Shown here piece by piece: positions 1-64,000 of a stretch of DNA of 64,000 nucleotides. The notes below the pieces were generated by a model. That model did not search any database. It was not told the origin of the DNA and worked only from the letters and a program-made list of their open reading frames with translations. Numbering within the stretch: the first letter of the stretch is position 1; every line of letters begins with the position of its first letter. The position numbers were made by a program, and so were the translations under genes. This DNA is from Firmicutes bacterium ADurb.Bin193 (lineage in GTDB: Bacteria; Bacillota; Clostridia; Monoglobales; Firm-18): positions 1 to 64,000 of the forward strand of contig MWCQ01000001.1 in NCBI GenBank assembly GCA_002070105.1, given 5' to 3'.

Positions 1-61
1 GGCATCTATGGGATTTAAGGCAAACTGTTTTATTATTTTTTAAGGTTTATGTAACATATGT

Positions 62-90
62 TTGACAACTACAGATATATATTATATAAT
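62..90 (+). promoter_or_regulatory. Consensus sigma-A promoter for the first secreted protein
   Basis: TTGACA at 62-67 and TATAAT at 85-90 are separated by exactly 17 bases, which is a perfect match to the vegetative consensus. Transcription would begin near 97, leaving a leader of about 70 bases before the ATG at 168, with a GGAGGAGG ribosome binding site at about 151. A perfect match suggests strong basal transcription unless an operator exists upstream of the window. Confidence 0.8.
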
Positions 91-167
91 ATTACATAAA
101 TATACTTGTAAAAATTGATTTTTCAATTTATAATTAAAGTAAGAGTATAGGAGGAGGTAAATAAATA

Positions 168-3100
168 ATGCTAAAAACAAAAAGGGTGTTAAAGTGTATA
201 AGCGCATCTTTGGCTTTGGCGGTTTTTCTTACGGCGTATGTCTTTAATGTGCCTATAACCGCAAACGCACAGGGCGAAAAGATAGAGTGGCGTCCCATAG
301 TCGGGCGCTATGAGAATGATATGGGTGCCGACAAGGCAAACCTTCCCGAATTGTACGCAAAGGGCCGTTACGGCGGCGAGGGCTTCCAGTGGATGCACGG
401 CGGCGCAGCCCATCCGGACGGAACCGTACTGCTGGGTCAGGACATGGGCTTTGCCCGCGTCAGCACCGACTTCGGCAAGACATGGTATACCCCTCAGAAC
501 GAGGGACTGTATCAGCAGCAAGGCTATGCCTGCGCCATTGACCCGGCCGACTCAAATGTTATGTTTATCGCTATGACCTGTGCCGGTCAGCACCAGCTTA
601 GCCCGGGCTTCAAAGACATCGATGGCATTTACCGCACCGATAACAAGGGCAAAAGCTGGACCATGGTAGCCAAGGTCGGACAATTTGCGATGGACAGGTA
701 TTATAGAGACACCTTCGCTTCCTTCCCTCTTTCCGGCGGGACGGTGGAAGGGCGCATCTGGCGTTTTGCCACCACAAGCACAAACGACATCGGCGACAGA
801 GGTCTGTTTACCTCTGACCCCGGCGGACTGAAATGGGAAAAGATTTGTGAGTTTCCCCTTGCTACATACGGCGACAGAATATATACGCTTAAGCAGCATC
901 CCACCGATATAAACACCCTGTTTATGTCAACCTCTACGGGGCTTTTCAAGACCACAGACGGAGGCAAGACCTGGAACAAGGTTAGGCCCGATATGTTCAG
1001 TGGGAAGGTTAACACTGTCTGGATTGACCCGGACAATGCACTTCATTTGCTGCTCAGCTTTACACACAACGATGCCGCTAAGCACGGCATATATGAGTCA
1101 AACGACGGCGGCGAGACATGGACTAATATAATGAATGAAATAAATCCTGCCCAGATGGGTGTCGGCGCGAAAAACGCAGATGGAAAGCGCATTATCTATG
1201 TCCACAATGTGAACCCGGCCAAGGCAAAAATCCGTAATTTTTCGGGTCAATGGGTGGACCATGAAGTTCAGCCTGACAATCCCGGGACTTGGACTCAAAA
1301 CAATATTACCGGTCGCCAGCAGGCATTTTTCCTGCCTCACCCGACAATTCCGGACCTTTCGCTGGCTGTCGGCAATGCCTATTTCTGGCGTAGCGAGGGT
1401 ACCGAGGGAAGGGTATGGAAAAGCAGTTCCACAGGTTTTATTGCCCCTCGTTTTTACGATATGGCATTCGACGAAACCGACTGGAAAAAATTCGGCGTAG
1501 CGCTTCAGGACACTGGCAACTACTTTACCGAAAACGGTGGGGATTGGTTTGAACGGAATGATCCCGACCATTTGGTTCCGCAAATGAAACAGGTTCATCC
1601 TACATGGCCCGGGGGCGTTACCGTACACAGCATGATATGCCTTCCCGACCCGTGGCCGGCTAATGTGCCTCCGCCCGTTGACCCGAATGCTCCGGGAAGA
1701 TATATCATAGGAATAGGACCAAGCCAGAGCACCGTACAACAGTTTTTAATGACCCGCGACAAGGGCAAGTCCGAATGGAAAGAATGGATCGAGGAAAGTG
1801 TTGATGTTGGTGGCGGCTTCACAAACAGAAGCAAAATTTTCTACCACATGCAAAACCCCAACATAGTATATGCCGGCCCGAATATCTCGATGGACGGCGG
1901 CAATACATGGACAATTAACCCAAAGAGAAAACCGGTTATAGGTATGTCCCGTATAAACAGCGACATTGTGTATTCTTACTCTCAACCTTCAAGAACAGAA
2001 TTTGCGCTTTTAAAATCCACCGACCGCGGTCAGACATGGAAGGAGATTTACAGGACCGTTATAACCATCGATGATAATTCTGGCGGAGTGCCCTTCTTCT
2101 TTAACCCTACAAACGACAGGTATATCTATACTGTTGATGAAAACAGGGATTTAATGATAATAAAAGAAGGCGATGACGGCGTGTGGACCGGCACAAGTTT
2201 AAGCCTGAAGCCATACTCAACCATATTCCCTCCGGCATGGGGAGTTAAAAAGGTTGTTGCGGATTACCATGACCCATATCTCGTATATGTGCTTTTGGGA
2301 CACGGCGGAGCTCCCATGATTTACAGAGGGCGGCTTAACAAGGACTTTACCGCCTGTGCATGGGAGGACATTACCATGAATGCGCCTCGCATATATATGT
2401 CCGGGCTGCTTTTCCTCAGTCCCGTTACGGGCGATCTGATTTTCGGAAGCGGAAACGGTAATTTCGTCTTTCCCGCACCCGATGACTGGCAGCACAGTGA
2501 CCCGAATATGCGCGAGTATAAGAGAGCTCTTTGGAAAAACATGCCCCTTCCGATTCCGAATGGTTGGGACGGATACGCCAAGGATGACAAGCTAAACATC
2601 ACCATTGACGGAAAGCCGCAGACCTTTGACCCGCCGGCAATGATTCAGAATGACCGCACAATGGTGCCTATGCGTGCGATATTTGAGATTATGGGCGCAA
2701 CAGTTGACTGGGATGAAACAACAAGCACGGTAACAGCAACCAAGGGTAACACCACAATAACCCTTACAATCGGAAGCACGGAGGCAAAGCTAAACGGTCA
2801 GCCTCTTACACTTGATGTAGCTCCGTTTACGCATAATGACCGCACAATGGTGCCCCTTCGCTTTATCTCTGAATCATTGGGTGCGGCTGTGCAGTGGTCG
2901 GGAACAACAAATACGGTTATACTGGCATCCAACAAGCCTGACGATAAAATTCTCGCCGCGACTCCCGTTCCCAGACCGGAATATAAGGAAGGCGACATAA
3001 TAATCGAAGAATATGTTACGACCGAGGAAAAACCTCTTTCGGAGGTATATCCGATAGTAAGCGCAAAAGCTGATCAACAGGGGCAGAAGAATCTTGTGGT

Positions 3101-3434
3101 AACCAGTATGTTTGACGGCGACCTTACCACAAATTGGACCACCGGCAGTGCCCCCTGCAGAATCGACTTTGACCTCGGTAGCGAAAAGACGGTTGACTGC
3201 GTTGCAATCGCCTGGGGCGGCGGAGATCAGCGTATTATGATTTTCTCACTTGAGGCTTCAACGGACGGCAAGACCTTTACCCCGATCGCCGGCTTCCAGT
3301 CAAGCGGCTACAATCTCCAACCCGAAAGGTATGAGTTCCCGGCAAAGACCTTGCGCTATCTGCGGGTTATCGGCTATAGGAACACCATAAACACCTGGAC
3401 AAATATTTTTGAAATACAAATCGGTCGCAAATAG
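168..3434 (+). CDS. Secreted Asp-box beta-propeller protein (GH74/sialidase-like fold) with stalk domain and F5/8-type C domain
   Basis: The 1088-residue precursor has a signal peptide (about 1-35, with ANA before the likely cut). Residues about 36-790 contain repeated Asp-box motifs (S/T-x-D-x-G-x-T-W) near 99, 262, 311, 574 and 617, the mark of sialidase, VPS10 and GH74 beta-propellers. The length fits the two seven-bladed propellers of GH74 xyloglucanases, but I could not assign catalytic aspartates, so the glycosidase call is inference. Residues about 808-921 are a copper-amine-oxidase N-terminal-type (stalk) repeat pair with two NDRTMVP motifs. Residues about 955-1088 look like an F5/8-type C (discoidin) carbohydrate-binding domain. 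The protein is probably exported and acts on or binds a polysaccharide. It is followed by its own terminator, so it is monocistronic. Confidence 0.75.
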   Translation: MLKTKRVLKCISASLALAVFLTAYVFNVPITANAQGEKIEWRPIVGRYENDMGADKANLPELYAKGRYGGEGFQWMHGGAAHPDGTVLLGQDMGFARVSTDFGKTWYTPQNEGLYQQQGYACAIDPADSNVMFIAMTCAGQHQLSPGFKDIDGIYRTDNKGKSWTMVAKVGQFAMDRYYRDTFASFPLSGGTVEGRIWRFATTSTNDIGDRGLFTSDPGGLKWEKICEFPLATYGDRIYTLKQHPTDINTLFMSTSTGLFKTTDGGKTWNKVRPDMFSGKVNTVWIDPDNALHLLLSFTHNDAAKHGIYESNDGGETWTNIMNEINPAQMGVGAKNADGKRIIYVHNVNPAKAKIRNFSGQWVDHEVQPDNPGTWTQNNITGRQQAFFLPHPTIPDLSLAVGNAYFWRSEGTEGRVWKSSSTGFIAPRFYDMAFDETDWKKFGVALQDTGNYFTENGGDWFERNDPDHLVPQMKQVHPTWPGGVTVHSMICLPDPWPANVPPPVDPNAPGRYIIGIGPSQSTVQQFLMTRDKGKSEWKEWIEESVDVGGGFTNRSKIFYHMQNPNIVYAGPNISMDGGNTWTINPKRKPVIGMSRINSDIVYSYSQPSRTEFALLKSTDRGQTWKEIYRTVITIDDNSGGVPFFFNPTNDRYIYTVDENRDLMIIKEGDDGVWTGTSLSLKPYSTIFPPAWGVKKVVADYHDPYLVYVLLGHGGAPMIYRGRLNKDFTACAWEDITMNAPRIYMSGLLFLSPVTGDLIFGSGNGNFVFPAPDDWQHSDPNMREYKRALWKNMPLPIPNGWDGYAKDDKLNITIDGKPQTFDPPAMIQNDRTMVPMRAIFEIMGATVDWDETTSTVTATKGNTTITLTIGSTEAKLNGQPLTLDVAPFTHNDRTMVPLRFISESLGAAVQWSGTTNTVILASNKPDDKILAATPVPRPEYKEGDIIIEEYVTTEEKPLSEVYPIVSAKADQQGQKNLVVTSMFDGDLTTNWTTGSAPCRIDFDLGSEKTVDCVAIAWGGGDQRIMIFSLEASTDGKTFTPIAGFQSSGYNLQPERYEFPAKTLRYLRVIGYRNTINTWTNIFEIQIGRK

Positions 3435-3450
3435 TGAAAATATTTAATTG

Positions 3451-3485
3451 GGCAGACGACATAAGCCGATGTCGTCTGCCTTTAT
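3451..3485 (+). terminator. Intrinsic terminator
   Basis: A perfect 12-bp stem (3451-3462 with 3469-3480) around a 6-base loop is followed by a short T-rich run. It lies 17 bases after the stop of the propeller protein. Confidence 0.8.
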
Positions 3486-3513
3486 TACAGGCGAGCGAAC
3501 GCTTCTGTGCCTA

Positions 3514-3542
3514 TTGACAGTTAGTATAAATAGTATTATAAT
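3514..3542 (+). promoter_or_regulatory. Consensus sigma-A promoter for the second secreted protein
   Basis: TTGACA at 3514-3519 and TATAAT at 3537-3542 have a 17-base spacer: a second perfect consensus promoter in 3.5 kb. The leader to the ATG at 3636 is about 85 bases, with a GGAGTGAG ribosome binding site. Confidence 0.8.
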
Positions 3543-3635
3543 AACAACCAAGTAATATATTTATACTATATAAACATTACATAGCGCTGTATTATCTGTT
3601 CGTAAATTAATTAATTTGGAATGGAGTGAGTAAAA

Positions 3636-4937
3636 ATGAAAAGGACAGGAATTATTCTCTGGCTTGTTGTAGCCGCTATGCTGCTCGGGTTATCTCCGGC
3701 GATGGTGGCGGGTGACTCAGGCGCGATGACCACAATCTTTGAGGACGGCTTTGATTACAAGGACGGTGTTTTGCCTACGACCGAATATACCACCACTGAT
3801 GCGAATTATTGCAAGGTGGATAACGGAAACCTCGTAATCACCTCAAAAAGTTCAGGCAATACACTATTATACAGAGATGCACAGAAGTTGGGCAAAAGCT
3901 ATTCCAAGGGTATAACCACCTACAATTTAAGGGTCAGGTTTGAAGGACCGGATGATGTGGTATTTGCCCGAAACGGTACAAAGGCCATATTCTTCAGACC
4001 TTACGACACATCAATTTCCGAATCGGTGGCGACGCTTACCTTTTTTGACGGCGCCCCGACAACGACATCTAAATTTGTCAGACTTGCCGTAGGCCCTAAG
4101 GATACCGGAGCGGCTACAAGCAAGAACTTCAACCCGGTCAAGTGTGTCGCAAACGCCTGGTACAATGTTGAGTTTACGATCGATATAACCAGTACCGACA
4201 AAGTTGTTATGACATGTAAGGTTGCACTCGAAGCCGACAGTGCGAAAGGAATAGAGGCGGCGGAAACTACCCAAACCATTGAGCTTGCTAATGTAGGGGA
4301 TGACGAAGTGCTTGTTGCCGCCAAAAAGGCGGCTTATACCGGTATGGGAGGCATAGGATTCAGGTTTTATGCGGGGAATGTCAAAACATTCGGCGAAAGC
4401 CCGACAGCGGGTGTTAAATATTTAGTTGATTCTGTCAAAATATCAGGTTCTGATATTGTTAAGGGTCCGAACGATGCTGCAATAACAACTCCTGCTGCCA
4501 CACCTACGCCTACGCCGACACCCACCCCGACACCTACGCCTACACCGACACCCACCCCCACAAAAACACCCGAAAAAATTCCTCAGGACGCCATTAAAGT
4601 AAAGTTAAACGGCGAGTATTTATTCTTCGATGTACCGCCGACAATGATTAACGACAGGGTATTGGTTCCTTTCAGGGCAATATTCGAAAAACTTGGCGCA
4701 AAGGTAGAGTGGGATGCCGAAAGAAATGTTGCAATCGGGATAAAAGATGGTGTAAGAATAGAACTGAAAATTGACGATACCCGTGCGTTGGTCGGCGATA
4801 AAGTCTATACGCTCGATGTTCCTGCAACCATAATAAACGACAGAACGCTTGTGCCGATACGATTTATATCCGAAAGCTTGGGGGCAAAGGTAGACTGGGA
4901 TGATCCGACACAAACGGTTATTATCACAACAAATTAA
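3636..4937 (+). CDS. Secreted LamG-like protein with Thr-Pro linker and stalk domain
   Basis: This 433-residue precursor has a signal peptide (about 1-26). Residues about 30-275 resemble a jelly-roll LamG/concanavalin-type domain, with the frequent FEDGF opening and beta-strand-rich sequence; this assignment is by appearance only. Residues about 284-312 are a nearly pure Thr-Pro repeat linker. Residues about 322-433 form the same copper-amine-oxidase-type stalk repeat pair seen at the end of the preceding gene (NDRVLVPFRAIFE and NDRTLVPIRFISE motifs). It is likely a cell-surface or secreted binding protein, perhaps a partner of the upstream propeller protein. It has its own promoter and terminator. 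Confidence 0.7.
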   Translation: MKRTGIILWLVVAAMLLGLSPAMVAGDSGAMTTIFEDGFDYKDGVLPTTEYTTTDANYCKVDNGNLVITSKSSGNTLLYRDAQKLGKSYSKGITTYNLRVRFEGPDDVVFARNGTKAIFFRPYDTSISESVATLTFFDGAPTTTSKFVRLAVGPKDTGAATSKNFNPVKCVANAWYNVEFTIDITSTDKVVMTCKVALEADSAKGIEAAETTQTIELANVGDDEVLVAAKKAAYTGMGGIGFRFYAGNVKTFGESPTAGVKYLVDSVKISGSDIVKGPNDAAITTPAATPTPTPTPTPTPTPTPTPTPTKTPEKIPQDAIKVKLNGEYLFFDVPPTMINDRVLVPFRAIFEKLGAKVEWDAERNVAIGIKDGVRIELKIDDTRALVGDKVYTLDVPATIINDRTLVPIRFISESLGAKVDWDDPTQTVIITTN

Positions 4938-4975
4938 CTCAGCCGGGTTGTAACGATAATTCAATACCATAAATA

Positions 4976-5005
4976 AAGAAGTCACTTTAAGTGGCTTCTT
5001 TTATT
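4976..5005 (+). terminator. Intrinsic terminator
   Basis: A 10-bp stem (4976-4985 with 4991-5000, one G-U pair) has a 5-base loop and ends in a TTTTATT run, about 40 bases after the stop of the LamG-like gene. Confidence 0.8.
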
Positions 5006-5063
5006 GCGCTTTGACCGATAAACTTTCCTTCATAAAAATAATGACAAAATAGTATGGTTTTGG

Positions 5064-5092
5064 TTGCTTTTCACTTAAAAAAGATTTATAAT
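5064..5092 (+). promoter_or_regulatory. Sigma-A promoter for the aldolase gene
   Basis: TTGCTT at 5064-5069 and a perfect TATAAT at 5087-5092 are 17 bases apart. The leader to the aldolase ATG is about 37 bases. Confidence 0.6.
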
Positions 5093-5135
5093 GAATTAAA
5101 GTAAATGAAACAACATAGAATTGGAGTTGATTTAT

Positions 5136-5774
5136 ATGGATAAGGAACAGGTAATTTCGAAAATAACGGACATAGGGCTTGTAGCGATTGTTCGTGCCGA
5201 AAACGCAGAGAAGGCAAAGAAAATTGCACAGGCCTGTATAAAGGGAGGCGTTCCCGCGATTGAGCTGACCTTTACCGTACCTTCGGCGCACAAGGTCATA
5301 GAGGAACTTGCCCGAACATATCAAGACGGTGAAATTCTACTTGGCGCAGGCACGGTTATGGACCCCGAAACGGCAAGAATCGCAATACTTTCGGGCGCTC
5401 AGTATATCGTAAGCCCGTATTTTAATCCCGAGACGGTCAGACTTTGCAACCGTTACCGCATAGCCTGCATGCCCGGCATTATGACGCTGACCGAAGCAGT
5501 ATCCGCAATGGAGGCAGGCGCTGACATTATTAAGCTGTTCCCCGGCGAGGTTTTCGGCCCTAAAATGATAAAGGCAATAAACGGCCCGATTCCATACGCA
5601 AAGATAATGCCGACGGGCGGGGTCGATATCAATAATGTGGACGAATGGATTCGCGCAGGAGCGGTTGCCGTCGGCGTAGGAGGCGCGCTGACAGCCGGCG
5701 CAAAGACGGGGGACTATGATTCAATCACAAAACTTGCAAGAGAGTTTATAGAAAAAATCAAAAAAGCAAGATAA
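5136..5774 (+). CDS. eda: 2-keto-3-deoxy-6-phosphogluconate / 4-hydroxy-2-oxoglutarate aldolase
   Basis: This 212-residue class I aldolase of the KDPG/KHG family cleaves 2-keto-3-deoxy-6-phosphogluconate to pyruvate and glyceraldehyde 3-phosphate. The Schiff-base lysine falls at Lys133 (IIKLFPG), as in the E. coli enzyme, and the catalytic Glu is Glu43 (AIELTFT). The phosphate-binding PTGGV and GVGG loops are present. I chose the ATG at 5136 because GGAG at 5123-5126 gives a 9-base spacing; an upstream in-frame TTG at 5121 would place the ribosome binding site inside the gene. No KDG kinase or dehydratase is adjacent, so the sugar-acid source must be encoded elsewhere. Family length is normal. 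Confidence 0.93.
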   Translation: MDKEQVISKITDIGLVAIVRAENAEKAKKIAQACIKGGVPAIELTFTVPSAHKVIEELARTYQDGEILLGAGTVMDPETARIAILSGAQYIVSPYFNPETVRLCNRYRIACMPGIMTLTEAVSAMEAGADIIKLFPGEVFGPKMIKAINGPIPYAKIMPTGGVDINNVDEWIRAGAVAVGVGGALTAGAKTGDYDSITKLAREFIEKIKKAR

Positions 5775-5875
5775 GAAAGACAAAAAAGAGAAAAGAGCAT
5801 TACATAGTGTTATAATGCGCTTGATCGAGCGCGGGTAATAAAGGAAGCAGGCTCTTAATTTTGATTTTCGGGGTG

Positions 5876-6958
5876 ATGGTTATACATAGCGAAATAACAT
5901 CAAGAGAGAGGGTTTTGCTCGGATTAAAACATAAGGAAACCGACCGAATTCCCTTTAGTTTGGGCTTTGGGGTTAACGAGCCAGCAAAGAAGGATTTACA
6001 GCTATATTTAAGACTAAAAGATCAAAATGAGGTAGACGAATATCTAAACGGATACAGCGATTTAAGACATCTGCACCCCGAATATATCGGGCCTAAGGAC
6101 AGGAACAAGGTTTTCCCTGACGGTTCCGGCATAGACAGGTGGGGCATAAAGCGGGTTTTGGTAAGCTATGGCGCAGGGTTTTATGAAGAAATATCCGAAT
6201 ATCCGCTTAAAAACATTACGGACATAAGCGAGCTTTCACAATATGAGTGGTCGTCCGTAGATTGGCACTGCTCGGACAATCTGAAAGAACAAATAAGCCG
6301 TCTTAACAAAGACGGCGGGTACTGCATTGTGCTGGGAAATGGCAATATTTTCGAAACCTCATGGTATATGCGCGGGTTTGAGCAAATGCTGATTGACATA
6401 ATGACGGAGCCCGAGCTGGCGTGGGAGCTTATGACAAGGGTTACGGACTATTACATATCCTATTTTACAAAAATGCTTCAGGCGGCAGACGGAATGATTG
6501 ATATCGTGTTTACCGCAGACGACCTCGGACATCAGGAAGGCCCGATAATGTCGGTTGACTTGTGGGATGAAATGATAAAGCCCCACCATGTGCGCCTTAA
6601 CAAGGTTTTGCATGAGTACGGCGTAAAGGTTATGTACCATACCGACGGCGCGGTTATGGATTTTGTGCCCGGCCTTATTGATATGGGAATTGATATACTT
6701 GAGGCTCTCCAGTTTGATGCAAAGGATATGGATCCTGCTCTATTAAAGGAAAAATACGGCGACCGCCTATGCTTCCACGGCGGGGTAAGCGTTCAAAAAA
6801 CCCTGCCCTTCGGCACGCCGCAGGATGTGGAGCTTGAAACAAAGGAAAGGATAAGGGTTTTGGGCAAAAACGGCGGATATATACTCGCCCCGTCCCATGT
6901 CATACAGGCGGGGACACCGCCAGAAAACATAGTTGCGTTTTTGGAGGCGTCGAGGTAA
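5876..6958 (+). CDS. Uroporphyrinogen decarboxylase (UroD/MtaA-like) family protein
   Basis: The protein has about 360 residues and the UROD-type TIM-barrel pattern: an N-terminal SRERVL segment, a GNGNIFE turn, a HTDGAV motif and a terminal segment with PSHVIQAGTP. Proteins of this group outside heme operons are often corrinoid methyltransferase-like or of unknown function near sugar-catabolism genes. No heme genes are nearby, so true uroporphyrinogen decarboxylation is unlikely. It follows eda by about 100 bases and may share its transcript. The start is uncertain: ATG 5876 has no well-spaced ribosome binding site, and TTG 5861 has AAGGAAG 13 bases upstream. The gene ends convergently, 8 bases from the minus-strand ATPase. 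Confidence 0.75.
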   Translation: MVIHSEITSRERVLLGLKHKETDRIPFSLGFGVNEPAKKDLQLYLRLKDQNEVDEYLNGYSDLRHLHPEYIGPKDRNKVFPDGSGIDRWGIKRVLVSYGAGFYEEISEYPLKNITDISELSQYEWSSVDWHCSDNLKEQISRLNKDGGYCIVLGNGNIFETSWYMRGFEQMLIDIMTEPELAWELMTRVTDYYISYFTKMLQAADGMIDIVFTADDLGHQEGPIMSVDLWDEMIKPHHVRLNKVLHEYGVKVMYHTDGAVMDFVPGLIDMGIDILEALQFDAKDMDPALLKEKYGDRLCFHGGVSVQKTLPFGTPQDVELETKERIRVLGKNGGYILAPSHVIQAGTPPENIVAFLEASR

Positions 6959-6966
6959 ATATTTTT

Positions 6967-8580
6967 TCACTCCCCGATTAGCTCTCTTTCCCGTTTGTGA
7001 CAAGAGAACAGGATAATCTGTCTGTTTTCTTTTTTTATAAAGTCCAAAACGGCTTTAAGCCTGTTTTCGTCATACTGAACAAACGCCTCGTCAAGAATGA
7101 TTGGCGCATCCTCAAAAAGCATATGAACAATACCCATTCGAAGAGCGAAATATATTTGGTCGTATGTGCCGTTGCTTAAAAACTGTGCGCTTTGAAGCTC
7201 ACCGCTTTGTGTACGGACGCTCATATTATACTCATCATCGATTAAAACCCCGGTATACCGTCCGCCCGTAATTTCCCCGAGTATTGCGGAAGTTTCCTCG
7301 TTGAGCTGTTTTCCGAAGGACCTTTGAAGCTCGTCAAACGACTCCTGAAGACACTCCCTGGCAAGCGTAAGCTCCGAAACGGTCTTGGCATAGTTGTTGT
7401 ATTTTTCGCGATGGTAAGCTATCATTTCATCGATTTCGGATGCGGGAATAATCTCCATGCTCCGAAGTCTGCTTTGCATGTCGCCTATCTGTTCCGCAAT
7501 CTCTATAAGCCTTGCGGTGACTGTCTTTTCGCTGTTTTCAAGCTCGCGCTCCAAAAGTGTGATTTTACTTAAAATCCTTTCGGAATCCAAAGCCTCTGCC
7601 GGTGCGGTTTTCCTCTTTTTTGCATTTGAAAATTCCTTTGCGGTCAATACCGCAAAAACTGCGGATAAAGTTATACCGAAGAAGAGGAGTAACGGATTGA
7701 CAAACAAAAAAGCAATGGTTGCCACAACCGAAACAAAAAGACCAATAACCCAATACAGTATTCGCCTTTTATCTGCTTTCGCTTTTTCCTCGCTTGCGCT
7801 TTTTTTTAAAGCCTCGTTACTTAAGGCACGCGTATACTCGGCTTTTAGCCTTTCAAGTTCGGATTTGTCGGGTAAAAAGGCTTCAAGTCTTGCTTTTTCC
7901 TGTGTTAAGGTATTTAGCTTTACATTAAGCTCTTGCCTAGTTGTCTCCTTATTAGCCTCAACTGTTTTCTTTGTAAGTAAGTGGTTTATTTCGTCCTGCA
8001 CCAAAAGCATTTTTCCTCTGGGGCGCACTCCGTTAAGCTCCTTTACCGCTGCATCGAGTATCTTAACCGCACGGTGAAAGGAAACTCCCTCATCGCCGCT
8101 TTGCGCGAGGTTTACAAGCTTTTTCATAATCTCATCGTCGCCGTCAGGCTCGATTTTAGAGGAAAGCTGTTTTATATAAAGCGATTTTTCAAAGCCCTCA
8201 TGCCCGATATTAAGAAAAAAACTCCCCGGACTGTCGCCGATAGGCTCATCCTCCCCCGTCAGCGAATTTATAACGCTTATTCTGTCCTCGCCTTTTCTCT
8301 TACCGAACGAGCGAATTATGGTATAATCCTTTCCGCCATGGGATACCGTCATCTCGCCGCCCATTATCTTTTCGCCCCAAGGCATATAGCGCACTCGTTC
8401 ATTATCCCTAATGTTTTGCGGAGACTTTCCCATACCGTAAAGCATAATCTTAATAAACTCGGCGATTGTGGATTTTCCCGCCTCGTTTTCATCATAAATT
8501 ATATTAAGTCCGTCATTAAAGTCGATTCTTTTGTCCGATATACCGCCGAATTTTTCTATGTATAAAGACTTGATAATCAA
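6967..8580 (-). CDS. YhaN/SbcC-like AAA ATPase with central membrane segments
   Basis: This 537-residue SMC/Rad50-like ATPase has an N-terminal IEKFGG strand and a Walker A ENEAGKST motif at about 31-38. A coiled coil follows, then two hydrophobic helices (about 267-308), more coiled coil, an ABC-type signature LSNGTYDQ near 468 and a Walker B segment IILDEAF near 493. The first Gly of the P-loop (GxxxxGKS) is Asp30 here. It is much shorter than B. subtilis YhaN (over 900 residues). The start is the TTG at 8580, whose TTGA overlaps the stop of the upstream phosphoesterase gene; a GGAGAG site lies ahead of it. With its partner it probably forms a DNA-end processing or repair complex held at the membrane. 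Confidence 0.8.
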   Translation of the reverse strand: MIIKSLYIEKFGGISDKRIDFNDGLNIIYDENEAGKSTIAEFIKIMLYGMGKSPQNIRDNERVRYMPWGEKIMGGEMTVSHGGKDYTIIRSFGKRKGEDRISVINSLTGEDEPIGDSPGSFFLNIGHEGFEKSLYIKQLSSKIEPDGDDEIMKKLVNLAQSGDEGVSFHRAVKILDAAVKELNGVRPRGKMLLVQDEINHLLTKKTVEANKETTRQELNVKLNTLTQEKARLEAFLPDKSELERLKAEYTRALSNEALKKSASEEKAKADKRRILYWVIGLFVSVVATIAFLFVNPLLLFFGITLSAVFAVLTAKEFSNAKKRKTAPAEALDSERILSKITLLERELENSEKTVTARLIEIAEQIGDMQSRLRSMEIIPASEIDEMIAYHREKYNNYAKTVSELTLARECLQESFDELQRSFGKQLNEETSAILGEITGGRYTGVLIDDEYNMSVRTQSGELQSAQFLSNGTYDQIYFALRMGIVHMLFEDAPIILDEAFVQYDENRLKAVLDFIKKENRQIILFSCHKRERELIGE

Positions 8581-9641
8581 TCCACGGTCACCTTCTCTCC
8601 GGCAACGGCGCAAAGTCCGTATTTCAATACTATGTCCGAGCCGCCCTTTTCAATGACTTTTTTGACAAACAGCCCCCGCAAGGAATATTCCTGAGAAAGC
8701 GCATCAATATTGATTTTCATCGTTGTAAAGTCATTTACCTTTACATAAAAATAATCATCTTTCAGTCTTTCGGATATAAAGGAGGTATCAAGAAGAATGC
8801 CCTCGTCGGTTTGTCCCGTAAGATTTATTTTATATAAATTCTTTTTGTCCTTGGCGAACTCGGATATTTTGCTGCAAAGCTCGTTATAGCCCGCAAGACC
8901 CGTTACATCAACGCTGATTTCGACACATTCGCGCTTACAGACTCTAACAAACTCAAGCTCCGTATGGTTTTTATATATCACGCCGAGAATTACACCCTTT
9001 TCTCCGAGCTCATCAAACCCGCGGGCCTCAGGAATTCCGGGGTACGCATAGCTTACCGTGCCTGCGGTTTTTATTCCGCTGTATGCGTGAATATGCCCAA
9101 GAGCTACATAATCGGCGCCCGTTTTTGCGAGCATATCGGGCGTTACGGGATTGTAACGGCTTGTCTGACCGCTTCCTACAAGGTCGGCATGAAGGCATAA
9201 TATATTTATTTTTGAGGGGTTATGTACCGAAAAGCCTTCGGGAATAACCGGTATGGTGTTCTCCTCGTCGGAGCTTGCGCCGTAAACATCAAACAGGTCA
9301 CACTCAATTTTTTCGATTAATCTTCCGAAAACATGAACATTTGAGGGGAACTGCGCTTTAAGCCCCGCATCGTGGTTTCCGAGCGTTATAAAAACCTTAA
9401 TTTCGGGTATGGTATTAAGATATGCGCATACGGAATCAACGGCGGTCTGTGAGGGTAGGGCGCTGTCGAAAATGTCACCGCAAAGCAGAAGCGCATCGAC
9501 TTTTTCGTCCTTTGCAAGCCTTATAACTTTTCCGAAGGTATCGACAAGCTCGGCCCTTCGTATGTCGGAGAGCTTTCCTATGTTTATAAGCGGAGCTCCG
9601 ATATGAAAATCGGCAGCGTGAAGAATTTTTATTTTATTCAT
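8577..9641 (-). CDS. SbcD/YhaO-like metallophosphoesterase (DNA repair nuclease)
   Basis: The 354-residue protein carries the calcineurin-type metal-binding series in order: DFHIG (11-15), GDIFDS (about 53-58), GNHD, LHAD and GHIH. This is the nuclease half of Mre11/SbcD-type complexes; YhaO is the closest named relative by context. The C-terminal 120 residues are the usual capping and partner-binding region. The gene is first in a two-gene operon and is translationally coupled to the ATPase by a TTGA overlap. A GGAGTGATG ribosome binding site precedes the ATG. The substrate is inferred to be DNA ends or hairpins from the family. Confidence 0.88.
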   Translation of the reverse strand: MNKIKILHAADFHIGAPLINIGKLSDIRRAELVDTFGKVIRLAKDEKVDALLLCGDIFDSALPSQTAVDSVCAYLNTIPEIKVFITLGNHDAGLKAQFPSNVHVFGRLIEKIECDLFDVYGASSDEENTIPVIPEGFSVHNPSKINILCLHADLVGSGQTSRYNPVTPDMLAKTGADYVALGHIHAYSGIKTAGTVSYAYPGIPEARGFDELGEKGVILGVIYKNHTELEFVRVCKRECVEISVDVTGLAGYNELCSKISEFAKDKKNLYKINLTGQTDEGILLDTSFISERLKDDYFYVKVNDFTTMKINIDALSQEYSLRGLFVKKVIEKGGSDIVLKYGLCAVAGEKVTVD

Positions 9642-9660
9642 TTTTCATCACTCCGAATAT

Positions 9661-9688
9661 ATTGTAACATATTTATTATATATTTCAA
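9661..9688 (-). promoter_or_regulatory. Likely sigma-A promoter for the nuclease-ATPase operon
   Basis: On the minus strand TTGAAA (9683-9688) and TACAAT (9661-9666) are 16 bases apart. The leader to the ATG at 9641 would be very short, about 13 bases, but includes the GGAG site. Confidence 0.5.
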
Positions 9689-9724
9689 ACAAAATTTTCA
9701 AAATCACTTTGTATTTTGCTATTA

Positions 9725-9831
9725 TTATGGTATAATAAACGCAAGCGTTTATTATACGCTCCGCGTGGAATTTATCGCCCGCGCGAAATTTTCGCCTTGC
9801 GGCGAAACGCGCATGGGCAATTATACCATAA
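9725..9831. repeat. Miniature inverted-repeat element, copy 1
   Basis: This 107-bp unit is bounded by perfect 12-bp terminal inverted repeats (TTATGGTATAAT at 9725-9736 and its complement at 9820-9831). Just inside the left end is a perfect 11-bp palindrome (ATAATAAACGC, two bases, then its complement). It is too short to encode anything. A near-identical second copy follows after 12 bases. Confidence 0.8.
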
Positions 9832-9843
9832 TTCGCTTCGCTT

Positions 9844-9957
9844 TTATGGTATAATAAACGCAAGCGTTTATTATACGCTCCGCGTGGAATTTATTGCACC
9901 GCCGAAATTTTCCTCGCAAAAAGCGCTCGGAAACGGCGATGTGCAATTATACCATAA
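9844..9957. repeat. Miniature inverted-repeat element, copy 2
   Basis: This 114-bp unit has the same 12-bp terminal inverted repeats (9844-9855 and 9946-9957). The first 50 bases match copy 1 almost base for base (offset 119), while the centre has diverged. A degenerate left end (TTTGGTATAAT) is seen again at about 9971-9981. Together with flanking AT-rich sequence the two copies account for the whole 396-base gap between the nuclease operon and the next gene. Confidence 0.8.
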
Positions 9958-10037
9958 TTCGCGTTATTTATTTGGTATAATAATTTGTAATAACAAAACT
10001 ATATTATATTATCATATATAAGTCGAGGTGTAATAAA

Positions 10038-10631
10038 ATGAGAAAGGTACATTATGGCGGTAAAAGTTTTAACAGCGGCAGCGGAAGAAAAAGGAATGTT
10101 CTGCTTGTAGTCACTGCGGTATTCCTTTTATTGACTGTGTTTTTCCTTTCGTTCATAATTGCATACAATGTCATGAAAAATGACCGCATGGGTAATCAGG
10201 ACAATCTGCTTGCCGATCTGCAGGACGAGGAAGCAGGTTCGGTGTCTGCAAAAGAGCTTCCGGAGGATGTTGCGGAGCTTCAAAGAATGGTTGAGGCTTT
10301 AAACAACGAAATCGAGGAGCTCAACGCCCAGGTTGATAAGTATAAGGCGCTTGCGGAAATGAGAAGCGGGAATATACCTGTGGAAAAACCCAACCCCACA
10401 ATTGTTCCCGTATCAACAGCTTCACCGAGACCTACGGCTGCACCGTCACATTCTCCTTCGTCAGTAAGACCGTCACCGACTCCCAAACCGTCTACAACAC
10501 CATCTTCGAGCCCATCGAAAGAACCGTCCCCGACGCCGACTCCCACACAGTCACCCGCTGTGTCTCCTGCCGTTTCGGAAAAACCTACACCAGCTCCCAT
10601 GCAGAGTGACGGAACAATTGACGGTATTTGA
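10038..10631 (+). CDS. Single-pass membrane protein with coiled coil and Pro/Ser/Thr-rich tail
   Basis: I do not recognise a family. The 197-residue protein has a basic N-terminus (1-19), one hydrophobic helix at about 20-45, an acidic stretch, a coiled coil at about 72-105 (LQRMVEALNNEIEELNAQV) and a low-complexity Pro/Ser/Thr tail from about 115 to 190. The topology predicts a cytoplasmic N-terminus and an outward-facing tail that could span or bind the wall. The stop codon lies 2 bases before the ATG of the SLH-domain gene, so the pair is almost certainly cotranscribed and may work together in envelope organisation. Confidence 0.7.
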   Translation: MRKVHYGGKSFNSGSGRKRNVLLVVTAVFLLLTVFFLSFIIAYNVMKNDRMGNQDNLLADLQDEEAGSVSAKELPEDVAELQRMVEALNNEIEELNAQVDKYKALAEMRSGNIPVEKPNPTIVPVSTASPRPTAAPSHSPSSVRPSPTPKPSTTPSSSPSKEPSPTPTPTQSPAVSPAVSEKPTPAPMQSDGTIDGI

Positions 10632-10633
10632 AC

Positions 10634-11332
10634 ATGACAAAAAGACAGCTTTTATCACTTTTTATTGTATTTTCGTTAACGGCAACCATTTGCTTTGCCG
10701 ATTCGGGTGATTTTTTAGACGGATATTACGGGAATCCGACTTCATACGCAAACTTTTCCTTCACCGACATTTCCGAAACGCCATGGGCTGCGGAGGCTGT
10801 TGAGTATCTTGCAAAATATAAAATCGTATCGGGAAGCGACGGTTTGTTTTATCCGAACAGAAGCATAACCCGCGCCGAATTTGTAAAGATATTAGTGCTT
10901 GCATTCGGGTTGTATGACAGGAAGGCTGTTTGCCTGTTTTACGATGTACCCCGTGAAAGCTGGCAATATCCGTATATCGCCTCTGCAAAAAATCTCGGCA
11001 TAACATCGGGAATAACCGATACAGAGTTCGGCCCGGACCTTCCCATTACCCGCGAACAGATGGTTACCCTTGCGCACAAGGCCACATTTTTGGATAAGGA
11101 TTCACAGACCCACTTTACGGACGGGAGCGATTTGATTTCCTTTGCGGACGAATCGGAAATAAGCGCCTATGCCTCGGAGGCCGCAAATACTTTTTTGCGT
11201 CTCGGAATTATAAAAGGCGACGAAAACGGCATGTTTAATCCGAAAAACAACGCGACAAGGGCAGAGGCCTGCAAAATGATCTACTCGATTATAACAAAAA
11301 TAACTATTGCGGATTTAAATGATTTGCCTTAA
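10634..11332 (+). CDS. Exported protein made of three SLH domains
   Basis: After a signal peptide (about 1-22) the 232-residue protein consists almost only of three S-layer homology domains, at about 40-90, 95-150 and 160-220. Each has the F-x-D start and an ITRAEF-like end (ITRAEFVKIL, ITREQMVTLA, ATRAEACKMI). SLH domains bind secondary cell-wall polymer. There is no attached enzyme or S-layer domain, so it could be an anchor subunit or adaptor. I chose ATG 10634 over the in-frame TTG at 10628 because the TTG overlaps the previous stop and ATG begins a normal signal peptide. Confidence 0.88.
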   Translation: MTKRQLLSLFIVFSLTATICFADSGDFLDGYYGNPTSYANFSFTDISETPWAAEAVEYLAKYKIVSGSDGLFYPNRSITRAEFVKILVLAFGLYDRKAVCLFYDVPRESWQYPYIASAKNLGITSGITDTEFGPDLPITREQMVTLAHKATFLDKDSQTHFTDGSDLISFADESEISAYASEAANTFLRLGIIKGDENGMFNPKNNATRAEACKMIYSIITKITIADLNDLP

Positions 11333-11347
11333 GGTAAGGAAAAACTC

Positions 11348-11376
11348 TTGATAAATACCGCCAATTAAGTTAAAAT
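11348..11376 (+). promoter_or_regulatory. Promoter of the lower-glycolysis cluster
   Basis: TTGATA (11348-11353) and TAAAAT (11371-11376) are separated by 17 bases, starting 15 bases after the SLH gene stop. The leader before pgk is about 50 bases and includes an AGGAAGGTG ribosome binding site. A TTGACA at 11393-11398 has no well-placed -10 box. Confidence 0.55.
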
Positions 11377-11430
11377 ATACACGGTTAAATTTTTGACAAA
11401 GATTATTATAAGCATAGGAAGGTGTAAGTA

Positions 11431-12615
11431 ATGAACAAAAAATCGGTAAAAGAGATTGATGTAAGAGGTAAGAAGGTATTGGTAAGGTGCGATTTCAATG
11501 TACCGCTTGACGAAAATAAAAACATAACAGACGAAAACCGCATAATCGGCGCACTTCCGACAATTAAGTATCTTATCCAGAACAACGCTAAAGTTATTCT
11601 GTGTTCTCACATGGGAAGGCCCAAGGGCGAGTTTAACCTTAAATACAGCCTTGCCCCCGTCGCAAAGCGCCTTTCCGAGAGGCTTGGGCTTGAGGTTAAG
11701 ATGGCATCCGATGTAATAGGAGAAAGCGCTAAAAGCCTTGTAAGCTCTATGAATGACGGCGATGTCGTTCTTCTTGAAAATGTCCGCTTCCACAAGGAGG
11801 AGGAAAAAAATGACCCCGAATTTTCAAAGCAGCTTGCAGCTTTTGCCGATATTTTCGTAAACGATGCTTTCGGGACGGCGCACAGGGCGCATGCTTCCAC
11901 AGCGGGCGTTGCGGACTATCTCCCCTCGGTTTGCGGTTTTCTTATTCAAAAGGAAATCGAAGTGATGGGTAATGCTCTTGCAAACCCCGAAAGACCTTTT
12001 GTCGCAATTCTCGGCGGAGCAAAGGTTTCCGACAAAATCGGCGTAATAAACAACCTTCTCGATAAGGTTGATGCACTGATCATCGGCGGAGGTATGGCGT
12101 ATACATTTTTTAAGGCGAAAGGCTATAATATCGGAACCTCCATTTTTGAGGAAGATAAGATTGAGCTTGCCAAAGAACTTATTAAAAAGGCGGCAGACAA
12201 GGGTATAAAGCTTCACCTGCCCGTTGACACGGTCGTTGCGTTGGAATTTAAGGCAGACTCGGAAAGCAAAACGGTTGCCTCCGACTCCATGCCCGACGGC
12301 TGGATGGGGCTTGACATAGGTGAAAAAACCGTTTCAGAGTTTTCAAAGGTTATAAGCGGCGCAAAGACCGTAATATGGAACGGGCCCATGGGCGTGTTTG
12401 AGTTTGAAAAATTCGCAAACGGCACAAAGAAGATTGCCGAGGCAGTTTCCAATGTGGACGGAACAACAATCATCGGAGGAGGCGATTCTGCCGCCGCTGT
12501 CGAACAGCTCGGCTTCGCCGATAAGATGACTCATATATCAACCGGCGGCGGAGCTTCCCTTGAGTATTTGGAGGGAATCGAGCTTCCGGGAATAGCCTGT
12601 CTTGACGATAAATAA
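11431..12615 (+). CDS. pgk: Phosphoglycerate kinase
   Basis: The 394-residue protein transfers phosphate from 1,3-bisphosphoglycerate to ADP in glycolysis. It shows the N-terminal [12 protein letters not shown] motif, the GRPKG substrate loop, the [11 protein letters not shown] hinge segment and the C-terminal nucleotide-binding [11 protein letters not shown]. Length is normal. It heads the run pgk-tpiA-gpmI-eno on one strand; glyceraldehyde-3-phosphate dehydrogenase, which often precedes pgk in Firmicutes, is absent here. A strong hairpin with a weak run of T lies straight after its stop and may reduce readthrough into tpiA. Confidence 0.98.
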
Positions 12616-12640
12616 AACCGCAAATCAGCGGTTTTATTAA
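12611..12640 (+). terminator. Hairpin terminator or attenuator between pgk and tpiA
   Basis: A perfect 11-bp stem (12611-12621 with 12628-12638) has a 6-base loop and begins inside the pgk stop codon region. The 3' arm itself ends in TTTTATT. Because the next gene is only about 55 bases away with no obvious promoter, partial termination or mRNA 3'-end protection is likely. Confidence 0.7.
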
Positions 12641-12693
12641 AAAAAGACTTAAGGCTATGCACAAGACTACTAATCGAGAAACGGAGAGAGAAT

Positions 12694-13449
12694 ATGTCAA
12701 GAAAAAAAATTGTAGCGGGAAACTGGAAGATGAATAAAACTCCCGAGGAGGCCGAAAAGCTTGTGTCGGAGCTTATTCCGATGGTACAAGGCTCGGATGT
12801 TGATGTTGTGGTTTGCACGCCATATACATCCCTTTGGGCGGCAGCGAATATTTTAAAGGGTACCGACATTGCCTTAGGCGCGCAAAATATGCATTTTGCA
12901 GACAGCGGCGCATACACGGGTGAGGTTTCGGCCGATATGCTGTTGGCACTCGGCGTAAAGTATGTCATTATCGGCCACTCGGAGCGCAGGCAGTATTTCG
13001 GCGAAACGGACGATACCGTAAACAAAAAGATTTTAAAAGCTCTTGAAAAAGGGCTTATCCCGATAGTCTGCTGCGGCGAAAGCCTTGAGCAAAGAGAACT
13101 CGGCGTTACGGGCGAGCTTGTCCGTCAGCAGATTAAAATCGCTTTTAGGGGAGTTACCGCCGAACAGGCAAAGGGCGTTGTTATCGCGTATGAGCCTATC
13201 TGGGCAATCGGCACCGGCAAGACAGCAACCGCACAGCAGGCAAATGAGGTTTGCGCAATAATCCGCGGAGTTATAGGTGAGCTTTACGGAGCATCCGTCG
13301 CCGAACAGATAAGGATTCAGTACGGCGGAAGCATGAATGCGGGAAATGCGGCGGAGCTTATGTCACAGCCCGACATTGACGGAGGACTTATAGGCGGCGC
13401 ATCATTAAAGGCGGAGGATTTTACGAAAATCGTAAAGTATCGGGGATAA
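12694..13449 (+). CDS. tpiA: Triosephosphate isomerase
   Basis: The 251-residue TIM barrel interconverts dihydroxyacetone phosphate and glyceraldehyde 3-phosphate. The catalytic set is complete: Lys12 in GNWKMNK, the His in IGHSERR and the Glu in [12 protein letters not shown], followed by the phosphate-binding YGGSM and GGASL loops. It has a GGAGAGAG ribosome binding site and its stop lies 4 bases before gpmI, indicating cotranscription. Confidence 0.98.
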
Positions 13450-13453
13450 GACT

Positions 13454-16316
<2,863 letters not shown>

Positions 16317-16335
16317 TTTATTAAAATATAAAAAA

Positions 16336-16375
16336 TTAATGGGAAAAGAGCGGGTAACGGCTCTTTTCCCATTAA
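16336..16375 (+). terminator. Terminator-like hairpin after eno
   Basis: A perfect 16-bp stem (16336-16351 with 16360-16375) has an 8-base loop. There is only a weak T run after it, but the stem itself is T-rich on its 3' arm. It separates the glycolytic cluster from the aldo/keto reductase gene. Confidence 0.7.
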
Positions 16376-16399
16376 ATTGAGAAAAAGGAGGGTAGCGCT

Positions 16400-17254
16400 G
16401 TGGGAAATGTTTACGATAACAAGGTAACACTAAATAACGGAGTAAAGATGCCGTGGCTCGGTCTTGGCGTATGGCGGGCACAGGAAGGCGGCGAGGTTGA
16501 AAATGCCGTAAAATGGGCGACAGAGGCGGGTTACAGGGCTATTGATACCGCTATGATTTACCAAAACGAGGCGGGGGTCGGCAAAGCTGTTTCAGAAAGC
16601 GGAATACCCAGAAGCGAAATTTTTGTCACCACCAAGCTGTGGAACACCGACGGAGGCTATGAAAAGGCCTTAAAGGCATTTGACGAAAGCAGAAAAAGGC
16701 TCGGCTTTGATTATATCGACCTTTACCTTATCCACTGGCCTATTTCCTCGACATTCCGCGACAGCTGGAAGGCGCTTTGCCATCTTTACAAAGAGGGCTA
16801 TGTCCGTGCAATCGGCGTCAGCAATTTCGATGCTGAAAAAATTGATATAATCTCCGACGACACGGGAGTTGTCCCCGCGGTTAATCAGGTTCAGCTTCAC
16901 CCTCTTAACACGCAAAAGGAGCTTCTTCAATATTCAAACAAAAAGGGTATAAGGCTTACGGCATGGAGGCCTTTGTTAAAGGGGAAGTTTAATATCCTGC
17001 TGATTTTTGAGCTTGCCGAAAAATACGGCAGATCGCCCGCGCAAATACTTCTTCGGTGGAGCCATCAAAACGGAGTTATCGTTATTCCGAAATCGGTACA
17101 TAAAGAGAGAATTATCGAAAATGCGGGGTTCTTCGATTTTGAGCTTTCACTGGAGGATATGCAAAAAATCGACAATCTTAACGAAAACAAGCATTTCGGT
17201 AACAATGCCGAGCAAATGGAACAAATGTTCTACGCATTAACATCCGATAAATAA
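16400..17254 (+). CDS. Aldo/keto reductase
   Basis: The 284-residue NADPH-dependent oxidoreductase belongs to the AKR superfamily. The catalytic tetrad is visible: Asp and Tyr in AIDTAMIYQNE, Lys in VTTKLWNT and His in LIHWPI. The cofactor-binding region with VIPKSVHKERI is near the C-terminus. The GTG start at 16400 is preceded by AAAGGAGGG. The length is that of bacterial AKR5-like enzymes, such as 2,5-diketo-gluconate reductase and glyoxal reductase; the physiological substrate cannot be told from sequence. Confidence 0.93.
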   Translation: MGNVYDNKVTLNNGVKMPWLGLGVWRAQEGGEVENAVKWATEAGYRAIDTAMIYQNEAGVGKAVSESGIPRSEIFVTTKLWNTDGGYEKALKAFDESRKRLGFDYIDLYLIHWPISSTFRDSWKALCHLYKEGYVRAIGVSNFDAEKIDIISDDTGVVPAVNQVQLHPLNTQKELLQYSNKKGIRLTAWRPLLKGKFNILLIFELAEKYGRSPAQILLRWSHQNGVIVIPKSVHKERIIENAGFFDFELSLEDMQKIDNLNENKHFGNNAEQMEQMFYALTSDK

Positions 17255-17284
17255 ATACGGCACAAAAGCAATGGAGTGACGATA

Positions 17285-18637
17285 ATGCTAAAAAAATCTG
17301 ATTTTGGCAGGATTGCGGAGGTATTAAAAGTCGCCCTGCCCTGCATCTTCGAGCAGTTTATGTTAATCCTTATCAACATGGTAACGGTTATTATAATAGG
17401 ACACATAGGAAGCAAGGAGCTTGTCGCCACATCCATGACAAATCAGCTTGTAAACTGGCTTCAATGCGTATTTATCGGTCTTGCGGGGGGCGGAACCATT
17501 GTAATTGCGCGTATGTGGGGGCTCGGAGAAATCAAAGAAGCAAAGGAAGGATTTAAGCAGAATTTGCTCCTTTCGATTATTATAAGCCTTGTTATTTTGT
17601 TTTTATCCTTTGTTTTTCAACGCCAAATTCTCTCGTTTTTCTTCGGCAGAGCAGAGCCCGATGTTGTTAAGCTGGCGCGCATATACTTTTCATTCAGCAT
17701 GATAGCAATGCCCGCCTCGGCGGTCATAAGCGTAATAAACGGCTGTGTAAGAGGAGTAGGCGACAACAAAACGGCTCTTTATTCAACAACCGCCCTTATA
17801 ATCACAAACCTGATACTTTGCTTTGTATTTGTCCGGGGTGTTGCTCCCATCGGTATTGCGCCGATGGGAATAGTAGGCGCGGGAATAGCCGTTGTAAGCT
17901 CTAAATATATAACCGCTTTATTTGCGTTTGCTCTGCTTTATATCAAAAAAAGCCCTGTTTTGCCAGAAAGAATAGACTTTTCCTTTAAGCGTGAAATAGT
18001 ATTAAGAATGATCAGAATAGGGCTTCCGACAGCACTCGAACAGCTTGCGTTTCAGGGCGGATTTGTTATTTTACAGACCATTCTTATAGGCTTCGGAACG
18101 GTGTTTCAGGGCGGTTATCAGATAGGCGGAACGGTCAACGGGCTTGCATTGGCGCCTTGCGCAGGGCTAAACATAGCCGTTACCGCACTCATATCCAACG
18201 CAATAGGGCAGAGAGATTACAAAAAAGCGGACGAGCTTGTGCGGACTTCAAGGCAGATTGCCATCGGTCTGTTTTCGCTTTTCGGGCTTGTGCTTATAGT
18301 TTTTGCACCCTATATCGTCCGTTTGTTTACATCCGACCCGGAGGTCATAAAATCCGGCAAAATATTTATCCGCATGTTCGGCTCGCTTACACTGCCTATT
18401 GCATATAATCAGGCCATGAGCGGCGTGTTAAAGGGCGGCGGGGATGTAAAATACATCTCCGTAACAACCGTTACAGGACTATGGCTTGTGCGCATATTGG
18501 GCCTGTATATCCTGTCCAGAGTGTTGAACAACGGCTATTTGGCGGTTATAATATGCGTACCGAGCGATTTTGTATTCAGATCCGTTATGTATCATTTCAG
18601 GGTCAACAGGGGTCAGTGGCGGTATATCAGGATATAG
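17285..18637 (+). CDS. MATE family efflux transporter
   Basis: This 450-residue integral membrane protein has the twelve hydrophobic segments of the multi-antimicrobial extrusion family, arranged as two six-helix halves (second half from about residue 230). The family-type starts are seen: ALPCIFEQFM in half one and GLPTALEQLAF in half two. It exports small cationic or amphipathic compounds by sodium or proton antiport; the substrate is unknown. ATG 17285 was preferred to GTG 17276 because GGAG at 17273-17276 is spaced 8 bases from it. Confidence 0.92.
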   Translation: MLKKSDFGRIAEVLKVALPCIFEQFMLILINMVTVIIIGHIGSKELVATSMTNQLVNWLQCVFIGLAGGGTIVIARMWGLGEIKEAKEGFKQNLLLSIIISLVILFLSFVFQRQILSFFFGRAEPDVVKLARIYFSFSMIAMPASAVISVINGCVRGVGDNKTALYSTTALIITNLILCFVFVRGVAPIGIAPMGIVGAGIAVVSSKYITALFAFALLYIKKSPVLPERIDFSFKREIVLRMIRIGLPTALEQLAFQGGFVILQTILIGFGTVFQGGYQIGGTVNGLALAPCAGLNIAVTALISNAIGQRDYKKADELVRTSRQIAIGLFSLFGLVLIVFAPYIVRLFTSDPEVIKSGKIFIRMFGSLTLPIAYNQAMSGVLKGGGDVKYISVTTVTGLWLVRILGLYILSRVLNNGYLAVIICVPSDFVFRSVMYHFRVNRGQWRYIRI

Positions 18638-18650
18638 AGGAGGATGAAGC

Positions 18651-19067
18651 ATGAAAACTTTTCGAAAAGAGCTAAAAATTCATACACAAACAAGAAGGGC
18701 GTATATCAATATCACAAGACAGGTTGAAGAGGCCCTAATCGAAAGCGGTATCAGAGAAGGTCTTGTTTTGGTAAACGCTATGAATATTACCTCAAGCGTT
18801 TTTATAAATGACGACGAAAGCGGGCTTTTTCAGGATTTCGAGGTGTTTTTGGAACGCCTTGCACCCGAAAAACCGCATAGTCAGTACAAACACAACGGCT
18901 TTGAGGACAATGCCGACGCACATCTTAAAAGGCAGATAATGGGACGCGAAGTTGTCGTGGCGATTACGGAAGGGAAGCTCGATTTCGGCACCTGGGAACA
19001 GATATTCTATGGCGAATATGACGGAAAGCGCGATAAAAGAGTACTCATAAAAATAATCGGAGAGTAG
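18651..19067 (+). CDS. YjbQ/UPF0047 family protein
   Basis: The 138-residue protein matches the YjbQ family over its whole length ([35 protein letters not shown], ending KIIGE). E. coli YjbQ has been linked to a secondary thiamine-phosphate synthase activity; the true role in Clostridia is unclear. Oddity: where family members usually have a His in an H-[T/I]-[T/S]-A/S motif after strand two, this sequence reads MNITSS, so the His appears replaced by Asn. The other conserved histidines (KHN and AHL) remain. A GGAGGATG ribosome binding site precedes ATG 18651, 13 bases after the MATE gene. Confidence 0.85.
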
Positions 19068-19088
19068 TTGGTAAAAAGGGGTGTTAAA

Positions 19089-19853
19089 ATGAAGGTTGCG
19101 GCGCAGATGTATACGGTAAGGAATTTTGCAAGAACTCCCGAAGAGATAAGGGAAAGTCTTAGAAAGGTAAAGGAAATAGGCTATAATTATTTCCAAAATT
19201 CCGGATTGGGCGAAATTGACCCGTATCTTTTGAAGGATTATGCGGACGAGTTTGGGCTTGGTATGTGTGCAACCCATGTGTTTTTTGACAGAATAACTCA
19301 GGATACGGAAAATGTTATAAAAGAGCATAAGATTTGGAACTCAAAGCATGTAAGCTTGCCCGCAATGCCTCAGCAATTCCGGGGTTCGACCGACGGTGTA
19401 AAGGCATTTATCAAAGAAATAATGCCTGCCGCCATTAAAATTAGAGAGGCAGGGCTTAAGCTCTCATATCATAACCACCGCTTTGAGTTTGAAAAGTCGG
19501 GTGGGCGCACATTTTACGAACAGTTAGCAGAAAGTACCGACCCGGAGTTTCTCGGTCTTCTTGTCGATGTATACTGGGTTCAGTCAGGAGGCGCTTCTCC
19601 GTCGCTTTTGATTAAGAAATATGCCGAAAGAATCGATGTAATTCATCTTAAGGATATGGCGGTTAAAAACAACGAGCCGATAATGGCCGAGGTAGGAAGA
19701 GGCAATATTGACTGGCTGGAAATTAAAAAGGTGTGCGAAGAATCAGGCGTTGAATATGCCGCCGTCGAGCAGGATATATGTGAAAGTGACCCTTTTGACA
19801 GTCTTAAAATAAGCTTTGACTATATTAAAGAAATGGAAATATGCACAATATAA
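19089..19853 (+). CDS. Sugar phosphate isomerase/epimerase (xylose isomerase-like TIM barrel)
   Basis: This 254-residue protein belongs to the AP-endonuclease-2/xylose-isomerase-like TIM-barrel family. Metal-ligand positions are suggested by LSYHNHRFEF, LVDVYWVQ, VIHLKDM and a terminal AVEQD motif. The group includes IolE, IolI and many uncharacterised sugar epimerases; the substrate cannot be assigned. ATG 19089 is chosen because AGGGGTG lies 6 bases upstream; the longer TTG start at 19068 would abut the previous stop. It is probably cotranscribed with the YjbQ gene. Confidence 0.85.
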   Translation: MKVAAQMYTVRNFARTPEEIRESLRKVKEIGYNYFQNSGLGEIDPYLLKDYADEFGLGMCATHVFFDRITQDTENVIKEHKIWNSKHVSLPAMPQQFRGSTDGVKAFIKEIMPAAIKIREAGLKLSYHNHRFEFEKSGGRTFYEQLAESTDPEFLGLLVDVYWVQSGGASPSLLIKKYAERIDVIHLKDMAVKNNEPIMAEVGRGNIDWLEIKKVCEESGVEYAAVEQDICESDPFDSLKISFDYIKEMEICTI

Positions 19854-19947
19854 CGCCTTAAATCAAGTATTATTGCACTAAATAAGCGGTAAAAATTATA
19901 TATTTTAGCTAAAAAAGCTAAATAAGAAATATTTTTTAAATAAATAC

Positions 19948-19976
19948 TTGAATTTCATTGTAAATAGTGGTACAAT
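19948..19976 (+). promoter_or_regulatory. Sigma-A promoter for HU
   Basis: TTGAAT (19948-19953) and TACAAT (19971-19976) are separated by 17 bases. The leader is about 35 bases and carries AGGAGG at 20002-20007, an ideal ribosome binding site for the abundant HU protein. Confidence 0.75.
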
Positions 19977-20016
19977 TCAATTGTCAATTTTTTAAATTAT
20001 TAGGAGGTTTGTACGA

Positions 20017-20289
20017 ATGAACAGAATGGATTTAGTATCAGCAATCGCACAGGAAGCCGGCATGACAAAAAAAGACGCCGAGGCGGCTTTGGGCGCAACA
20101 ATCGACGCAATAACAAAGGCACTTAAAAAGGGTGACAAGGTTCAGTTGGTTGGCTTTGGCACATTCGAGACCCGTAAGAGGGCTGCTCGTGAAGGAAGAA
20201 ATCCGCAATCAGGTGAAAAGATTAAGATTGCTGCTACAACAACTCCTGTTTTCAAGGCTGGCAAGGCTCTTAAGGACGCAGTAAAATAA
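20017..20289 (+). CDS. hup: HU family DNA-binding protein
   Basis: The 90-residue histone-like protein compacts and bends DNA as a dimer. It has the alpha-helical N-terminal half, the GFGTFETRKRAAREGRNP signature and the beta-arm residues, and ends in FKAGKALKDAV as usual. It is monocistronic, between its own promoter and a terminator about 70 bases past the stop. Confidence 0.98.
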   Translation: MNRMDLVSAIAQEAGMTKKDAEAALGATIDAITKALKKGDKVQLVGFGTFETRKRAAREGRNPQSGEKIKIAATTTPVFKAGKALKDAVK

Positions 20290-20356
20290 TACAGTATATA
20301 TAATACATTTTGCATGGTTTTTGGCATTATAGCTTAAAAACCGGCAGCTACTTTTT

Positions 20357-20386
20357 AATCCGGTTCGTATGAGCCGGATTTTTTCT
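20357..20386 (+). terminator. Intrinsic terminator of HU
   Basis: AATCCGG (20357-20363) pairs with CCGGATT (20374-20380) around a 10-base loop, followed by a run of T. It lies about 70 bases after the hup stop. Confidence 0.75.
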
Positions 20387-20430
20387 AAATTATAGGGAAT
20401 TGCGGTAAGATTTACATAACTTAATATGCC

Positions 20431-20468
20431 TGTCATTCTGAGCGAGGCGAAGGAGCGTTAAGATTTTT
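20431..20468. repeat. Fragment like the dispersed TGTCATTCTGAGCG repeat
   Basis: The sequence TGTCATTCTGAGCGAGGCGA, followed by AGGAGCGTTAAGATTTTT, resembles a repeat I recall as scattered through many bacterial genomes and draft assemblies (usual form TGTCATTCTGAGCGAAGCGA then AGAATCTT). Only one copy is in the window, so its repeat nature here is inference from memory. Confidence 0.45.
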
Positions 20469-20566
20469 GGCGTTCCCTTGAACATGATACCGCGACGGGT
20501 TTGACCTATAAAAAGCTTTTGATTGATTATATATGACAAAAATAAATTTATTAAAGCACTAAATGC

Positions 20567-20595
20567 TTGATTTTATTTTTCGGCAATGGTATAAT
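20567..20595 (+). promoter_or_regulatory. Sigma-A promoter for the DUF2726 gene
   Basis: TTGATT (20567-20572) and a perfect TATAAT (20590-20595) are 17 bases apart. The leader is about 45 bases, with GAAGGTTAAGG ahead of the ATG. Confidence 0.7.
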
Positions 20596-20647
20596 TTAGT
20601 CGGGAAATGACAACTTCGCAAAATTTATTATGAAAGAAGGTTAAGGT

Positions 20648-21148
20648 ATGTGGATATTGGGCGTATTGGTTATAATAGCTTTAGTTTTAGCTTGTTTTTT
20701 TAAATCGCAACCTTCAGAAAGCGAAGTAAAAAAGGATATAACATACCCTTATAAAAGAAAATTCCTTTTTACTAAACCGGAATACAGCTTTTACTGGAAG
20801 CTGAAAGAATATGCCGATAAATACGGCATGATAATATTCCCCAAAATAAGGATGGCAGATATTGTTGAATCTACATTAAAAGATAGATCAGAATGGCAAA
20901 GCGCATTTAATAAAATAAATTCAAAGCATGTTGATTTTGTTTTGTGTGACGGCAATCTACATATAAAAACAATAATAGAATTAGACGACTATACCCACGA
21001 AAGGCAAAACAGAAAAGAAAGAGATGCCTTTGTAGACAAAGCCTTTGAATCCGCAGGAATTAGAATAGTACATATAAAAGGGAGTTATGATAATTTGGAA
21101 AGCATTTTAGGCAATAATGATATGCAAACGCAGGAAAATCAACAATAA
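20648..21148 (+). CDS. Membrane-anchored DUF2726 (nuclease-fold-like) protein
   Basis: The 166-residue protein has one N-terminal hydrophobic helix (about 1-20) followed by a DUF2726-type domain. The domain has a KHVDFVLCD strand and an IIELDDYTH-x-R segment; the D...E-x-D pattern recalls the PD-(D/E)xK nuclease fold to which DUF2726 is usually linked. DUF2726 proteins often accompany mobile DNA or restriction-like functions, but no target is known. The gene is visibly more AT-rich in codon use than its neighbours (many AAA, ATA, TTA), which suggests transfer. It sits just before a tyrosine recombinase. Confidence 0.7.
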   Translation: MWILGVLVIIALVLACFFKSQPSESEVKKDITYPYKRKFLFTKPEYSFYWKLKEYADKYGMIIFPKIRMADIVESTLKDRSEWQSAFNKINSKHVDFVLCDGNLHIKTIIELDDYTHERQNRKERDAFVDKAFESAGIRIVHIKGSYDNLESILGNNDMQTQENQQ

Positions 21149-21243
21149 ATTGAGTAATCAAGTATTTTCAATCATCAGCACACAAGCAAATACCTACACA
21201 AAGCCCAAATCAAATCCCGCATATCAAAGGAAGGGGATCCCAA

Positions 21244-21327
21244 ATGTCACAATATCTCATAGAGCAACTTCGCAAAATAAAGATTTTGCGAAACACGGAA
21301 GAAGGAGGCGTCATATTTTATGTATGA
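21244..21327 (+). CDS. 27-codon leader ORF overlapping the recombinase start
   Basis: An ATG at 21244 follows AAAGGAAGGGGA with good spacing and encodes 27 residues (MSQYLIEQLRKIK... ending GGVIFYV). It stops at the TGA in 21325-21327, overlapping the recombinase start by 8 bases (ATGTATGA). The second half of the ORF contains a 9-bp hairpin and, near its end, the GGAGG ribosome binding site of the recombinase. This arrangement suggests translational coupling or a regulatory leader peptide. Expression is unproven and chance is possible for so short an ORF. Confidence 0.45.
   Translation: MSQYLIEQLRKIKILRNTEEGGVIFYV
21269..21292 (+). promoter_or_regulatory. Hairpin inside the leader ORF
   Basis: TTCGCAAAA (21269-21277) pairs perfectly with TTTTGCGAA (21284-21292) around a 6-base loop. 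It ends 11 bases before the recombinase GGAGG site, so translation through the leader would melt it and could change access to that site. Confidence 0.45.
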
Positions 21328-22285
21328 CCTTGACGGCTCTCCCCGTATGCTCAGAACCTTCTTAAGCTACATGGATACCATTAAAGGAAAATCAAAAAAC
21401 ACCTCCAAGGAATATTTTTACGATTTAAGAACTTTTTTCCGCTTTTTAAAGATTCATAACGGGCTTGTCCCGAAAAACGCCGAATTCGATAAAATTTCAA
21501 TCGACGATGTTACGCCCGAAATGGTTTCCTCCGTTACATTGGATGACCTTTATGAATATATGGCTTTTATTAACCGCAACCGCAGAAATTCCGCCTCCTC
21601 CCGCGCACGCAAGGTTTCGAGCCTTAAATCCTTTTACAAATATATGGTAAATAAGGCCGGACTTATAGAAAACAATCCCGCAAAGGAGCTTGACTCGCCG
21701 AAAATCGGAAAATCACTCCCGAAATACCTCGATTTAGAGTCCAGTATCGCCCTTTTGGACTCTGCGGACAGTCAAAACAGGCGCGATTACTGCATGCTTA
21801 CCCTTCTTCTCAATTGCGGGCTTCGTGTTTCGGAGCTTACGGGCATAAATATTTCGGATATCAGAAAAAACACCCTGACCGTAATCGGCAAAGGCAACAA
21901 AGAGCGGACAATTTATTTAAACGAAGCCTGTATAAAAGCAATCAACGATTATTTGGAGGTCCGACCCAGGGACGGGGTTAAAGACCGTGACGCACTGTTT
22001 TTAAACAAAAACAAAAGCCGAATGGGCGTTCGCGGAGTACAGCTTATGGTTAAGAAATATCTTGGGCTTGCGGGGCTTGATACGGCAAAGTATTCGACAC
22101 ACAAACTACGCCACACCGCCGCAACGCTGATGTATAAGCACGGCAATGTCGATGTCCGTGCGCTTCAGGAGATACTCGGACACGAAAACCTTTCCACCAC
22201 CGAGATATATACACATGTCGACGACGAGGGCCTTCGCGAAGCGGTAAACAAAAACCCGCTTTCGGGTATCAAAAGCAAAAATTAG
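21320..22285 (+). CDS. Tyrosine recombinase (XerC/XerD-like)
   Basis: The 321-residue integrase has an N-terminal SAM-like core-binding domain (about 10-125) and a C-terminal catalytic domain. The catalytic set is complete: Arg169 in CGLRVSELTG, Lys in GKGNKERTIYL, His and Arg in HKLRHTAATL, His in LGHENLS and the nucleophile Tyr297 in EIYTHV. The length is slightly above XerC/XerD of about 300. No phage or element genes surround it, so a chromosomal Xer role is likely, though it could be an orphan integrase. GGAGG at 21304-21308 is 11 bases from ATG 21320. The small leader ORF upstream may control its translation. Confidence 0.9.
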   Translation: MYDLDGSPRMLRTFLSYMDTIKGKSKNTSKEYFYDLRTFFRFLKIHNGLVPKNAEFDKISIDDVTPEMVSSVTLDDLYEYMAFINRNRRNSASSRARKVSSLKSFYKYMVNKAGLIENNPAKELDSPKIGKSLPKYLDLESSIALLDSADSQNRRDYCMLTLLLNCGLRVSELTGINISDIRKNTLTVIGKGNKERTIYLNEACIKAINDYLEVRPRDGVKDRDALFLNKNKSRMGVRGVQLMVKKYLGLAGLDTAKYSTHKLRHTAATLMYKHGNVDVRALQEILGHENLSTTEIYTHVDDEGLREAVNKNPLSGIKSKN

Positions 22286-22293
22286 GCGGCTTT

Positions 22294-22455
22294 TCAATCA
22301 TCGCCAAGCATTATTTCGTCGATTTTTACGGCTTTGTAGTCAAATTCGCTATCCAGACATCTTCCGCAGCTGTCGCACCTCTTGTTGCGGTCAAGGTCGC
22401 AAATATCGCATTCTCCGCAGTCGGTGCATTCCCTGTCATATAAAACGCAATTCAT
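22294..22455 (-). CDS. Eight-cysteine mini-protein, antisense between the recombinase and lexA
   Basis: The 53-residue protein has cysteines at 3, 10, 13, 16, 19, 27, 30 and 33. The last seven are in a C-x2-C-x2-C-x2-C-x7-C-x2-C-x2-C array, followed by an acidic tail. The pattern suggests metal (zinc or iron-sulfur) binding; no function is known to me. ATG 22455 is chosen because a GGAGG site (complement at 22462-22466) lies 6 bases upstream; the longer reading to 22545 overlaps lexA and adds an implausible hydrophobic stretch. The starts of this gene and lexA are only 31 bases apart on opposite strands, and its stop is 8 bases from the recombinase stop. I recall similar short proteins in clostridial genomes, not verified. 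Confidence 0.7.
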   Translation of the reverse strand: MNCVLYDRECTDCGECDICDLDRNKRCDSCGRCLDSEFDYKAVKIDEIMLGDD

Positions 22456-22486
22456 AAAAAATCCTCCAAAAAGCGGGTTGATAAAA

Positions 22487-23080
22487 ATGTACGAAAATCT
22501 TACAAAAAAGCAAGCCGAAATACTTAATTTCATTACAAAATTCATAAGCGCAAACGGCTATCCGCCGTCTGTGCGCGAAATCTGCACGGCGGTCGGGCTT
22601 AAATCGACCTCTTCCGTTCATGCGCACCTTTGCGCGCTTGAAAGGCTTGGCTATATTACAAAAAGCAGTTTGAAAAACAGGGCTATTTCCCCTTCCGCCA
22701 CATCCAAATACCTTGATGTCCCGATAATCGGGAAGGTAACGGCGGGAACGCCGATTCTTGCGGCGGAAAATATCGAGGGGTATTTCCCGCTCCCCGACAC
22801 CTTTGCCCGCAACAGAGAGCTTTTTATGCTTGCCGTTTCAGGCGACAGCATGATAAATGCTGGCATTTTGGACGGCGATTATGTCGTCGTACAAAAGCAG
22901 AATATCGCCAAAAACGGTGATATAGTCGTTGCTCTTATAGACGACGAGGCTACCGTTAAAACATACTACAACGAAAAGGGCGGAGTACGCTTACAGCCGC
23001 AAAACGATGCCTACCAGCCCATTATATCGCATAATGTCACGGTCTTGGGCAAGGTTACAGGCGTATTCAGAAAGCTGTAA
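22487..23080 (+). CDS. lexA: LexA repressor
   Basis: This 197-residue SOS repressor has an N-terminal winged helix-turn-helix (about 1-65, with YPPSVREICTAVGLKSTSSVHAHL). The C-terminal S24 self-cleavage domain has the cut site Ala86-Gly87 (VTAGTP), nucleophile Ser121 (SGDSM) and Lys158 (EATVK). On RecA-ssDNA binding it cleaves itself and releases SOS genes. ATG 22487 is favoured by homology; the region ahead is short of a good ribosome binding site. I found no typical LexA box in the 31-base divergent gap, so self-regulation is not visible. It may be cotranscribed with the recombinase. Confidence 0.95.
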   Translation: MYENLTKKQAEILNFITKFISANGYPPSVREICTAVGLKSTSSVHAHLCALERLGYITKSSLKNRAISPSATSKYLDVPIIGKVTAGTPILAAENIEGYFPLPDTFARNRELFMLAVSGDSMINAGILDGDYVVVQKQNIAKNGDIVVALIDDEATVKTYYNEKGGVRLQPQNDAYQPIISHNVTVLGKVTGVFRKL

Positions 23081-23086
23081 AAAACA

Positions 23087-24364
23087 CTAAATTTTTATAA
23101 GGCCGCTGTCATACAGATTCTTCACCGCGCTCATTATTCCGATATACGCGCTGTCGAAGGTCAGCCCGCCCTGTAAATATGCGATATAGGGCGGCTTTAT
23201 CGGAGCATCGGCGGAAAGCTCTATCGAGGCTCCCTGCGTAAATGTCCCCGCCGCCATAATTACCTTGTGGTCATATCCGGGCATATCCCACGGAACGGGC
23301 GTTACAAAGCTGTCAATAGGCGACGCCTTTTGTATACCCTGACAGAATTTAATAACGGCATCCTCAGACCCTAACTTTATCGCCTGAATGATGTCGGTTC
23401 GGCTGTCTCCGATATCGGGGCAAATCTCAAAACCCAATTTTTTAAATACCGCACCGCAAAAAAGTGCCGAAGCCATACATTCGCCCACGATGTGGGGCGC
23501 TATGAAAAAGCCTTGCAAAATCGCTTTGTTTGTATCAAGCGTCGCACCGACATGCTTTCCCAAACCGACCGAATTAAGCCTGTATGCGCAAAGCTCCACA
23601 AAATGTTTCTTTCCGACAATATACCCCCCGACAGGCGCAAGCCCTCCTCCGGGGTTTTTTATAAGGGATCCCGCGACAAGGTCCGCGCCGTATTCGCAAG
23701 GCTCGTCACGCTCGACAAATTCACCGTAGCAGTTGTCTACAATGCACACAATGTCCTCGTTAATTTCTTTAATTTCTCTTATGATTTCCCCTATATCCGA
23801 ATTAGATAAAGACGGCCTCCAGTCATATCCCTTAGACTTCTGTATCAGAACAGCTTTGGTATTTTTGTCAACGGTTGACATAATACTATTATGGTTAACT
23901 TTACCTCCGACAAGCTCCGCCTGCCTGTAATTTATCCCGAAATTCTTTAACGAGCCGCCGCCCTCGCCGCGTATTCCTATTGCCTCCTCAAGCGTGTCAT
24001 AAGGCTTCCCCGTTGCGCAAACAAGCGTGTCGCCGGGGCGCAAAACGGCGAAAAGACACAGAGAAACAGCGTGAGTTCCGTTTATTATGTTGTGCCTTAC
24101 AAGCGCATCCTCCGCGCCGAAAACCTCGGCATAAACCGAATCTATTGCCTCTCTTCCTCCGTCGTTGTAGCCGTAGCCCGTTGTGCCGTGAAAATGGGTT
24201 TCGCTTATTTTATTGTTCCTGAATGCCGAAAGAACCTTAAGCTGATTGCATTTTACCGTTTCTTTAATGCGGGATAAATGGGGCTCGATTTCCTTTATAA
24301 CTTTCTCGCATAAAGACAATATTTCCCCGGAAATTCCGAAATTGTCATGTAAAAGCTTTTTCAT
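23087..24364 (-). CDS. Methionine gamma-lyase-like PLP enzyme (aluminium-resistance family)
   Basis: The 425-residue fold-type I PLP enzyme belongs to the family annotated as methionine gamma-lyase-like or aluminium resistance protein (YnbB in Bacillus). The PLP lysine is Lys236 in GSLIKNPGGGLAP, with the preceding Asp in CIVDNCYGEF. The family is probably a cysteine/methionine C-S lyase, but the substrate is not settled. It overlaps the upstream M42 peptidase by 4 bases (ATGA), so it is the last gene of the murD-M42 operon. It ends convergently with lexA, 6 bases apart. Confidence 0.9.
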   Translation of the reverse strand: MKKLLHDNFGISGEILSLCEKVIKEIEPHLSRIKETVKCNQLKVLSAFRNNKISETHFHGTTGYGYNDGGREAIDSVYAEVFGAEDALVRHNIINGTHAVSLCLFAVLRPGDTLVCATGKPYDTLEEAIGIRGEGGGSLKNFGINYRQAELVGGKVNHNSIMSTVDKNTKAVLIQKSKGYDWRPSLSNSDIGEIIREIKEINEDIVCIVDNCYGEFVERDEPCEYGADLVAGSLIKNPGGGLAPVGGYIVGKKHFVELCAYRLNSVGLGKHVGATLDTNKAILQGFFIAPHIVGECMASALFCGAVFKKLGFEICPDIGDSRTDIIQAIKLGSEDAVIKFCQGIQKASPIDSFVTPVPWDMPGYDHKVIMAAGTFTQGASIELSADAPIKPPYIAYLQGGLTFDSAYIGIMSAVKNLYDSGLIKI

Positions 24365-25332
24365 AGCGTATCACCACACACCTTTGAAAGAAGTTTTACG
24401 GCATTTTTTATATCGCTTATCGAAGCGGTTTCACAAGCGGTATGAATATATCGGGTCGGGATTGAAAGCGCGCCCGTTGCAACACCGACGCCGGTCGTAT
24501 GAATTGCGCCCGCGTCCGTTCCGCCCTTGTCCAAAATCTCATACTGAATATCGATTCTTTCGGCCTTTGCTGTATCAGCCAAAAGCCTTTTAATTTCGGG
24601 GTGGCATATTACTGAGCCGTCCTTAACCTTAATCGCAGGGCCCTTTCCGAGCACAAGCGGATATTTTCCGCCGCCGGGAATGTCATCGCAAACCGTAACA
24701 TCAACCGCGATGGCATAGTCCGGCGATATCCCCGCCGCAGCAGTTTTCGCGCCTCTTAACCCAAGCTCCTCCTGAACGGTAAAAACAAAATATAAATCAT
24801 AATTAGGTTTAGTAATCGATTTTAAGGTTTCTAGAAGAATATAACATCCAACCCTGTCGTCGAGTGCCTTTGAGGATACAAAATCGCCTGAAAGATTAAA
24901 TTCCGATGCCATTACAGCGGTGTCTCCGACAGAAATGTTGTAAAGTCCTTCACCTTTACATATATTAGGTATATCAATGTATAAATCGCTGAATTTTGTC
25001 GGTTTTTCTGACTTTTCGTATATTATGCCAATGGTTCCGTCAATGAATTTCACCTTACTGCTGTGTAAAGCATTTATCTTTACACCTCCGATTTCGGAGA
25101 AATGCACAAAATTTTTGTCGTCTATCACCGTTGCGATAATTCCTATCTCATCCATGTGCGCGGACAGCATTAATTTCTTGCCCCCGCCGTATTTTCGCAC
25201 AACCAGATTACCGAGTGTATCAACCTTTGTTTCATCGCAAAAGCCCTTAATTTCTTCGGTTATTATATCCCTTACTGTCTGTTCGTTCCCCGAAGGGCCG
25301 AACGCCTGAGTCAGTTTTTTCAAAAGCTCCAT
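24361..25332 (-). CDS. M42 family metallopeptidase, copy 1
   Basis: The 323-residue protein has the glutamyl-aminopeptidase/FrvX-type (M42) dinuclear metalloprotease pattern. Metal-ligand motifs in order are SAHMDEIG, ALDDRVGC, VQEELGLRG, AVDVT and RYIHTACE. These cytosolic enzymes form large tetrahedral particles and trim peptides from the N-terminus; some members are cellulases or unassigned. Its start overlaps the preceding M42 gene by 13 bases. It is clearly a paralogue of the next two genes upstream but not a recent duplicate. Confidence 0.92.
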   Translation of the reverse strand: MELLKKLTQAFGPSGNEQTVRDIITEEIKGFCDETKVDTLGNLVVRKYGGGKKLMLSAHMDEIGIIATVIDDKNFVHFSEIGGVKINALHSSKVKFIDGTIGIIYEKSEKPTKFSDLYIDIPNICKGEGLYNISVGDTAVMASEFNLSGDFVSSKALDDRVGCYILLETLKSITKPNYDLYFVFTVQEELGLRGAKTAAAGISPDYAIAVDVTVCDDIPGGGKYPLVLGKGPAIKVKDGSVICHPEIKRLLADTAKAERIDIQYEILDKGGTDAGAIHTTGVGVATGALSIPTRYIHTACETASISDIKNAVKLLSKVCGDTL

Positions 25333-26342
25333 GCTTCATTCACCTCACCTTTTAAAAAGTTGTCCAAAATATCGTATACAGAATTTATATCACCAATGCT
25401 TGCCACGCATGACGGAGAGTGAATGTACCTGCAGGGCACGGAGATTACCGCAGTTTTTATACCCGTTTCGGTAAGATGTATCGCACCCGCATCATTGCCG
25501 CCGAAGGTGGTTTGCTTGTACTGCACCTTTATCCCGTTTGAAACAGCGGCCTTGTAAAGCACATTCCGCAGATCGGGCGCGGAGTATGAGCTTCTGTCAA
25601 GTATCGATATTGCTCCGCCGCCCCGAAGCTTTGTGGAAAAGCCCGCCTCGTCCGTTTCCGGAACATCTGAGCAGGTTGTTGCCTCAACGACAATGGCTAT
25701 GTCGGGCTTCACGCTGTATGTCGCAACGCCTGCTCCGCGACAACCTATTTCCTCCTGAACGGTAAAAACAAAATATACATCATGAGGATATCTGTTTTTA
25801 GCAAGGTCAAGAAGTATAAAGCATCCTATTCTGTCGTCCAATGCCTTTCCCTTTATCAGTATATCACCGAACTCTTTGTATTCGCTGTCAAAGCAGGCAA
25901 AATCGCCGATTGATATATATTTTAAAGCGTCATCATCGTCCTTTGCACCGATGTCAATATATAAATCCTTAACCGAAGCCGCCTTATCCTTTTTTTTACC
26001 CTCCAAATGGGGAGGCTTGTCCCCTATACAGCCGACTGTTTTATTTTTCCCGATTATAACTTTTTTTGCGGACAGGACCCTCGGGTCAATTCCGCCGACC
26101 GTCTTAAAGCGAAGATACCCTTCCTTTGTCACGCCCGAAATAATAAATCCGACCTCGTCCATGTGCGCTGTTAACATAATAGTATTACAGTAACCTTTGG
26201 TGCCCTTTTTGAGACAAATCAGGTTACCCATTGAGTCGGTTTCAACATTATCGCATAACGAAAGCATCTCATTTTTAATAATTTCCCTTACTTCGTCCTC
26301 TGCGCCTGATACGCCAAAGGCCTCGGAAAGAATTTTCAGCAA
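25320..26342 (-). CDS. M42 family metallopeptidase, copy 2
   Basis: This protein is about 340 residues and has the same M42 ligand series: TAHMDEVG, ALDDRIGC, VQEEIGCRG, VVEAT (Glu in place of the Asp seen in the sister copies) and RYIHSPSC. Relative to the sister proteins it has a slightly longer loop around the KPPHLEGKKKDK segment. The TTG at 26342 is the likely start because GGAGGG lies 6 bases upstream; it overlaps the end of copy 3 by 7 bases, so translation is coupled. Confidence 0.88.
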   Translation of the reverse strand: MLKILSEAFGVSGAEDEVREIIKNEMLSLCDNVETDSMGNLICLKKGTKGYCNTIMLTAHMDEVGFIISGVTKEGYLRFKTVGGIDPRVLSAKKVIIGKNKTVGCIGDKPPHLEGKKKDKAASVKDLYIDIGAKDDDDALKYISIGDFACFDSEYKEFGDILIKGKALDDRIGCFILLDLAKNRYPHDVYFVFTVQEEIGCRGAGVATYSVKPDIAIVVEATTCSDVPETDEAGFSTKLRGGGAISILDRSSYSAPDLRNVLYKAAVSNGIKVQYKQTTFGGNDAGAIHLTETGIKTAVISVPCRYIHSPSCVASIGDINSVYDILDNFLKGEVNEAWSF

Positions 26343-27352
26343 TGAATTCCCTCCTCTATCGCACCGCAGATTACATCGCAAACAGCCTTCACATCGTCAA
26401 GGCATACGGTTTCAACCTGTGTGTGCATATATTTAAGGGGTGCGGAAATCAGTGCGCATGGTATACCCTTTTTTGTAGTTTCAATCGCCCACGCATCGGT
26501 GCCGGAGTTTGCCGCACAGACCTCTGTTTTATAAGGGATTTCTCTCTTTTTAGCCGTATTTATTATACATTGCGTTAATGCGGTATTCAAGCTTGGACCT
26601 ACCGCAATCGCCGCGCCGCTTCCCAGCGGGAACACCGTATCGGTGCTTTCGGTATAGGGTGTTTCGGCGTGGGTTACATCAACGACAATCGCAAAATCAG
26701 GCTCTATTTTGTACGCCCCAACCTTTGCGCCCCGACAGCCGACCTCCTCCTGAACGGAAGCAAGAAACACCGTTTCAAAGTCGGTTTTCGTGTCCTTAAG
26801 GCGTTTCATACACTCTATAAGACAGCTAATTCCCATTCTGTTGTCAATCGACTTGGCACAGATTCTGTTATTTTGCAGTAATGACGGCTTTGAAACAAAG
26901 GTAATCCAGTCGCCGACGGCAATTTTATCACAAAGCATATCGGCGCTAAAACCCGTGTCGATATACATTTTTTCGATTTTATAGTTTTTAGTGCTTTCTT
27001 CCTTGGTTTGAAGGTGGGGCGGTTTTGCGCCTATTACCCCGAAAATACGCTCACGCCCATGGATATAAACCTCCGCGCCCGGCAGGGTTGCGGGGTTTAT
27101 CCCCCCGATTTCACAAAAGCGCACGAACCCTTTTTCGTCAATTTTTTGCACCATCAGCCCGATTTCGTCAAGGTGCGCCTCTATCATAACCTTCCTGCGC
27201 CTTCCCCTGCCGATAACGCCGATTACATTCCCGACGGTATCCGCTTCGACAAAATCACAGTATTTTTCGAATATTCCTTTTACGGCGTTTCCGACCTCGA
27301 ACTCAAAGCCAGATACGCCCTCCATTTTGCAAAGCTCCATTAATTGTTCCAT
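26336..27352 (-). CDS. M42 family metallopeptidase, copy 3
   Basis: The 338-residue paralogue has EAHLDEIG, SIDNRMGI, VQEEVGCRG, VVDVT and KYMHTQVE as metal-binding motifs. It differs from copies 1 and 2 in the AHLDE form of the first motif and the DNR form of the second, both known variants in the family. It follows murD by 14 bases with a GGAG ribosome binding site, so murD and the three peptidases form one transcription unit. Confidence 0.92.
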   Translation of the reverse strand: MEQLMELCKMEGVSGFEFEVGNAVKGIFEKYCDFVEADTVGNVIGVIGRGRRRKVMIEAHLDEIGLMVQKIDEKGFVRFCEIGGINPATLPGAEVYIHGRERIFGVIGAKPPHLQTKEESTKNYKIEKMYIDTGFSADMLCDKIAVGDWITFVSKPSLLQNNRICAKSIDNRMGISCLIECMKRLKDTKTDFETVFLASVQEEVGCRGAKVGAYKIEPDFAIVVDVTHAETPYTESTDTVFPLGSGAAIAVGPSLNTALTQCIINTAKKREIPYKTEVCAANSGTDAWAIETTKKGIPCALISAPLKYMHTQVETVCLDDVKAVCDVICGAIEEGIHC

Positions 27353-27366
27353 TTTTATCTCCGTCC

Positions 27367-28719
27367 TTACAGCCCTGCCACGATTTGCTTAAACATATTC
27401 CCGCGCTGTTCAAAATTTTTGAACATATCAAAGCTTGCGCAGGCGGGCGACAATACGACAACATCACCGGCTTTTGCAATATCCTTCGCCTTAAAAACCG
27501 CGTCCTCAAGGTCTTTTGCCATAACAATCGGAGGTTTTTCGCCCTGCGCATTTTCAATCGCTTTTCTTATATCCTTTGCGGTTTCACCCAAAAGCAAAAC
27601 TGCCTTCGCACGCTTTACCAAATCTTTTCCGAAGTCGTCAAAGGGGATTTTTTTGTCATATCCGCCCGCAATTACAATAATCTTTTTATCGAAGGAGTAA
27701 AGGCAAGCCCTTGCCCTTGTGGGACTGCTCGCAATGGAGTCGTTATAATACCTTACCCCGTCCTTTTCGCGGACGAACTCAATCCTGTGCTCCACACCGC
27801 CAAAGGTTTTTGAAATCTTTTTTATTGTTTCCGCACCGACCTTGCCCCATACCGCGCCGATTGCCGCCATATAGTTTTCGACATTATGCTCGCCGGGCAG
27901 AAGTATATCGGAGGTTTTAACAACGGGAGTGCCGTAGGCGTATATTACGCCGTCCCTTACATAAATTCCCTCGGTATTACTCCTTCCGAAGTATGTAACA
28001 CGCCCCTTTGCGTGCTTTGCAAAGGATTTTGTGATTTCGTTGTTATGGTTAACAACAAGCAGGCTGTCAGCATTTTGGTGGGAGAATATATTTTTTTTTG
28101 CCTCAATATACTCATCCATATCGGTGTGATAATCCAAATGGTTGGGCGAAACATTGGTCACAACGGCTATATCGGGGCTTTTGGACATAGTTTGAAGCTG
28201 AAAACTGCTAAGCTCCAAAACAACCTTGTCGCACGCTGAAATATTTTCTATTTCACTGAGCAAAGGCTTACCGATGTTTCCGCCGAGATGGCATTTATAC
28301 CCTTCTGCCTTTAGCATTTCGTAAATAAGCGTCGTAGTCGTGGTTTTCCCGTCACTTCCCGTTACAGCTGTAATTTCAGCCGGACAAAGCTCAAAAAACA
28401 TCTCCATTTCAGAGGTTAAAAATGTCCCTTTTTCTTTTGCCGACACAAGCTCCGGCTTGTCGGGTCTTATACCCGGCGTCTTAAAAATAATCTCCTCGGT
28501 AATGTTTTTAAGATAGTCATCGCCGAGAATAAACGAAACTCCTTTTTCCCGAAGCTCGGAAACAGGGATTTCAAGCTCCTCCTCTTTACATTTATCGCGT
28601 GCCGTAACCCTTGCGCCGAAAGAGAGCAGCATATTTATAACCGGGGTATTGCTGACACCTATACCGATTACCGCAACGCTTTTTCCTCTCATGAAATTTT
28701 TGAAATCATTTATATTCAT
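27367..28719 (-). CDS. murD: UDP-N-acetylmuramoyl-L-alanine--D-glutamate ligase
   Basis: This 450-residue Mur ligase adds D-glutamate to UDP-MurNAc-L-Ala in peptidoglycan synthesis. An N-terminal Rossmann-like domain (VAVIGIGVSNTPV) is followed by the ATP-binding GSDGKTTTTTL, the central domain with LELSSFQLQTM and SPNHLDYH, and the C-terminal domain with GGVEHRIEFV and NDSIASSPTR. It is separate from the usual mra/dcw neighbours and heads an operon with three M42 peptidases. Confidence 0.96.
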   Translation of the reverse strand: MNINDFKNFMRGKSVAVIGIGVSNTPVINMLLSFGARVTARDKCKEEELEIPVSELREKGVSFILGDDYLKNITEEIIFKTPGIRPDKPELVSAKEKGTFLTSEMEMFFELCPAEITAVTGSDGKTTTTTLIYEMLKAEGYKCHLGGNIGKPLLSEIENISACDKVVLELSSFQLQTMSKSPDIAVVTNVSPNHLDYHTDMDEYIEAKKNIFSHQNADSLLVVNHNNEITKSFAKHAKGRVTYFGRSNTEGIYVRDGVIYAYGTPVVKTSDILLPGEHNVENYMAAIGAVWGKVGAETIKKISKTFGGVEHRIEFVREKDGVRYYNDSIASSPTRARACLYSFDKKIIVIAGGYDKKIPFDDFGKDLVKRAKAVLLLGETAKDIRKAIENAQGEKPPIVMAKDLEDAVFKAKDIAKAGDVVVLSPACASFDMFKNFEQRGNMFKQIVAGL

Positions 28720-28740
28720 AGCGATTCCCCCGCCCCATTC

Positions 28741-28770
28741 AAAACTAAAGCACCCGCAAAGGTGCTTTAG
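28741..28770 (-). terminator. Intrinsic terminator after the ispH-S1 gene
   Basis: On the minus strand CTAAAGCACC (from 28770) pairs with GGTGCTTTAG (to 28745) around a 6-base loop and is followed by TTTT. It lies 28 bases past the ispH-S1 stop and ahead of murD. Confidence 0.85.
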
Positions 28771-28798
28771 TGTAATATATGCAAGTATTTAAGGAACA

Positions 28799-31066
28799 CT
28801 ATTCCCCGTCCTCGTCGGCATTTTTAGAGGCATCTTCGGTTATTTCGGCGGCCACTTCTTCCGAAATGTGCGCTTCGGCTGTTTCTATCGTTTCAGGCTC
28901 ATCGGAGGAAAAAACAACCTCCTCTGAAATTTCCTCAACAGGCTTATCCTCGTCATCGGTATTTTCCGCGGTTTCAACAGCTTCAGGCTCTTCAGCAGGA
29001 ACAACAGCCTCTTCCGAAATTTCCTGATCGGGTTTGTCTTCCTCGTCATCGGTAGCTTCCGCGGTTTCAACAGCTTCAGGCGCTTCAGCGGGAGCAACGG
29101 TATCCTCCGAAATTTCCTCTGCAGGTTTATCTTCGTCAGCGGTAGCTTCCTCGGTTTCAGGAGTTTCAGGCTCCACAAGGGCGCGCATACTAAGGCTTAT
29201 CTTCTTGTTTTCCCAGTCAATTGAGGTTATTTTAGCTTCAACCTCCTGACCTATCGAAAGAACGCTTGACGGCTTTGCAATTCGTTCTACGGATATCTGC
29301 GAAATATGAATAAGCCCGTCAACAGAGGGCAAAAGCTCCGCAAACGCACCGAATGCGACAAGTCGAACAATCTTAGCCTTTACGACATCGCCGACATTAA
29401 ACATTTCCTGTGCCTTAATCCACGGGTTATCCTCATTCTTCTTAAAACCGAGTGAAATTTTATTCTTCTCTTTGTTGAGTGCGATAATATACACATTAAT
29501 TTTGTCGCCGACACTCAAAATTTCCGACGGATGCTTAATCCTTTCCCATGAAAGCTCGGATATATGTACCAAGCCATCAACTCCGCCGATATCAACAAAT
29601 ACACCGAAATCGGTAATTGATTTAACAACACCCTCGTATTGCTTTCCGACCTCAGCCTCCGCCCAAAAGGCATCAAGCTGCTGCGACCTGACCTCGGAAG
29701 CAACGGATTTTATCGAGCCGATTATTTTTCTCTTTCTGGGGTTTATCTCGATAACCCTGAAGCTGACCTCCTGACCCAGAAGGGTATTAAGATCCTGCAA
29801 ATACCTTTCGCTCGCCTGCGAGGCGGGAACAAAAATTCGGGTTTCGTATGCAAGCACAATAACCCCGCCGTTTACAACCTCCACTACCTTGCCCTTTAAT
29901 ACTTCGCGGGATTCCAAGGCCTCTTCAAGCTTTTTCTTCCCTGCAATGGCAGAAAGCTTTTTAACCGAAAGACCTACAACACCTTCGGTATCGCTTACAC
30001 GGTATACAAACGCCTCAACCTCATCACCGACTTTAAGGATATCCTCCGGCTTAACATCAGGGTCAGCGGCAAGCTGGTCAACAGGAATAACACCGTCGGC
30101 TTTAAAACCCAGATCAACATATATTTCGGTCGGTGTTATGCTGATAACGGTTCCTTTCACTATATCTCCAGTCTTTGGATTGACCAATGAATTTTCAAGT
30201 TCCTCCGCAAAGCTAAGCTCGCCTACCTGAGTTTTTTCTTCTGACATAATACTAATGACCTCCTTAATAATCCAATCGGGTGTAGAAGCCCCTGCCGTAA
30301 CACCCAGGACATGCTTATCGAAAACTGACTTGGGCAGTTCTGATGCCGTTTCAATATGATAGGTTTCGGCGCATGAGGCGCTGCATATATCGAAAAGCTT
30401 TTTGGTGTTGGAGCTGTGCCGCCCGCCTATAACAATCATACAGTCGGACTGCTGCGCTATTTCCTTCGCCTTCGATTGCCTTTCATATGTTGCATTGCAT
30501 ATTGTATCAAAAATCAGTACCTTTTGGCAAGATGTTTTTGCAATTTTTTTGATTTCTTCCCATATTTCTTTCGAAGATGTCGTCTGAGCGACAATGCAAA
30601 CCCTGTCAAGCGGTAAAAGTCCGCGAAGCTCGTCGGCGCTTTGAATGATTTTCGCTCCGTAGCCGCACCAGCCGTTTATCCCCTGAACTTCGGGGTGATT
30701 GGGGTCTCCGAATATTATAATATCATATCCATTATTATGATGTTCTTTCACAATATTATGTATTTTTTTAACGAAAGGGCAGGTTGCATCAATCACTTTT
30801 AAGCCTTTTGCTAAAAGCGCCTCATAAACCTCCGGCGCAATGCCGTGGGTACGGATAATAACCGTGGAATTATCGGGGATATCCTCTAAATTTGCCGAAC
30901 AAATCCCCATTTTTTCAAGCTCATCCGTGACCTGTGTGTTGTGAATAAGCGGACCGAGGGTATAAACCGTGTTGTTTCCTTGCTCACCTGCGGTTTTGGA
31001 GGCAATATCCACGGCTCGTTTTACACCGAAGCAAAAGCCCGACCCCTTTGCCAAAATAATCTTCAC
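28799..31066 (-). CDS. ispH: HMB-PP reductase fused to ribosomal protein S1 domains
   Basis: The 755-residue protein is the IspH-S1 fusion typical of Clostridia. Residues 1 to about 283 are (E)-4-hydroxy-3-methylbut-2-enyl diphosphate reductase, the last MEP-pathway step, with three iron-sulfur cysteines (GFCFGVKRAV, DATCPFV, TICNATYERQ). Four S1 RNA-binding domains follow (about 302-370, 387-455, 470-540, 555-625). Residues about 637-755 are an acidic tail of roughly three imperfect repeats built on DKPxEEISEE and PEAVETAE. A natural separation into two proteins is not seen: no internal stop. It is cotranscribed behind cmk and plsC. Confidence 0.95.
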   Translation of the reverse strand: MKIILAKGSGFCFGVKRAVDIASKTAGEQGNNTVYTLGPLIHNTQVTDELEKMGICSANLEDIPDNSTVIIRTHGIAPEVYEALLAKGLKVIDATCPFVKKIHNIVKEHHNNGYDIIIFGDPNHPEVQGINGWCGYGAKIIQSADELRGLLPLDRVCIVAQTTSSKEIWEEIKKIAKTSCQKVLIFDTICNATYERQSKAKEIAQQSDCMIVIGGRHSSNTKKLFDICSASCAETYHIETASELPKSVFDKHVLGVTAGASTPDWIIKEVISIMSEEKTQVGELSFAEELENSLVNPKTGDIVKGTVISITPTEIYVDLGFKADGVIPVDQLAADPDVKPEDILKVGDEVEAFVYRVSDTEGVVGLSVKKLSAIAGKKKLEEALESREVLKGKVVEVVNGGVIVLAYETRIFVPASQASERYLQDLNTLLGQEVSFRVIEINPRKRKIIGSIKSVASEVRSQQLDAFWAEAEVGKQYEGVVKSITDFGVFVDIGGVDGLVHISELSWERIKHPSEILSVGDKINVYIIALNKEKNKISLGFKKNEDNPWIKAQEMFNVGDVVKAKIVRLVAFGAFAELLPSVDGLIHISQISVERIAKPSSVLSIGQEVEAKITSIDWENKKISLSMRALVEPETPETEEATADEDKPAEEISEDTVAPAEAPEAVETAEATDDEEDKPDQEISEEAVVPAEEPEAVETAENTDDEDKPVEEISEEVVFSSDEPETIETAEAHISEEVAAEITEDASKNADEDGE

Positions 31067-31660
31067 TTATCTGTCCTCCGACAAGGCATATATTTTTTTC
31101 ATAAGTTCAACGCTTAAATTGTGAAGCTCATCGGGCGAAAGCTTTTTGCCGTAATAATCGGAGTAATACACAGGTTCTCCGAAAATCAGCCTAATACGCG
31201 AGAAGGGCTTGTACTCCCCGACTATAAGCACGGGGATTATCGGTACCTGTCCTTTTACGGCAAACATTACGGCACCTGATTTTACTTCGTTTATATCTGT
31301 ATGTTTCCTCGTTCCTTCGGGAAATACAATAATCGGTTTGCCGCTCTTTATCAGTGATATAACGGCTTTAAGCGTCCCGACATCCGAGCCGCCCCTTGTT
31401 ATGGGAACAGCGCCGAGTCCCGATAATAAACCGCCGAAAATTTTATTCTTAAAAAGCTCACGCTTTGCAAGAAAACCTATTTTTCTCGGAAGAAATGCGG
31501 CAAGCATTACAGGGTCAAAATTACTTTTGTGGTTGCCCGACAAAATAAATCCGCCGGTTTTTATAATATTTTCTTTTCCGGTTACGCATACCAAAAATAT
31601 AAGTCTGAAAAGAAAGCGCACAACAACTGCCGCAAAAGCGTAAACTACATTGAAAAACAA
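31067..31660 (-). CDS. plsC: 1-acyl-sn-glycerol-3-phosphate acyltransferase
   Basis: The 197-residue membrane-associated acyltransferase makes phosphatidic acid from lysophosphatidic acid. It has an N-terminal hydrophobic helix (about 1-22), the catalytic block NHKSNFD (H-x4-D) and the acceptor-binding FPEGTR. The start is TTG 31660, with GGAGAGG 5 bases ahead; it overlaps the 3' end of cmk by 16 bases. The order cmk-plsC-ispH/S1 is a common clostridial arrangement. Confidence 0.94.
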   Translation of the reverse strand: MFFNVVYAFAAVVVRFLFRLIFLVCVTGKENIIKTGGFILSGNHKSNFDPVMLAAFLPRKIGFLAKRELFKNKIFGGLLSGLGAVPITRGGSDVGTLKAVISLIKSGKPIIVFPEGTRKHTDINEVKSGAVMFAVKGQVPIIPVLIVGEYKPFSRIRLIFGEPVYYSDYYGKKLSPDELHNLSVELMKKIYALSEDR

Positions 31661-32331
31661 TCCAACCTCTCCTTTATTATACCGATAAGAAGGTCTACCG
31701 ACTGCTCAAGCGTATTACCCGTGGTGTCAACGACAAGTGCGTCGGGGGCGACGGTAAGGGGCGCAAAACTGCGTGACGAATCATTCTTATCCCTGTACTC
31801 TATGTCGGCCTTAACATCGTCAAGGTTTATATCAATTCCCTTTAACACAAGCTCGTCATATCTTCTTTTCGCCCTGTCGGAAACAGATGCGGTAAGAAAT
31901 ATTTTTATTTCGGCATCGGGCAGGACATAGCTTCCTATATCCCTTCCGTCCATAATAACATTATCCTTTTTTGCAAGGCTTCGTTGAAGCTCGACAAGCT
32001 TTAAGCGCACGGCAGGAATCGCCGACACATCGGATGCGGCAATCGAAACAAGGGGATCGCGAATCTTTGATGTAACATCCTCACCGTCAAGGATTACAAT
32101 CTGCCCCTGCTCGCCGTATTTTATGTCAATCCGTATATCATCCATAAGTTTTGTTATTGCGGGAATATCCTTTTTTGTGTCAACTCCCAAGCGTATAGCC
32201 TTAAGCCCGACCGCACGGTACATCGCACCCGTGTCTATGTATATAAACCCAAGCTCTTTGGCTACGATTTTCGAAATAGTGCTTTTGCCCGCGCCCGCGG
32301 GGCCGTCGATGGCAACCCTAATATTAGCCAT
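31645..32331 (-). CDS. cmk: Cytidylate kinase
   Basis: The 228-residue nucleoside monophosphate kinase phosphorylates CMP and dCMP. It has the P-loop GPAGAGKST at about 9-17, YIDTGAMYR, the VIMDGRDIGSYVLPDA region and the RRYDEL lid segment. ATG 32331 is chosen because of GGTGG at the right spacing and because translation from here gives the family length; reading further upstream adds 39 unlikely residues. It has its own promoter about 55-80 bases upstream. Confidence 0.96.
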   Translation of the reverse strand: MANIRVAIDGPAGAGKSTISKIVAKELGFIYIDTGAMYRAVGLKAIRLGVDTKKDIPAITKLMDDIRIDIKYGEQGQIVILDGEDVTSKIRDPLVSIAASDVSAIPAVRLKLVELQRSLAKKDNVIMDGRDIGSYVLPDAEIKIFLTASVSDRAKRRYDELVLKGIDINLDDVKADIEYRDKNDSSRSFAPLTVAPDALVVDTTGNTLEQSVDLLIGIIKERLDCFSM

Positions 32332-32385
32332 AAATCCACCTGCCGTATATATTATCTTGCAAAGGCGTAAATCTGCCTTGCAGAT

Positions 32386-32414
32386 ATTATACACATAAAC
32401 GACAAATATTACAA
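32386..32414 (-). promoter_or_regulatory. Sigma-A promoter for cmk-plsC-ispH/S1
   Basis: On the minus strand TTGTAA (32409-32414) and a perfect TATAAT (32386-32391) are separated by 17 bases. The leader to the cmk ATG is about 50 bases. Confidence 0.65.
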
Positions 32415-32417
32415 TAG

Positions 32418-32876
32418 TTATTTGATAAATATTCTTCCGACATAGCAAATGTTTGATTTAACCTCCAATATATCGGGATTGTTTTCGATTTCTATGTTTT
32501 CGGAAACAGCAGTTATCACTACGAAAAATGGAGTCTTTATCTTCCTTCCGTCAATTTCGATGACGGAATTGTCCGACACGGTAATCGTTATGGTCTTGTC
32601 GTAAAAAACGCTTACGGGCTGACCGTTTTGAAGTATTTCTATATCGGGTGAGGGCTCTGTACCTTCAAGGGTCAAAGTAAGCTCGCCGAGAGCAGACCTT
32701 TCGTTTTCGGATGAATACGCCCCTTCAAATTTGTCTATAAAGGTAAGAACGGCACGATAGCCGGGGGTGGTAAGAGCAAGTTGTGTTGCAAGCAAAACCG
32801 GTATAAGAACAAACATTGCCACTCTATACAGCTTTCCCAAATTGATAACAACAGGCTTTTTACGAAAAAACCGCAT
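32418..32876 (-). CDS. Small membrane-anchored protein of unknown function
   Basis: I do not recognise this 152-residue protein. It has a basic N-terminus, one hydrophobic helix at about 20-38 and then about 110 residues of mixed beta-rich sequence that should lie outside the membrane. There are no cysteines apart from one near the C-terminus and no obvious catalytic motif. It lies between the BaiN-like flavoprotein gene and cmk, with GAGGTG ahead of the ATG. Its stop is 4 bases from the cmk promoter. Confidence 0.7.
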   Translation of the reverse strand: MRFFRKKPVVINLGKLYRVAMFVLIPVLLATQLALTTPGYRAVLTFIDKFEGAYSSENERSALGELTLTLEGTEPSPDIEILQNGQPVSVFYDKTITITVSDNSVIEIDGRKIKTPFFVVITAVSENIEIENNPDILEVKSNICYVGRIFIK

Positions 32877-32914
32877 AAAATCACCTCTTCAGGTTATTCT
32901 ATGCAGTCATTATA

Positions 32915-34153
32915 TTATATATTCACTCCGGCAAGGTACCCCGTGCTGTATGCAATCTGAAGGTTAAACCCGCCCGTATACGCATCTACATCAATAACCT
33001 CGCCCGCAAAATAAAGCCCTTTTATAAGTTTTGACTCCATGGTTGAGGGATTTATCTCGTCCGTGCATACTCCGCCCGATGTTATAATAGCCTCTTCAAT
33101 CGGGCATACGCCTGTCACGGTAAGCGGAAGGCATTTCAAAACCGAAGCAAGCCTTTCTCTTTGCTCCCTCGAAATCTGATGAACCTTTATAAAAGGGTCA
33201 ATTTTGCAAAGCTCAATTATAATCGGGATAAGCTTTTGAGGAAGCAAACCGCCGAGGGTGTTTGAAAAATTTTTGTTGATGTTTGTCTCAAAATCACGCA
33301 ATATACGCCTGTCAAGCTGTTGCGGCGAAAGGGCAGGCTTTAAATCAATGCACAAATCATAATTTGTATCAAATTTTTTAATATGTGCGCTTGCGCTTAA
33401 AATTACGGGGCCAGAAACGCCGAAATGAGTAAAAAGCATTTCTCCGAAATCACTGTATATTGTTTTTCCCCCGCGCTTTATTTTAATCTCGACATTTTTA
33501 AGTGAAAGACCCGCAACCTCCCTTACCCACTCCTCCTTCGTTACAAGAGGAACAAGCGAAGGTTTCGGAGGTATGATTTTATGCCCCGCCAGCGCGGCAA
33601 ATCTGTATCCGTCGCCCGTAGAGCCCGTTAGAGGGTATGAAACACCGCCCGTTGCAATTACAACACCGATTGCTCCTATTTCTTCGCCGTTTTGGGTTAC
33701 GACGCCTCTTACTGCGCCGTCTTTTATAATAATATCCTCTATTTTTTCGGTATAAAGCTTTGCGCCGCCCTCTTTCGCATATCTTACAAGAGCATTTGCA
33801 ACATCGGCGGCGCTGTCGGAAACAGGAAAAACCCTTCCGCCTCTCTCTGTCTTGGTTTCGACACCCAAAGAGGCGAAAAGGTTTATCGCATCAACATTGG
33901 TAAACGAATAAAACGCACTGTATAAAAAAGCGGGATTTGTGTTTACATTTTCTATAAAATCTCCGATATCCGCGGCATTTGTAATGTTGCAACGCCCCTT
34001 GCCCGTTATGCGGAGTTTTTTCGCAAACAGCTTGTTTTTATCAAAAAGAGCCGTGCTTTTGCCGCGACGGGACGCCTCGGCGGCGGCTATAAGGCCTGCG
34101 GGCCCGCCGCCTATTACGACTACATCATACTGCCTTTTATCCTTTGTTATCAT
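32915..34153 (-). CDS. NAD(P)/FAD-dependent oxidoreductase (HI0933/BaiN-like)
   Basis: This flavoprotein of about 412 residues starts with the FAD dinucleotide-binding motif VVVIGGGPAGLIAA. It contains GKGRCNITNA, RGGRVFPVSD and the C-terminal TGGFNLQIAYSTGYLAG typical of the HI0933 family. BaiN, from bile acid dehydroxylating Clostridium, is a named member, but most are uncharacterised. The start is uncertain because the N-terminus overlaps the rpiR-type gene: ATG 34153 and ATG 34174 are both possible. I took 34153, a 17-base overlap. In many Clostridia this gene precedes cmk, as here. Confidence 0.88.
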   Translation of the reverse strand: MITKDKRQYDVVVIGGGPAGLIAAAEASRRGKSTALFDKNKLFAKKLRITGKGRCNITNAADIGDFIENVNTNPAFLYSAFYSFTNVDAINLFASLGVETKTERGGRVFPVSDSAADVANALVRYAKEGGAKLYTEKIEDIIIKDGAVRGVVTQNGEEIGAIGVVIATGGVSYPLTGSTGDGYRFAALAGHKIIPPKPSLVPLVTKEEWVREVAGLSLKNVEIKIKRGGKTIYSDFGEMLFTHFGVSGPVILSASAHIKKFDTNYDLCIDLKPALSPQQLDRRILRDFETNINKNFSNTLGGLLPQKLIPIIIELCKIDPFIKVHQISREQRERLASVLKCLPLTVTGVCPIEEAIITSGGVCTDEINPSTMESKLIKGLYFAGEVIDVDAYTGGFNLQIAYSTGYLAGVNI

Positions 34154-35024
34154 CTTTTTCGGACATTGTTTCATAGACCTGATATTCACTCCAAATCGCC
34201 TCAAGCTGGTCAAAGGTTTTATAGATGCTTTCCTTGCGCCTCATGCCGAGGGCCGCAATAAAAGCGTTGATAACGCTAAGCGGTGCGACAAGCGAGTCCG
34301 CAAAGGATGCGATGTCCGTTCTGGCAATAAGAGCGTGGGTTGCAAGCGGAGTTAATGGCGATGTTTCGCTGTCGGTAATTGTAATAATCTTAGCGCCCTG
34401 ATTTTTGGCATACCTTAAAGCCTTTACCGTTCTTGCAGAGTATCTGGGGAAGGAAATGCCGATTACAACATCTTTTTCGTTGACACGCAGTATTTGTTCG
34501 AATATTTCGCTTGCGCTTGTCGTGTGAATAAGCTTTATGTTGTCAAAAATAAGGTTCATGTAAAAGCCCAAAAATGTCGCAAGCGCAGAGGAGCTTCGAA
34601 CACCGACGATATAAATCTTTTCGGCCTTCATTGTAGCCTCAACGGCCGTTTCAAAGGCATCGTAATCTATTTCCTCAAGCGTTTGCTTAATTTTCATTAT
34701 ATCAAAGTTAAGTATGGTGGCAAGCAGGTTTTGCTGTCCCACGCGCGTAGAGGTCATCTCAATCCTCTGCAAAGCCGTAAGATTGGTTCTAACAAGCTCC
34801 TGCAAAGCGCGCTGAAGCATAGGGTACCCGTCATAGCCGAGTTCAACGGCAAAACGCACAACCGTCGAACAGCTTGTATCAATAGTTTCGCTAAGCTGTG
34901 ATGCCGTCATAAACGCGGCCTTGTCGTAGTTTGTGACAAGATAATTCGCAATCTTTTTTTGTCCCTTGCTGAAGGTATCATACAGGCTGTTTATCCGTTT
35001 TAACAAATCCGAATGCTTATCCAT
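34137..35024 (-). CDS. MurR/RpiR family transcriptional regulator
   Basis: The 295-residue regulator has an N-terminal RpiR helix-turn-helix domain (about 1-80, with SKGQKKIANYLV and TSCSTVVRFAVELGYDGYP) and a C-terminal SIS sugar-phosphate sensor domain (about 125-260, with YIVGVRSSSALA, GISFPRYSARTV and ITDSETSPL). It probably senses a phosphosugar. No sugar operon is adjacent; its only close partner is the overlapping flavoprotein gene. GGGGGAG precedes ATG 35024. Confidence 0.92.
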   Translation of the reverse strand: MDKHSDLLKRINSLYDTFSKGQKKIANYLVTNYDKAAFMTASQLSETIDTSCSTVVRFAVELGYDGYPMLQRALQELVRTNLTALQRIEMTSTRVGQQNLLATILNFDIMKIKQTLEEIDYDAFETAVEATMKAEKIYIVGVRSSSALATFLGFYMNLIFDNIKLIHTTSASEIFEQILRVNEKDVVIGISFPRYSARTVKALRYAKNQGAKIITITDSETSPLTPLATHALIARTDIASFADSLVAPLSVINAFIAALGMRRKESIYKTFDQLEAIWSEYQVYETMSEKDDNKG

Positions 35025-35080
35025 AACTACTCCCCCTTGCTACCGCAATACAATGCGACCTTAGTTATATCAATAACAAA

Positions 35081-35110
35081 TTGGTGTAAAGCTAAATTGC
35101 TTTACACCAA
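35081..35110 (-). terminator. Terminator after the carboxyltransferase cluster
   Basis: A perfect 12-bp stem (35081-35092 with 35099-35110) has a 6-base loop and is followed on the minus strand by TTTGTTATTG. It lies 9 bases after the stop of the 5S-like subunit gene. Confidence 0.75.
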
Positions 35111-35118
35111 AATATTGT

Positions 35119-36519
35119 TTACGCCGGGTGGATTTGCGACGACATATTGACCATTGACGGCTCTATTTTATATTTTGCGGCACGGCGATATTCAAAGTAC
35201 TTAACCGCAACCTGGTCGAACAAAGCATACGAAAGAACATCCTCGTCACTTTCCAAATACTCCTTAATTTCTTCCCTAAGCCTGTCAAGCTCCGGCTTTA
35301 AGAGGTCTGCGGGGCGTACCGTCACGGGCTCCTCGTCGCCTATTATCTTTTTTCTGAACTCAGGGTCAATCGGTACGGGCGTTGTTCCGTACTCGCCCTT
35401 AACGAGCGCCTTGGATTCCTTTGAAACCATTTTATATCTTTCGCCCATAAGAACATTCAAAACAGCCTGCGTTCCGACAATCTGACTTGTGGGAGTTACG
35501 AGCGGAGGATATCCGAAGTCCGCGCGCACGGCGGGAATTTCTTTTAATACTTCCTCAAATTTTTCCTCCTTGCCCTGCTGTTTAAGCTGGGAAACAAGGT
35601 TTGAAAGCATACCGCCGGGGACCTGATATTTAAGCGTGTTAACATCAACGCCGAGCACCTTTGTATCCAAAAGACCGCTGTTTAGGTATTTTTCGCGAAG
35701 GGGCCTGAAATATTCCGAAGCATGTGTAAGTTTTTCGATTGATATGCCCGTATCGTACTCGGTGCCTTTAAGCGTTGCGACAAGCGGCTCCGTCGGCGGC
35801 TGAGAAGTTCCCATAGCAAAGGGCGACAGCGCGCAGTCAACAACATCCACGCCAGCCTCTATTGCCTTTAAATATGTCATAGACGCCATTCCGCTCGTAT
35901 AGTGGGTATGGAGCTGAACGGGAATTTTAATATTTTCCTTCATCCCCTTTACAAGGTCATACGCGACATAGGGCGTTAAAAGCCCCGCCATATCCTTTAT
36001 ACAGATTGAATCCGCACCCATATCCTCAAGGCGTTTTGCAAGGTCGATAAAGGTCCGGTTGCTGTGAACAGGGCTTATAGTATAGCAAACAGCGGCCTGA
36101 ACATGCCCCTTTTCCTTTTTGGTCGCCTTTATTGCCGTTTCAAAATTGCGGATATCGTTAAGCGCATCAAATATTCTTAAAATATCGATTCCGTTTGCAA
36201 TCGACTTTTGAACAAAATATTCAACCACATCGTCGGCATAGTGCCTGTAACCCAATATGTTCTGCCCGCGAAAAAGCATTTGTAAAGGCGTTTTCTTTGC
36301 TACCGACTTAAATCTCCTCAGCCTTTCCCACGGGTCCTCATTCAAAAATCTTAAACACGAATCAAATGTCGCGCCGCCCCATGCCTCCAATGAATGATAG
36401 CCTATATCGTCAAGCTCCGCAACTATCGGAAGCATTTCTTCCGTGGTCATACGAGTTGCAATAAGCGACTGGTGAGCATCGCGAAGTATTGTTTCGGTAA
36501 TTCCTACTTTTTTAGCCAT
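35119..36519 (-). CDS. Pyruvate/oxaloacetate carboxyltransferase subunit (5S/OadA/PycB type)
   Basis: The 466-residue DRE-TIM-type carboxyltransferase has RDAHQSLIATRM at 13-24, the RGQN substrate loop, Lys175 in CIKDMAGL (the carbamylated metal-ligand lysine) and the QLHTHYTSGMA metal motif. It transfers carboxyl between biotin and pyruvate/oxaloacetate. It lacks a fused biotin domain, which is supplied by the next gene upstream. ATG 36519 follows GGAGGCGG with 7-base spacing; the longer reading to 36552 is not needed. It is last in a four-gene cluster with a 12S-like subunit, so it may be the 5S part of a transcarboxylase or an oxaloacetate decarboxylase alpha subunit. Confidence 0.9.
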   Translation of the reverse strand: MAKKVGITETILRDAHQSLIATRMTTEEMLPIVAELDDIGYHSLEAWGGATFDSCLRFLNEDPWERLRRFKSVAKKTPLQMLFRGQNILGYRHYADDVVEYFVQKSIANGIDILRIFDALNDIRNFETAIKATKKEKGHVQAAVCYTISPVHSNRTFIDLAKRLEDMGADSICIKDMAGLLTPYVAYDLVKGMKENIKIPVQLHTHYTSGMASMTYLKAIEAGVDVVDCALSPFAMGTSQPPTEPLVATLKGTEYDTGISIEKLTHASEYFRPLREKYLNSGLLDTKVLGVDVNTLKYQVPGGMLSNLVSQLKQQGKEEKFEEVLKEIPAVRADFGYPPLVTPTSQIVGTQAVLNVLMGERYKMVSKESKALVKGEYGTTPVPIDPEFRKKIIGDEEPVTVRPADLLKPELDRLREEIKEYLESDEDVLSYALFDQVAVKYFEYRRAAKYKIEPSMVNMSSQIHPA

Positions 36520-36561
36520 ACAACCGCCTCCTGTCTTTGAGTTGTTACACAATAAATATCA

Positions 36562-36972
36562 TCAGCCGATTGAAAGCAGAGCGTCGCCCGTGTTTACTGC
36601 AGTTCCCTGAGGGGCATTTATGGCGACAATTGTACCGTCATTCGGAGAAATTATTTCGTTTTCCATTTTCATAGCCTCTAATATAAGAAGTACCTGACCC
36701 TTTTTAACGGCTTCGCCGACACCGACCTTTACCGATACAACAGTACCCGGCATCGGAGCGGAAACAACCGAAGCACCGGCGGGAACAGGCGCGGGAGCCG
36801 CCGCTTCGGGGGCGGGAGCTTCCTGTGCGGGCGCAGCTGCTGGAGCCACAACAGGTGCCGCTGCCGGAGCGGGCGCTGAAACAGGCGCCGCAGGAGCCGA
36901 AGCGAAAGCGCCTAACTCTTCAACCTCAACCTCATAAGCCTTACCGTTAACATTTATTTTAAATCTTCTCAT
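36562..36972 (-). CDS. Biotin carboxyl carrier protein (1.3S / MmdC type)
   Basis: The 136-residue protein has a short N-terminal beta segment, an Ala-Pro-rich flexible linker (about 25-66) and a biotinyl domain. The biotinylated Lys102 lies in the classic EAMKMEN motif. It carries the carboxybiotin between the carboxyltransferase subunits encoded on both sides. AGGAGG lies ahead of its ATG. Confidence 0.95.
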   Translation of the reverse strand: MRRFKINVNGKAYEVEVEELGAFASAPAAPVSAPAPAAAPVVAPAAAPAQEAPAPEAAAPAPVPAGASVVSAPMPGTVVSVKVGVGEAVKKGQVLLILEAMKMENEIISPNDGTIVAINAPQGTAVNTGDALLSIG

Positions 36973-37033
36973 AATTTTTTACCTCCTGAATAAATTTAAG
37001 AATTATAAACTTATATACTTGTCCCAAAGGGTT

Positions 37034-37372
37034 TTATGAAAGTAACTTTTCCCTTCCCGCAGTACTCCATGCCGGAGAATTGTTACCGACACGCCTTATT
37101 GATCTAATCCTTAACCCCTGTGTCGGGGTTTCAAACATTGCGGCAACTGCAGCGGCAATAACCGCAACTACCTCGCCGTCCTCGGCGTAACCGCCTGCCG
37201 TGGAATGTGCCTGATTTATCGGTGAGCCTTTATCGCTTTCATTATTTTTTGAAGAGCAAAAAGCCAGCTTTATTATCTTCAAAAAACACCAAAAAAGCAC
37301 AAGTGCGCCGAAAACCGTAACAACGCCAAAACCGATAAGGGCGTTTAACGAAACATTCAGTATATCAAACAT
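37034..37372 (-). CDS. OadG/MmdD-type small membrane subunit
   Basis: The 112-residue protein has a single hydrophobic helix (about 8-35), a polar linker and a C-terminal segment with AVIAAAVAAMF and a conserved basic end (IRSIRRVGN, W), as in gamma/delta subunits of sodium-pumping decarboxylases. In those complexes this subunit tethers the soluble carboxyltransferase to the membrane beta subunit. No beta subunit gene is found in the window. Confidence 0.85.
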   Translation of the reverse strand: MFDILNVSLNALIGFGVVTVFGALVLFWCFLKIIKLAFCSSKNNESDKGSPINQAHSTAGGYAEDGEVVAVIAAAVAAMFETPTQGLRIRSIRRVGNNSPAWSTAGREKLLS

Positions 37373-37417
37373 TTTAGTTTCACCTCATAGTGATATGTAT
37401 ATTTGTAAAGTGCGCGG

Positions 37418-38905
37418 TTATACAGGCATATTGCCGTGCTTTTTGGGTATTCTCTCTTCCCTCTTGCCCGCAAGCATGTCAAGTGCGCTTATAAGGCGTA
37501 CACGGGTTGTTTCGGGGTCGATTATATCGTCGATAAAGCCATCATTAGCCGCGGTGTAGGGTGACGCAACGGTTTTTGCATATTCCGAAATTTTTGCCGC
37601 TCGCTCCGAAACAGGGTCGGCGGACGATGCAATATCATCTCTGAATACTATGTTTGCGGCGGTTTCGGGCGATAAAACCGAAATCTGTGCAAAGGGATAG
37701 GCAAGCGCCAAATCCGCACCCGAGGGCTTTGCGCCCATTGCAAGGTATGCCCCGCCGCAGGCTTTTCCGACAGCAACGCTTACCTTCGGAACGGATGCCT
37801 CCGCATAGGCATATAAAAGCGCCGCACCGTAAACTGAAATTCCGCCATGCTCCTGCTCCATGCCGATTTCAAAACCGGGAGTATCGACAAATGTAACAAT
37901 CGGTATATTAAAAGAGTCGCAAATCCGAATAAACATCGCAGCCTTTTTTGCGGCATCAATATTAAGAATACCGCCACCAACAAGAGGCTGATTCGCAACA
38001 ATACCGACACTTCCTCCGCCAAGGTTTGCAAAGCCCGTAATCATACTCGGCGAGTATGAAGGCGCAGCCTCAAAGAACTCGGAATTGTCGGCAATCTCTT
38101 TTATTAAAGCCACCATATCATAGCCCGAACCGTCGTCGGGTATAATCGGAAGGATATTTGAAATTCTGTTTATATCATCGCCCTGCGCAAAAGGCGAGGT
38201 TTCTATGTTGTTTGAGGGAAGATAGCTAAGTAGCCTTCTTACTCCCGCAATACACTCATCGTCAGATTTATAAACAAAATCAGCCGTCCCGTTTTTTGCG
38301 CAGACATTGCCGCCGCCGAGTGATGCGGCATCTGTCTGTTTCCCCGTAACGCCCGAAGTTACCGCAGGGCCTGTCATATACATTGAAGAATCGGTTTCGG
38401 TCATAAAAACAAAGTCGCACAAGCCCGCGGCAAAAACCGCGCTTCCCGCACAGGGACCCAAAACCATTGCAATTTGCGGTACAACGCCGGAAGTTTTTGC
38501 AACCCTCGAAAGAATTTCGCCTATACCCGAAAGAGCGTTAACGCCCTCATTGATACGAACGCCGTTTGAGTCAAGAATACTTACAACGGGCGCACCTACT
38601 TTTACGGCCATATCCAAAATATCGGATATCTTTTTCGCCCCGACGCTTCCGAGCGCGCCTTCCTCTTCATGAAAATCCTGTGCCCAGACAAAAACCAGAC
38701 GCTCGTCCACAGTACCATAGCCTGTAATAACGCCCGAAGGGTTTTGACCGTCACTGGCAAACCCACCTATCTCGATAAAGCTTCCGTTGTCGAACAGCTT
38801 ATTTATTCTTGCGCACGCGCTGTTTTTGCCGTTTTCGCTTTGCGCGGCAATGTTTTGAGCCTGTATGCGCTGCTTTTTAACGGCTGTTTTATCCGTGTTG
38901 TTCAT
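37418..38905 (-). CDS. Acyl-CoA carboxyltransferase subunit (MmdA/PccB/12S type)
   Basis: The 495-residue crotonase-like protein has the two carboxyltransferase domains of methylmalonyl-CoA decarboxylase alpha, propionyl-CoA carboxylase beta and transcarboxylase 12S subunits. The oxyanion-type glycines are seen in GPCAGSAVFAAGLCDFV and GKACGGAYLAMGAK, and the biotin-domain segment in VDTPGFEIGMEQEHGGI. The N-terminus is shorter than usual (the RGKMTARERI stretch is reduced). It heads the cluster 12S-like, OadG-like, biotin carrier, 5S-like, behind a good promoter. Confidence 0.92.
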   Translation of the reverse strand: MNNTDKTAVKKQRIQAQNIAAQSENGKNSACARINKLFDNGSFIEIGGFASDGQNPSGVITGYGTVDERLVFVWAQDFHEEEGALGSVGAKKISDILDMAVKVGAPVVSILDSNGVRINEGVNALSGIGEILSRVAKTSGVVPQIAMVLGPCAGSAVFAAGLCDFVFMTETDSSMYMTGPAVTSGVTGKQTDAASLGGGNVCAKNGTADFVYKSDDECIAGVRRLLSYLPSNNIETSPFAQGDDINRISNILPIIPDDGSGYDMVALIKEIADNSEFFEAAPSYSPSMITGFANLGGGSVGIVANQPLVGGGILNIDAAKKAAMFIRICDSFNIPIVTFVDTPGFEIGMEQEHGGISVYGAALLYAYAEASVPKVSVAVGKACGGAYLAMGAKPSGADLALAYPFAQISVLSPETAANIVFRDDIASSADPVSERAAKISEYAKTVASPYTAANDGFIDDIIDPETTRVRLISALDMLAGKREERIPKKHGNMPV

Positions 38906-38979
38906 CTGCTAACCTCCTGCCGAATATTTTGCCGAAAGGATTGGCGAAGGTCTTTTCGCCAAATGCCCTAAACATTTCT

Positions 38980-39008
38980 ATTTTACTATATTTGATAAAT
39001 CAGTTCAA
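38980..39008 (-). promoter_or_regulatory. Sigma-A promoter of the carboxyltransferase cluster
   Basis: On the minus strand TTGAAC (39003-39008) and TAAAAT (38980-38985) are 17 bases apart. The leader of about 70 bases carries an 8-bp hairpin (38941-38948 with 38955-38962) and AGGAGG before the ATG. Confidence 0.6.
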
Positions 39009-39036
39009 TAGTTTAGACAAAAAAAGATTCTCAATT

Positions 39037-39357
39037 TTAACAATTCGACATAAAATATCCATCAAGTGATAGTAAATATGCACAAAACTCCTTTTTGAAG
39101 CGCAACCTTAAAAGTGTGCTTTCCAATGCTTCGTTTTCACACACTACTTTTTTGATTTTTTTAAGGTCAAGCGCATTTAACAAAGCCTTTCCCATATCAT
39201 AAGAAAAACCGTTTTCATGCTCTTTGATGTCTATGATTTTTGCGGTGTCGTTCTCCCTGTCGATTTCCGCCCACGCCTCGCAAAGAATCCTTTCTCCCTC
39301 CGTCATTCGCATAAAAACAACATTTTCCGCCTTGCTTATATCTTTTATCTCAATCAT
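39037..39357 (-). CDS. Small GNAT-like protein, function unknown
   Basis: The 106-residue protein has an alternating strand-helix pattern (AWAEIDRENDTAKIIDIKEHEN, then a helix with MGKALLNALD, then KKVVCEN) that recalls a compact acetyltransferase (GNAT) fold without a clear acetyl-CoA loop. The assignment is tentative. It overlaps the rluB stop by ATGA, so it is translationally coupled to rluB. Confidence 0.65.
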   Translation of the reverse strand: MIEIKDISKAENVVFMRMTEGERILCEAWAEIDRENDTAKIIDIKEHENGFSYDMGKALLNALDLKKIKKVVCENEALESTLLRLRFKKEFCAYLLSLDGYFMSNC

Positions 39358-40067
39358 TCACTCACCTGCTTTTTAAGGTATTCAAGCTCGGTTTTTGTCA
39401 GATGCCGCCACCTCCCGAGCGGAATATTCCCAAGGTTTATTTCACCGATGGATATTCTTTTAAGCGAAACAACGCTGTGGCCCACCGCCTCCGCCATTTT
39501 GCGAATCTGACGGTTTCTGCCCTCATGTATCATTATCTTTATTATGTTATCCTTAAGCCACTCCACCTTTGACGGTGCGGTTTTCCGACCGTCAATAATA
39601 ACGCCTCTCCTTAATTTTTCTACGGAAGCCGGCGAGGGAACACTGTCCAAAACCGCTATATATGTTTTGGGTATGTGATGCTTCGGGTGGGTAAGCGCAT
39701 AAGCAACATCGCCGTCATTTGTAAGCAGAAGCAGTCCCTCCGTTTCAAAATCAAGCCTTCCGACAGGGTAAACCCGCTCTTTAACCTCGTCTTTTACAAG
39801 GTCAATAACCGTTTTACGCCCGCATTCGTCCGAAACGGTTGTTACATATCCCGAAGGCTTGTTAAGAAGCATATAGATTTTTTTATTCGAAAGCGAAACA
39901 GCCCTGCCGTCAACCGTAACCGTGTCATCCACACTCACCTTTGTGCCGAGCTTGTCCGCAACGATTCCGTTAACCGAGACTCTGCCCTGCACAATCATTT
40001 TCTCTGCCTTACGCCTGGATGCAACGCCGCAGTCGGCAAGGAATTTTTGCAGACGGATTTCTTCCAT
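39354..40067 (-). CDS. rluB: 23S/16S rRNA pseudouridine synthase (RluB/RsuA family)
   Basis: The 237-residue enzyme has an N-terminal S4 RNA-binding domain (about 3-60, RLQKFLADCGVASRRKAEKMI) and a catalytic domain with the aspartate motif GRLDFETEGLLLLTNDG, followed by GRNRQIRKMAEAVGH. It isomerises uridine in 23S rRNA. ATG 40067 follows GGGAGG at good spacing; the extra N-terminal residues read from 40088 are not family-like. Confidence 0.94.
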   Translation of the reverse strand: MEEIRLQKFLADCGVASRRKAEKMIVQGRVSVNGIVADKLGTKVSVDDTVTVDGRAVSLSNKKIYMLLNKPSGYVTTVSDECGRKTVIDLVKDEVKERVYPVGRLDFETEGLLLLTNDGDVAYALTHPKHHIPKTYIAVLDSVPSPASVEKLRRGVIIDGRKTAPSKVEWLKDNIIKIMIHEGRNRQIRKMAEAVGHSVVSLKRISIGEINLGNIPLGRWRHLTKTELEYLKKQVSE

Positions 40068-40108
40068 ATTGTCCTCCCGATAATACAATACTCATTGAGT
40101 TTTACTTA

Positions 40109-41224
40109 TCATCCTATAACAAGCTCTAAAAGCTCCTTTGCCATAAGCGTAAAGGCTTTTTTGAATCTGTTGGCGTCCGTTAGCGGAGCCTCGCCCTTTA
40201 CAACCAAATCGACCGTTTTAATCATTTCGTCATCCATAAATATTTTTGCGCTTCCCAAAACCTCTCCATCCTCTATTGGAGCATATACAAACGAAGGAAC
40301 ATCATATAAAATCCGAATTTTCTCGTTTCCGTTTACAGCCATCTCTGCGCCCTCGGCGGCATACAGTGAAACCGTATCGGCATCGGAGCCGATTACGGGC
40401 ACGGTTCTCATATAGTCACCCTCTCTTATCGCAACCTTGCGCCTATATTGCGAAAAGCCGTAATCAAGCATTTCGCCGTGGTCCTTCCAGTCGTTGGGGG
40501 CGTTTAAGGTTACCGCAATAAGCTTTAAACCCTCCCGCGTAGCGGACGAAACCAGACACCTTCCCGACTTTTTAGTAAACCCGGTTTTAACCCCGTCAGC
40601 ACCCTTATAATTGACAAGAAGCTTGTTGTGGTTACATAGCGTTCTTATGTTTTCGCCCTCCTGAGTGCCTATCGTGATAAGCCTTGTCGATACAATTTCG
40701 GAAAACAGCTGGTTTGAAAGAGCATACCTTGTAATCTGAGCAAGATCGTATGCCGTTGTGTAATGATCCGTATCGTCAAGTCCGTGGGGGTTTGTAAATG
40801 AGGTGTTTTTAAGACCGAGCGAAGCCGCTTTTTCGTTCATAAGGGCGGCAAATTCGGGCACACTTCCGCTAATATGTTCAGCAATCGCGGTTGCGGCATC
40901 GTTCCCCGAACAAAGCATAAGCCCGTAAAGCAAATCTCTTAATGTAATTTTTTCGCCGCCCTTCAAATACATTGAGGAGCCTTCAACCCCTGCGGCGGTT
41001 GCGGAAACGGTAACAGTATCGTTTACATCACAGTTTTCTATGGCAACAAGCGCAGTCATAATTTTTGTAGTGCTTGCCATACCCATTTTACTGTATGCGT
41101 TTTGCGACATCAAAACCCTTCCGGTATGTGCGTCTATAAGAATCGCGCTCTGCGCCGAAAGCGCATGGGCGACGGTTTGAAGCATAACCCACGCCAAAGC
41201 AAAGCATATAAATTTCCTATACAA
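40109..41224 (-). CDS. D-alanyl-D-alanine carboxypeptidase (DacF-like, S11)
   Basis: The 371-residue exported penicillin-binding protein has a signal peptide (about 1-24). The S11 active site is complete: Ser51-x-x-Lys54 in ASTTK, SGN in CSGND near 106 and KTG in GVKTGFTKKSG. It trims terminal D-alanine from peptidoglycan stem peptides. Its neighbour GerW and the B. subtilis dacB/dacF precedent suggest a cortex-related role. TTG 41224 has GAGGTG 6 bases upstream; GTG 41233 is the alternative. The C-terminal 100 residues form the usual beta domain ending in an amphipathic helix. Confidence 0.92.
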   Translation of the reverse strand: MYRKFICFALAWVMLQTVAHALSAQSAILIDAHTGRVLMSQNAYSKMGMASTTKIMTALVAIENCDVNDTVTVSATAAGVEGSSMYLKGGEKITLRDLLYGLMLCSGNDAATAIAEHISGSVPEFAALMNEKAASLGLKNTSFTNPHGLDDTDHYTTAYDLAQITRYALSNQLFSEIVSTRLITIGTQEGENIRTLCNHNKLLVNYKGADGVKTGFTKKSGRCLVSSATREGLKLIAVTLNAPNDWKDHGEMLDYGFSQYRRKVAIREGDYMRTVPVIGSDADTVSLYAAEGAEMAVNGNEKIRILYDVPSFVYAPIEDGEVLGSAKIFMDDEMIKTVDLVVKGEAPLTDANRFKKAFTLMAKELLELVIG

Positions 41225-41315
41225 AAAAATCACCTCATTTTAAATATATGAGGCAATTCTTTTTCTAACACAATAAAAGCGCATGAAAAAAGCACAAATC
41301 CGCATAAGTGGTTTT

Positions 41316-41684
41316 TTACTCACCGCTTTTGCCGAAAAACTGTGCGATGCTTTTTATAAGGTCGGGAAGCAGATCCATTGCCTTCTCCAAAACCGTTGTC
41401 GAGTCGATATTCAGCATTTTAACCGTGCCGTTCCCGACAATCAAAAAGCCCACGGGACAAACGGTAACACCTCCGCCGCTTCCTCCGACAAGATTGCCCT
41501 CCTTTTCCTTTTCGTCCCTGTCCCAGCCGCCCATTCCGAATCCGAAGGCAACCTTGGATACAGGTATGATAACAAGACCGTCGGGCGCTTCGATCGGGCT
41601 TCCGATAATTGTGTTTACATCAATCATGCTGCGAATTCCGTTAAGAGTAGAGGAAAATATGTTTTCGAGTTCATTTACCGCCAT
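41316..41684 (-). CDS. GerW (YtfJ) family sporulation protein
   Basis: The 122-residue protein matches the GerW/YtfJ family: an N-terminal helix, VIGSPI-like strand (TIIGSPIEAPDG), VIIPVSKVAFGFG, a glycine-rich loop GGSGGGVTVCPVGFLIV and a C-terminal helix. In Bacillus it is expressed in the forespore and affects germination. ATG 41684 (GGTGG upstream) is preferred to 41699. Its presence suggests a spore-former or a recent descendant of one. The whole upstream gap is filled by two tandem repeats. Confidence 0.9.
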   Translation of the reverse strand: MAVNELENIFSSTLNGIRSMIDVNTIIGSPIEAPDGLVIIPVSKVAFGFGMGGWDRDEKEKEGNLVGGSGGGVTVCPVGFLIVGNGTVKMLNIDSTTVLEKAMDLLPDLIKSIAQFFGKSGE

Positions 41685-41707
41685 TTTGCGCACCACCATT
41701 CCATTAT

Positions 41708-41805
41708 TTTTAATTTATTTTTACGCTCCGGCGAAATGAATTCGCCTTCGCTCACCCTCGCGGGGCGAGATGTTGCGTTTCGGAAAGCGCTTCGCGCCGA
41801 AACGA
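41708..41805. repeat. Tandem palindromic repeat, unit 1
   Basis: This 98-bp unit has three consecutive hairpins: GGCGAA with TTCGCC, CTCGC with GCGAG, and TTTCGG with CCGAAA enclosing GCG-CTT-CGC. It starts with TTTTAATTTATTTTTACGC. The next unit follows directly. Confidence 0.85.
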
Positions 41806-41904
41806 TTTTAATTTATTTTTACGCTCCGGCGAAATGAATTCGCCTTCGCTCACCCTCGCGGGGCGAGATTTTGCGTTTTACGAAAGCGCTTCGCGCCGAA
41901 ATGC
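41806..41904. repeat. Tandem palindromic repeat, unit 2
   Basis: This 99-bp unit is nearly identical to unit 1 over its first 60 bases, with a few differences in the last third. It abuts TTTTAATT at 41905, which contains the stop codon of the DUF2953 gene, so the two units fill the gap between that gene and gerW exactly. The unit shares the string TACGCTCCG with the elements at 9.7-10.0 kb. Confidence 0.85.
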
Positions 41905-41906
41905 TT

Positions 41907-42485
41907 TTAATTAAATACAGAAAGCCTTTCTCTGTTTCTTTTGCAAAGGCGCACTATCCTTTTAACAATTTCAATCATTTTTATCGGGCGGGAATAGAAA
42001 ATAAGGTTTATGTTCATTTCAAAGCAGGTCTTTGTAAATTGCGGACAGAGCGCTATATTCAGCTTTTTGTCAAGCTCCCAGTATTTTTTGAGAAAAGCCG
42101 AGGCACCACCGACACAGCCCCACAAAAAACCGCTTGCAATCCCCGTAACCGCGGCATCTCCGAAGCCGAAATCAACGGAAAAATTAAGCTTCTTTATATC
42201 AAATCTTCTTTGCGCCTCTTGCAGAATCGAAACTATTTCGCATTTTTCGTCCCTGTAAAAAGCCTTAAGTGCTCCGTATTTGTCGGTTAACTCTTTAAAC
42301 GAAAGCTTCGGAGTTTTAATATATTTATCGTCCTTTTTCCCCTTTGCGGACGAATACACGGTAAAATTGCCCACATCGACCGTAAACACATTTTTTACAT
42401 AGCGGACGGTAACCCGCCATCTATGAAAAAAGGCAAATAAAATGAGTATTATTATTGCCGACAAAACCCACAAAAATCCAAACAT
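41907..42485 (-). CDS. DUF2953 membrane protein
   Basis: The protein of about 192 residues has an N-terminal hydrophobic helix (about 2-22), a DUF2953-like middle with KLNFSVDFGFGDAAVTGIASG, and a basic C-terminal tail. The function is unknown; it is conserved beside gerW (ytfJ) in spore-forming Firmicutes and is presumed to act in spore formation. The start is uncertain: ATG 42485 keeps the usual short N-terminus, while ATG 42518 adds 11 residues and has no well-spaced ribosome binding site. Confidence 0.8.
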   Translation of the reverse strand: MFGFLWVLSAIIILILFAFFHRWRVTVRYVKNVFTVDVGNFTVYSSAKGKKDDKYIKTPKLSFKELTDKYGALKAFYRDEKCEIVSILQEAQRRFDIKKLNFSVDFGFGDAAVTGIASGFLWGCVGGASAFLKKYWELDKKLNIALCPQFTKTCFEMNINLIFYSRPIKMIEIVKRIVRLCKRNRERLSVFN

Positions 42486-42530
42486 ATCCTCACAATCCCA
42501 ATCCGCACTGCCTGCCATGTGAAAGCTAAA

Positions 42531-43085
42531 TCACTCCACCGCTTCCTCCATGGCTTGTACAGGCTCCTCTATAATAAATTCGGTAATCGGCGGAAGCTCT
42601 GAAATAGAATCTATCGCAAAACTTCTTAAAAACTCATCGGTTGTGCAAAAAAGCGACGGACGGCCAGGTGCGTCAAGCTTCCCCGTTTCCTCTATAAGCC
42701 CGAGCTCTAAAAGTCTGGTCACCGAATTGTCGCAGTTTACTCCGCGAATCTTTTCAATCATTACCCTTGTTACGGGCTGTTTATATGCAATAATCGCAAG
42801 AACCTCCAGCGTAGCCTTTGACAGCGGGTTCCTCCTTCGCGGCTCGACAATCTGACGGACATATTCGGAAAATTCTCCGCGGGTTGCCATTTGATATTTG
42901 TCCCCGACTTTTATAATTTTTATACCTCTTTTTTCGTATGTATATCTGTCGGCAAGCCCCGTAACAACAGAGCGGAGCGTATTTATATCTGTCTGCGTGA
43001 TTTCGCTCAGCTTTTCTGCGGAAACCGCATCGCCCGAAGCAAAAAGCACAGCCTCGATTATTGACTCAATCCTGCGAATCTCCAA
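42531..43085 (-). CDS. scpB: Segregation and condensation protein B
   Basis: The 184-residue protein has two winged-helix domains with the family motifs IESIIEAVLFASGD, EVLAIIAYKQPVTR, EKIRGVNCD and GRPSLFCTTDEFL. It forms the SMC-ScpAB condensin with ScpA. Its TTG start overlaps the 3' end of scpA by 20 bases, so the two are translationally coupled. Confidence 0.96.
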   Translation of the reverse strand: MEIRRIESIIEAVLFASGDAVSAEKLSEITQTDINTLRSVVTGLADRYTYEKRGIKIIKVGDKYQMATRGEFSEYVRQIVEPRRRNPLSKATLEVLAIIAYKQPVTRVMIEKIRGVNCDNSVTRLLELGLIEETGKLDAPGRPSLFCTTDEFLRSFAIDSISELPPITEFIIEEPVQAMEEAVE

Positions 43086-43827
43086 AACTCAACGCCCCTT
43101 CCTTTGTGTTTTTTACATATTTAAGCACAACGCCCTCGTCGCTGTTTACAACCTTAACCCTGTTCATTTTGATGAGTTCCAATACGGCAAGAAAGGACGC
43201 AACAGCCTCATCCCGTGATTTTACTCCCTTGAAAATGTCCGAAAACCTGATTTTTTTAAGATTTGAAAGGCTTTTTAAAACAGCCTTCACCTTTGAAAAT
43301 ACCGATATAATTTCACGCCCCACCAAACCTTTAAAGGTCTTTGCCTTTATCGGAAGGCGATACCTCAGCTTGTCCGCAATTTCTGCCATCGCATCGACAA
43401 GGTGCTTAACGGTTATATCCGTAAGGCTTTCGTCGATTAGCCTCGGCTCGATATACTCTCGCATTTTGTAGAAGGTGTGGCTCCCCGCCGCCTCGCGCTC
43501 CATAAGATAAACCGCCGCCTCTTTGAAACGCTTGTATTCCTCAAGCCTTCGGGCAAGCTCCGTCCGCGGGTCGTCCTCCTCCTGTTCGCCCTCGTATTTT
43601 GGCAGAAGCATTTTGGATTTAATATACAAAAGATTCGCCGCAACGACAAGAAATTCGCTCGAAACCTCAATATCAAAGTGCTTCATCTCGGAAAGATAAT
43701 CCATATACTGCTCCGTAATATCGGAAATGGGTATGTCATATAAGCTCACCTTGTTTTTGCTTATAAGGTGAAGTAAGAGGTCAAGCGGACCCTCGAATAT
43801 TTCAAGCTTAAACGATATTTGTTTCAT
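43066..43827 (-). CDS. scpA: Segregation and condensation protein A
   Basis: The 253-residue kleisin starts with the signature KLEIFEGPLDLLLHLI, then has the helix with LVVAANLLYIKSKMLLP, and a C-terminal winged helix with FLAVLELIKMNRV. It bridges the SMC heads in chromosome condensation. It starts 1 base after the M50 protease stop and overlaps scpB. Confidence 0.96.
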   Translation of the reverse strand: MKQISFKLEIFEGPLDLLLHLISKNKVSLYDIPISDITEQYMDYLSEMKHFDIEVSSEFLVVAANLLYIKSKMLLPKYEGEQEEDDPRTELARRLEEYKRFKEAAVYLMEREAAGSHTFYKMREYIEPRLIDESLTDITVKHLVDAMAEIADKLRYRLPIKAKTFKGLVGREIISVFSKVKAVLKSLSNLKKIRFSDIFKGVKSRDEAVASFLAVLELIKMNRVKVVNSDEGVVLKYVKNTKEGALSFGDSQD

Positions 43828-43828
43828 C

Positions 43829-44485
43829 TTAAAACCTCATCATGCTTGCAAGACTGAAAACAAGCCTCATAAGACTGTTAACGCCGTTGTGCAGAACGGG
43901 CGTAAGCAAACCTGTATAAAGTAAAACAACCAGAACAATCATACCGTACATCTCATACTTCATCATTTCAAAGTACAGACGGGCAGGCAACAGAGCCCCG
44001 ACAATTTTCGAGCCGTCGAGCGGCGGAATGGGCAGAAAGTTAAACATAGCAATCGAGCAGTTATACACAAATAGTTTTATAAGCAATGTTGCCCAAACAG
44101 TATCGGATGTTACATACAACTCACCGTTGTGCAATACAAGCAAGCCGGTTAAAACAAGCGCAAACCCGCTTAAAAACGCCAAAACGACATTGGACATAGG
44201 CCCCGCCAAAGCGGTAAGCGCCATACCGCGTTTCGGGTCGGCAAACCCACGCGTATTGACGGGCACGGGCTTTGCCCAGCCGAAACCTATGGTAAGAATC
44301 ATCAAAACCCCGATAGGGTCGATATGGCGAAGGGGATTGAGTGAAAGCCTTCCGCTTAATTTTGCGGTATCGTCGCCCAAAGCATACGCCGCAAGTCCAT
44401 GGCAAAGCTCATGTATCGAAAACGACAGCAAAAGCGCGGGTATAACAAGAATCCATTCCAATAAAGAGCTGTTTCGCAGCAACAA
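43829..44485 (-). CDS. Site-2 protease family (M50, YwhC-like) membrane protease
   Basis: The 218-residue integral membrane zinc protease has HELCH (H-E-x-x-H) in helix one (SIHELCHGLAA) and the second motif NFLPIPPLDGSKI, with about five to six hydrophobic helices. The subfamily without PDZ domain often lies next to scpA in Clostridia; its substrates are unknown. It has a TTG start with AAGGTG ahead and lies 8 bases after lysA. Confidence 0.92.
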   Translation of the reverse strand: MLLRNSSLLEWILVIPALLLSFSIHELCHGLAAYALGDDTAKLSGRLSLNPLRHIDPIGVLMILTIGFGWAKPVPVNTRGFADPKRGMALTALAGPMSNVVLAFLSGFALVLTGLLVLHNGELYVTSDTVWATLLIKLFVYNCSIAMFNFLPIPPLDGSKIVGALLPARLYFEMMKYEMYGMIVLVVLLYTGLLTPVLHNGVNSLMRLVFSLASMMRF

Positions 44486-44493
44486 ATCACCTT

Positions 44494-45789
44494 CTACAAA
44501 TCATTTCTCATCAAATCCTCGTACGATTCGCGCCTTATGGCAAGCCTTGCCTTTTTCCCGCTTACCATTACCACGGGCGGACGGGATATTCGGTTGTAAT
44601 TGCTTGCCATGGAATAATTGTAGGCGCCAGTTGCCAAAACGGCAATAAGGTCACCCGCTTTTACGAGGGGGAGTGCTATGTCTTTTACAAGAATATCGCC
44701 CGATTCACAGCATTTTCCCGCTATTGTGACGGTTTTTTCTCTTAATCCCAGCGGATTTCCGACAACAACCGCCTCATACTCCGACCCGTACATAATATAG
44801 CGGGGATTGTCGCACATGCCTCCGTCTACGGAAACATATGTACGAATATTCGGAATTTCCTTAACCGCGCCGACGGTATAAACGGTGATTCCGGCGGGAG
44901 CGACGATTGAACGCCCCGGTTCCATAAGTATTTTCGGGAGGGTAAGCCCTCTCTTTTTCGCGACATCCTTCACCACGCCCGATACAGCCTTAATGTACTC
45001 GTCATAAGGTACGGGGTCGTCGCTTGACAGATACTTTATGCCAAAGCCGCCGCCAAGGTTAAGCTCGGCAATCTCAATGCCGTGCCTGTCCTTTATATCC
45101 GCAATAAACCCCGTCATTTTTTCGGCGGCAAGCAAAAACGGGTCGATGTCGAAAATCTGCGAGCCTATGTGGCAATGAACGCCGACAACATCAATATTCG
45201 CAAGGCTTTTAGCATATTTTATAATTTCCTCTGCCTCGCCCGTTTCAAGCGCGACGCCGAATTTAGAGTCGATGCGCCCCGTGCTTATAAATTCGTGGGT
45301 ATGCGCCTCTATACCGGGCTTTATGCGGAAAAGAACACTAACCGTCTTACTCTTTGATTTTGCTATTGACGAAAGCATTTCAAGCTCGCTTATATTATCC
45401 ACTACAATTCGTCCGACATTGTTGTCAACCGCAAGCGTTAATTCCTGTGCCGTTTTGTTATTTCCGTGGAAATAAACCTTATCCATGGGAAAGCCCGCCG
45501 ATATCGCCGTATAAAGCTCTCCGCCCGAAACGACATCAAGCCCCATTCCCTCCTCGGCGACAAGCCGACAGATATAACGGCACGAAAACGCCTTGCTTGC
45601 ATATAAGACAAGTCCCTTACCGTAGTATTTTTCCATTGCGTTTTTATAAATTCGGCAGTTTTCCCTTATTTTATCCTCGTCCATAAGATAAAGCGGAGTT
45701 CCGAATTCCTTTGCCAAATCCGCAACATCAAGTCCGCCTATGGTAAGGTTGTTCTTTTCATTTATGCCCAGGCAGTCGGTTAAAAACAA
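44494..45789 (-). CDS. lysA: Diaminopimelate decarboxylase
   Basis: The 431-residue fold-type III PLP enzyme makes L-lysine from meso-diaminopimelate. The PLP lysine is in LYASKAFSCRYI. HCHIGSQI, the glycine loop GGGFGI, EPGRSIVAPAG, CESGD and the GAYNYSM tyrosine complete the site. TTG 45789 is the likely start: GAGGTG is 6 bases upstream, and the product then begins with the family-like FLTDCLGINE. A strong promoter at the end of uvrC and a long palindrome in the leader precede it. Confidence 0.95.
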   Translation of the reverse strand: MFLTDCLGINEKNNLTIGGLDVADLAKEFGTPLYLMDEDKIRENCRIYKNAMEKYYGKGLVLYASKAFSCRYICRLVAEEGMGLDVVSGGELYTAISAGFPMDKVYFHGNNKTAQELTLAVDNNVGRIVVDNISELEMLSSIAKSKSKTVSVLFRIKPGIEAHTHEFISTGRIDSKFGVALETGEAEEIIKYAKSLANIDVVGVHCHIGSQIFDIDPFLLAAEKMTGFIADIKDRHGIEIAELNLGGGFGIKYLSSDDPVPYDEYIKAVSGVVKDVAKKRGLTLPKILMEPGRSIVAPAGITVYTVGAVKEIPNIRTYVSVDGGMCDNPRYIMYGSEYEAVVVGNPLGLREKTVTIAGKCCESGDILVKDIALPLVKAGDLIAVLATGAYNYSMASNYNRISRPPVVMVSGKKARLAIRRESYEDLMRNDL

Positions 45790-45855
45790 ACATATCACCT
45801 CTGAAGTAGTTTTATAATGATTTATCTCAGGAAGCATGTCCCAAAACTTGAATTT

Positions 45856-45895
45856 TAAGTCATAAACTAAAACTTTGTTTTTCGTTTATGACTTA
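45856..45895 (-). promoter_or_regulatory. Long palindrome at the lysA transcription start
   Basis: Perfect 12-bp arms (45856-45867 and 45884-45895) enclose a further 5-bp pair (AAAAC/GTTTT), giving a nearly continuous 17-bp hairpin. The right arm begins at the last base of the -10 box, so it covers the expected start site. It can act as an operator on DNA or as a 5' hairpin in the mRNA; it also resembles a bidirectional terminator for uvrC but has no clear run of T. Confidence 0.65.
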
Positions 45896-45923
45896 GTATA
45901 TCATACATTAAAAACAGTGTCAA
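45895..45923 (-). promoter_or_regulatory. Sigma-A promoter for lysA
   Basis: On the minus strand TTGACA (45918-45923) and TATACT (45895-45900) are separated by 17 bases. The -35 box overlaps the uvrC stop codon. Confidence 0.75.
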
Positions 45924-47746
45924 ACCTCGTTGCGGAAATGGTCGAAAATTCTGCGGGCGGTTTTTGCGTCAATTCCGTCGATCGCGGCAAGCTCCTCCAC
46001 CGTTGCGGATTTAATCGCCTTTATGGTCTTAAAGTGTTTAAGAAGTATTGCTCTGCGCTTTGCTCCAATGCCTTTTATATGCTCAAGCTGTGACGAAACT
46101 GCTGTTTTTTTGTGTCTTTTTCTGTGACTTTCCGCGGCAAAACGATGAACCTCGTCCTGCACGGTCGTTAAAAACGAAAACACCGCGCTTTGCCGTTTTA
46201 TATCAAGCTCCTCGCTTCCCGTTGTAAGGCCGCGGGTTTTGTGCTTATCGTCCTTAACCATACCGAAAAACGGAATATCAAGCCCCAAAAACGACATAAT
46301 CTCCGAAACGGCTATTACATGCCCCTTGCCGCCGTCAAGCAAAATAAGGTCGGGCAGCGGTACAAACCCCTTTTCCCCCTCGATTCCGTTGGACAGGCGT
46401 CTGTATAAAACCTCCTTCATGCTTGCGTAGTCGTCGGGGCCAGTAACGGAGCGGATATTAAACTTTTTATAATCGCTCTTTTTGGGCTTTCCGTTTTCAA
46501 ATACCACGCAAACCCCGACACTGTCCTCACCCGACAGATTGGAAATATCGTATGCCTCAATGCGCATGGGTGCGATTTTAAGCCCCATAACATCCTTAAG
46601 CTCAAACATAAGATCGTCCATCTTCCGCTTTGCAATATCCCTGTTCATCAAATCAAGCTTTAACGCCTCCAAAGCGTTTTTTTCCGCCATTTCGACTGTC
46701 CTTCGCTTTTCGCCTCTTTTCGGGACTGCAATTTTTATTGATGCGCCGCATTTTTCCGACAGCCATTTTTCGACAAGCGGTATATCCTCGATTTCCGTCT
46801 GAAGAAGTATCGTTTTGGGAATATATGATGCCATGCCGTAGTACTGCTTGACAAAATCCGTCATTACGGCTTTGTCGTCGGTATCCTGTTCCTGCCTTAT
46901 TATATAGTTTTCCCGCCCCGTCATTTTTCCGGAGCGTATGAAAAACACCTGAATACAAACCGCGCCGCCGCTTCGCGCAAGCGCTATGACATCGATATTT
47001 CCCGGAGTTGTGGATACGATTTTCTGCTTTTGCGCAACGGAGGATATCGCATTTATCCTGTCGCGTATTTTAGCCGCCTTTTCAAATTCAAGATTTTCCG
47101 CCGCCTGTATCATCTGCTGTTTAAGCTTTTCGGTTATTCCCTCATGGTTGCCCTCCAAAAGCTCTGTTATATCCGAAAAAATATTTCTGTAATCCTCTTT
47201 TGAGATTTTGTTGTCGCAGGGCGCACTGCACCTGTTTATATGGTAATTAAGGCAGGGCCTTGACTTTCCGATATCCCGCGGCAAAACCTTTTTGCATGAG
47301 CGGATCGCAAATGTTTTTTTCGCAAGGTCAATCGTTTCATAAAAAACGGCGGTACTGAGGTATGGGCCGAAATACCTCGCCCCGTCGTTTTCTATTTTGC
47401 GCGCGAGCAAAATTCGGGGATATTCTTCATTAAAAGTAATTTTTATATAAGGATAGCCCTTGTCGTCCTTTAAAAGAATATTATACTTCGGACGGTGCTT
47501 TTTTATTAAATTGCACTCTAAAACAAGCGCCTCAAATTCGCTGTCGGTTATTATATAATCAAAATCTACAATATTCGAAACCATTGCCGCAACCTTAGGG
47601 GTGTGCGCTTTTCCCCCCTGAAAATACTGAGTCACCCTGTTCTTAAGGTTTTTTGCCTTGCCGACATATATAATTTCGTTACCCTCGCCGTACATTATAT
47701 ACACGCCCGGTTTTTCGGGAAGCAACTTTATTTTTTCCTTGAACAT
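45920..47746 (-). CDS. uvrC: Excinuclease ABC subunit C
   Basis: This 608-residue nucleotide-excision-repair nuclease has an N-terminal GIY-YIG domain (KPGVYIMYGEGNEIIYVGK, about 13-31), a cysteine-containing region (SCKKVLPRDIGKSRPCLNY and the following Cys residues), a UVR motif near 205-235, the RNase H-like endonuclease domain (IEAYDISNLSG, DLILLDGGKGH) and C-terminal helix-hairpin-helix repeats. ATG 47746 is chosen over the longer reading by homology and a GAGGG site. Family length is normal. Confidence 0.96.
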   Translation of the reverse strand: MFKEKIKLLPEKPGVYIMYGEGNEIIYVGKAKNLKNRVTQYFQGGKAHTPKVAAMVSNIVDFDYIITDSEFEALVLECNLIKKHRPKYNILLKDDKGYPYIKITFNEEYPRILLARKIENDGARYFGPYLSTAVFYETIDLAKKTFAIRSCKKVLPRDIGKSRPCLNYHINRCSAPCDNKISKEDYRNIFSDITELLEGNHEGITEKLKQQMIQAAENLEFEKAAKIRDRINAISSVAQKQKIVSTTPGNIDVIALARSGGAVCIQVFFIRSGKMTGRENYIIRQEQDTDDKAVMTDFVKQYYGMASYIPKTILLQTEIEDIPLVEKWLSEKCGASIKIAVPKRGEKRRTVEMAEKNALEALKLDLMNRDIAKRKMDDLMFELKDVMGLKIAPMRIEAYDISNLSGEDSVGVCVVFENGKPKKSDYKKFNIRSVTGPDDYASMKEVLYRRLSNGIEGEKGFVPLPDLILLDGGKGHVIAVSEIMSFLGLDIPFFGMVKDDKHKTRGLTTGSEELDIKRQSAVFSFLTTVQDEVHRFAAESHRKRHKKTAVSSQLEHIKGIGAKRRAILLKHFKTIKAIKSATVEELAAIDGIDAKTARRIFDHFRNEV

Positions 47747-47779
47747 AATAAAACCCTCATACTGATTATTTGTATAATT

Positions 47780-47813
47780 CAAAAAAAATAGTCCTGTACC
47801 AAGACAGAACTAT
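47780..47813 (-). terminator. Intrinsic terminator of the HPr gene
   Basis: On the minus strand a 10-bp stem with one G-U pair (47804-47813 with 47788-47797) and a 6-base loop is followed by eight T residues. It is a strong terminator 17 bases past the HPr stop. Confidence 0.9.
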
Positions 47814-47830
47814 CCGAAAAAGATTTATAA

Positions 47831-48094
47831 TTATTCAGCGAAATTTGAAGATATTAAATCAACAAGCGAATTTACGGCTAACTCTTCGTCGGGTCCGTCG
47901 GCAAGAATAGTGATGTTTACTCCTCTTGTAATTCCCAATGACAGTACTCCAAGAAGGCTCTTTGCATTAACCCTTCTCTCATCCTTTTCAACCCATATTC
48001 CCGATTTGAATTCGTTAGCTTTTTGGATGAAAAATGTTGCGGGTCTGGCATGAAGACCTACTTGATTACAAACAAGCACTTCTTTTGAAAACAT
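47831..48094 (-). CDS. HPr family phosphocarrier protein
   Basis: The 87-residue protein has the PTS phosphorylation site His15 (GLHARPAT) and the regulatory Ser46 (NAKSLLGV) at the canonical positions, so it can in principle act both in sugar phosphotransfer and, after HPr kinase action, in CcpA-type catabolite control. Crh proteins lack His15, so this is HPr rather than Crh. ATG 48094 follows GGAGAGAG; the gene stands alone between its own promoter and terminator, not with ptsI. Confidence 0.93.
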   Translation of the reverse strand: MFSKEVLVCNQVGLHARPATFFIQKANEFKSGIWVEKDERRVNAKSLLGVLSLGITRGVNITILADGPDEELAVNSLVDLISSNFAE

Positions 48095-48145
48095 ATTCTC
48101 TCTCCTCAACTTTCGACTTTGAATATTAATACCGTATTATCTAAT

Positions 48146-48174
48146 AGAATACTAAATATTCGCCGTAAAGTCAA
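48146..48174 (-). promoter_or_regulatory. Sigma-A promoter for the HPr gene
   Basis: On the minus strand TTGACT (48169-48174) and TATTCT (48146-48151) are 17 bases apart. The leader is about 45 bases. Confidence 0.65.
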
Positions 48175-48215
48175 TATATATTTGAAAATAATTTGTATTT
48201 TTTTGAATATTTGGT

Positions 48216-48245
48216 AAAAAAATTGGCTTTGCTCTGATTAAAGCC
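48216..48245 (-). terminator. Terminator after the MBL hydrolase gene
   Basis: On the minus strand GGCTTT pairs with AAAGCC around a 9-base loop, then AATTTTTTT follows. The stem starts within the stop codon of the hydrolase, so it ends the long recJ-relA operon. Confidence 0.75.
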
Positions 48246-48763
48246 TATGTAATATACGGATTTTCATGCTTTTCCTTGCCGATAGTCGTCTTAAAGCCGT
48301 GTCCCGGGAGCACGATAGTATCCTCGGGCAAAAGGTATAGCTGTTTTATCGATTTTTTAAGCTCCTCAAAATTGCCCGTCGGAAGGTCGGTTCTTCCGAC
48401 CGACAGATGAAAAAGCGTGTCACCGCTGAAAAGATAGTTCTCACACTTAAAGCAAACGCCGTCGCTTGTATGTCCGGGGGTTTTAATAACCTCAATTTTA
48501 TATTTTCCGACGGTAAAATCGGTTACATCCCTTATAACAGGAGCATTGTATTTTCCCTTAATTTCATTCAAAGCGCCAACATGGTCAAAATGCGAGTGGG
48601 TGTATGTGATATATTTTACGGCATATCCTCCCGCATTTACGGCATCAATAATTTTATCCGCATCGTCGCCGGGGTCGATTATTACAACCTCACCCGTGTC
48701 GCTGTCGCCCACTATATAACAGTTTGCCATATAGCTTCCGACGGTTATTCTCTCCAAAATCAT
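48245..48763 (-). CDS. MBL-fold metallo-hydrolase (YcbL/glyoxalase II-like)
   Basis: The 172-residue protein has the metallo-beta-lactamase-fold metal motifs in order: THSHFDHVGA (H-x-H-x-D-H), TPGHTSDG, SGDTLF and LPGHG. It is a short, single-domain relative of glyoxalase II. The substrate is unknown, perhaps a thioester. It lies 17 bases after relA; in many Firmicutes dtd stands between the two. GGGAGG precedes ATG 48763. Confidence 0.92.
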   Translation of the reverse strand: MILERITVGSYMANCYIVGDSDTGEVVIIDPGDDADKIIDAVNAGGYAVKYITYTHSHFDHVGALNEIKGKYNAPVIRDVTDFTVGKYKIEVIKTPGHTSDGVCFKCENYLFSGDTLFHLSVGRTDLPTGNFEELKKSIKQLYLLPEDTIVLPGHGFKTTIGKEKHENPYIT

Positions 48764-48780
48764 TTTATTCCCTCCCGGAA

Positions 48781-50988
48781 TTAATGCTTGGTCCTAATTA
48801 CCGATATTACATTTTGAATTTTCCAGAACCGCTTTAAAACCTTTTCAAGCTGTTCCTTGTTGGTGATTTCAAGAGTGACATTGATTATACCGAGCCCATC
48901 CTTTGTCGAGCGGGCGTTTATGGCGTGCATCTGAATTTTAAGCTCCGAAATGGCGTTGGTCGCCTCAAGCACAAGCCCCTGCCTGTCGTTTGCCACAATT
49001 TGAATGTCGGTATAGAAGCTTGCCTTTTGACTTTCATCCCACCATACATCTATAAATCGCTCACCCTCCGCTATCGCCTCATTTTGAAGGTTTCTGACAT
49101 TTATACAGTCCTTGCGGTGGATTGAAACGCCGCGCCCGCGGGTTATATAGCCGACAATTTCATCGCCCGGAACAGGATTGCAGCACCGCGAAAAGCGCAC
49201 AAGGCAGTTTTCTATACCCTTTACTATTATGCCGTTGGTGCTTGAAGGTCGGGGTCGCTTTGCCGAGCTTTCCGTTGTGACAAGTATTTCATCCTCGGTT
49301 TTGTCGGTTTTTCTGTATTCCTCTTTGATACGGGAAATCACCTTTGCGGGCGGAAGCCCGCCATAGCCCATCGTGGCAAAAAGGTCGTCAAGCGTTCCGA
49401 GCGAATATCTTTTCAAAACAGGCTCCATAAATTCCTTTTTGTGAAGCACGCTTAAGGGAATACCGTTTCGCTTCATCTCTTTTTCAAGGGTTTCCCTTCC
49501 CCTTGCGATATTCTCTTCCCTGTTTTCCTTTTTGAACCACTCGTTTATCTTCTTTCTCGCCTGAGATGTTTTTACAATTTTAAGCCAGTCACGGCTTGGG
49601 CCATGAGGAACGGACGAGGTTATAATCTCCACAATGTCGCCGTTTTGCAGGGTATAATCGAGAGGAACGATTTTTCCGTTTATTTTTGCGCCTGTGGTTT
49701 TGTTTCCTATGGCGCTGTGTATGGCATAGGCAAAATCAATGGGAATCGCCCCTGCGGGGAGGTTTATTACATCGCCTTTGGGCGAAAAAACGAAAACCTC
49801 GTCCTCGAAAAGATTAATCCTGACATCGCGCATAAATTCCTCAGGGTCAGTGCTGGATATGTCGCTGTGTATATCAATCAGCTGGCGCACCCATTCAAGT
49901 TTTGAGTCAAGCTCGCTCTCGCCCGACTTGCCCTCCTTGTACTTCCAGTGCGCCGCAATGCCGACCTCCGAAATCCTGTGCATTTCCCATGTTCTTATCT
50001 GTATCTCAAAGGGACGGCCGGTCGGCCCGATAACAGAGGTGTGAAGCGACTGATACATATTCTTCTTGGGCATTGCGATATAGTCCTTAAAACGCCCCGA
50101 AATAGGCTTGTAAAGCTCATGCACCAGGCCCAAAACGGCATAACATTCGCTTATGGAATCAACAATTATTCTGACCGCAAGTAAGTCATATATCTGATCT
50201 ATGTCAATATTATTCGAATACATTTTTCGATAGATGCTGTAAAAATGCTTCGCCCTTCCCTCAATATGCGCCTTTATCTGAAGCTCGTCAAGCTTTTGCT
50301 TCAGCGTTATTTTTATCTTTTCAATGTAGCTTTCCCTTTCCATTCTCTTTTGCGAAATATGCTCCGCGATTTCATGGTACGCATCGGGGTCAAGATACAA
50401 AAGCGAAAGATCCTCAAGCTCCCACTTTATGCGCGACATACCGAGGCGGTGCGCCAAAGGAGCGTATATCTCCATTGTTTCCCTCGCCTTGTCAAGCTGT
50501 TGCTCTTTTGTCATGCTTTTAAGCGTCCGCATGTTGTGAAGCCTGTCCGCAAGCTTTATCAGCACAACCCTTATATCCTTTGCCATTGCAAGAAACATTT
50601 TTCGAAAATTCTCTATCTGCTGTTCCTCTTTTGTGCTGTATGCGATTTTACCGAGCTTTGTAACGCCCTCGACCAAAAGCGCGGTTGTTTCTCCGAAAAG
50701 GTTTTTAATATCGTCATAGCCGTAGTTGGTGTCCTCCATTATATCGTGCAGAATGGCGGCGGTTATGGATTCCGAATCAAGCTCTATATCAGCCAAAATG
50801 TGCGCAACATAAAGAGGATGAGTTACATACGGCTCACCCGAAATCCTGTTCTGCCCCGAATGTGCGACAACTGCAAAGTTATACGCCTTGTCAATCATCC
50901 AAAAATCACACTGGGGATTATAGGCTTTAATTTTTTCTTTTAGCTGTTCAAAAAGCTGCTGCAGAGGAACCTCACCGGTCAATTCCAT
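48781..50988 (-). CDS. relA: Bifunctional (p)ppGpp synthetase/hydrolase
   Basis: The 735-residue RelA/SpoT homologue has an HD hydrolase domain (AAILHDIMEDT near 70, RLHNMRTL), a synthetase domain (about 230-350, with GRFKDYIAMPKKNMYQSLHT), a TGS domain (about 385-450), a zinc-finger-like region with CCNPVPGDEIVGYITRGRGVSIHRKDC, and a C-terminal ACT domain. The conserved histidine-aspartate of the HD domain is present, so hydrolase activity is expected. It makes and degrades the stringent-response alarmone. ATG 50988 has AGGTG ahead. recJ precedes it by 16 bases. Confidence 0.96.
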   Translation of the reverse strand: MELTGEVPLQQLFEQLKEKIKAYNPQCDFWMIDKAYNFAVVAHSGQNRISGEPYVTHPLYVAHILADIELDSESITAAILHDIMEDTNYGYDDIKNLFGETTALLVEGVTKLGKIAYSTKEEQQIENFRKMFLAMAKDIRVVLIKLADRLHNMRTLKSMTKEQQLDKARETMEIYAPLAHRLGMSRIKWELEDLSLLYLDPDAYHEIAEHISQKRMERESYIEKIKITLKQKLDELQIKAHIEGRAKHFYSIYRKMYSNNIDIDQIYDLLAVRIIVDSISECYAVLGLVHELYKPISGRFKDYIAMPKKNMYQSLHTSVIGPTGRPFEIQIRTWEMHRISEVGIAAHWKYKEGKSGESELDSKLEWVRQLIDIHSDISSTDPEEFMRDVRINLFEDEVFVFSPKGDVINLPAGAIPIDFAYAIHSAIGNKTTGAKINGKIVPLDYTLQNGDIVEIITSSVPHGPSRDWLKIVKTSQARKKINEWFKKENREENIARGRETLEKEMKRNGIPLSVLHKKEFMEPVLKRYSLGTLDDLFATMGYGGLPPAKVISRIKEEYRKTDKTEDEILVTTESSAKRPRPSSTNGIIVKGIENCLVRFSRCCNPVPGDEIVGYITRGRGVSIHRKDCINVRNLQNEAIAEGERFIDVWWDESQKASFYTDIQIVANDRQGLVLEATNAISELKIQMHAINARSTKDGLGIINVTLEITNKEQLEKVLKRFWKIQNVISVIRTKH

Positions 50989-51004
50989 TTTTCTCACACC
51001 TACT

Positions 51005-52702
51005 CTACTTGTGGCAAGACTTTTTTACATCCTTAATATACATCTGCACTTTATCCCTGTCGTTATAATGGTTTATGTCAAGGGTTCCCGCAATATCAAC
51101 GCAATCACCCATTTTAAGCTCGTCCGAAAGATAGCCGAAATTGAAGCCAATTGCCTCAAGAAGATGGCCGTCTTTGTTTACGAGAATTTTAATATGCCGC
51201 CCCTCGCTCATAACGCCTATCCTTGATATCCTTGCCCTTGTGCAGGCAAAAACGGGAGTAGGATTACCCATTCCGTAGGGTTCGAGAACCGAAAGTCCCG
51301 CAACGCTGTCGATATTGATATCTCCGCCTTTTAATTCGGCATCTATGTAAACGGGAGGTATCAGACATTCGCCCGACAGTTTGCTGTCGGCATACTCATT
51401 TATTTTGCTTCGGAATTCCCCTATACGCCCGGGGTTTATCGAGAGACCCGCGGCAAGCGAATGGCCTCCGAACTGTGCAAGGCAATCCGAGGTATATGTT
51501 AGCGCTTCAAACAGATTAAAGCCTGAAATGCTCCGCCCAGAGCCCTTACCCTCGTCGCCGTCGGTTGAAATCAGTATAGACGGGCGATAGTACCGCTCCG
51601 TAATTTTTGATGACACAATCCCGATTACGCCGTGGTGCCAGCCGTCCTTGGAAACCACAATAACCTTTTGGTCGTGCAGTCTGTTTTGTTCGATAATCGA
51701 AACGGCTTCATCCAGGATTTTCTGTTCCATCGTCTGCCTTCTTTTGTTTTCTTCCGAAAGCTCACCGGCAATGGTGACGGCGCGCTCTTTATCATTGCAC
51801 AAAAACAGCTCTACGCTTTTGTGCGCCCGCCCCAATCTCCCCGCGGCGTTTATCCGTGGCGCAACGATAAAGCCGATGCTCCCTGCGGTAATCTTTCTAT
51901 CCGCAAGTCTTGCAGACTCCAAAAGCGCATCAATCCCCGCATTGCCCGACGACGAAAAACGCTCAAGCCCAAGGGTTACAAAAGCCCTGTTTTCGTCGGT
52001 AAGCGGGACGACATCCGCAACGGTTCCGAGGCACACAAACGCCATGTATTTCTTTATAAGCTCTTTTATATCGTTCCCGCCGCTAATTGCGGCAATAAGC
52101 TTAAAAACAACCCCGACGCCCGCAAGCTCGGTAAACGGATAAGAGCAATCCTCTCTTTTGGGGTCGATAACCGCGCAGCAGGAAGGTACGCTGCTCTTAC
52201 ATTCGTGGTGGTCGGTTATTATTATATCCATTCCCAGTTTTTTTGCATACTCAACCTCCGAAACCGCCGTAACACCCGTGTCAACGGTTATTATAAGGCT
52301 TGTTCCGTTTTGTCTGATGCTTTCGAGCGCGCCCTTGTTTATGCCGTAGCCCTCGTCAACTCTGTCGGGGATATAATAGTCTACATTCGCTCCCCGCTCT
52401 TTGAGATACATATAAAGGATTACAATGGATGTGACGCCGTCCGCATCGTAATCGCCGTAAATTGTAATATGCTCTTTATTCTCTATGGCGCTGTTAATAC
52501 GCCTGACTGCCTTATCCGAATCCTTTAGCATAAAAGGGTCGTAAAGCGCTTTTTCGGGCGAAGCGGTTTTTACCTCACACAGTATATCGGGCCTGTTTTG
52601 CATAACTGCGGCGGCAAGTCTTAATACCCCGTACTCTTGGCAAATTGCCTTTACCTTATTCTCATTGTGTTCTTTGTATATCCATTTTTTTTGATGTATC
52701 AT
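51005..52702 (-). CDS. recJ: Single-stranded-DNA exonuclease RecJ
   Basis: The 565-residue protein has the DHH domain motifs YGDYDADGVTS, DTGVTA and ITDHHE and the C-terminal DHHA1 domain with GGHSLAAGLSI. It is a 5' to 3' exonuclease of recombination and repair. The gene follows the DUF4340 gene by 7 bases. In this genome apt does not lie between it and relA. Confidence 0.95.
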   Translation of the reverse strand: MIHQKKWIYKEHNENKVKAICQEYGVLRLAAAVMQNRPDILCEVKTASPEKALYDPFMLKDSDKAVRRINSAIENKEHITIYGDYDADGVTSIVILYMYLKERGANVDYYIPDRVDEGYGINKGALESIRQNGTSLIITVDTGVTAVSEVEYAKKLGMDIIITDHHECKSSVPSCCAVIDPKREDCSYPFTELAGVGVVFKLIAAISGGNDIKELIKKYMAFVCLGTVADVVPLTDENRAFVTLGLERFSSSGNAGIDALLESARLADRKITAGSIGFIVAPRINAAGRLGRAHKSVELFLCNDKERAVTIAGELSEENKRRQTMEQKILDEAVSIIEQNRLHDQKVIVVSKDGWHHGVIGIVSSKITERYYRPSILISTDGDEGKGSGRSISGFNLFEALTYTSDCLAQFGGHSLAAGLSINPGRIGEFRSKINEYADSKLSGECLIPPVYIDAELKGGDINIDSVAGLSVLEPYGMGNPTPVFACTRARISRIGVMSEGRHIKILVNKDGHLLEAIGFNFGYLSDELKMGDCVDIAGTLDINHYNDRDKVQMYIKDVKKSCHK

Positions 52703-52709
52703 GGCTGTC

Positions 52710-54077
52710 TCACTGTTTTGCGGGATCGCGGCTTATTTCATCAAGCTTTTGAAGCATCCCGAAAACCGACTCCTTCATAACATAGTAGTCTGCCTTATTG
52801 TTTACGGAAACGGCGGCATATCTGTCCTTATAAGCATTTATTTCAATAATATCATTCGGATTTCCGTTGTTAAAGCTAAAAACTATTTTGCATAACAGCT
52901 CGCCTTTTACCTCCTCCGTAACCGAGCCCCTGATCATAAGCCCGATCACACTCTGGTAAGCCGATTTTAAGCTTTTTTCAGAAGCGTCCGCCCCGTTAAT
53001 TTTATAAACGGTTTTATCCTCCGATTTTTCTATTTCCAACACATAAGTCTTATCCCCCGCCGTAAGGGTAACGCTTTTAATGATATCAAGCGATTTTATA
53101 TACAAAAGTGTATCGATAATATCCCCCGGGATTACATCCCTAAACGCAAAAACCGACTCGGCTACGGTATAAACAGCCTTTTGTCCCTCAAGCCTTACAA
53201 AAGTTTCTCCGTCCTTTGTGTTGCCAAGATAAAATACTACCGCCTCTTTACCCTTTTCCTTAATCGTTATCACATATTTCGGGTTGTCAAGCCCGTAAGG
53301 AGAATATGACGGGGGCGAGTCGTCTATAAAACGGTTTATTTCAAAGTTCACGATTTTTGACAGAATATACTTGTCAACCTTTGTATCGTCGGCATCTTTT
53401 TTGTATGGCAACAGCATTTCCCAGCTGTTGGACAAAACCCCGCTGGGCACTGGCGTATCGGCAGGCTTTTTCCTTAAAGAAATTTCGGAATCCATTTTCT
53501 TTATACTGATTGCCTCAATTTCCGACGCCTTAATCTGTGCAAGCGTTGTGTCGCGATATTTGTCCAAGGGTTTCAAAAATGCTTCACATTTTGAGGCAAG
53601 AACCACATACACTCTGTTGCTGTCGTCGGTTTTAACATAGTATGCCGCAAGGTCGGGTGTTTCCCCGCCTATTAAAAAGGTTTTAACGCTTCCGTCGGAC
53701 AATTTAACGGACGGATTTCCCACAGGGCTGTCAAAGCCGAAAGCGGAAAGGTCGGCGGTATCCCCGATTTCCGACTCCGCATATATACGCGAAAAATCAT
53801 AGGCTAAATTTTCAACAGCGTAAAGATTCAGCTTTAAGTCCTGTGCGCCTTCAACCTTCCATACTCCGCCGGGTTTAACAAACGAATACTTAAATTCGGG
53901 CGTTGAAATTGTCATTGAAACAATATTATCGGCATCCGTTTCAAACAGAATTACAGGCTCACTCTCTGTCGGGGGCTTTTCAGATTCGCTTATAATCGAC
54001 GGAAGCCTCATCACCGCCCAATACACCGCGGCAAGTAGGGCAACAAGCGATATTGTAAGAATAATACGCTTTTTCAC
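52710..54077 (-). CDS. DUF4340 membrane-anchored protein
   Basis: The 455-residue protein has an N-terminal hydrophobic helix (about 7-24) and a long extracytoplasmic region with two DUF4340-like repeats (conserved GLDNPKYVITI and the FGFDSPVG-type turn). DUF4340 proteins are usually encoded with GldG-like ABC components and have no known activity. GTG 54077 is the start: GAGGAGG stands 8 bases upstream and its GTGA overlaps the stop of the GldG-like gene. Confidence 0.85.
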   Translation of the reverse strand: MKKRIILTISLVALLAAVYWAVMRLPSIISESEKPPTESEPVILFETDADNIVSMTISTPEFKYSFVKPGGVWKVEGAQDLKLNLYAVENLAYDFSRIYAESEIGDTADLSAFGFDSPVGNPSVKLSDGSVKTFLIGGETPDLAAYYVKTDDSNRVYVVLASKCEAFLKPLDKYRDTTLAQIKASEIEAISIKKMDSEISLRKKPADTPVPSGVLSNSWEMLLPYKKDADDTKVDKYILSKIVNFEINRFIDDSPPSYSPYGLDNPKYVITIKEKGKEAVVFYLGNTKDGETFVRLEGQKAVYTVAESVFAFRDVIPGDIIDTLLYIKSLDIIKSVTLTAGDKTYVLEIEKSEDKTVYKINGADASEKSLKSAYQSVIGLMIRGSVTEEVKGELLCKIVFSFNNGNPNDIIEINAYKDRYAAVSVNNKADYYVMKESVFGMLQKLDEISRDPAKQ

Positions 54078-55456
54078 AGGTGGCGCCTCCTCATCCATGT
54101 TGCAAGCCCGAACATTAAAACGGTTATCGGGACAAACACAATAAGCACAAGCTGCCAAAGCTGAAAATCACGCAGGGTAAGCTCAAGCGGCGTACCCAGC
54201 ACATTTTTGGGGAGTATGCTTAAAACGCTTGTATCGTCTATCTGCCAGCTTATGCTTCCGAGGATAAAATCCTTGTTTGCCGTCGAAAAGGTTTCGTCCA
54301 AAAATTCTGCGGAGCCCATAACAAGAACCCTTGATTTCACACCCGAATCAATGGAGCGGGTAGCCATTACGCAAAGCGGGAAGGGCCCGTTTACACTCTC
54401 GTCGGCGCCGCTTCGCGATTTATCCGACGACTCCAAAAGAGTTTCAAGCAGGATTAGGTCCCTCTCGCTCCAGAGGGGTTTAACCGTTCTTGTAAGGTAT
54501 GTTACAACATTAAGTCTGTTGTCGGTATAGGGCTTTGTCGCCGCATGCTCTTTAATAACCGGAACAAAGCAATAGGGCGTATTATACACTATCCGCCTTG
54601 AATCGGTTTCGACTATTACATCCTCTCCGACTGAAATCCCCATATCGTATAGGTAGCTTTCAAGCCTCGGAAGTTTGGGGGTGTCCGCGCCGAAATATAT
54701 CTGGGCGTTTTTCCCCGCCTTAAGATAGTTGTCGAGCGAATCTATCTCCTCCGCCGTAAAATCGGTTTTGGGCGATACTATTATATACATATCGTAATTT
54801 TCGGAAAAGCCCTCGGTAAGCGTCGTAACCTTTTCTGAAACAATATTATCGTCCAAAAGCGCGGCTTCAAGCGAGGACATGGGCGTTTCTCCGTGGTCGG
54901 TCGAAAACGCGACCTTCATATCCGCACTCTTTGAAAGGGACAAAAGGGCCGAGGTTATTTTGCTCTCGGTTGTAATATACTCCAAAGCCCCGATCTGCTG
55001 ATTATATACATTAAGCTCCTCCGCAGGTATTACCTTAAATCTCGTTCCGTTGTCAACCACAATGGTCCCGTTGGTTATCCCGCCTTCGGCTTTACTTTTG
55101 TATTTGTTTGCTTCTACCGGATTTTTTACGGGGTCGACAATACTTAAATTCAGGTTTTTATTGAGAGCGGTATAGCGCTCCAAAATCTCCTTGTTACGGG
55201 GATTGCTGCCGCCGTCAGTCTCGAAAAGAATTATCCTAACGGGCGAGGAAACAGCTTTTACTATGCTTACGGTTTCGTTTGAAAGCTTATAAATTCTGTT
55301 TTCAGTAAGGTCAATTTTAAGCGTAAACTTGTCGGACAAAACCCCGACAATAATATTTACGAGTACCATAACCGCTATAAACCCCGCTGTCATGGCTGCG
55401 GAGCCGGAGCCGTATATGAGCCTTTTGTCAGTGAAAAATCTTTTGATTTTATTCAT
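54074..55456 (-). CDS. GldG-like ABC transporter auxiliary protein
   Basis: The 460-residue protein has an N-terminal hydrophobic helix (about 18-40), an extracytoplasmic domain with the GldG-type segments (FSTDHGE, DMYIIVSPKTDFTAEE) and a C-terminal hydrophobic helix near 432-450. It belongs to the Gld-type ABC-associated family (DUF4350-like), first described for gliding bacteroidetes but common in non-gliding Firmicutes. The substrate is unknown. It sits 13 bases after the permease gene. Confidence 0.85.
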   Translation of the reverse strand: MNKIKRFFTDKRLIYGSGSAAMTAGFIAVMVLVNIIVGVLSDKFTLKIDLTENRIYKLSNETVSIVKAVSSPVRIILFETDGGSNPRNKEILERYTALNKNLNLSIVDPVKNPVEANKYKSKAEGGITNGTIVVDNGTRFKVIPAEELNVYNQQIGALEYITTESKITSALLSLSKSADMKVAFSTDHGETPMSSLEAALLDDNIVSEKVTTLTEGFSENYDMYIIVSPKTDFTAEEIDSLDNYLKAGKNAQIYFGADTPKLPRLESYLYDMGISVGEDVIVETDSRRIVYNTPYCFVPVIKEHAATKPYTDNRLNVVTYLTRTVKPLWSERDLILLETLLESSDKSRSGADESVNGPFPLCVMATRSIDSGVKSRVLVMGSAEFLDETFSTANKDFILGSISWQIDDTSVLSILPKNVLGTPLELTLRDFQLWQLVLIVFVPITVLMFGLATWMRRRHL

Positions 55457-55469
55457 GCCCTTCCCCTTC

Positions 55470-56174
55470 CTAACTCCACCTTTTTTTCTCGATAGACAAG
55501 ACTGTAAGATATATAAAAACAGCAGAAAAACTTAAAAAATATACTACCGACGAAAGGCTTAAAACCCCCGCCGTAAATTCGGTAAACCGCTTGAAAACCG
55601 AAAACCAGTCAACCGCATATCTAATAAACGGATAGTTGAAAACGGAGGCTATCCAGCCCGAAATCATAATTCCGAATATTGTAATAAAGGTTATAACAGC
55701 CGCGATAATCTGACTTTCCGTTGTTGCGGAGATGAAAACGCCGATTGAGATAAGCGACGCGCCTGCAAGGAAAAAGCCCAAATATAATGCAAATATGGGA
55801 AGCAAGTTAATCTTTCCGTATAAAAGCATAACAAACGGATAGATAAGCATTATAACAAGGGCAAAACCGAAAAGAACAACCGCCGAAAGATACTTACCAA
55901 CAACTATTTTGGTAACGGTTACGGGTGCGGTTAGCAAAAGCTGGTCCGTTTTGTTTTTCTTGTCCTCGGTAAACAGCCTCATCGTAAGAAGCGGTAACAA
56001 AAGAACAAATATTAATGTAAGGTCGTTGAAAAAGTCCGACATATCCTTCACTGTTCGGTAGAGGTTCGAATAAACGAAAAATATGCCCGATACAAGAAGG
56101 GTTATACCGAGAAAGACATAGCCTATCGGTGATGTGAAATAGCTTCTTAATTCTCTTTTAAATATCGCTGTCAT
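55470..56174 (-). CDS. ABC-2 type permease (GldF-like)
   Basis: The 234-residue integral membrane protein has about six hydrophobic segments and starts with the FKRELRSYFTSPIGYVFL pattern typical of GldF-type permeases. It contains the ABC-2 internal segment MRLFTEDKKNKTDQLLLTAPV, which contacts the ATPase. It overlaps the ATPase gene by 17 bases and has a GGAGGTG ribosome binding site. Confidence 0.92.
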   Translation of the reverse strand: MTAIFKRELRSYFTSPIGYVFLGITLLVSGIFFVYSNLYRTVKDMSDFFNDLTLIFVLLLPLLTMRLFTEDKKNKTDQLLLTAPVTVTKIVVGKYLSAVVLFGFALVIMLIYPFVMLLYGKINLLPIFALYLGFFLAGASLISIGVFISATTESQIIAAVITFITIFGIMISGWIASVFNYPFIRYAVDWFSVFKRFTEFTAGVLSLSSVVYFLSFSAVFIYLTVLSIEKKRWS

Positions 56175-57150
56175 TATTTTTCACCTCCGATTGTTGTTTC
56201 GAATGTTCGTCCTTTGATGCCTTTTCCGAGGCGGTCAGCTTCAAAAATACCTCCTCAAGCGTAACTCCGCGCGGGGTTAGCATTAAAATAGGCATATTGT
56301 TTTTTGAAAACGCATAAAAAAGGTCTTTTCTTATGTCGGTCTCACCGTCGGTTTCGATATAATACTCAAAAACGCCCTCGCCGATATCCTTGAATGAAAC
56401 GGATAAAACACCGTCTATATCCTTTATGATTCCCTGCGCAACTTCCGCTTCGCCCTCGGCCTGAAGAGTAAGCCCGCTTTTACCCGCAAGTCCCTTCGAA
56501 AGATTTTCGGGCGTGTCGCTCGCCACAATAACGCCGCCGTTTATAATGACAACACGCTCACAAATCGCGCTTACCTCCGGCAGAATGTGCGAGCTGAGTA
56601 TAATGGTGCGCTCTTTTCCGAGGTCTTTTATAACGCCTCTGATTTCGTTAATCTGTTTGGGGTCAAGCCCGACGGTCGGCTCGTCGAGTATCAGAATTTC
56701 GGGGTTGCCCATAAGCGCCTGTGCCAAACCCACTCTCTGTTTATACCCTTTTGAAAGATTTTTGATAAGCCGGTTTTTTACATCGGTAATTTTAACGGTT
56801 TCCATAATCTCTTTTACATGGGTATTATAATCAAGCTTAATTTTTTTAAGCTCGTAAATAAATCTTAAATACTCGCTTACCGTCATATCCATATACAGAG
56901 GCGGATTTTCGGGGAGGTAGCCTATTTTTCTTTTTACCTCCTCCGGATTTTTCAGAACATCAAGTCCGTCAACCGTAACGGTCCCCGATGTTGAGGATAT
57001 ATACCCCGTTATAATATTCATACATGTCGTCTTTCCTGCACCGTTGGGACCGAGAAAACCGAGTATCTCACCTTTTTTAACCGTAAAACTTACATTGTCC
57101 ACAGCCTTTTTTGCACCGTATTTTTTGGTAAGGTTTGAAACCGTAATCAA
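56158..57150 (-). CDS. ABC transporter ATP-binding protein (GldA-like)
   Basis: The 330-residue ATPase has Walker A GPNGAGKTT (about 36-44), Q-loop region YLPENPPLYMDMT, signature LSKGYKQRVGLAQALMG, Walker B ILILDEP and the H-loop SSHILPEV. The C-terminal 90 residues match the ABC-2 exporter type. TTG 57150 follows GGAGG at 8 bases. With the permease, GldG-like and DUF4340 proteins it forms an exporter or envelope-tension system of unknown cargo. Confidence 0.94.
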   Translation of the reverse strand: MITVSNLTKKYGAKKAVDNVSFTVKKGEILGFLGPNGAGKTTCMNIITGYISSTSGTVTVDGLDVLKNPEEVKRKIGYLPENPPLYMDMTVSEYLRFIYELKKIKLDYNTHVKEIMETVKITDVKNRLIKNLSKGYKQRVGLAQALMGNPEILILDEPTVGLDPKQINEIRGVIKDLGKERTIILSSHILPEVSAICERVVIINGGVIVASDTPENLSKGLAGKSGLTLQAEGEAEVAQGIIKDIDGVLSVSFKDIGEGVFEYYIETDGETDIRKDLFYAFSKNNMPILMLTPRGVTLEEVFLKLTASEKASKDEHSKQQSEVKNNDSDI

Positions 57151-57214
57151 CTTTATTGCCTCCTATAATCGCTGATTTTATTCAAGGCTATTAAAAATTT
57201 CAGCTATCAGCGAC

Positions 57215-59002
57215 TTAATCAATATTAACTATCTTGATTCCAAGCTCCATAAGCTGTTTTTTGTCAACGAAGTCGGGGGCGTTTGTCATAACCTCCGACG
57301 CCGTCTGAACCTTCGGGAACGCCATAACATCACGGATTGACGAGCATCCCGCAAGCAGCATTACAAGTCTGTCAAGCCCGTATGCCATTCCGCCGTGGGG
57401 AGGAGTTCCGTACTTAAAGGCGGTTAAAAGATGACCGAACTGCGCCTGCGCCGCTTCCTCCGTAAAGCCCAAAAGTTTAAACATCTTCGCCTGAAGCTCG
57501 CCGTCGTAAATCCTTATGCTTCCTCCGCCAAGCTCGCACCCGTTCAGTATTACATCATACGCCTTTGCGCGAACACTTGCGGGGTCGGTATCCAAAAGCT
57601 CCAGGTCCTCGTCCATAGGCGCCGTAAAGGGATGATGCTTGGCGACAAACCTTTTTTCCTCCTCGTCATATTCCAAAAGCGGAAATTCCGTAACCCAAAG
57701 GAAGTTAAAAAGGCTTTTGTCAATCATATCAAGGCGCTTTGCAATCTCCTGCCTCAGCGCGCCGAGCGAGTCAAAGACAATCTCGTCTTTGTCAGCAACA
57801 AACAGGACGACATCGCCGACCTTTGCATCTGCTCTTTTCAAAATTGCGGCGGTTTCCTCTTCGGTCAGGAACTTTGTAACGGGTGATTTAAGCTCACCCT
57901 CCGCAACAACAATCCACGCAAGCCCCTTTGCGCAGTATATCTTTACAAAATCGACCAGAGAGTCAAGGTCACGCCTCGAAAGCCTATCCGACGCGCCATT
58001 TACATTAATCGCCCTTACACTTCCGCCGTTTGCTACGGCGTCCGCAAAAACCTTAAAGCCGCAGCCCTTCGCAATGTCGGACATATCGACAAGCTCAAGT
58101 CCGAAGCGTGTGTCGGGCTTGTCGGAGCCGTACCGCTCCATAGCCTCCTTATAGGTAAGCCGCAAAAACGGAGTTTTGACCTTTATACCGAGTGTCTTTT
58201 CAAAGACTTCCGCAAGCATGCCCTCGTTGCAGGATATAACATCTTCCGCCTCAACAAAGCTCATCTCAATATCAATCTGTGTGAATTCGGGCTGACGGTC
58301 AGCACGAAGGTCCTCGTCACGGAAGCACCTTGCAATCTGAAAATACTTGTCCATTCCCGCAAGCATCAAAAGCTGTTTATACTGCTGGGGCGACTGGGGA
58401 AGCGCATAAAACGCCCCGTGGTGAATCCTGCTCGGAACAAGGTAATCCCTCGCACCCTCCGGAGTGCTTTTTGTAAGCATTGGCGTTTCGATTTCCAGAA
58501 AGCCCTGACTGTCAAAATAGTCCCTTGCAACCTTGCACACCTTGTGCCTTAAAATCATATTCTTTTGCATATCTGGGCGGCGAAGGTCAAGATAACGGTA
58601 CTTAAGACGAACCTGTTCATTGGTGTCTATACCCTCTTCAATGTAAAACGGAGGAGTCTCCGACTTTGAATATATTACTATGTTCGATGCCAGAACCTCA
58701 ATAGTTCCGGTCGGTATGTTATTGTTTACCGTTTCGGGCGCACGCTTACGCACAACACCCTCAATACCTACGACATATTCGCTTCTTACGCTTTCGGCAA
58801 GGGCAAAAATATCCGAAGCCGTCTCCTGATTGAAAACCGTCTGAACAATGCCCGTCCTGTCCCGAAGGTCGATAAATATTACGCCTCCGAGATCACGGTT
58901 TTTTGCCGCCCAGCCCATTAAGGTAACCTTTTTTCCGATGTTGCTCTCTCCAAGCTCTCCGCAATAGTCCGTACGCTTTAAGCCTGCCATTCCTTTTTGC
59001 AT
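57215..59002 (-). CDS. aspS: Aspartyl-tRNA synthetase
   Basis: This 595-residue class II synthetase of the bacterial type has an N-terminal OB-fold anticodon-binding domain (about 1-115), class II motifs (IETPMLTKSTPEGARDYLVP, CFRDEDLRADRQPEFTQID, GLDRLVMLLAG) and the bacterial GAD insertion domain (about 290-420). ATG 59002 has GGAG at 8 bases. It stands 55 bases after hisS, the usual neighbour. The normal bacterial length and the QIDIEMSF region give no sign of a missing function. Confidence 0.97.
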   Translation of the reverse strand: MQKGMAGLKRTDYCGELGESNIGKKVTLMGWAAKNRDLGGVIFIDLRDRTGIVQTVFNQETASDIFALAESVRSEYVVGIEGVVRKRAPETVNNNIPTGTIEVLASNIVIYSKSETPPFYIEEGIDTNEQVRLKYRYLDLRRPDMQKNMILRHKVCKVARDYFDSQGFLEIETPMLTKSTPEGARDYLVPSRIHHGAFYALPQSPQQYKQLLMLAGMDKYFQIARCFRDEDLRADRQPEFTQIDIEMSFVEAEDVISCNEGMLAEVFEKTLGIKVKTPFLRLTYKEAMERYGSDKPDTRFGLELVDMSDIAKGCGFKVFADAVANGGSVRAINVNGASDRLSRRDLDSLVDFVKIYCAKGLAWIVVAEGELKSPVTKFLTEEETAAILKRADAKVGDVVLFVADKDEIVFDSLGALRQEIAKRLDMIDKSLFNFLWVTEFPLLEYDEEEKRFVAKHHPFTAPMDEDLELLDTDPASVRAKAYDVILNGCELGGGSIRIYDGELQAKMFKLLGFTEEAAQAQFGHLLTAFKYGTPPHGGMAYGLDRLVMLLAGCSSIRDVMAFPKVQTASEVMTNAPDFVDKKQLMELGIKIVNID

Positions 59003-59057
59003 ATTATATTCTCCATTCCGCCTGTAAGGCATAAAATTTACTGATTAAAATAAACAT

Positions 59058-60320
59058 TTATTTTTCCGATTCGCAGAGTATTCCGCGCATTTCATCTGTA
59101 AAGGTTTTTAGCTTTACAGGGATTTCATCACCCGTTGACATATTTTTTATATTAACAATTCCGGCGTTTATTTCGTCACCGCCAAGTACGGCAACAAACC
59201 TTGCGCCGATTTTGTCGGCATACTTCATCTGCGCCTTTACGCTTCGGTTCATCAAATCCGTTTCGGTGCTTATTCCCGCGTTTCGAAGCTGGCCTACAAG
59301 CCTCTGTGCCTGCGGTTTTATGTCCTCTCCCGCGCATACTATATATATATCGCACCCTGCAGGCTTTGGGGGAAGAACTCCCTTACTCTCCAAAACCATT
59401 ATAAGCCTTTCAAGCCCAAGCCCGAAGCCCATTCCCGGTGACTGCGGCCCTCCGAGCTCCTTAACAAGGTTGTCGTACCTTCCTCCGCCGCACACTACCA
59501 GATCGCCCGATTTAATCTCGAAAACAGTTGTGGTATAATAGTCAAGCCCGCGGACAATCGTACCGTCCTCAACAAATTTAATTCCGGCTTTTTTAACAAG
59601 TGTTTTTACGCTTTCATAATACGCTTTGCATTTATCGCACTGACAATCGACAATCATCGGTGCGTTTTCGCCGATTGCTTTGCACTCTTTGTTTTTACAG
59701 TCTATTATCCTCATCGGATTTTTCTCAAGCCGTTCGATACAGGTAGTACAAAGCTCACCCCTGTATTTATCAAAGAAGGAAATCAGCTTTTTGTTATACT
59801 CCCTCCTGCATTCGGAGCAGCCGACGCTGTTTAACGAAAGCTTTAAGTCATCAAGTCCGAGCGACTTTAAGAAGAATTGTGCAAGAGAAATTACCTCCGC
59901 GTCCGTTTCGGGCGAGGCCGCTCCGAAAACCTCAGTGCCGAACTGATTAAATTCCCTTAACCTTCCCGCCTGCGGCTTTTCATAGCGATAGCAGGAAAGA
60001 ATGTAAAAAAGTTTTGTAGGCGCGCTTTGGGCATAGAGATTGTTTTCAACAAATGCCCTTACCACTCCCGCCGTGCCTTCGGGGCGCAGGGTTATGCTTC
60101 TTCCGCCCTTGTCGTTAAAGGTATACATCTCCTTTTGAACAACATCGGTCGTGTCGCCCACGCCTCTTTCGTAAAGCTCGGTATGCTCAAAAACAGGCAC
60201 TCTTATTTCCTTAAAACCGAACAGCCTGCACGACTGGCGTATTTTTTCTTCGACATACTGCCATTTGTAAACCTCGTCCGGCGTAACATCCTTTGTGCCT
60301 CTGGGCGCCTTAGTAAGCAT
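59058..60320 (-). CDS. hisS: Histidyl-tRNA synthetase
   Basis: The 420-residue class II synthetase has the N-terminal APRGTKDVTP, motif 2 YRYEKPQAGRLREFNQFG, histidine-binding VRGLDYYTTTVFE and motif 3 GFGLGLERLIMVL, with a C-terminal anticodon domain. ATG 60320 lies 2 bases after the stop of the hydrolase gene, with GGAGGG 8-9 bases upstream. Confidence 0.97.
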   Translation of the reverse strand: MLTKAPRGTKDVTPDEVYKWQYVEEKIRQSCRLFGFKEIRVPVFEHTELYERGVGDTTDVVQKEMYTFNDKGGRSITLRPEGTAGVVRAFVENNLYAQSAPTKLFYILSCYRYEKPQAGRLREFNQFGTEVFGAASPETDAEVISLAQFFLKSLGLDDLKLSLNSVGCSECRREYNKKLISFFDKYRGELCTTCIERLEKNPMRIIDCKNKECKAIGENAPMIVDCQCDKCKAYYESVKTLVKKAGIKFVEDGTIVRGLDYYTTTVFEIKSGDLVVCGGGRYDNLVKELGGPQSPGMGFGLGLERLIMVLESKGVLPPKPAGCDIYIVCAGEDIKPQAQRLVGQLRNAGISTETDLMNRSVKAQMKYADKIGARFVAVLGGDEINAGIVNIKNMSTGDEIPVKLKTFTDEMRGILCESEK

Positions 60321-60322
60321 TG

Positions 60323-61084
60323 TCACACCCCTCCCGTCAAGTAGTTGGTAAGTATCCCAACTTTTTCTATTTCAACACTGACCGTGTCGCCGTCCTTAAT
60401 CTCTCCGCAGCCTGCGGGCGTGCCTGTCGAAATAACATCACCGGGCAGCAGAGTCATTATTTTTGATATTTCCTCCACAAGAAAATCTATGCCCCAGATT
60501 AGGTTTTTTGTGTTTGAGCTTTGTTTAACCTCACCGTTTAACAAAAGCCTTATATCAAGGTTTGAAGGGTCAATCCCCGTTACTGTATACGGCCCCAACG
60601 GCGCAAAGGTATCAAATGATTTTGACCTTGTCCACTGACCGTCCTGTTTTTGGATTTCCCTTGCCGTAACATCGTTAAAACAGGTATAGCCCAAAATATA
60701 ATCGTTAGCTTTTCCCTTTGGGATATTCCTCGCCTTTTTGCCGATAACCACGGCAAGCTCAGCCTCATAATCAACCCTGTTCACTCCGACGGGGCGCACT
60801 ATGCTATCGCCGTGCGCGATTACTGCGGTCGAAGGCTTTATAAACAGCTTTGGGAACTCGTCCGCAAAATCGTTCATCTCCAATTGATGGTCTTTATAAT
60901 TAAGCCCCACGCATACTATTTTTGAAGGCTCACAGGGCGGAAGTATCTTTACCTCACTTAAATCCACGGTCTTTTCGGTAACAAAATATGTATCGAAAAT
61001 ATTGCCTTCTATAAATTTTATAACGCCGTTTTCCAAAGCCCCGCAATGTATTTTACCCATGTGTAAAAACCTTATAATGTTCAT
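60323..61084 (-). CDS. Fumarylacetoacetate hydrolase family protein
   Basis: The 253-residue protein has the FAH fold motifs CVGLNYKDHQLEM, YEAELAVVIGKKARNI (metal-binding Glu pair), GYTCFNDVTARE, and GDVISTGTPAGCGEIKDGD. Family members hydrolyse or decarboxylate 2-keto acids, for instance acylpyruvases, 2-hydroxyhepta-2,4-diene-1,7-dioate isomerase and oxaloacetate decarboxylase; which activity applies here is not visible. ATG 61084 follows AGGAGG; the stop is 2 bases before hisS. Confidence 0.92.
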   Translation of the reverse strand: MNIIRFLHMGKIHCGALENGVIKFIEGNIFDTYFVTEKTVDLSEVKILPPCEPSKIVCVGLNYKDHQLEMNDFADEFPKLFIKPSTAVIAHGDSIVRPVGVNRVDYEAELAVVIGKKARNIPKGKANDYILGYTCFNDVTAREIQKQDGQWTRSKSFDTFAPLGPYTVTGIDPSNLDIRLLLNGEVKQSSNTKNLIWGIDFLVEEISKIMTLLPGDVISTGTPAGCGEIKDGDTVSVEIEKVGILTNYLTGGV

Positions 61085-61120
61085 TGCCAAGCCTCCTTAT
61101 TTCAAAATAAAAACCGATGG

Positions 61121-61702
61121 TCAGGACTGATTTATTATTTTATTTATCATATCCCATACCTCCTCCTTGCCCTCACCCTTTTCAGACGAAAAGGGTATTG
61201 CGCTTTCAATTCCAAGGGTTTCGCATATTAAACTCAGGGCGTCCTCCCGCTGTGATTTTTTAAGCTTGTCGCTCTTTGTGGCGACAACAAGCGGTGCAAA
61301 TCCGGACGAGCGTATCCAGTCAAGCATGGTACAGTCATCAGCCGTGGGCCTATGGCGCATATCCACAAGCAGAATAACCGCCGAAAGGTTTTCACGCCCT
61401 GCAAGATATGTTTCAATCATCTCGCCCCATTTTGCCTTTTCGGCTTTTGAAACCTTTGCAAAGCCATAGCCGGGAAGGTCTACAAGGTTAAAAACCTCGT
61501 CAATTTCGTAAAAGTTAATGGTTGCCGTTTTGCCGGGGCTTGAGCTTACCCTTGCCAAAGACTTTCTTCCCAAAAGGCGGTTTATTAAAGATGATTTCCC
61601 CACATTCGACCGCCCCGCAAGCGCGATATCGGGAAGGTTGTTTTGTGGATACTGACGGGGCGAAACGGCGGATACCAAAAGCCTTACATTATTCAGATTC
61701 AT
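61121..61702 (-). CDS. engB: Ribosome biogenesis GTPase EngB/YsxC
   Basis: The 193-residue GTPase has G1 GRSNVGKSSLI, the switch region with SSPGKTATINF, G3 DLPGYGFAKV and G4 ATKSDKLKKS. It acts in 50S subunit assembly. It overlaps the lon stop by ATGA, the arrangement found in many Firmicutes. Confidence 0.96.
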   Translation of the reverse strand: MNLNNVRLLVSAVSPRQYPQNNLPDIALAGRSNVGKSSLINRLLGRKSLARVSSSPGKTATINFYEIDEVFNLVDLPGYGFAKVSKAEKAKWGEMIETYLAGRENLSAVILLVDMRHRPTADDCTMLDWIRSSGFAPLVVATKSDKLKKSQREDALSLICETLGIESAIPFSSEKGEGKEEVWDMINKIINQS

Positions 61703-64000
61703 TGTCTTATACCCGTCCCTTCGCCGATACCTGCGGAAAAGCCCTCAAGAATTGAAAAATTATCGGAGCTTATCTCATTGCCCAGCGAAATCTCAAGAAC
61801 ATCGGTCATTGATTTTACCGCAACAAATTTTATTTTGTTGCAAACCTCCGGGGGGATTTCCTGAAGGTCCTTTTCGTTTTCGGCGGGGAAAAGAACTGTG
61901 CCTATACCCGCGCGGTATGCCGCCAATGCCTTCTCTTTAAACCCGCCGATCGGTAAAATCCGACCTCTTAGAGTTATTTCACCCGTCATGGCAACATCCC
62001 TTCGCACCGAACGCCCCGTAAGCGCCGAAATGAGGGCGGTTGCTATGGTAATACCCGCGGAAGGACCGTCCTTCGGTGTTGCGCCGTCGGGCACATGAAT
62101 ATGAATGTCCTTTTCCTTGTAAAATTCCCTGTCAATACCCAGCTGTCCCGCAACGGAGCGGATATAGCTTATAGCCGCCTTTGCGGACTCCTTCATTACA
62201 TCACCGAGTGAGCCCGTTAATACAATCTCACCCTTGCCGTCCATTATATTGACCTCTATCTGAAGGGTGTCGCCGCCGAAAGCAGTCCATGCAAGACCCG
62301 TAGCAACTCCGACCTCGTCGTTGTCCTTTATAAGATCGTATGAGTATATTCTCTTGCCGAGGAACATATCGAGGTTTGCCGCATTTACCGTTATCCTCTT
62401 CGCACCTTCTTCTATAATCATTCTTGCCGATTTGCGGCATATCGTCGCAATCTGTCTTTCAAGGTTTCTTACGCCGGATTCTTTGGTATAATAGTTTACT
62501 ATTCCGTAAATTGCGTTCTCGTCTATTTTAAGCGCGCCGGACGATATTCCGTGGAGCCTTTTCTGTTTCGGAATTATATATCTTTGCGCAATCTGCACCT
62601 TTTCATAGTCCGTATAGCCCGAAAGGGTTATTACCTCCATTCTGTCCTGAAGCGGCCTCGGAATCGAATCAAGCGAGTTTGCGGTTGTTATAAACAAAAT
62701 CTCCGAAAGGTCAAACGGAATTTCTATATAGTGATCCGAAAAGGCAAAGTTCTGTTCGCTGTCCAAAACCTCAAGCATTGCGGACGAAGGGTCGCCGCGA
62801 AAATCATTGCTCATCTTGTCAATCTCGTCAAGAAGTATCATTGCGTTTTTACTTTTTGCCATGCGTACCGCATTTATAATCCTTCCCGGCATAGCGCCGA
62901 TATAGGTTTTTCTATGCCCTCTGATTTCCGCTTCGTCGCGAATACCGCCAAGTGACAGGCGGGCATAATTCTTTCCGAGCGCTGTTGCGATACTTTTCGC
63001 AATGGAGGTTTTACCCACGCCCGGCGGACCGACAAGGCACAGAATCGGACCTTTAATGTCCTTTGCAAGCTGGCGGACGGCAAGGAACTCCAGTATACGC
63101 TCCTTAACCTTAAAAAGCCCGTAATGGTCTCTGTCAAGAATCCTTTTTGCCCTTTCTATATTAAATCTTTCCTTCGTGTAAATATTCCAGGGAAGCGACA
63201 GAACGGTGTCAAGATATGTCCTTAAAAGTGCTCCGTCGCTCATGCCCGCAGGCATTTTCGCAAGACGGTCAACATCCGCCAAAAGTTTTGATGCGGACTC
63301 CTTCGGAATACCCGATTTTGCGATTTTCCGCTTATACTCCTTAACCTCGGCCGAAATTCCGTCCCTGTCGCCAAGCTCGTTTTGAATAATCTTAACCTGT
63401 TCGCGCAGGTAGTACTCCCTTTGGTTTTTGTCAATCTGCTCTTTTACCTTTTCGGCTATATCCTTTTCAAGGCGAACAATCTCCATCTCACGGTGCATAA
63501 TCACAATAAGTTTTTCTACTCTTTTTTCAATCACCGTTTCTTCGAGAATAGCCATTTTATCCTCAAGATTGACAAATACATTTGCGGCGATAAGGTCCGC
63601 AATCTCGCCGGGATTTTTTATATTCATAACGGATATTATCGTTTCCCTCGGAGTTTTGGACATTATCTGAAGGTATTCGTCAAAAATCTCCTTGGCGTTT
63701 CGTGTCATCGCCTCAAGAGTCGGGGTTATTTCGGGCGTTATGTTCGGGTACTGCCTGATTTCGCCCGACATATATTTTCCGCTGTCCGTAAGCTTTAAAA
63801 GCTTACCCCTGTTAAGCCCCTCGACCAAAACCCTTATACTTCCGCCGGGAAGCTTTAATAGCTGTTTAACCTTTGCAACCGTGCCGAAGGAATACAGATC
63901 ATTAAACGAAGGCTCATCCTTTTGGGCATCCATCTGGGCAACAAGGAATATTTTTTGATCTCCTATCATTGCCGCCTCAAGCGCGGCAACGCTTTTTTCC
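61699..64000 (-). CDS. lon: ATP-dependent protease Lon (N-terminus beyond the window)
   Basis: The visible 766 codons cover nearly the whole protein. The N-terminal substrate-recognition domain is only partly present, because the frame stays open to the right edge ([22 protein letters not shown] is the usual internal Lon sequence, so the ATG at 63969 is not the start). A long helical region follows, then the AAA+ domain (Walker [10 protein letters not shown], Walker B ILLDEIDK) and the C-terminal protease with Ser in [11 protein letters not shown] and Lys in [10 protein letters not shown] (Ser-Lys dyad). It degrades misfolded and regulatory proteins. It ends with ATGA overlap into engB. Confidence 0.97.

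Follow-up and report, generated by a model that had tools for sequence, protein, structure and literature searches.

What are the two inverted-repeat units that stand side by side ahead of a codirectional reading frame in a Clostridia genome, and what are the promoter-like strings at their ends? The units lie in the window, the 64,000-nucleotide stretch of Firmicutes bacterium ADurb.Bin193 analysed here (contig MWCQ01000001.1, positions 1 to 64,000). A first-pass annotation described them as units of 107 and 114 bp with perfect 12-bp inverted termini, separated by 12 bases, and the four termini were located as exact copies of TTATGGTATAAT at 9725 (+), 9820 (-), 9844 (+) and 9946 (-). Allowing one mismatch, the window holds six matches against 0.49 expected, a number reached in 0/100 shuffles. 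The third, degenerate end that had been proposed corresponds to TTTGGTATAAT at 9971-9981. An internal palindrome is also present, although the 11 bp given for it is too short: it is a 28-nt inverted repeat, GTATAATAAACGC-AA-GCGTTTATTATAC (9730-9757 and 9849-9876), whose perfect 13-bp arms include the TATAAT.

A better division of the units takes the last base of each TATAAT as the boundary, which gives lengths of 119 and 126 bp (9737-9855 and 9856-9981), so that the supposed third end becomes the right end of the second unit. A 126-bp period is also found in the array closing contig C1 (C1:269408-269695), in agreement with this cut. Folded as single-stranded DNA, both units lie far below shuffled sequences (z of -6.0 and -4.4). 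The features of the locus are as follows.

9709-9714, + strand: TTGTAT, a weak candidate -35 (3/6 matches) 16 bp upstream of the left -10; absent from the consensus-scan list, in a copy outside the 26-copy test set
9725-9736, + strand: left TTATGGTATAAT, an extended -10 box, read by analogy with the 26 tested copies as the host promoter's -10, flank and not element
9737-9855, + strand: unit 1, 119 bp, running from just behind the left TATAAT through its own right TATAAT
9730-9757, + strand: left-end hairpin of unit 1, in which the -10 box pairs with ATTATA (fold; covariation over 29 distinct left hairpins)
9757-9822, + strand: core hairpin of unit 1 (covariance model R1, E 1.7e-18; fold)
9820-9855, + strand: right-end hairpin of unit 1, ATTATACCATAA ... 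TTATGGTATAAT, bearing the element's own extended -10 (fold; right-end pairing test)
9856-9981, + strand: unit 2, 126 bp, in tandem immediately 3' of the unit 1 TATAAT
9849-9876, + strand: left-end hairpin of unit 2 (inverted repeat; fold)
9876-9948, + strand: core hairpin of unit 2 (R1, E 1.1e-25)
9946-9981, + strand: partly decayed right end of unit 2, containing TTTGGTATAAT; its hairpin is absent from the single-strand fold
10038-10631, + strand: downstream codirectional reading frame of 197 aa, no Pfam match, with an SD-like GAGGTG at 10025-10030

Two other repeats were noted in the window. At 41708-41912 lie two 98-bp tandem units (TTTTAATTTATTTTTACGCTCCGGCGAAATGAATTCGCC...), 99% alike over 73 nt, which form a distinct second hairpin-rich repeat, and a 34-nt direct repeat (24767-24800 and 25750-25783) is 97% identical at a spacing of 983 bp.

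The pair is not unique in its genome (G000; 2.63 Mb in 58 contigs); uniqueness would have pointed to a local duplication. A covariance model of the core, R1, built from 27 sequences with 14 pairs, found 20 core matches at 16 places, and the earlier reading as a MITE/REP-like element with promoter parts holds; like a MITE, it is multi-copy, dispersed, non-coding and base-paired. Assembly breaks coincide with the array at the end of C1 and with a copy at the start of C2. Exact TTATGGTATAAT occurs 29 times in the genome, compared with no occurrence of a reversed control. Twenty-one of the 29 lie within 60 nt of a core match and eight lie away from any. One of these eight, at C8:51435, is inside a palindrome that by eye resembles a remnant, and at least four of the eight (C2:160739, C6:72628, C9:79239 and C25:12589; by eye) precede a reading frame. 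Because TTATGGTATAAT stands before reading frames in this way without a core, the "terminal repeat" is an extended -10 promoter box and not an ordinary transposon end.

The left flanks of -10-type copies resemble a sigma-A promoter. We scored the best match to TTGACA at spacers of 16-18 upstream of the left -10 in 26 copies scored as first in their array, taken from 13 sources in G000 and 13 loci in G003, a genome of the same family; four tandem rows were dropped, duplicates were counted once, the first copies of the window and of C8 were missed by the pattern, and five rows with a mispicked -10 box (L064, L071, L102 at 1725, L103 on the + strand, and L107) were kept among the 26. The mean was 3.85 of 6 positions, against 2.57 ± 0.18 for shuffled flanks, with 0/5000 flank shuffles as high and a peak at spacer 17; five or more matches were found in 6/26 copies where 0.48 were expected. 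As a group, then, the copies follow immediately on a -10 box that has a sigma-A-like -35 ahead of it. The right end bears another -10 box, and tandem copies join at that box. Since the -35 lies at 16-18 bp in the 26 copies, the left TATAAT is apparently the -10 of the host promoter itself; the right TATAAT is the element's. The TATAAT strings had been taken for promoter parts that insertion could create; promoter parts they are, but on this reading they are more than a chance by-product of insertion. In the window the -35 is weak (TTGTAT, spacer 16), yet the extended TGG is retained before TATAAT, and a consensus promoter scan of 9600-10100 returned four sites, against 2.7 ± 2.0 in shuffles, with none at the element's boxes. 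Searching in each unit's own direction, we found a reading frame behind every scored unit but that on C9 (L060).

Both ends form hairpins in which the expression signal pairs with an internal anti-signal. Among 29 distinct left hairpins of this -10 type, trimmed by eye and excluding L107, L071 and the truncated L102 and L103 copies, covariation was 0.309 against 0.105 when shuffled, and 8/13 pairs had changed on both sides. These two-sided changes include positions of the -10 box itself, which occurs as TATAAT, TAAAAT, TACAAT or TATACT. At the right end, 153/165 positions pair in 15 distinct ends (18 in all, trimmed by eye), compared with 130 when arms are swapped (0/10000 as high). Such covariation, measured on hand-picked sets, could alternatively come from mutation templated between the hairpin arms rather than from selection. 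Taken together, the element is dispersed and multi-copy, and its core hairpin is flanked by a further hairpin at either end.

The genus is represented by the window's own genome alone. In the family, a DNA search gave matches in 4/8 genomes, 19 of them in G003. R1 matched 23/51 genomes of the order (E up to 0.001) and, with 12 candidates scored per genome, 38/391 genomes and 26/223 genera of the class (E up to 1e-5); G003 and G026 hold 21 and 23 core matches. By eye, the -10 type is found outside the window's family in G010 and G011 and in seven of the nine class-scan loci inspected (G057, G123, G172, G237, G277, G376 and G410). The remaining two, G393 and G059, have a Shine-Dalgarno (SD) sequence in place of the -10 box. 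Topic searches of the PMC literature, which leaves subscription journals mostly outside its coverage, returned no earlier description of the element, and a sequence-string search of that literature returned a kiwifruit paper only. At gathering level, Rfam matched tRNA and rRNA alone in 20 sources, with nothing relevant in relatives; at the window element its matches were low-scoring and far under the gathering scores.

In SD-type relatives the same core lies 3' of an SD, and the right end supplies an SD before the start codon. The arrangement, seen in many genomes of the taxonomic order, begins with the native SD and about 1-6 nt; next come a palindrome, for instance TAACGTGAAAG-TTC-CTTTCACGTTA, and the core, and the right-end hairpin closes with GGCGGAATGGAGATTATTATG, in which ATG is the start codon of the downstream gene. 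An SD-like 4-mer was present in the 16-nt flank of 31/37 copies scored as first in their array, compared with 8/76 control windows; two of the 37 (the second unit of L146, and L148) actually follow another right end. In tandem arrays the second copy begins behind the GGAGAT of the first (L141-L144). The native SD is complementary to a stretch just 3' of the left palindrome, usually CCTCC, with examples such as GGAGATG/CATCTCC in L226 and GGAGGCG/CGCCTCC in L269; the duplex energy was -7.69 when native partners were kept together and -6.99 ± 0.19 after swapping (2/5000 as low). Two core copies of the window's own genome (C7:87756-87828 and C2:105956-106022) are, by eye, in SD-type surroundings, so both target types coexist in one genome.

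The exact 21-mer GGCGGAATGGAGATTATTATG occurs in at least 120 stretches of GTDB genome contigs. Among the 80 loci listed, most are by title Lachnospiraceae, Oscillospiraceae, Ruminococcus and other Clostridia, and the listed matches include Catenibacillus scindens, Lacrimispora amygdalina, Lachnoanaerobaculum saburreum and Anaerostipes hominis. R1 gave 23 matches (E 0.1 or better) in 20 of these 80; many of the other listed loci have a much shorter element or a different core before the same right end, and in a few of them (L263 and L274) no hairpin was seen. In five loci (L248, L253, L260, L261 and L224) the left end is of the same kind, the right end is identical, and a third core (AAAATGGGACCCAACCCATTTTTGTTTCC) lies between them. 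Cores seem to be exchangeable between the same ends. Loci of four Clostridia MAGs (L243, L268, L292 and L229) share a common leader with the same right end, about 275-330 nt long in the first three, which also have a possible short leader reading frame beginning GTGAARGAAAGTAA, and about 150 nt in L229.

The SD-type right end may pair in two mutually exclusive ways, as a possible RNA switch. The hairpin containing the SD covaries at 0.283 against 0.116 when shuffled, with 12/21 pairs changed on both sides, in 26 of 55 gathered ends, four of which (L160, L124, L129 and L131) are poorly aligned; further pair types, one of five measures, gave no excess (99/500 shuffles as high). A competing helix, CTCTTATC/GATAAGAG, excludes the helix that covers the SD and covaries at 0.288 against 0.181 (7/9 pairs). 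By inspection this second helix could form a pseudoknot with GCCCTGC/GCAGGGC in which the SD is freed. In equilibrium folds the new SD was unpaired with a probability below 0.2 in 27/30 leaders (30 of 40 rows, kept by a pattern). We also considered translational coupling through a leader mini-ORF (GTGAAA in the SD-type left end, a few bases behind the native SD), and did not adopt it, as the end of the frame varies between copies (by eye).

The genes behind the copies have unrelated functions and no common pathway, and many are housekeeping genes. Named by best NCBIfam match, several on cut fragments under the family cut-off, the ten scanned behind -10-type copies are gatC, murA, gltX, a CinA C-terminal-type amidase, ddl, pgeF and rex in G000, and secG, lysA and ppdK in G003. 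Behind SD-type copies the matches were to eno, gyrB, rimM, a class II aldolase, rpe, dapF, an IMP cyclohydrolase-like protein, an RluA-family gene and nicotinate phosphoribosyltransferase, together with the glutamate synthase large subunit in the window's own genome.

An empty site was available for an SD-type copy in G032 (L140). Its joined flanks matched 29/38 genomes of its family, and 23 loci were compared after partial matches (L211, L213-L217) were left out. G032 has an insert of 183 nt between AAAGGAGCAATT and ATG, where the gap in the 22 other loci is -12 to 13 nt. Of these empty sites the closest, in G037 (flanks 81 and 88% identical), reads AAAAGGAGAAATTATTATG, compared with AAAGGAGCAATT-[element ending GGAGATTATT]-ATG in G032, so the native SD was kept and a second SD was added. 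Target-site duplications, which had been suggested as a check, were not clear at either of two sites, with boundaries uncertain by a few bases: at the G032/G037 site none exceeds 3 nt and ATT flanks both sides, and in L138 the left flank has ACA and the right flank ATT. For the -10 type there was no clean empty site, the sole orthologous pair tested (G010 and G011) having the insertion in both genomes, and the statement that the left -10 was there first thus rests on the -35 statistic. In this pair the core and the right end's 5' arm are gone from the G011 copy; its left hairpin remains, and the two arms of that hairpin have changed together (TACAAT/ATTGTA in G010, TAAAAT/ATTTTA in G011). At the left flank stands a TATAAT-like box in the -10 type and, in the SD type, an SD at a variable distance with no fixed tetranucleotide.

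A transposase with the same ends, the search for which had also been suggested as a check, was not found; Y1_Tnp was the one family searched. The window's own genome has two Y1_Tnp genes of RAYT-like size at C6:66423-68243 (L092), and by eye their flanks hold GTCAAGGGGACGGGGGTTTGACA and AACCGTCCCTTTGGTTC repeats, a separate repeat system. A Y1 match was present in 11/23 genomes of the order with the core and 9/28 without it. G003 and G026 gave no Y1_Tnp match even at E 10, in assemblies that are 82% and 94% complete. Around 30 of 35 Y1 places (about 1.5 kb on each side, more for the own two) there were three weak core matches, the best at E 0.056. After searches of the own genome, of the order and of nine genomes that bear copies, RAYT/Y1 was rejected as a linked partner: it gave no match in the copy-rich G003 and G026, and no convincing core lay near those 30 places. 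No version bearing an ORF was seen among the element copies read. A search for an autonomous version ahead of GGCGGAATGGAGATTATTATG, comparing up to 2.5 kb upstream of the 80 loci all against all, was likewise unsuccessful: similarity ends within about 40-370 nt, tandems included. Two pairs of upstream regions, L257/L262 and L223/L279, are alike further, over 1.3-2.5 kb. By eye, no transposase was recognised among the ORFs of ten of these loci.

We suggest that the window units belong to an element that is widespread in gut Clostridia and probably mobile. The pair is rather probably a tandem of two copies of a mobile element, non-autonomous and non-coding with hairpin ends, that lands behind expression signals and supplies them anew. 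The element would insert directly behind a promoter box or SD, and the signal would be provided again at its far end, so that the gene behind, housekeeping genes included, would probably still be expressible; a second copy inserting behind the re-supplied signal would give rise to arrays. The signal/anti-signal hairpins at the ends point to movement as folded single-stranded DNA with guide-like target recognition, and the mobilising enzyme would act in trans. The burial of the SD in 27/30 folded SD-type leaders is not easily squared with insertion being harmless. A more specific version is possible, if doubtful: the target would be chosen by base pairing with the internal anti-signal and retargeted between SD (CCTCC, right end AATCTC/GGAGATT) and -10 (ATTATA, right end ATTATACCATA/TATGGTATAAT), the signal would be re-supplied, and the SD form would carry a bistable RNA, hairpin against pseudoknot, that gates the new SD.

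Other explanations have to be weighed against this one. The inverted 12-bp ends and the multi-copy dispersal also fit a conventional MITE with TTATGGTATAAT as terminal inverted repeats, DDE cut-and-paste movement and incidental promoter-like ends of the sort that Correia elements are reported to have, as do several copies that end at GCAATTATACCAT or sooner, without the outer right-hand box, and the possible 3-nt ATT duplication at the G032 site. Such a MITE is nevertheless fairly unlikely, given the lack of a clear target duplication, the promoter-like flank at -35 distance from the left "end", the constant join position of tandem copies, and relatives in which the same core has SD signals instead of such inverted ends. 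We judge it unlikely, too, that the repeat is a non-mobile, riboswitch-like cis-regulatory RNA leader. In the SD type the two exclusive helices, one of which hides the SD, both covary, and the SD is seldom unpaired, which speaks for such a leader; however, the downstream genes share no pathway, only 1/23 orthologous loci has the leader, tandem arrays occur, no relevant Rfam family reached gathering level in the 20 sources, and the SD switch is missing from the -10 type. The two ideas are compatible, as a mobile element could bring a switch with it.

Mobilisation as a REP/REPIN-type repeat by a RAYT (Y1), such as the pair on C6, would suit a hairpin-rich non-coding repeat in a genome with two Y1_Tnp genes, and Y1 is slightly commoner in genomes with the core; the other repeats beside the own Y1 genes, the want of a convincing core near the 30 Y1 places and the copy-rich genomes without Y1 make it very unlikely. 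Least probable of all, and hardly credible to us, is local spread with no dedicated transposase, in which hairpins and short signal repeats would serve as the sites of recombination or template switching. The concerted arm change at the G010/G011 site, the tandem arrays and the failure to find an enzyme are in keeping with it, but dispersal over contigs and over 26/223 genera of the class needs more than local events.

If the mobile-element reading is right, these elements settle between the promoter or ribosome-binding site and the coding region, the most constrained stretch of a bacterial gene, and are tolerable there through the spare signal they bring along. Leaders of housekeeping genes would then have been rewired in many gut Clostridia, promoter and 5'-UTR annotation would be confounded, and the two types would be a natural case of target switching. 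In being small, non-autonomous and hairpin-rich the element is ordinary; its position behind expression signals, its spare copy of the signal and the two signal types on one core are unusual.

Among the known systems close to this one are the IS200/IS605 elements and their non-autonomous derivatives. The family is not known to produce target duplications. As set out in PMC5934647, its members, exemplified by IS608, have subterminal hairpins and insert directly 3' of a short site that is retained at the left flank; the cleavage sites pair with guide sequences of the element, and a change of guide retargets it. The element described here resembles them in its hairpin near each end (decayed at the right end of unit 2 in the window), in the lack of a clear duplication, in a left-flank signal matched at the right end, and in the pairing of signal with anti-signal. 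It differs in that no Y1 transposase is linked to it, the copy-rich G003 and G026 giving no Y1 TnpA match; its target is a functional signal (-10 or SD), the SD-type left flank has no fixed tetranucleotide, and its anti-signal is placed within the left hairpin or 3' of it, instead of 5' of the hairpin base. Because the geometry differs and Y1 does not track the element, we say that it may work like IS200/IS605 elements and do not call it one.

Promoters are also targeted by the TnGBS, ISLre2 and ISKra4 groups of Mutator-like DDE elements, which, according to PMC3942029, insert in a fixed orientation at sigma-A promoters, 15-17 bp upstream of the -35. Here the order is different, with the -35 16-18 bp ahead of the left -10 and the element behind both. 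Those groups carry transposases and inverted repeats, whereas the present element is non-coding and about 120-330 nt long over all its forms. REP/REPIN sequences with TnpA-REP (RAYT) are likewise multi-copy palindromic non-coding repeats, as described in PMC8266576; here no RAYT association was found, nor adjacency around the 30 Y1 places, and the ends bear expression signals. Finally, BOX, RUP, SPRITE and Correia elements are, like this one, small non-autonomous repeats. According to PMC3049150, BOX can be transcribed as a 5' leader, Correia elements can make promoters, and BOX, RUP and SPRITE show significant over-representation between convergent genes, whereas the elements described here sit between a signal and its gene.
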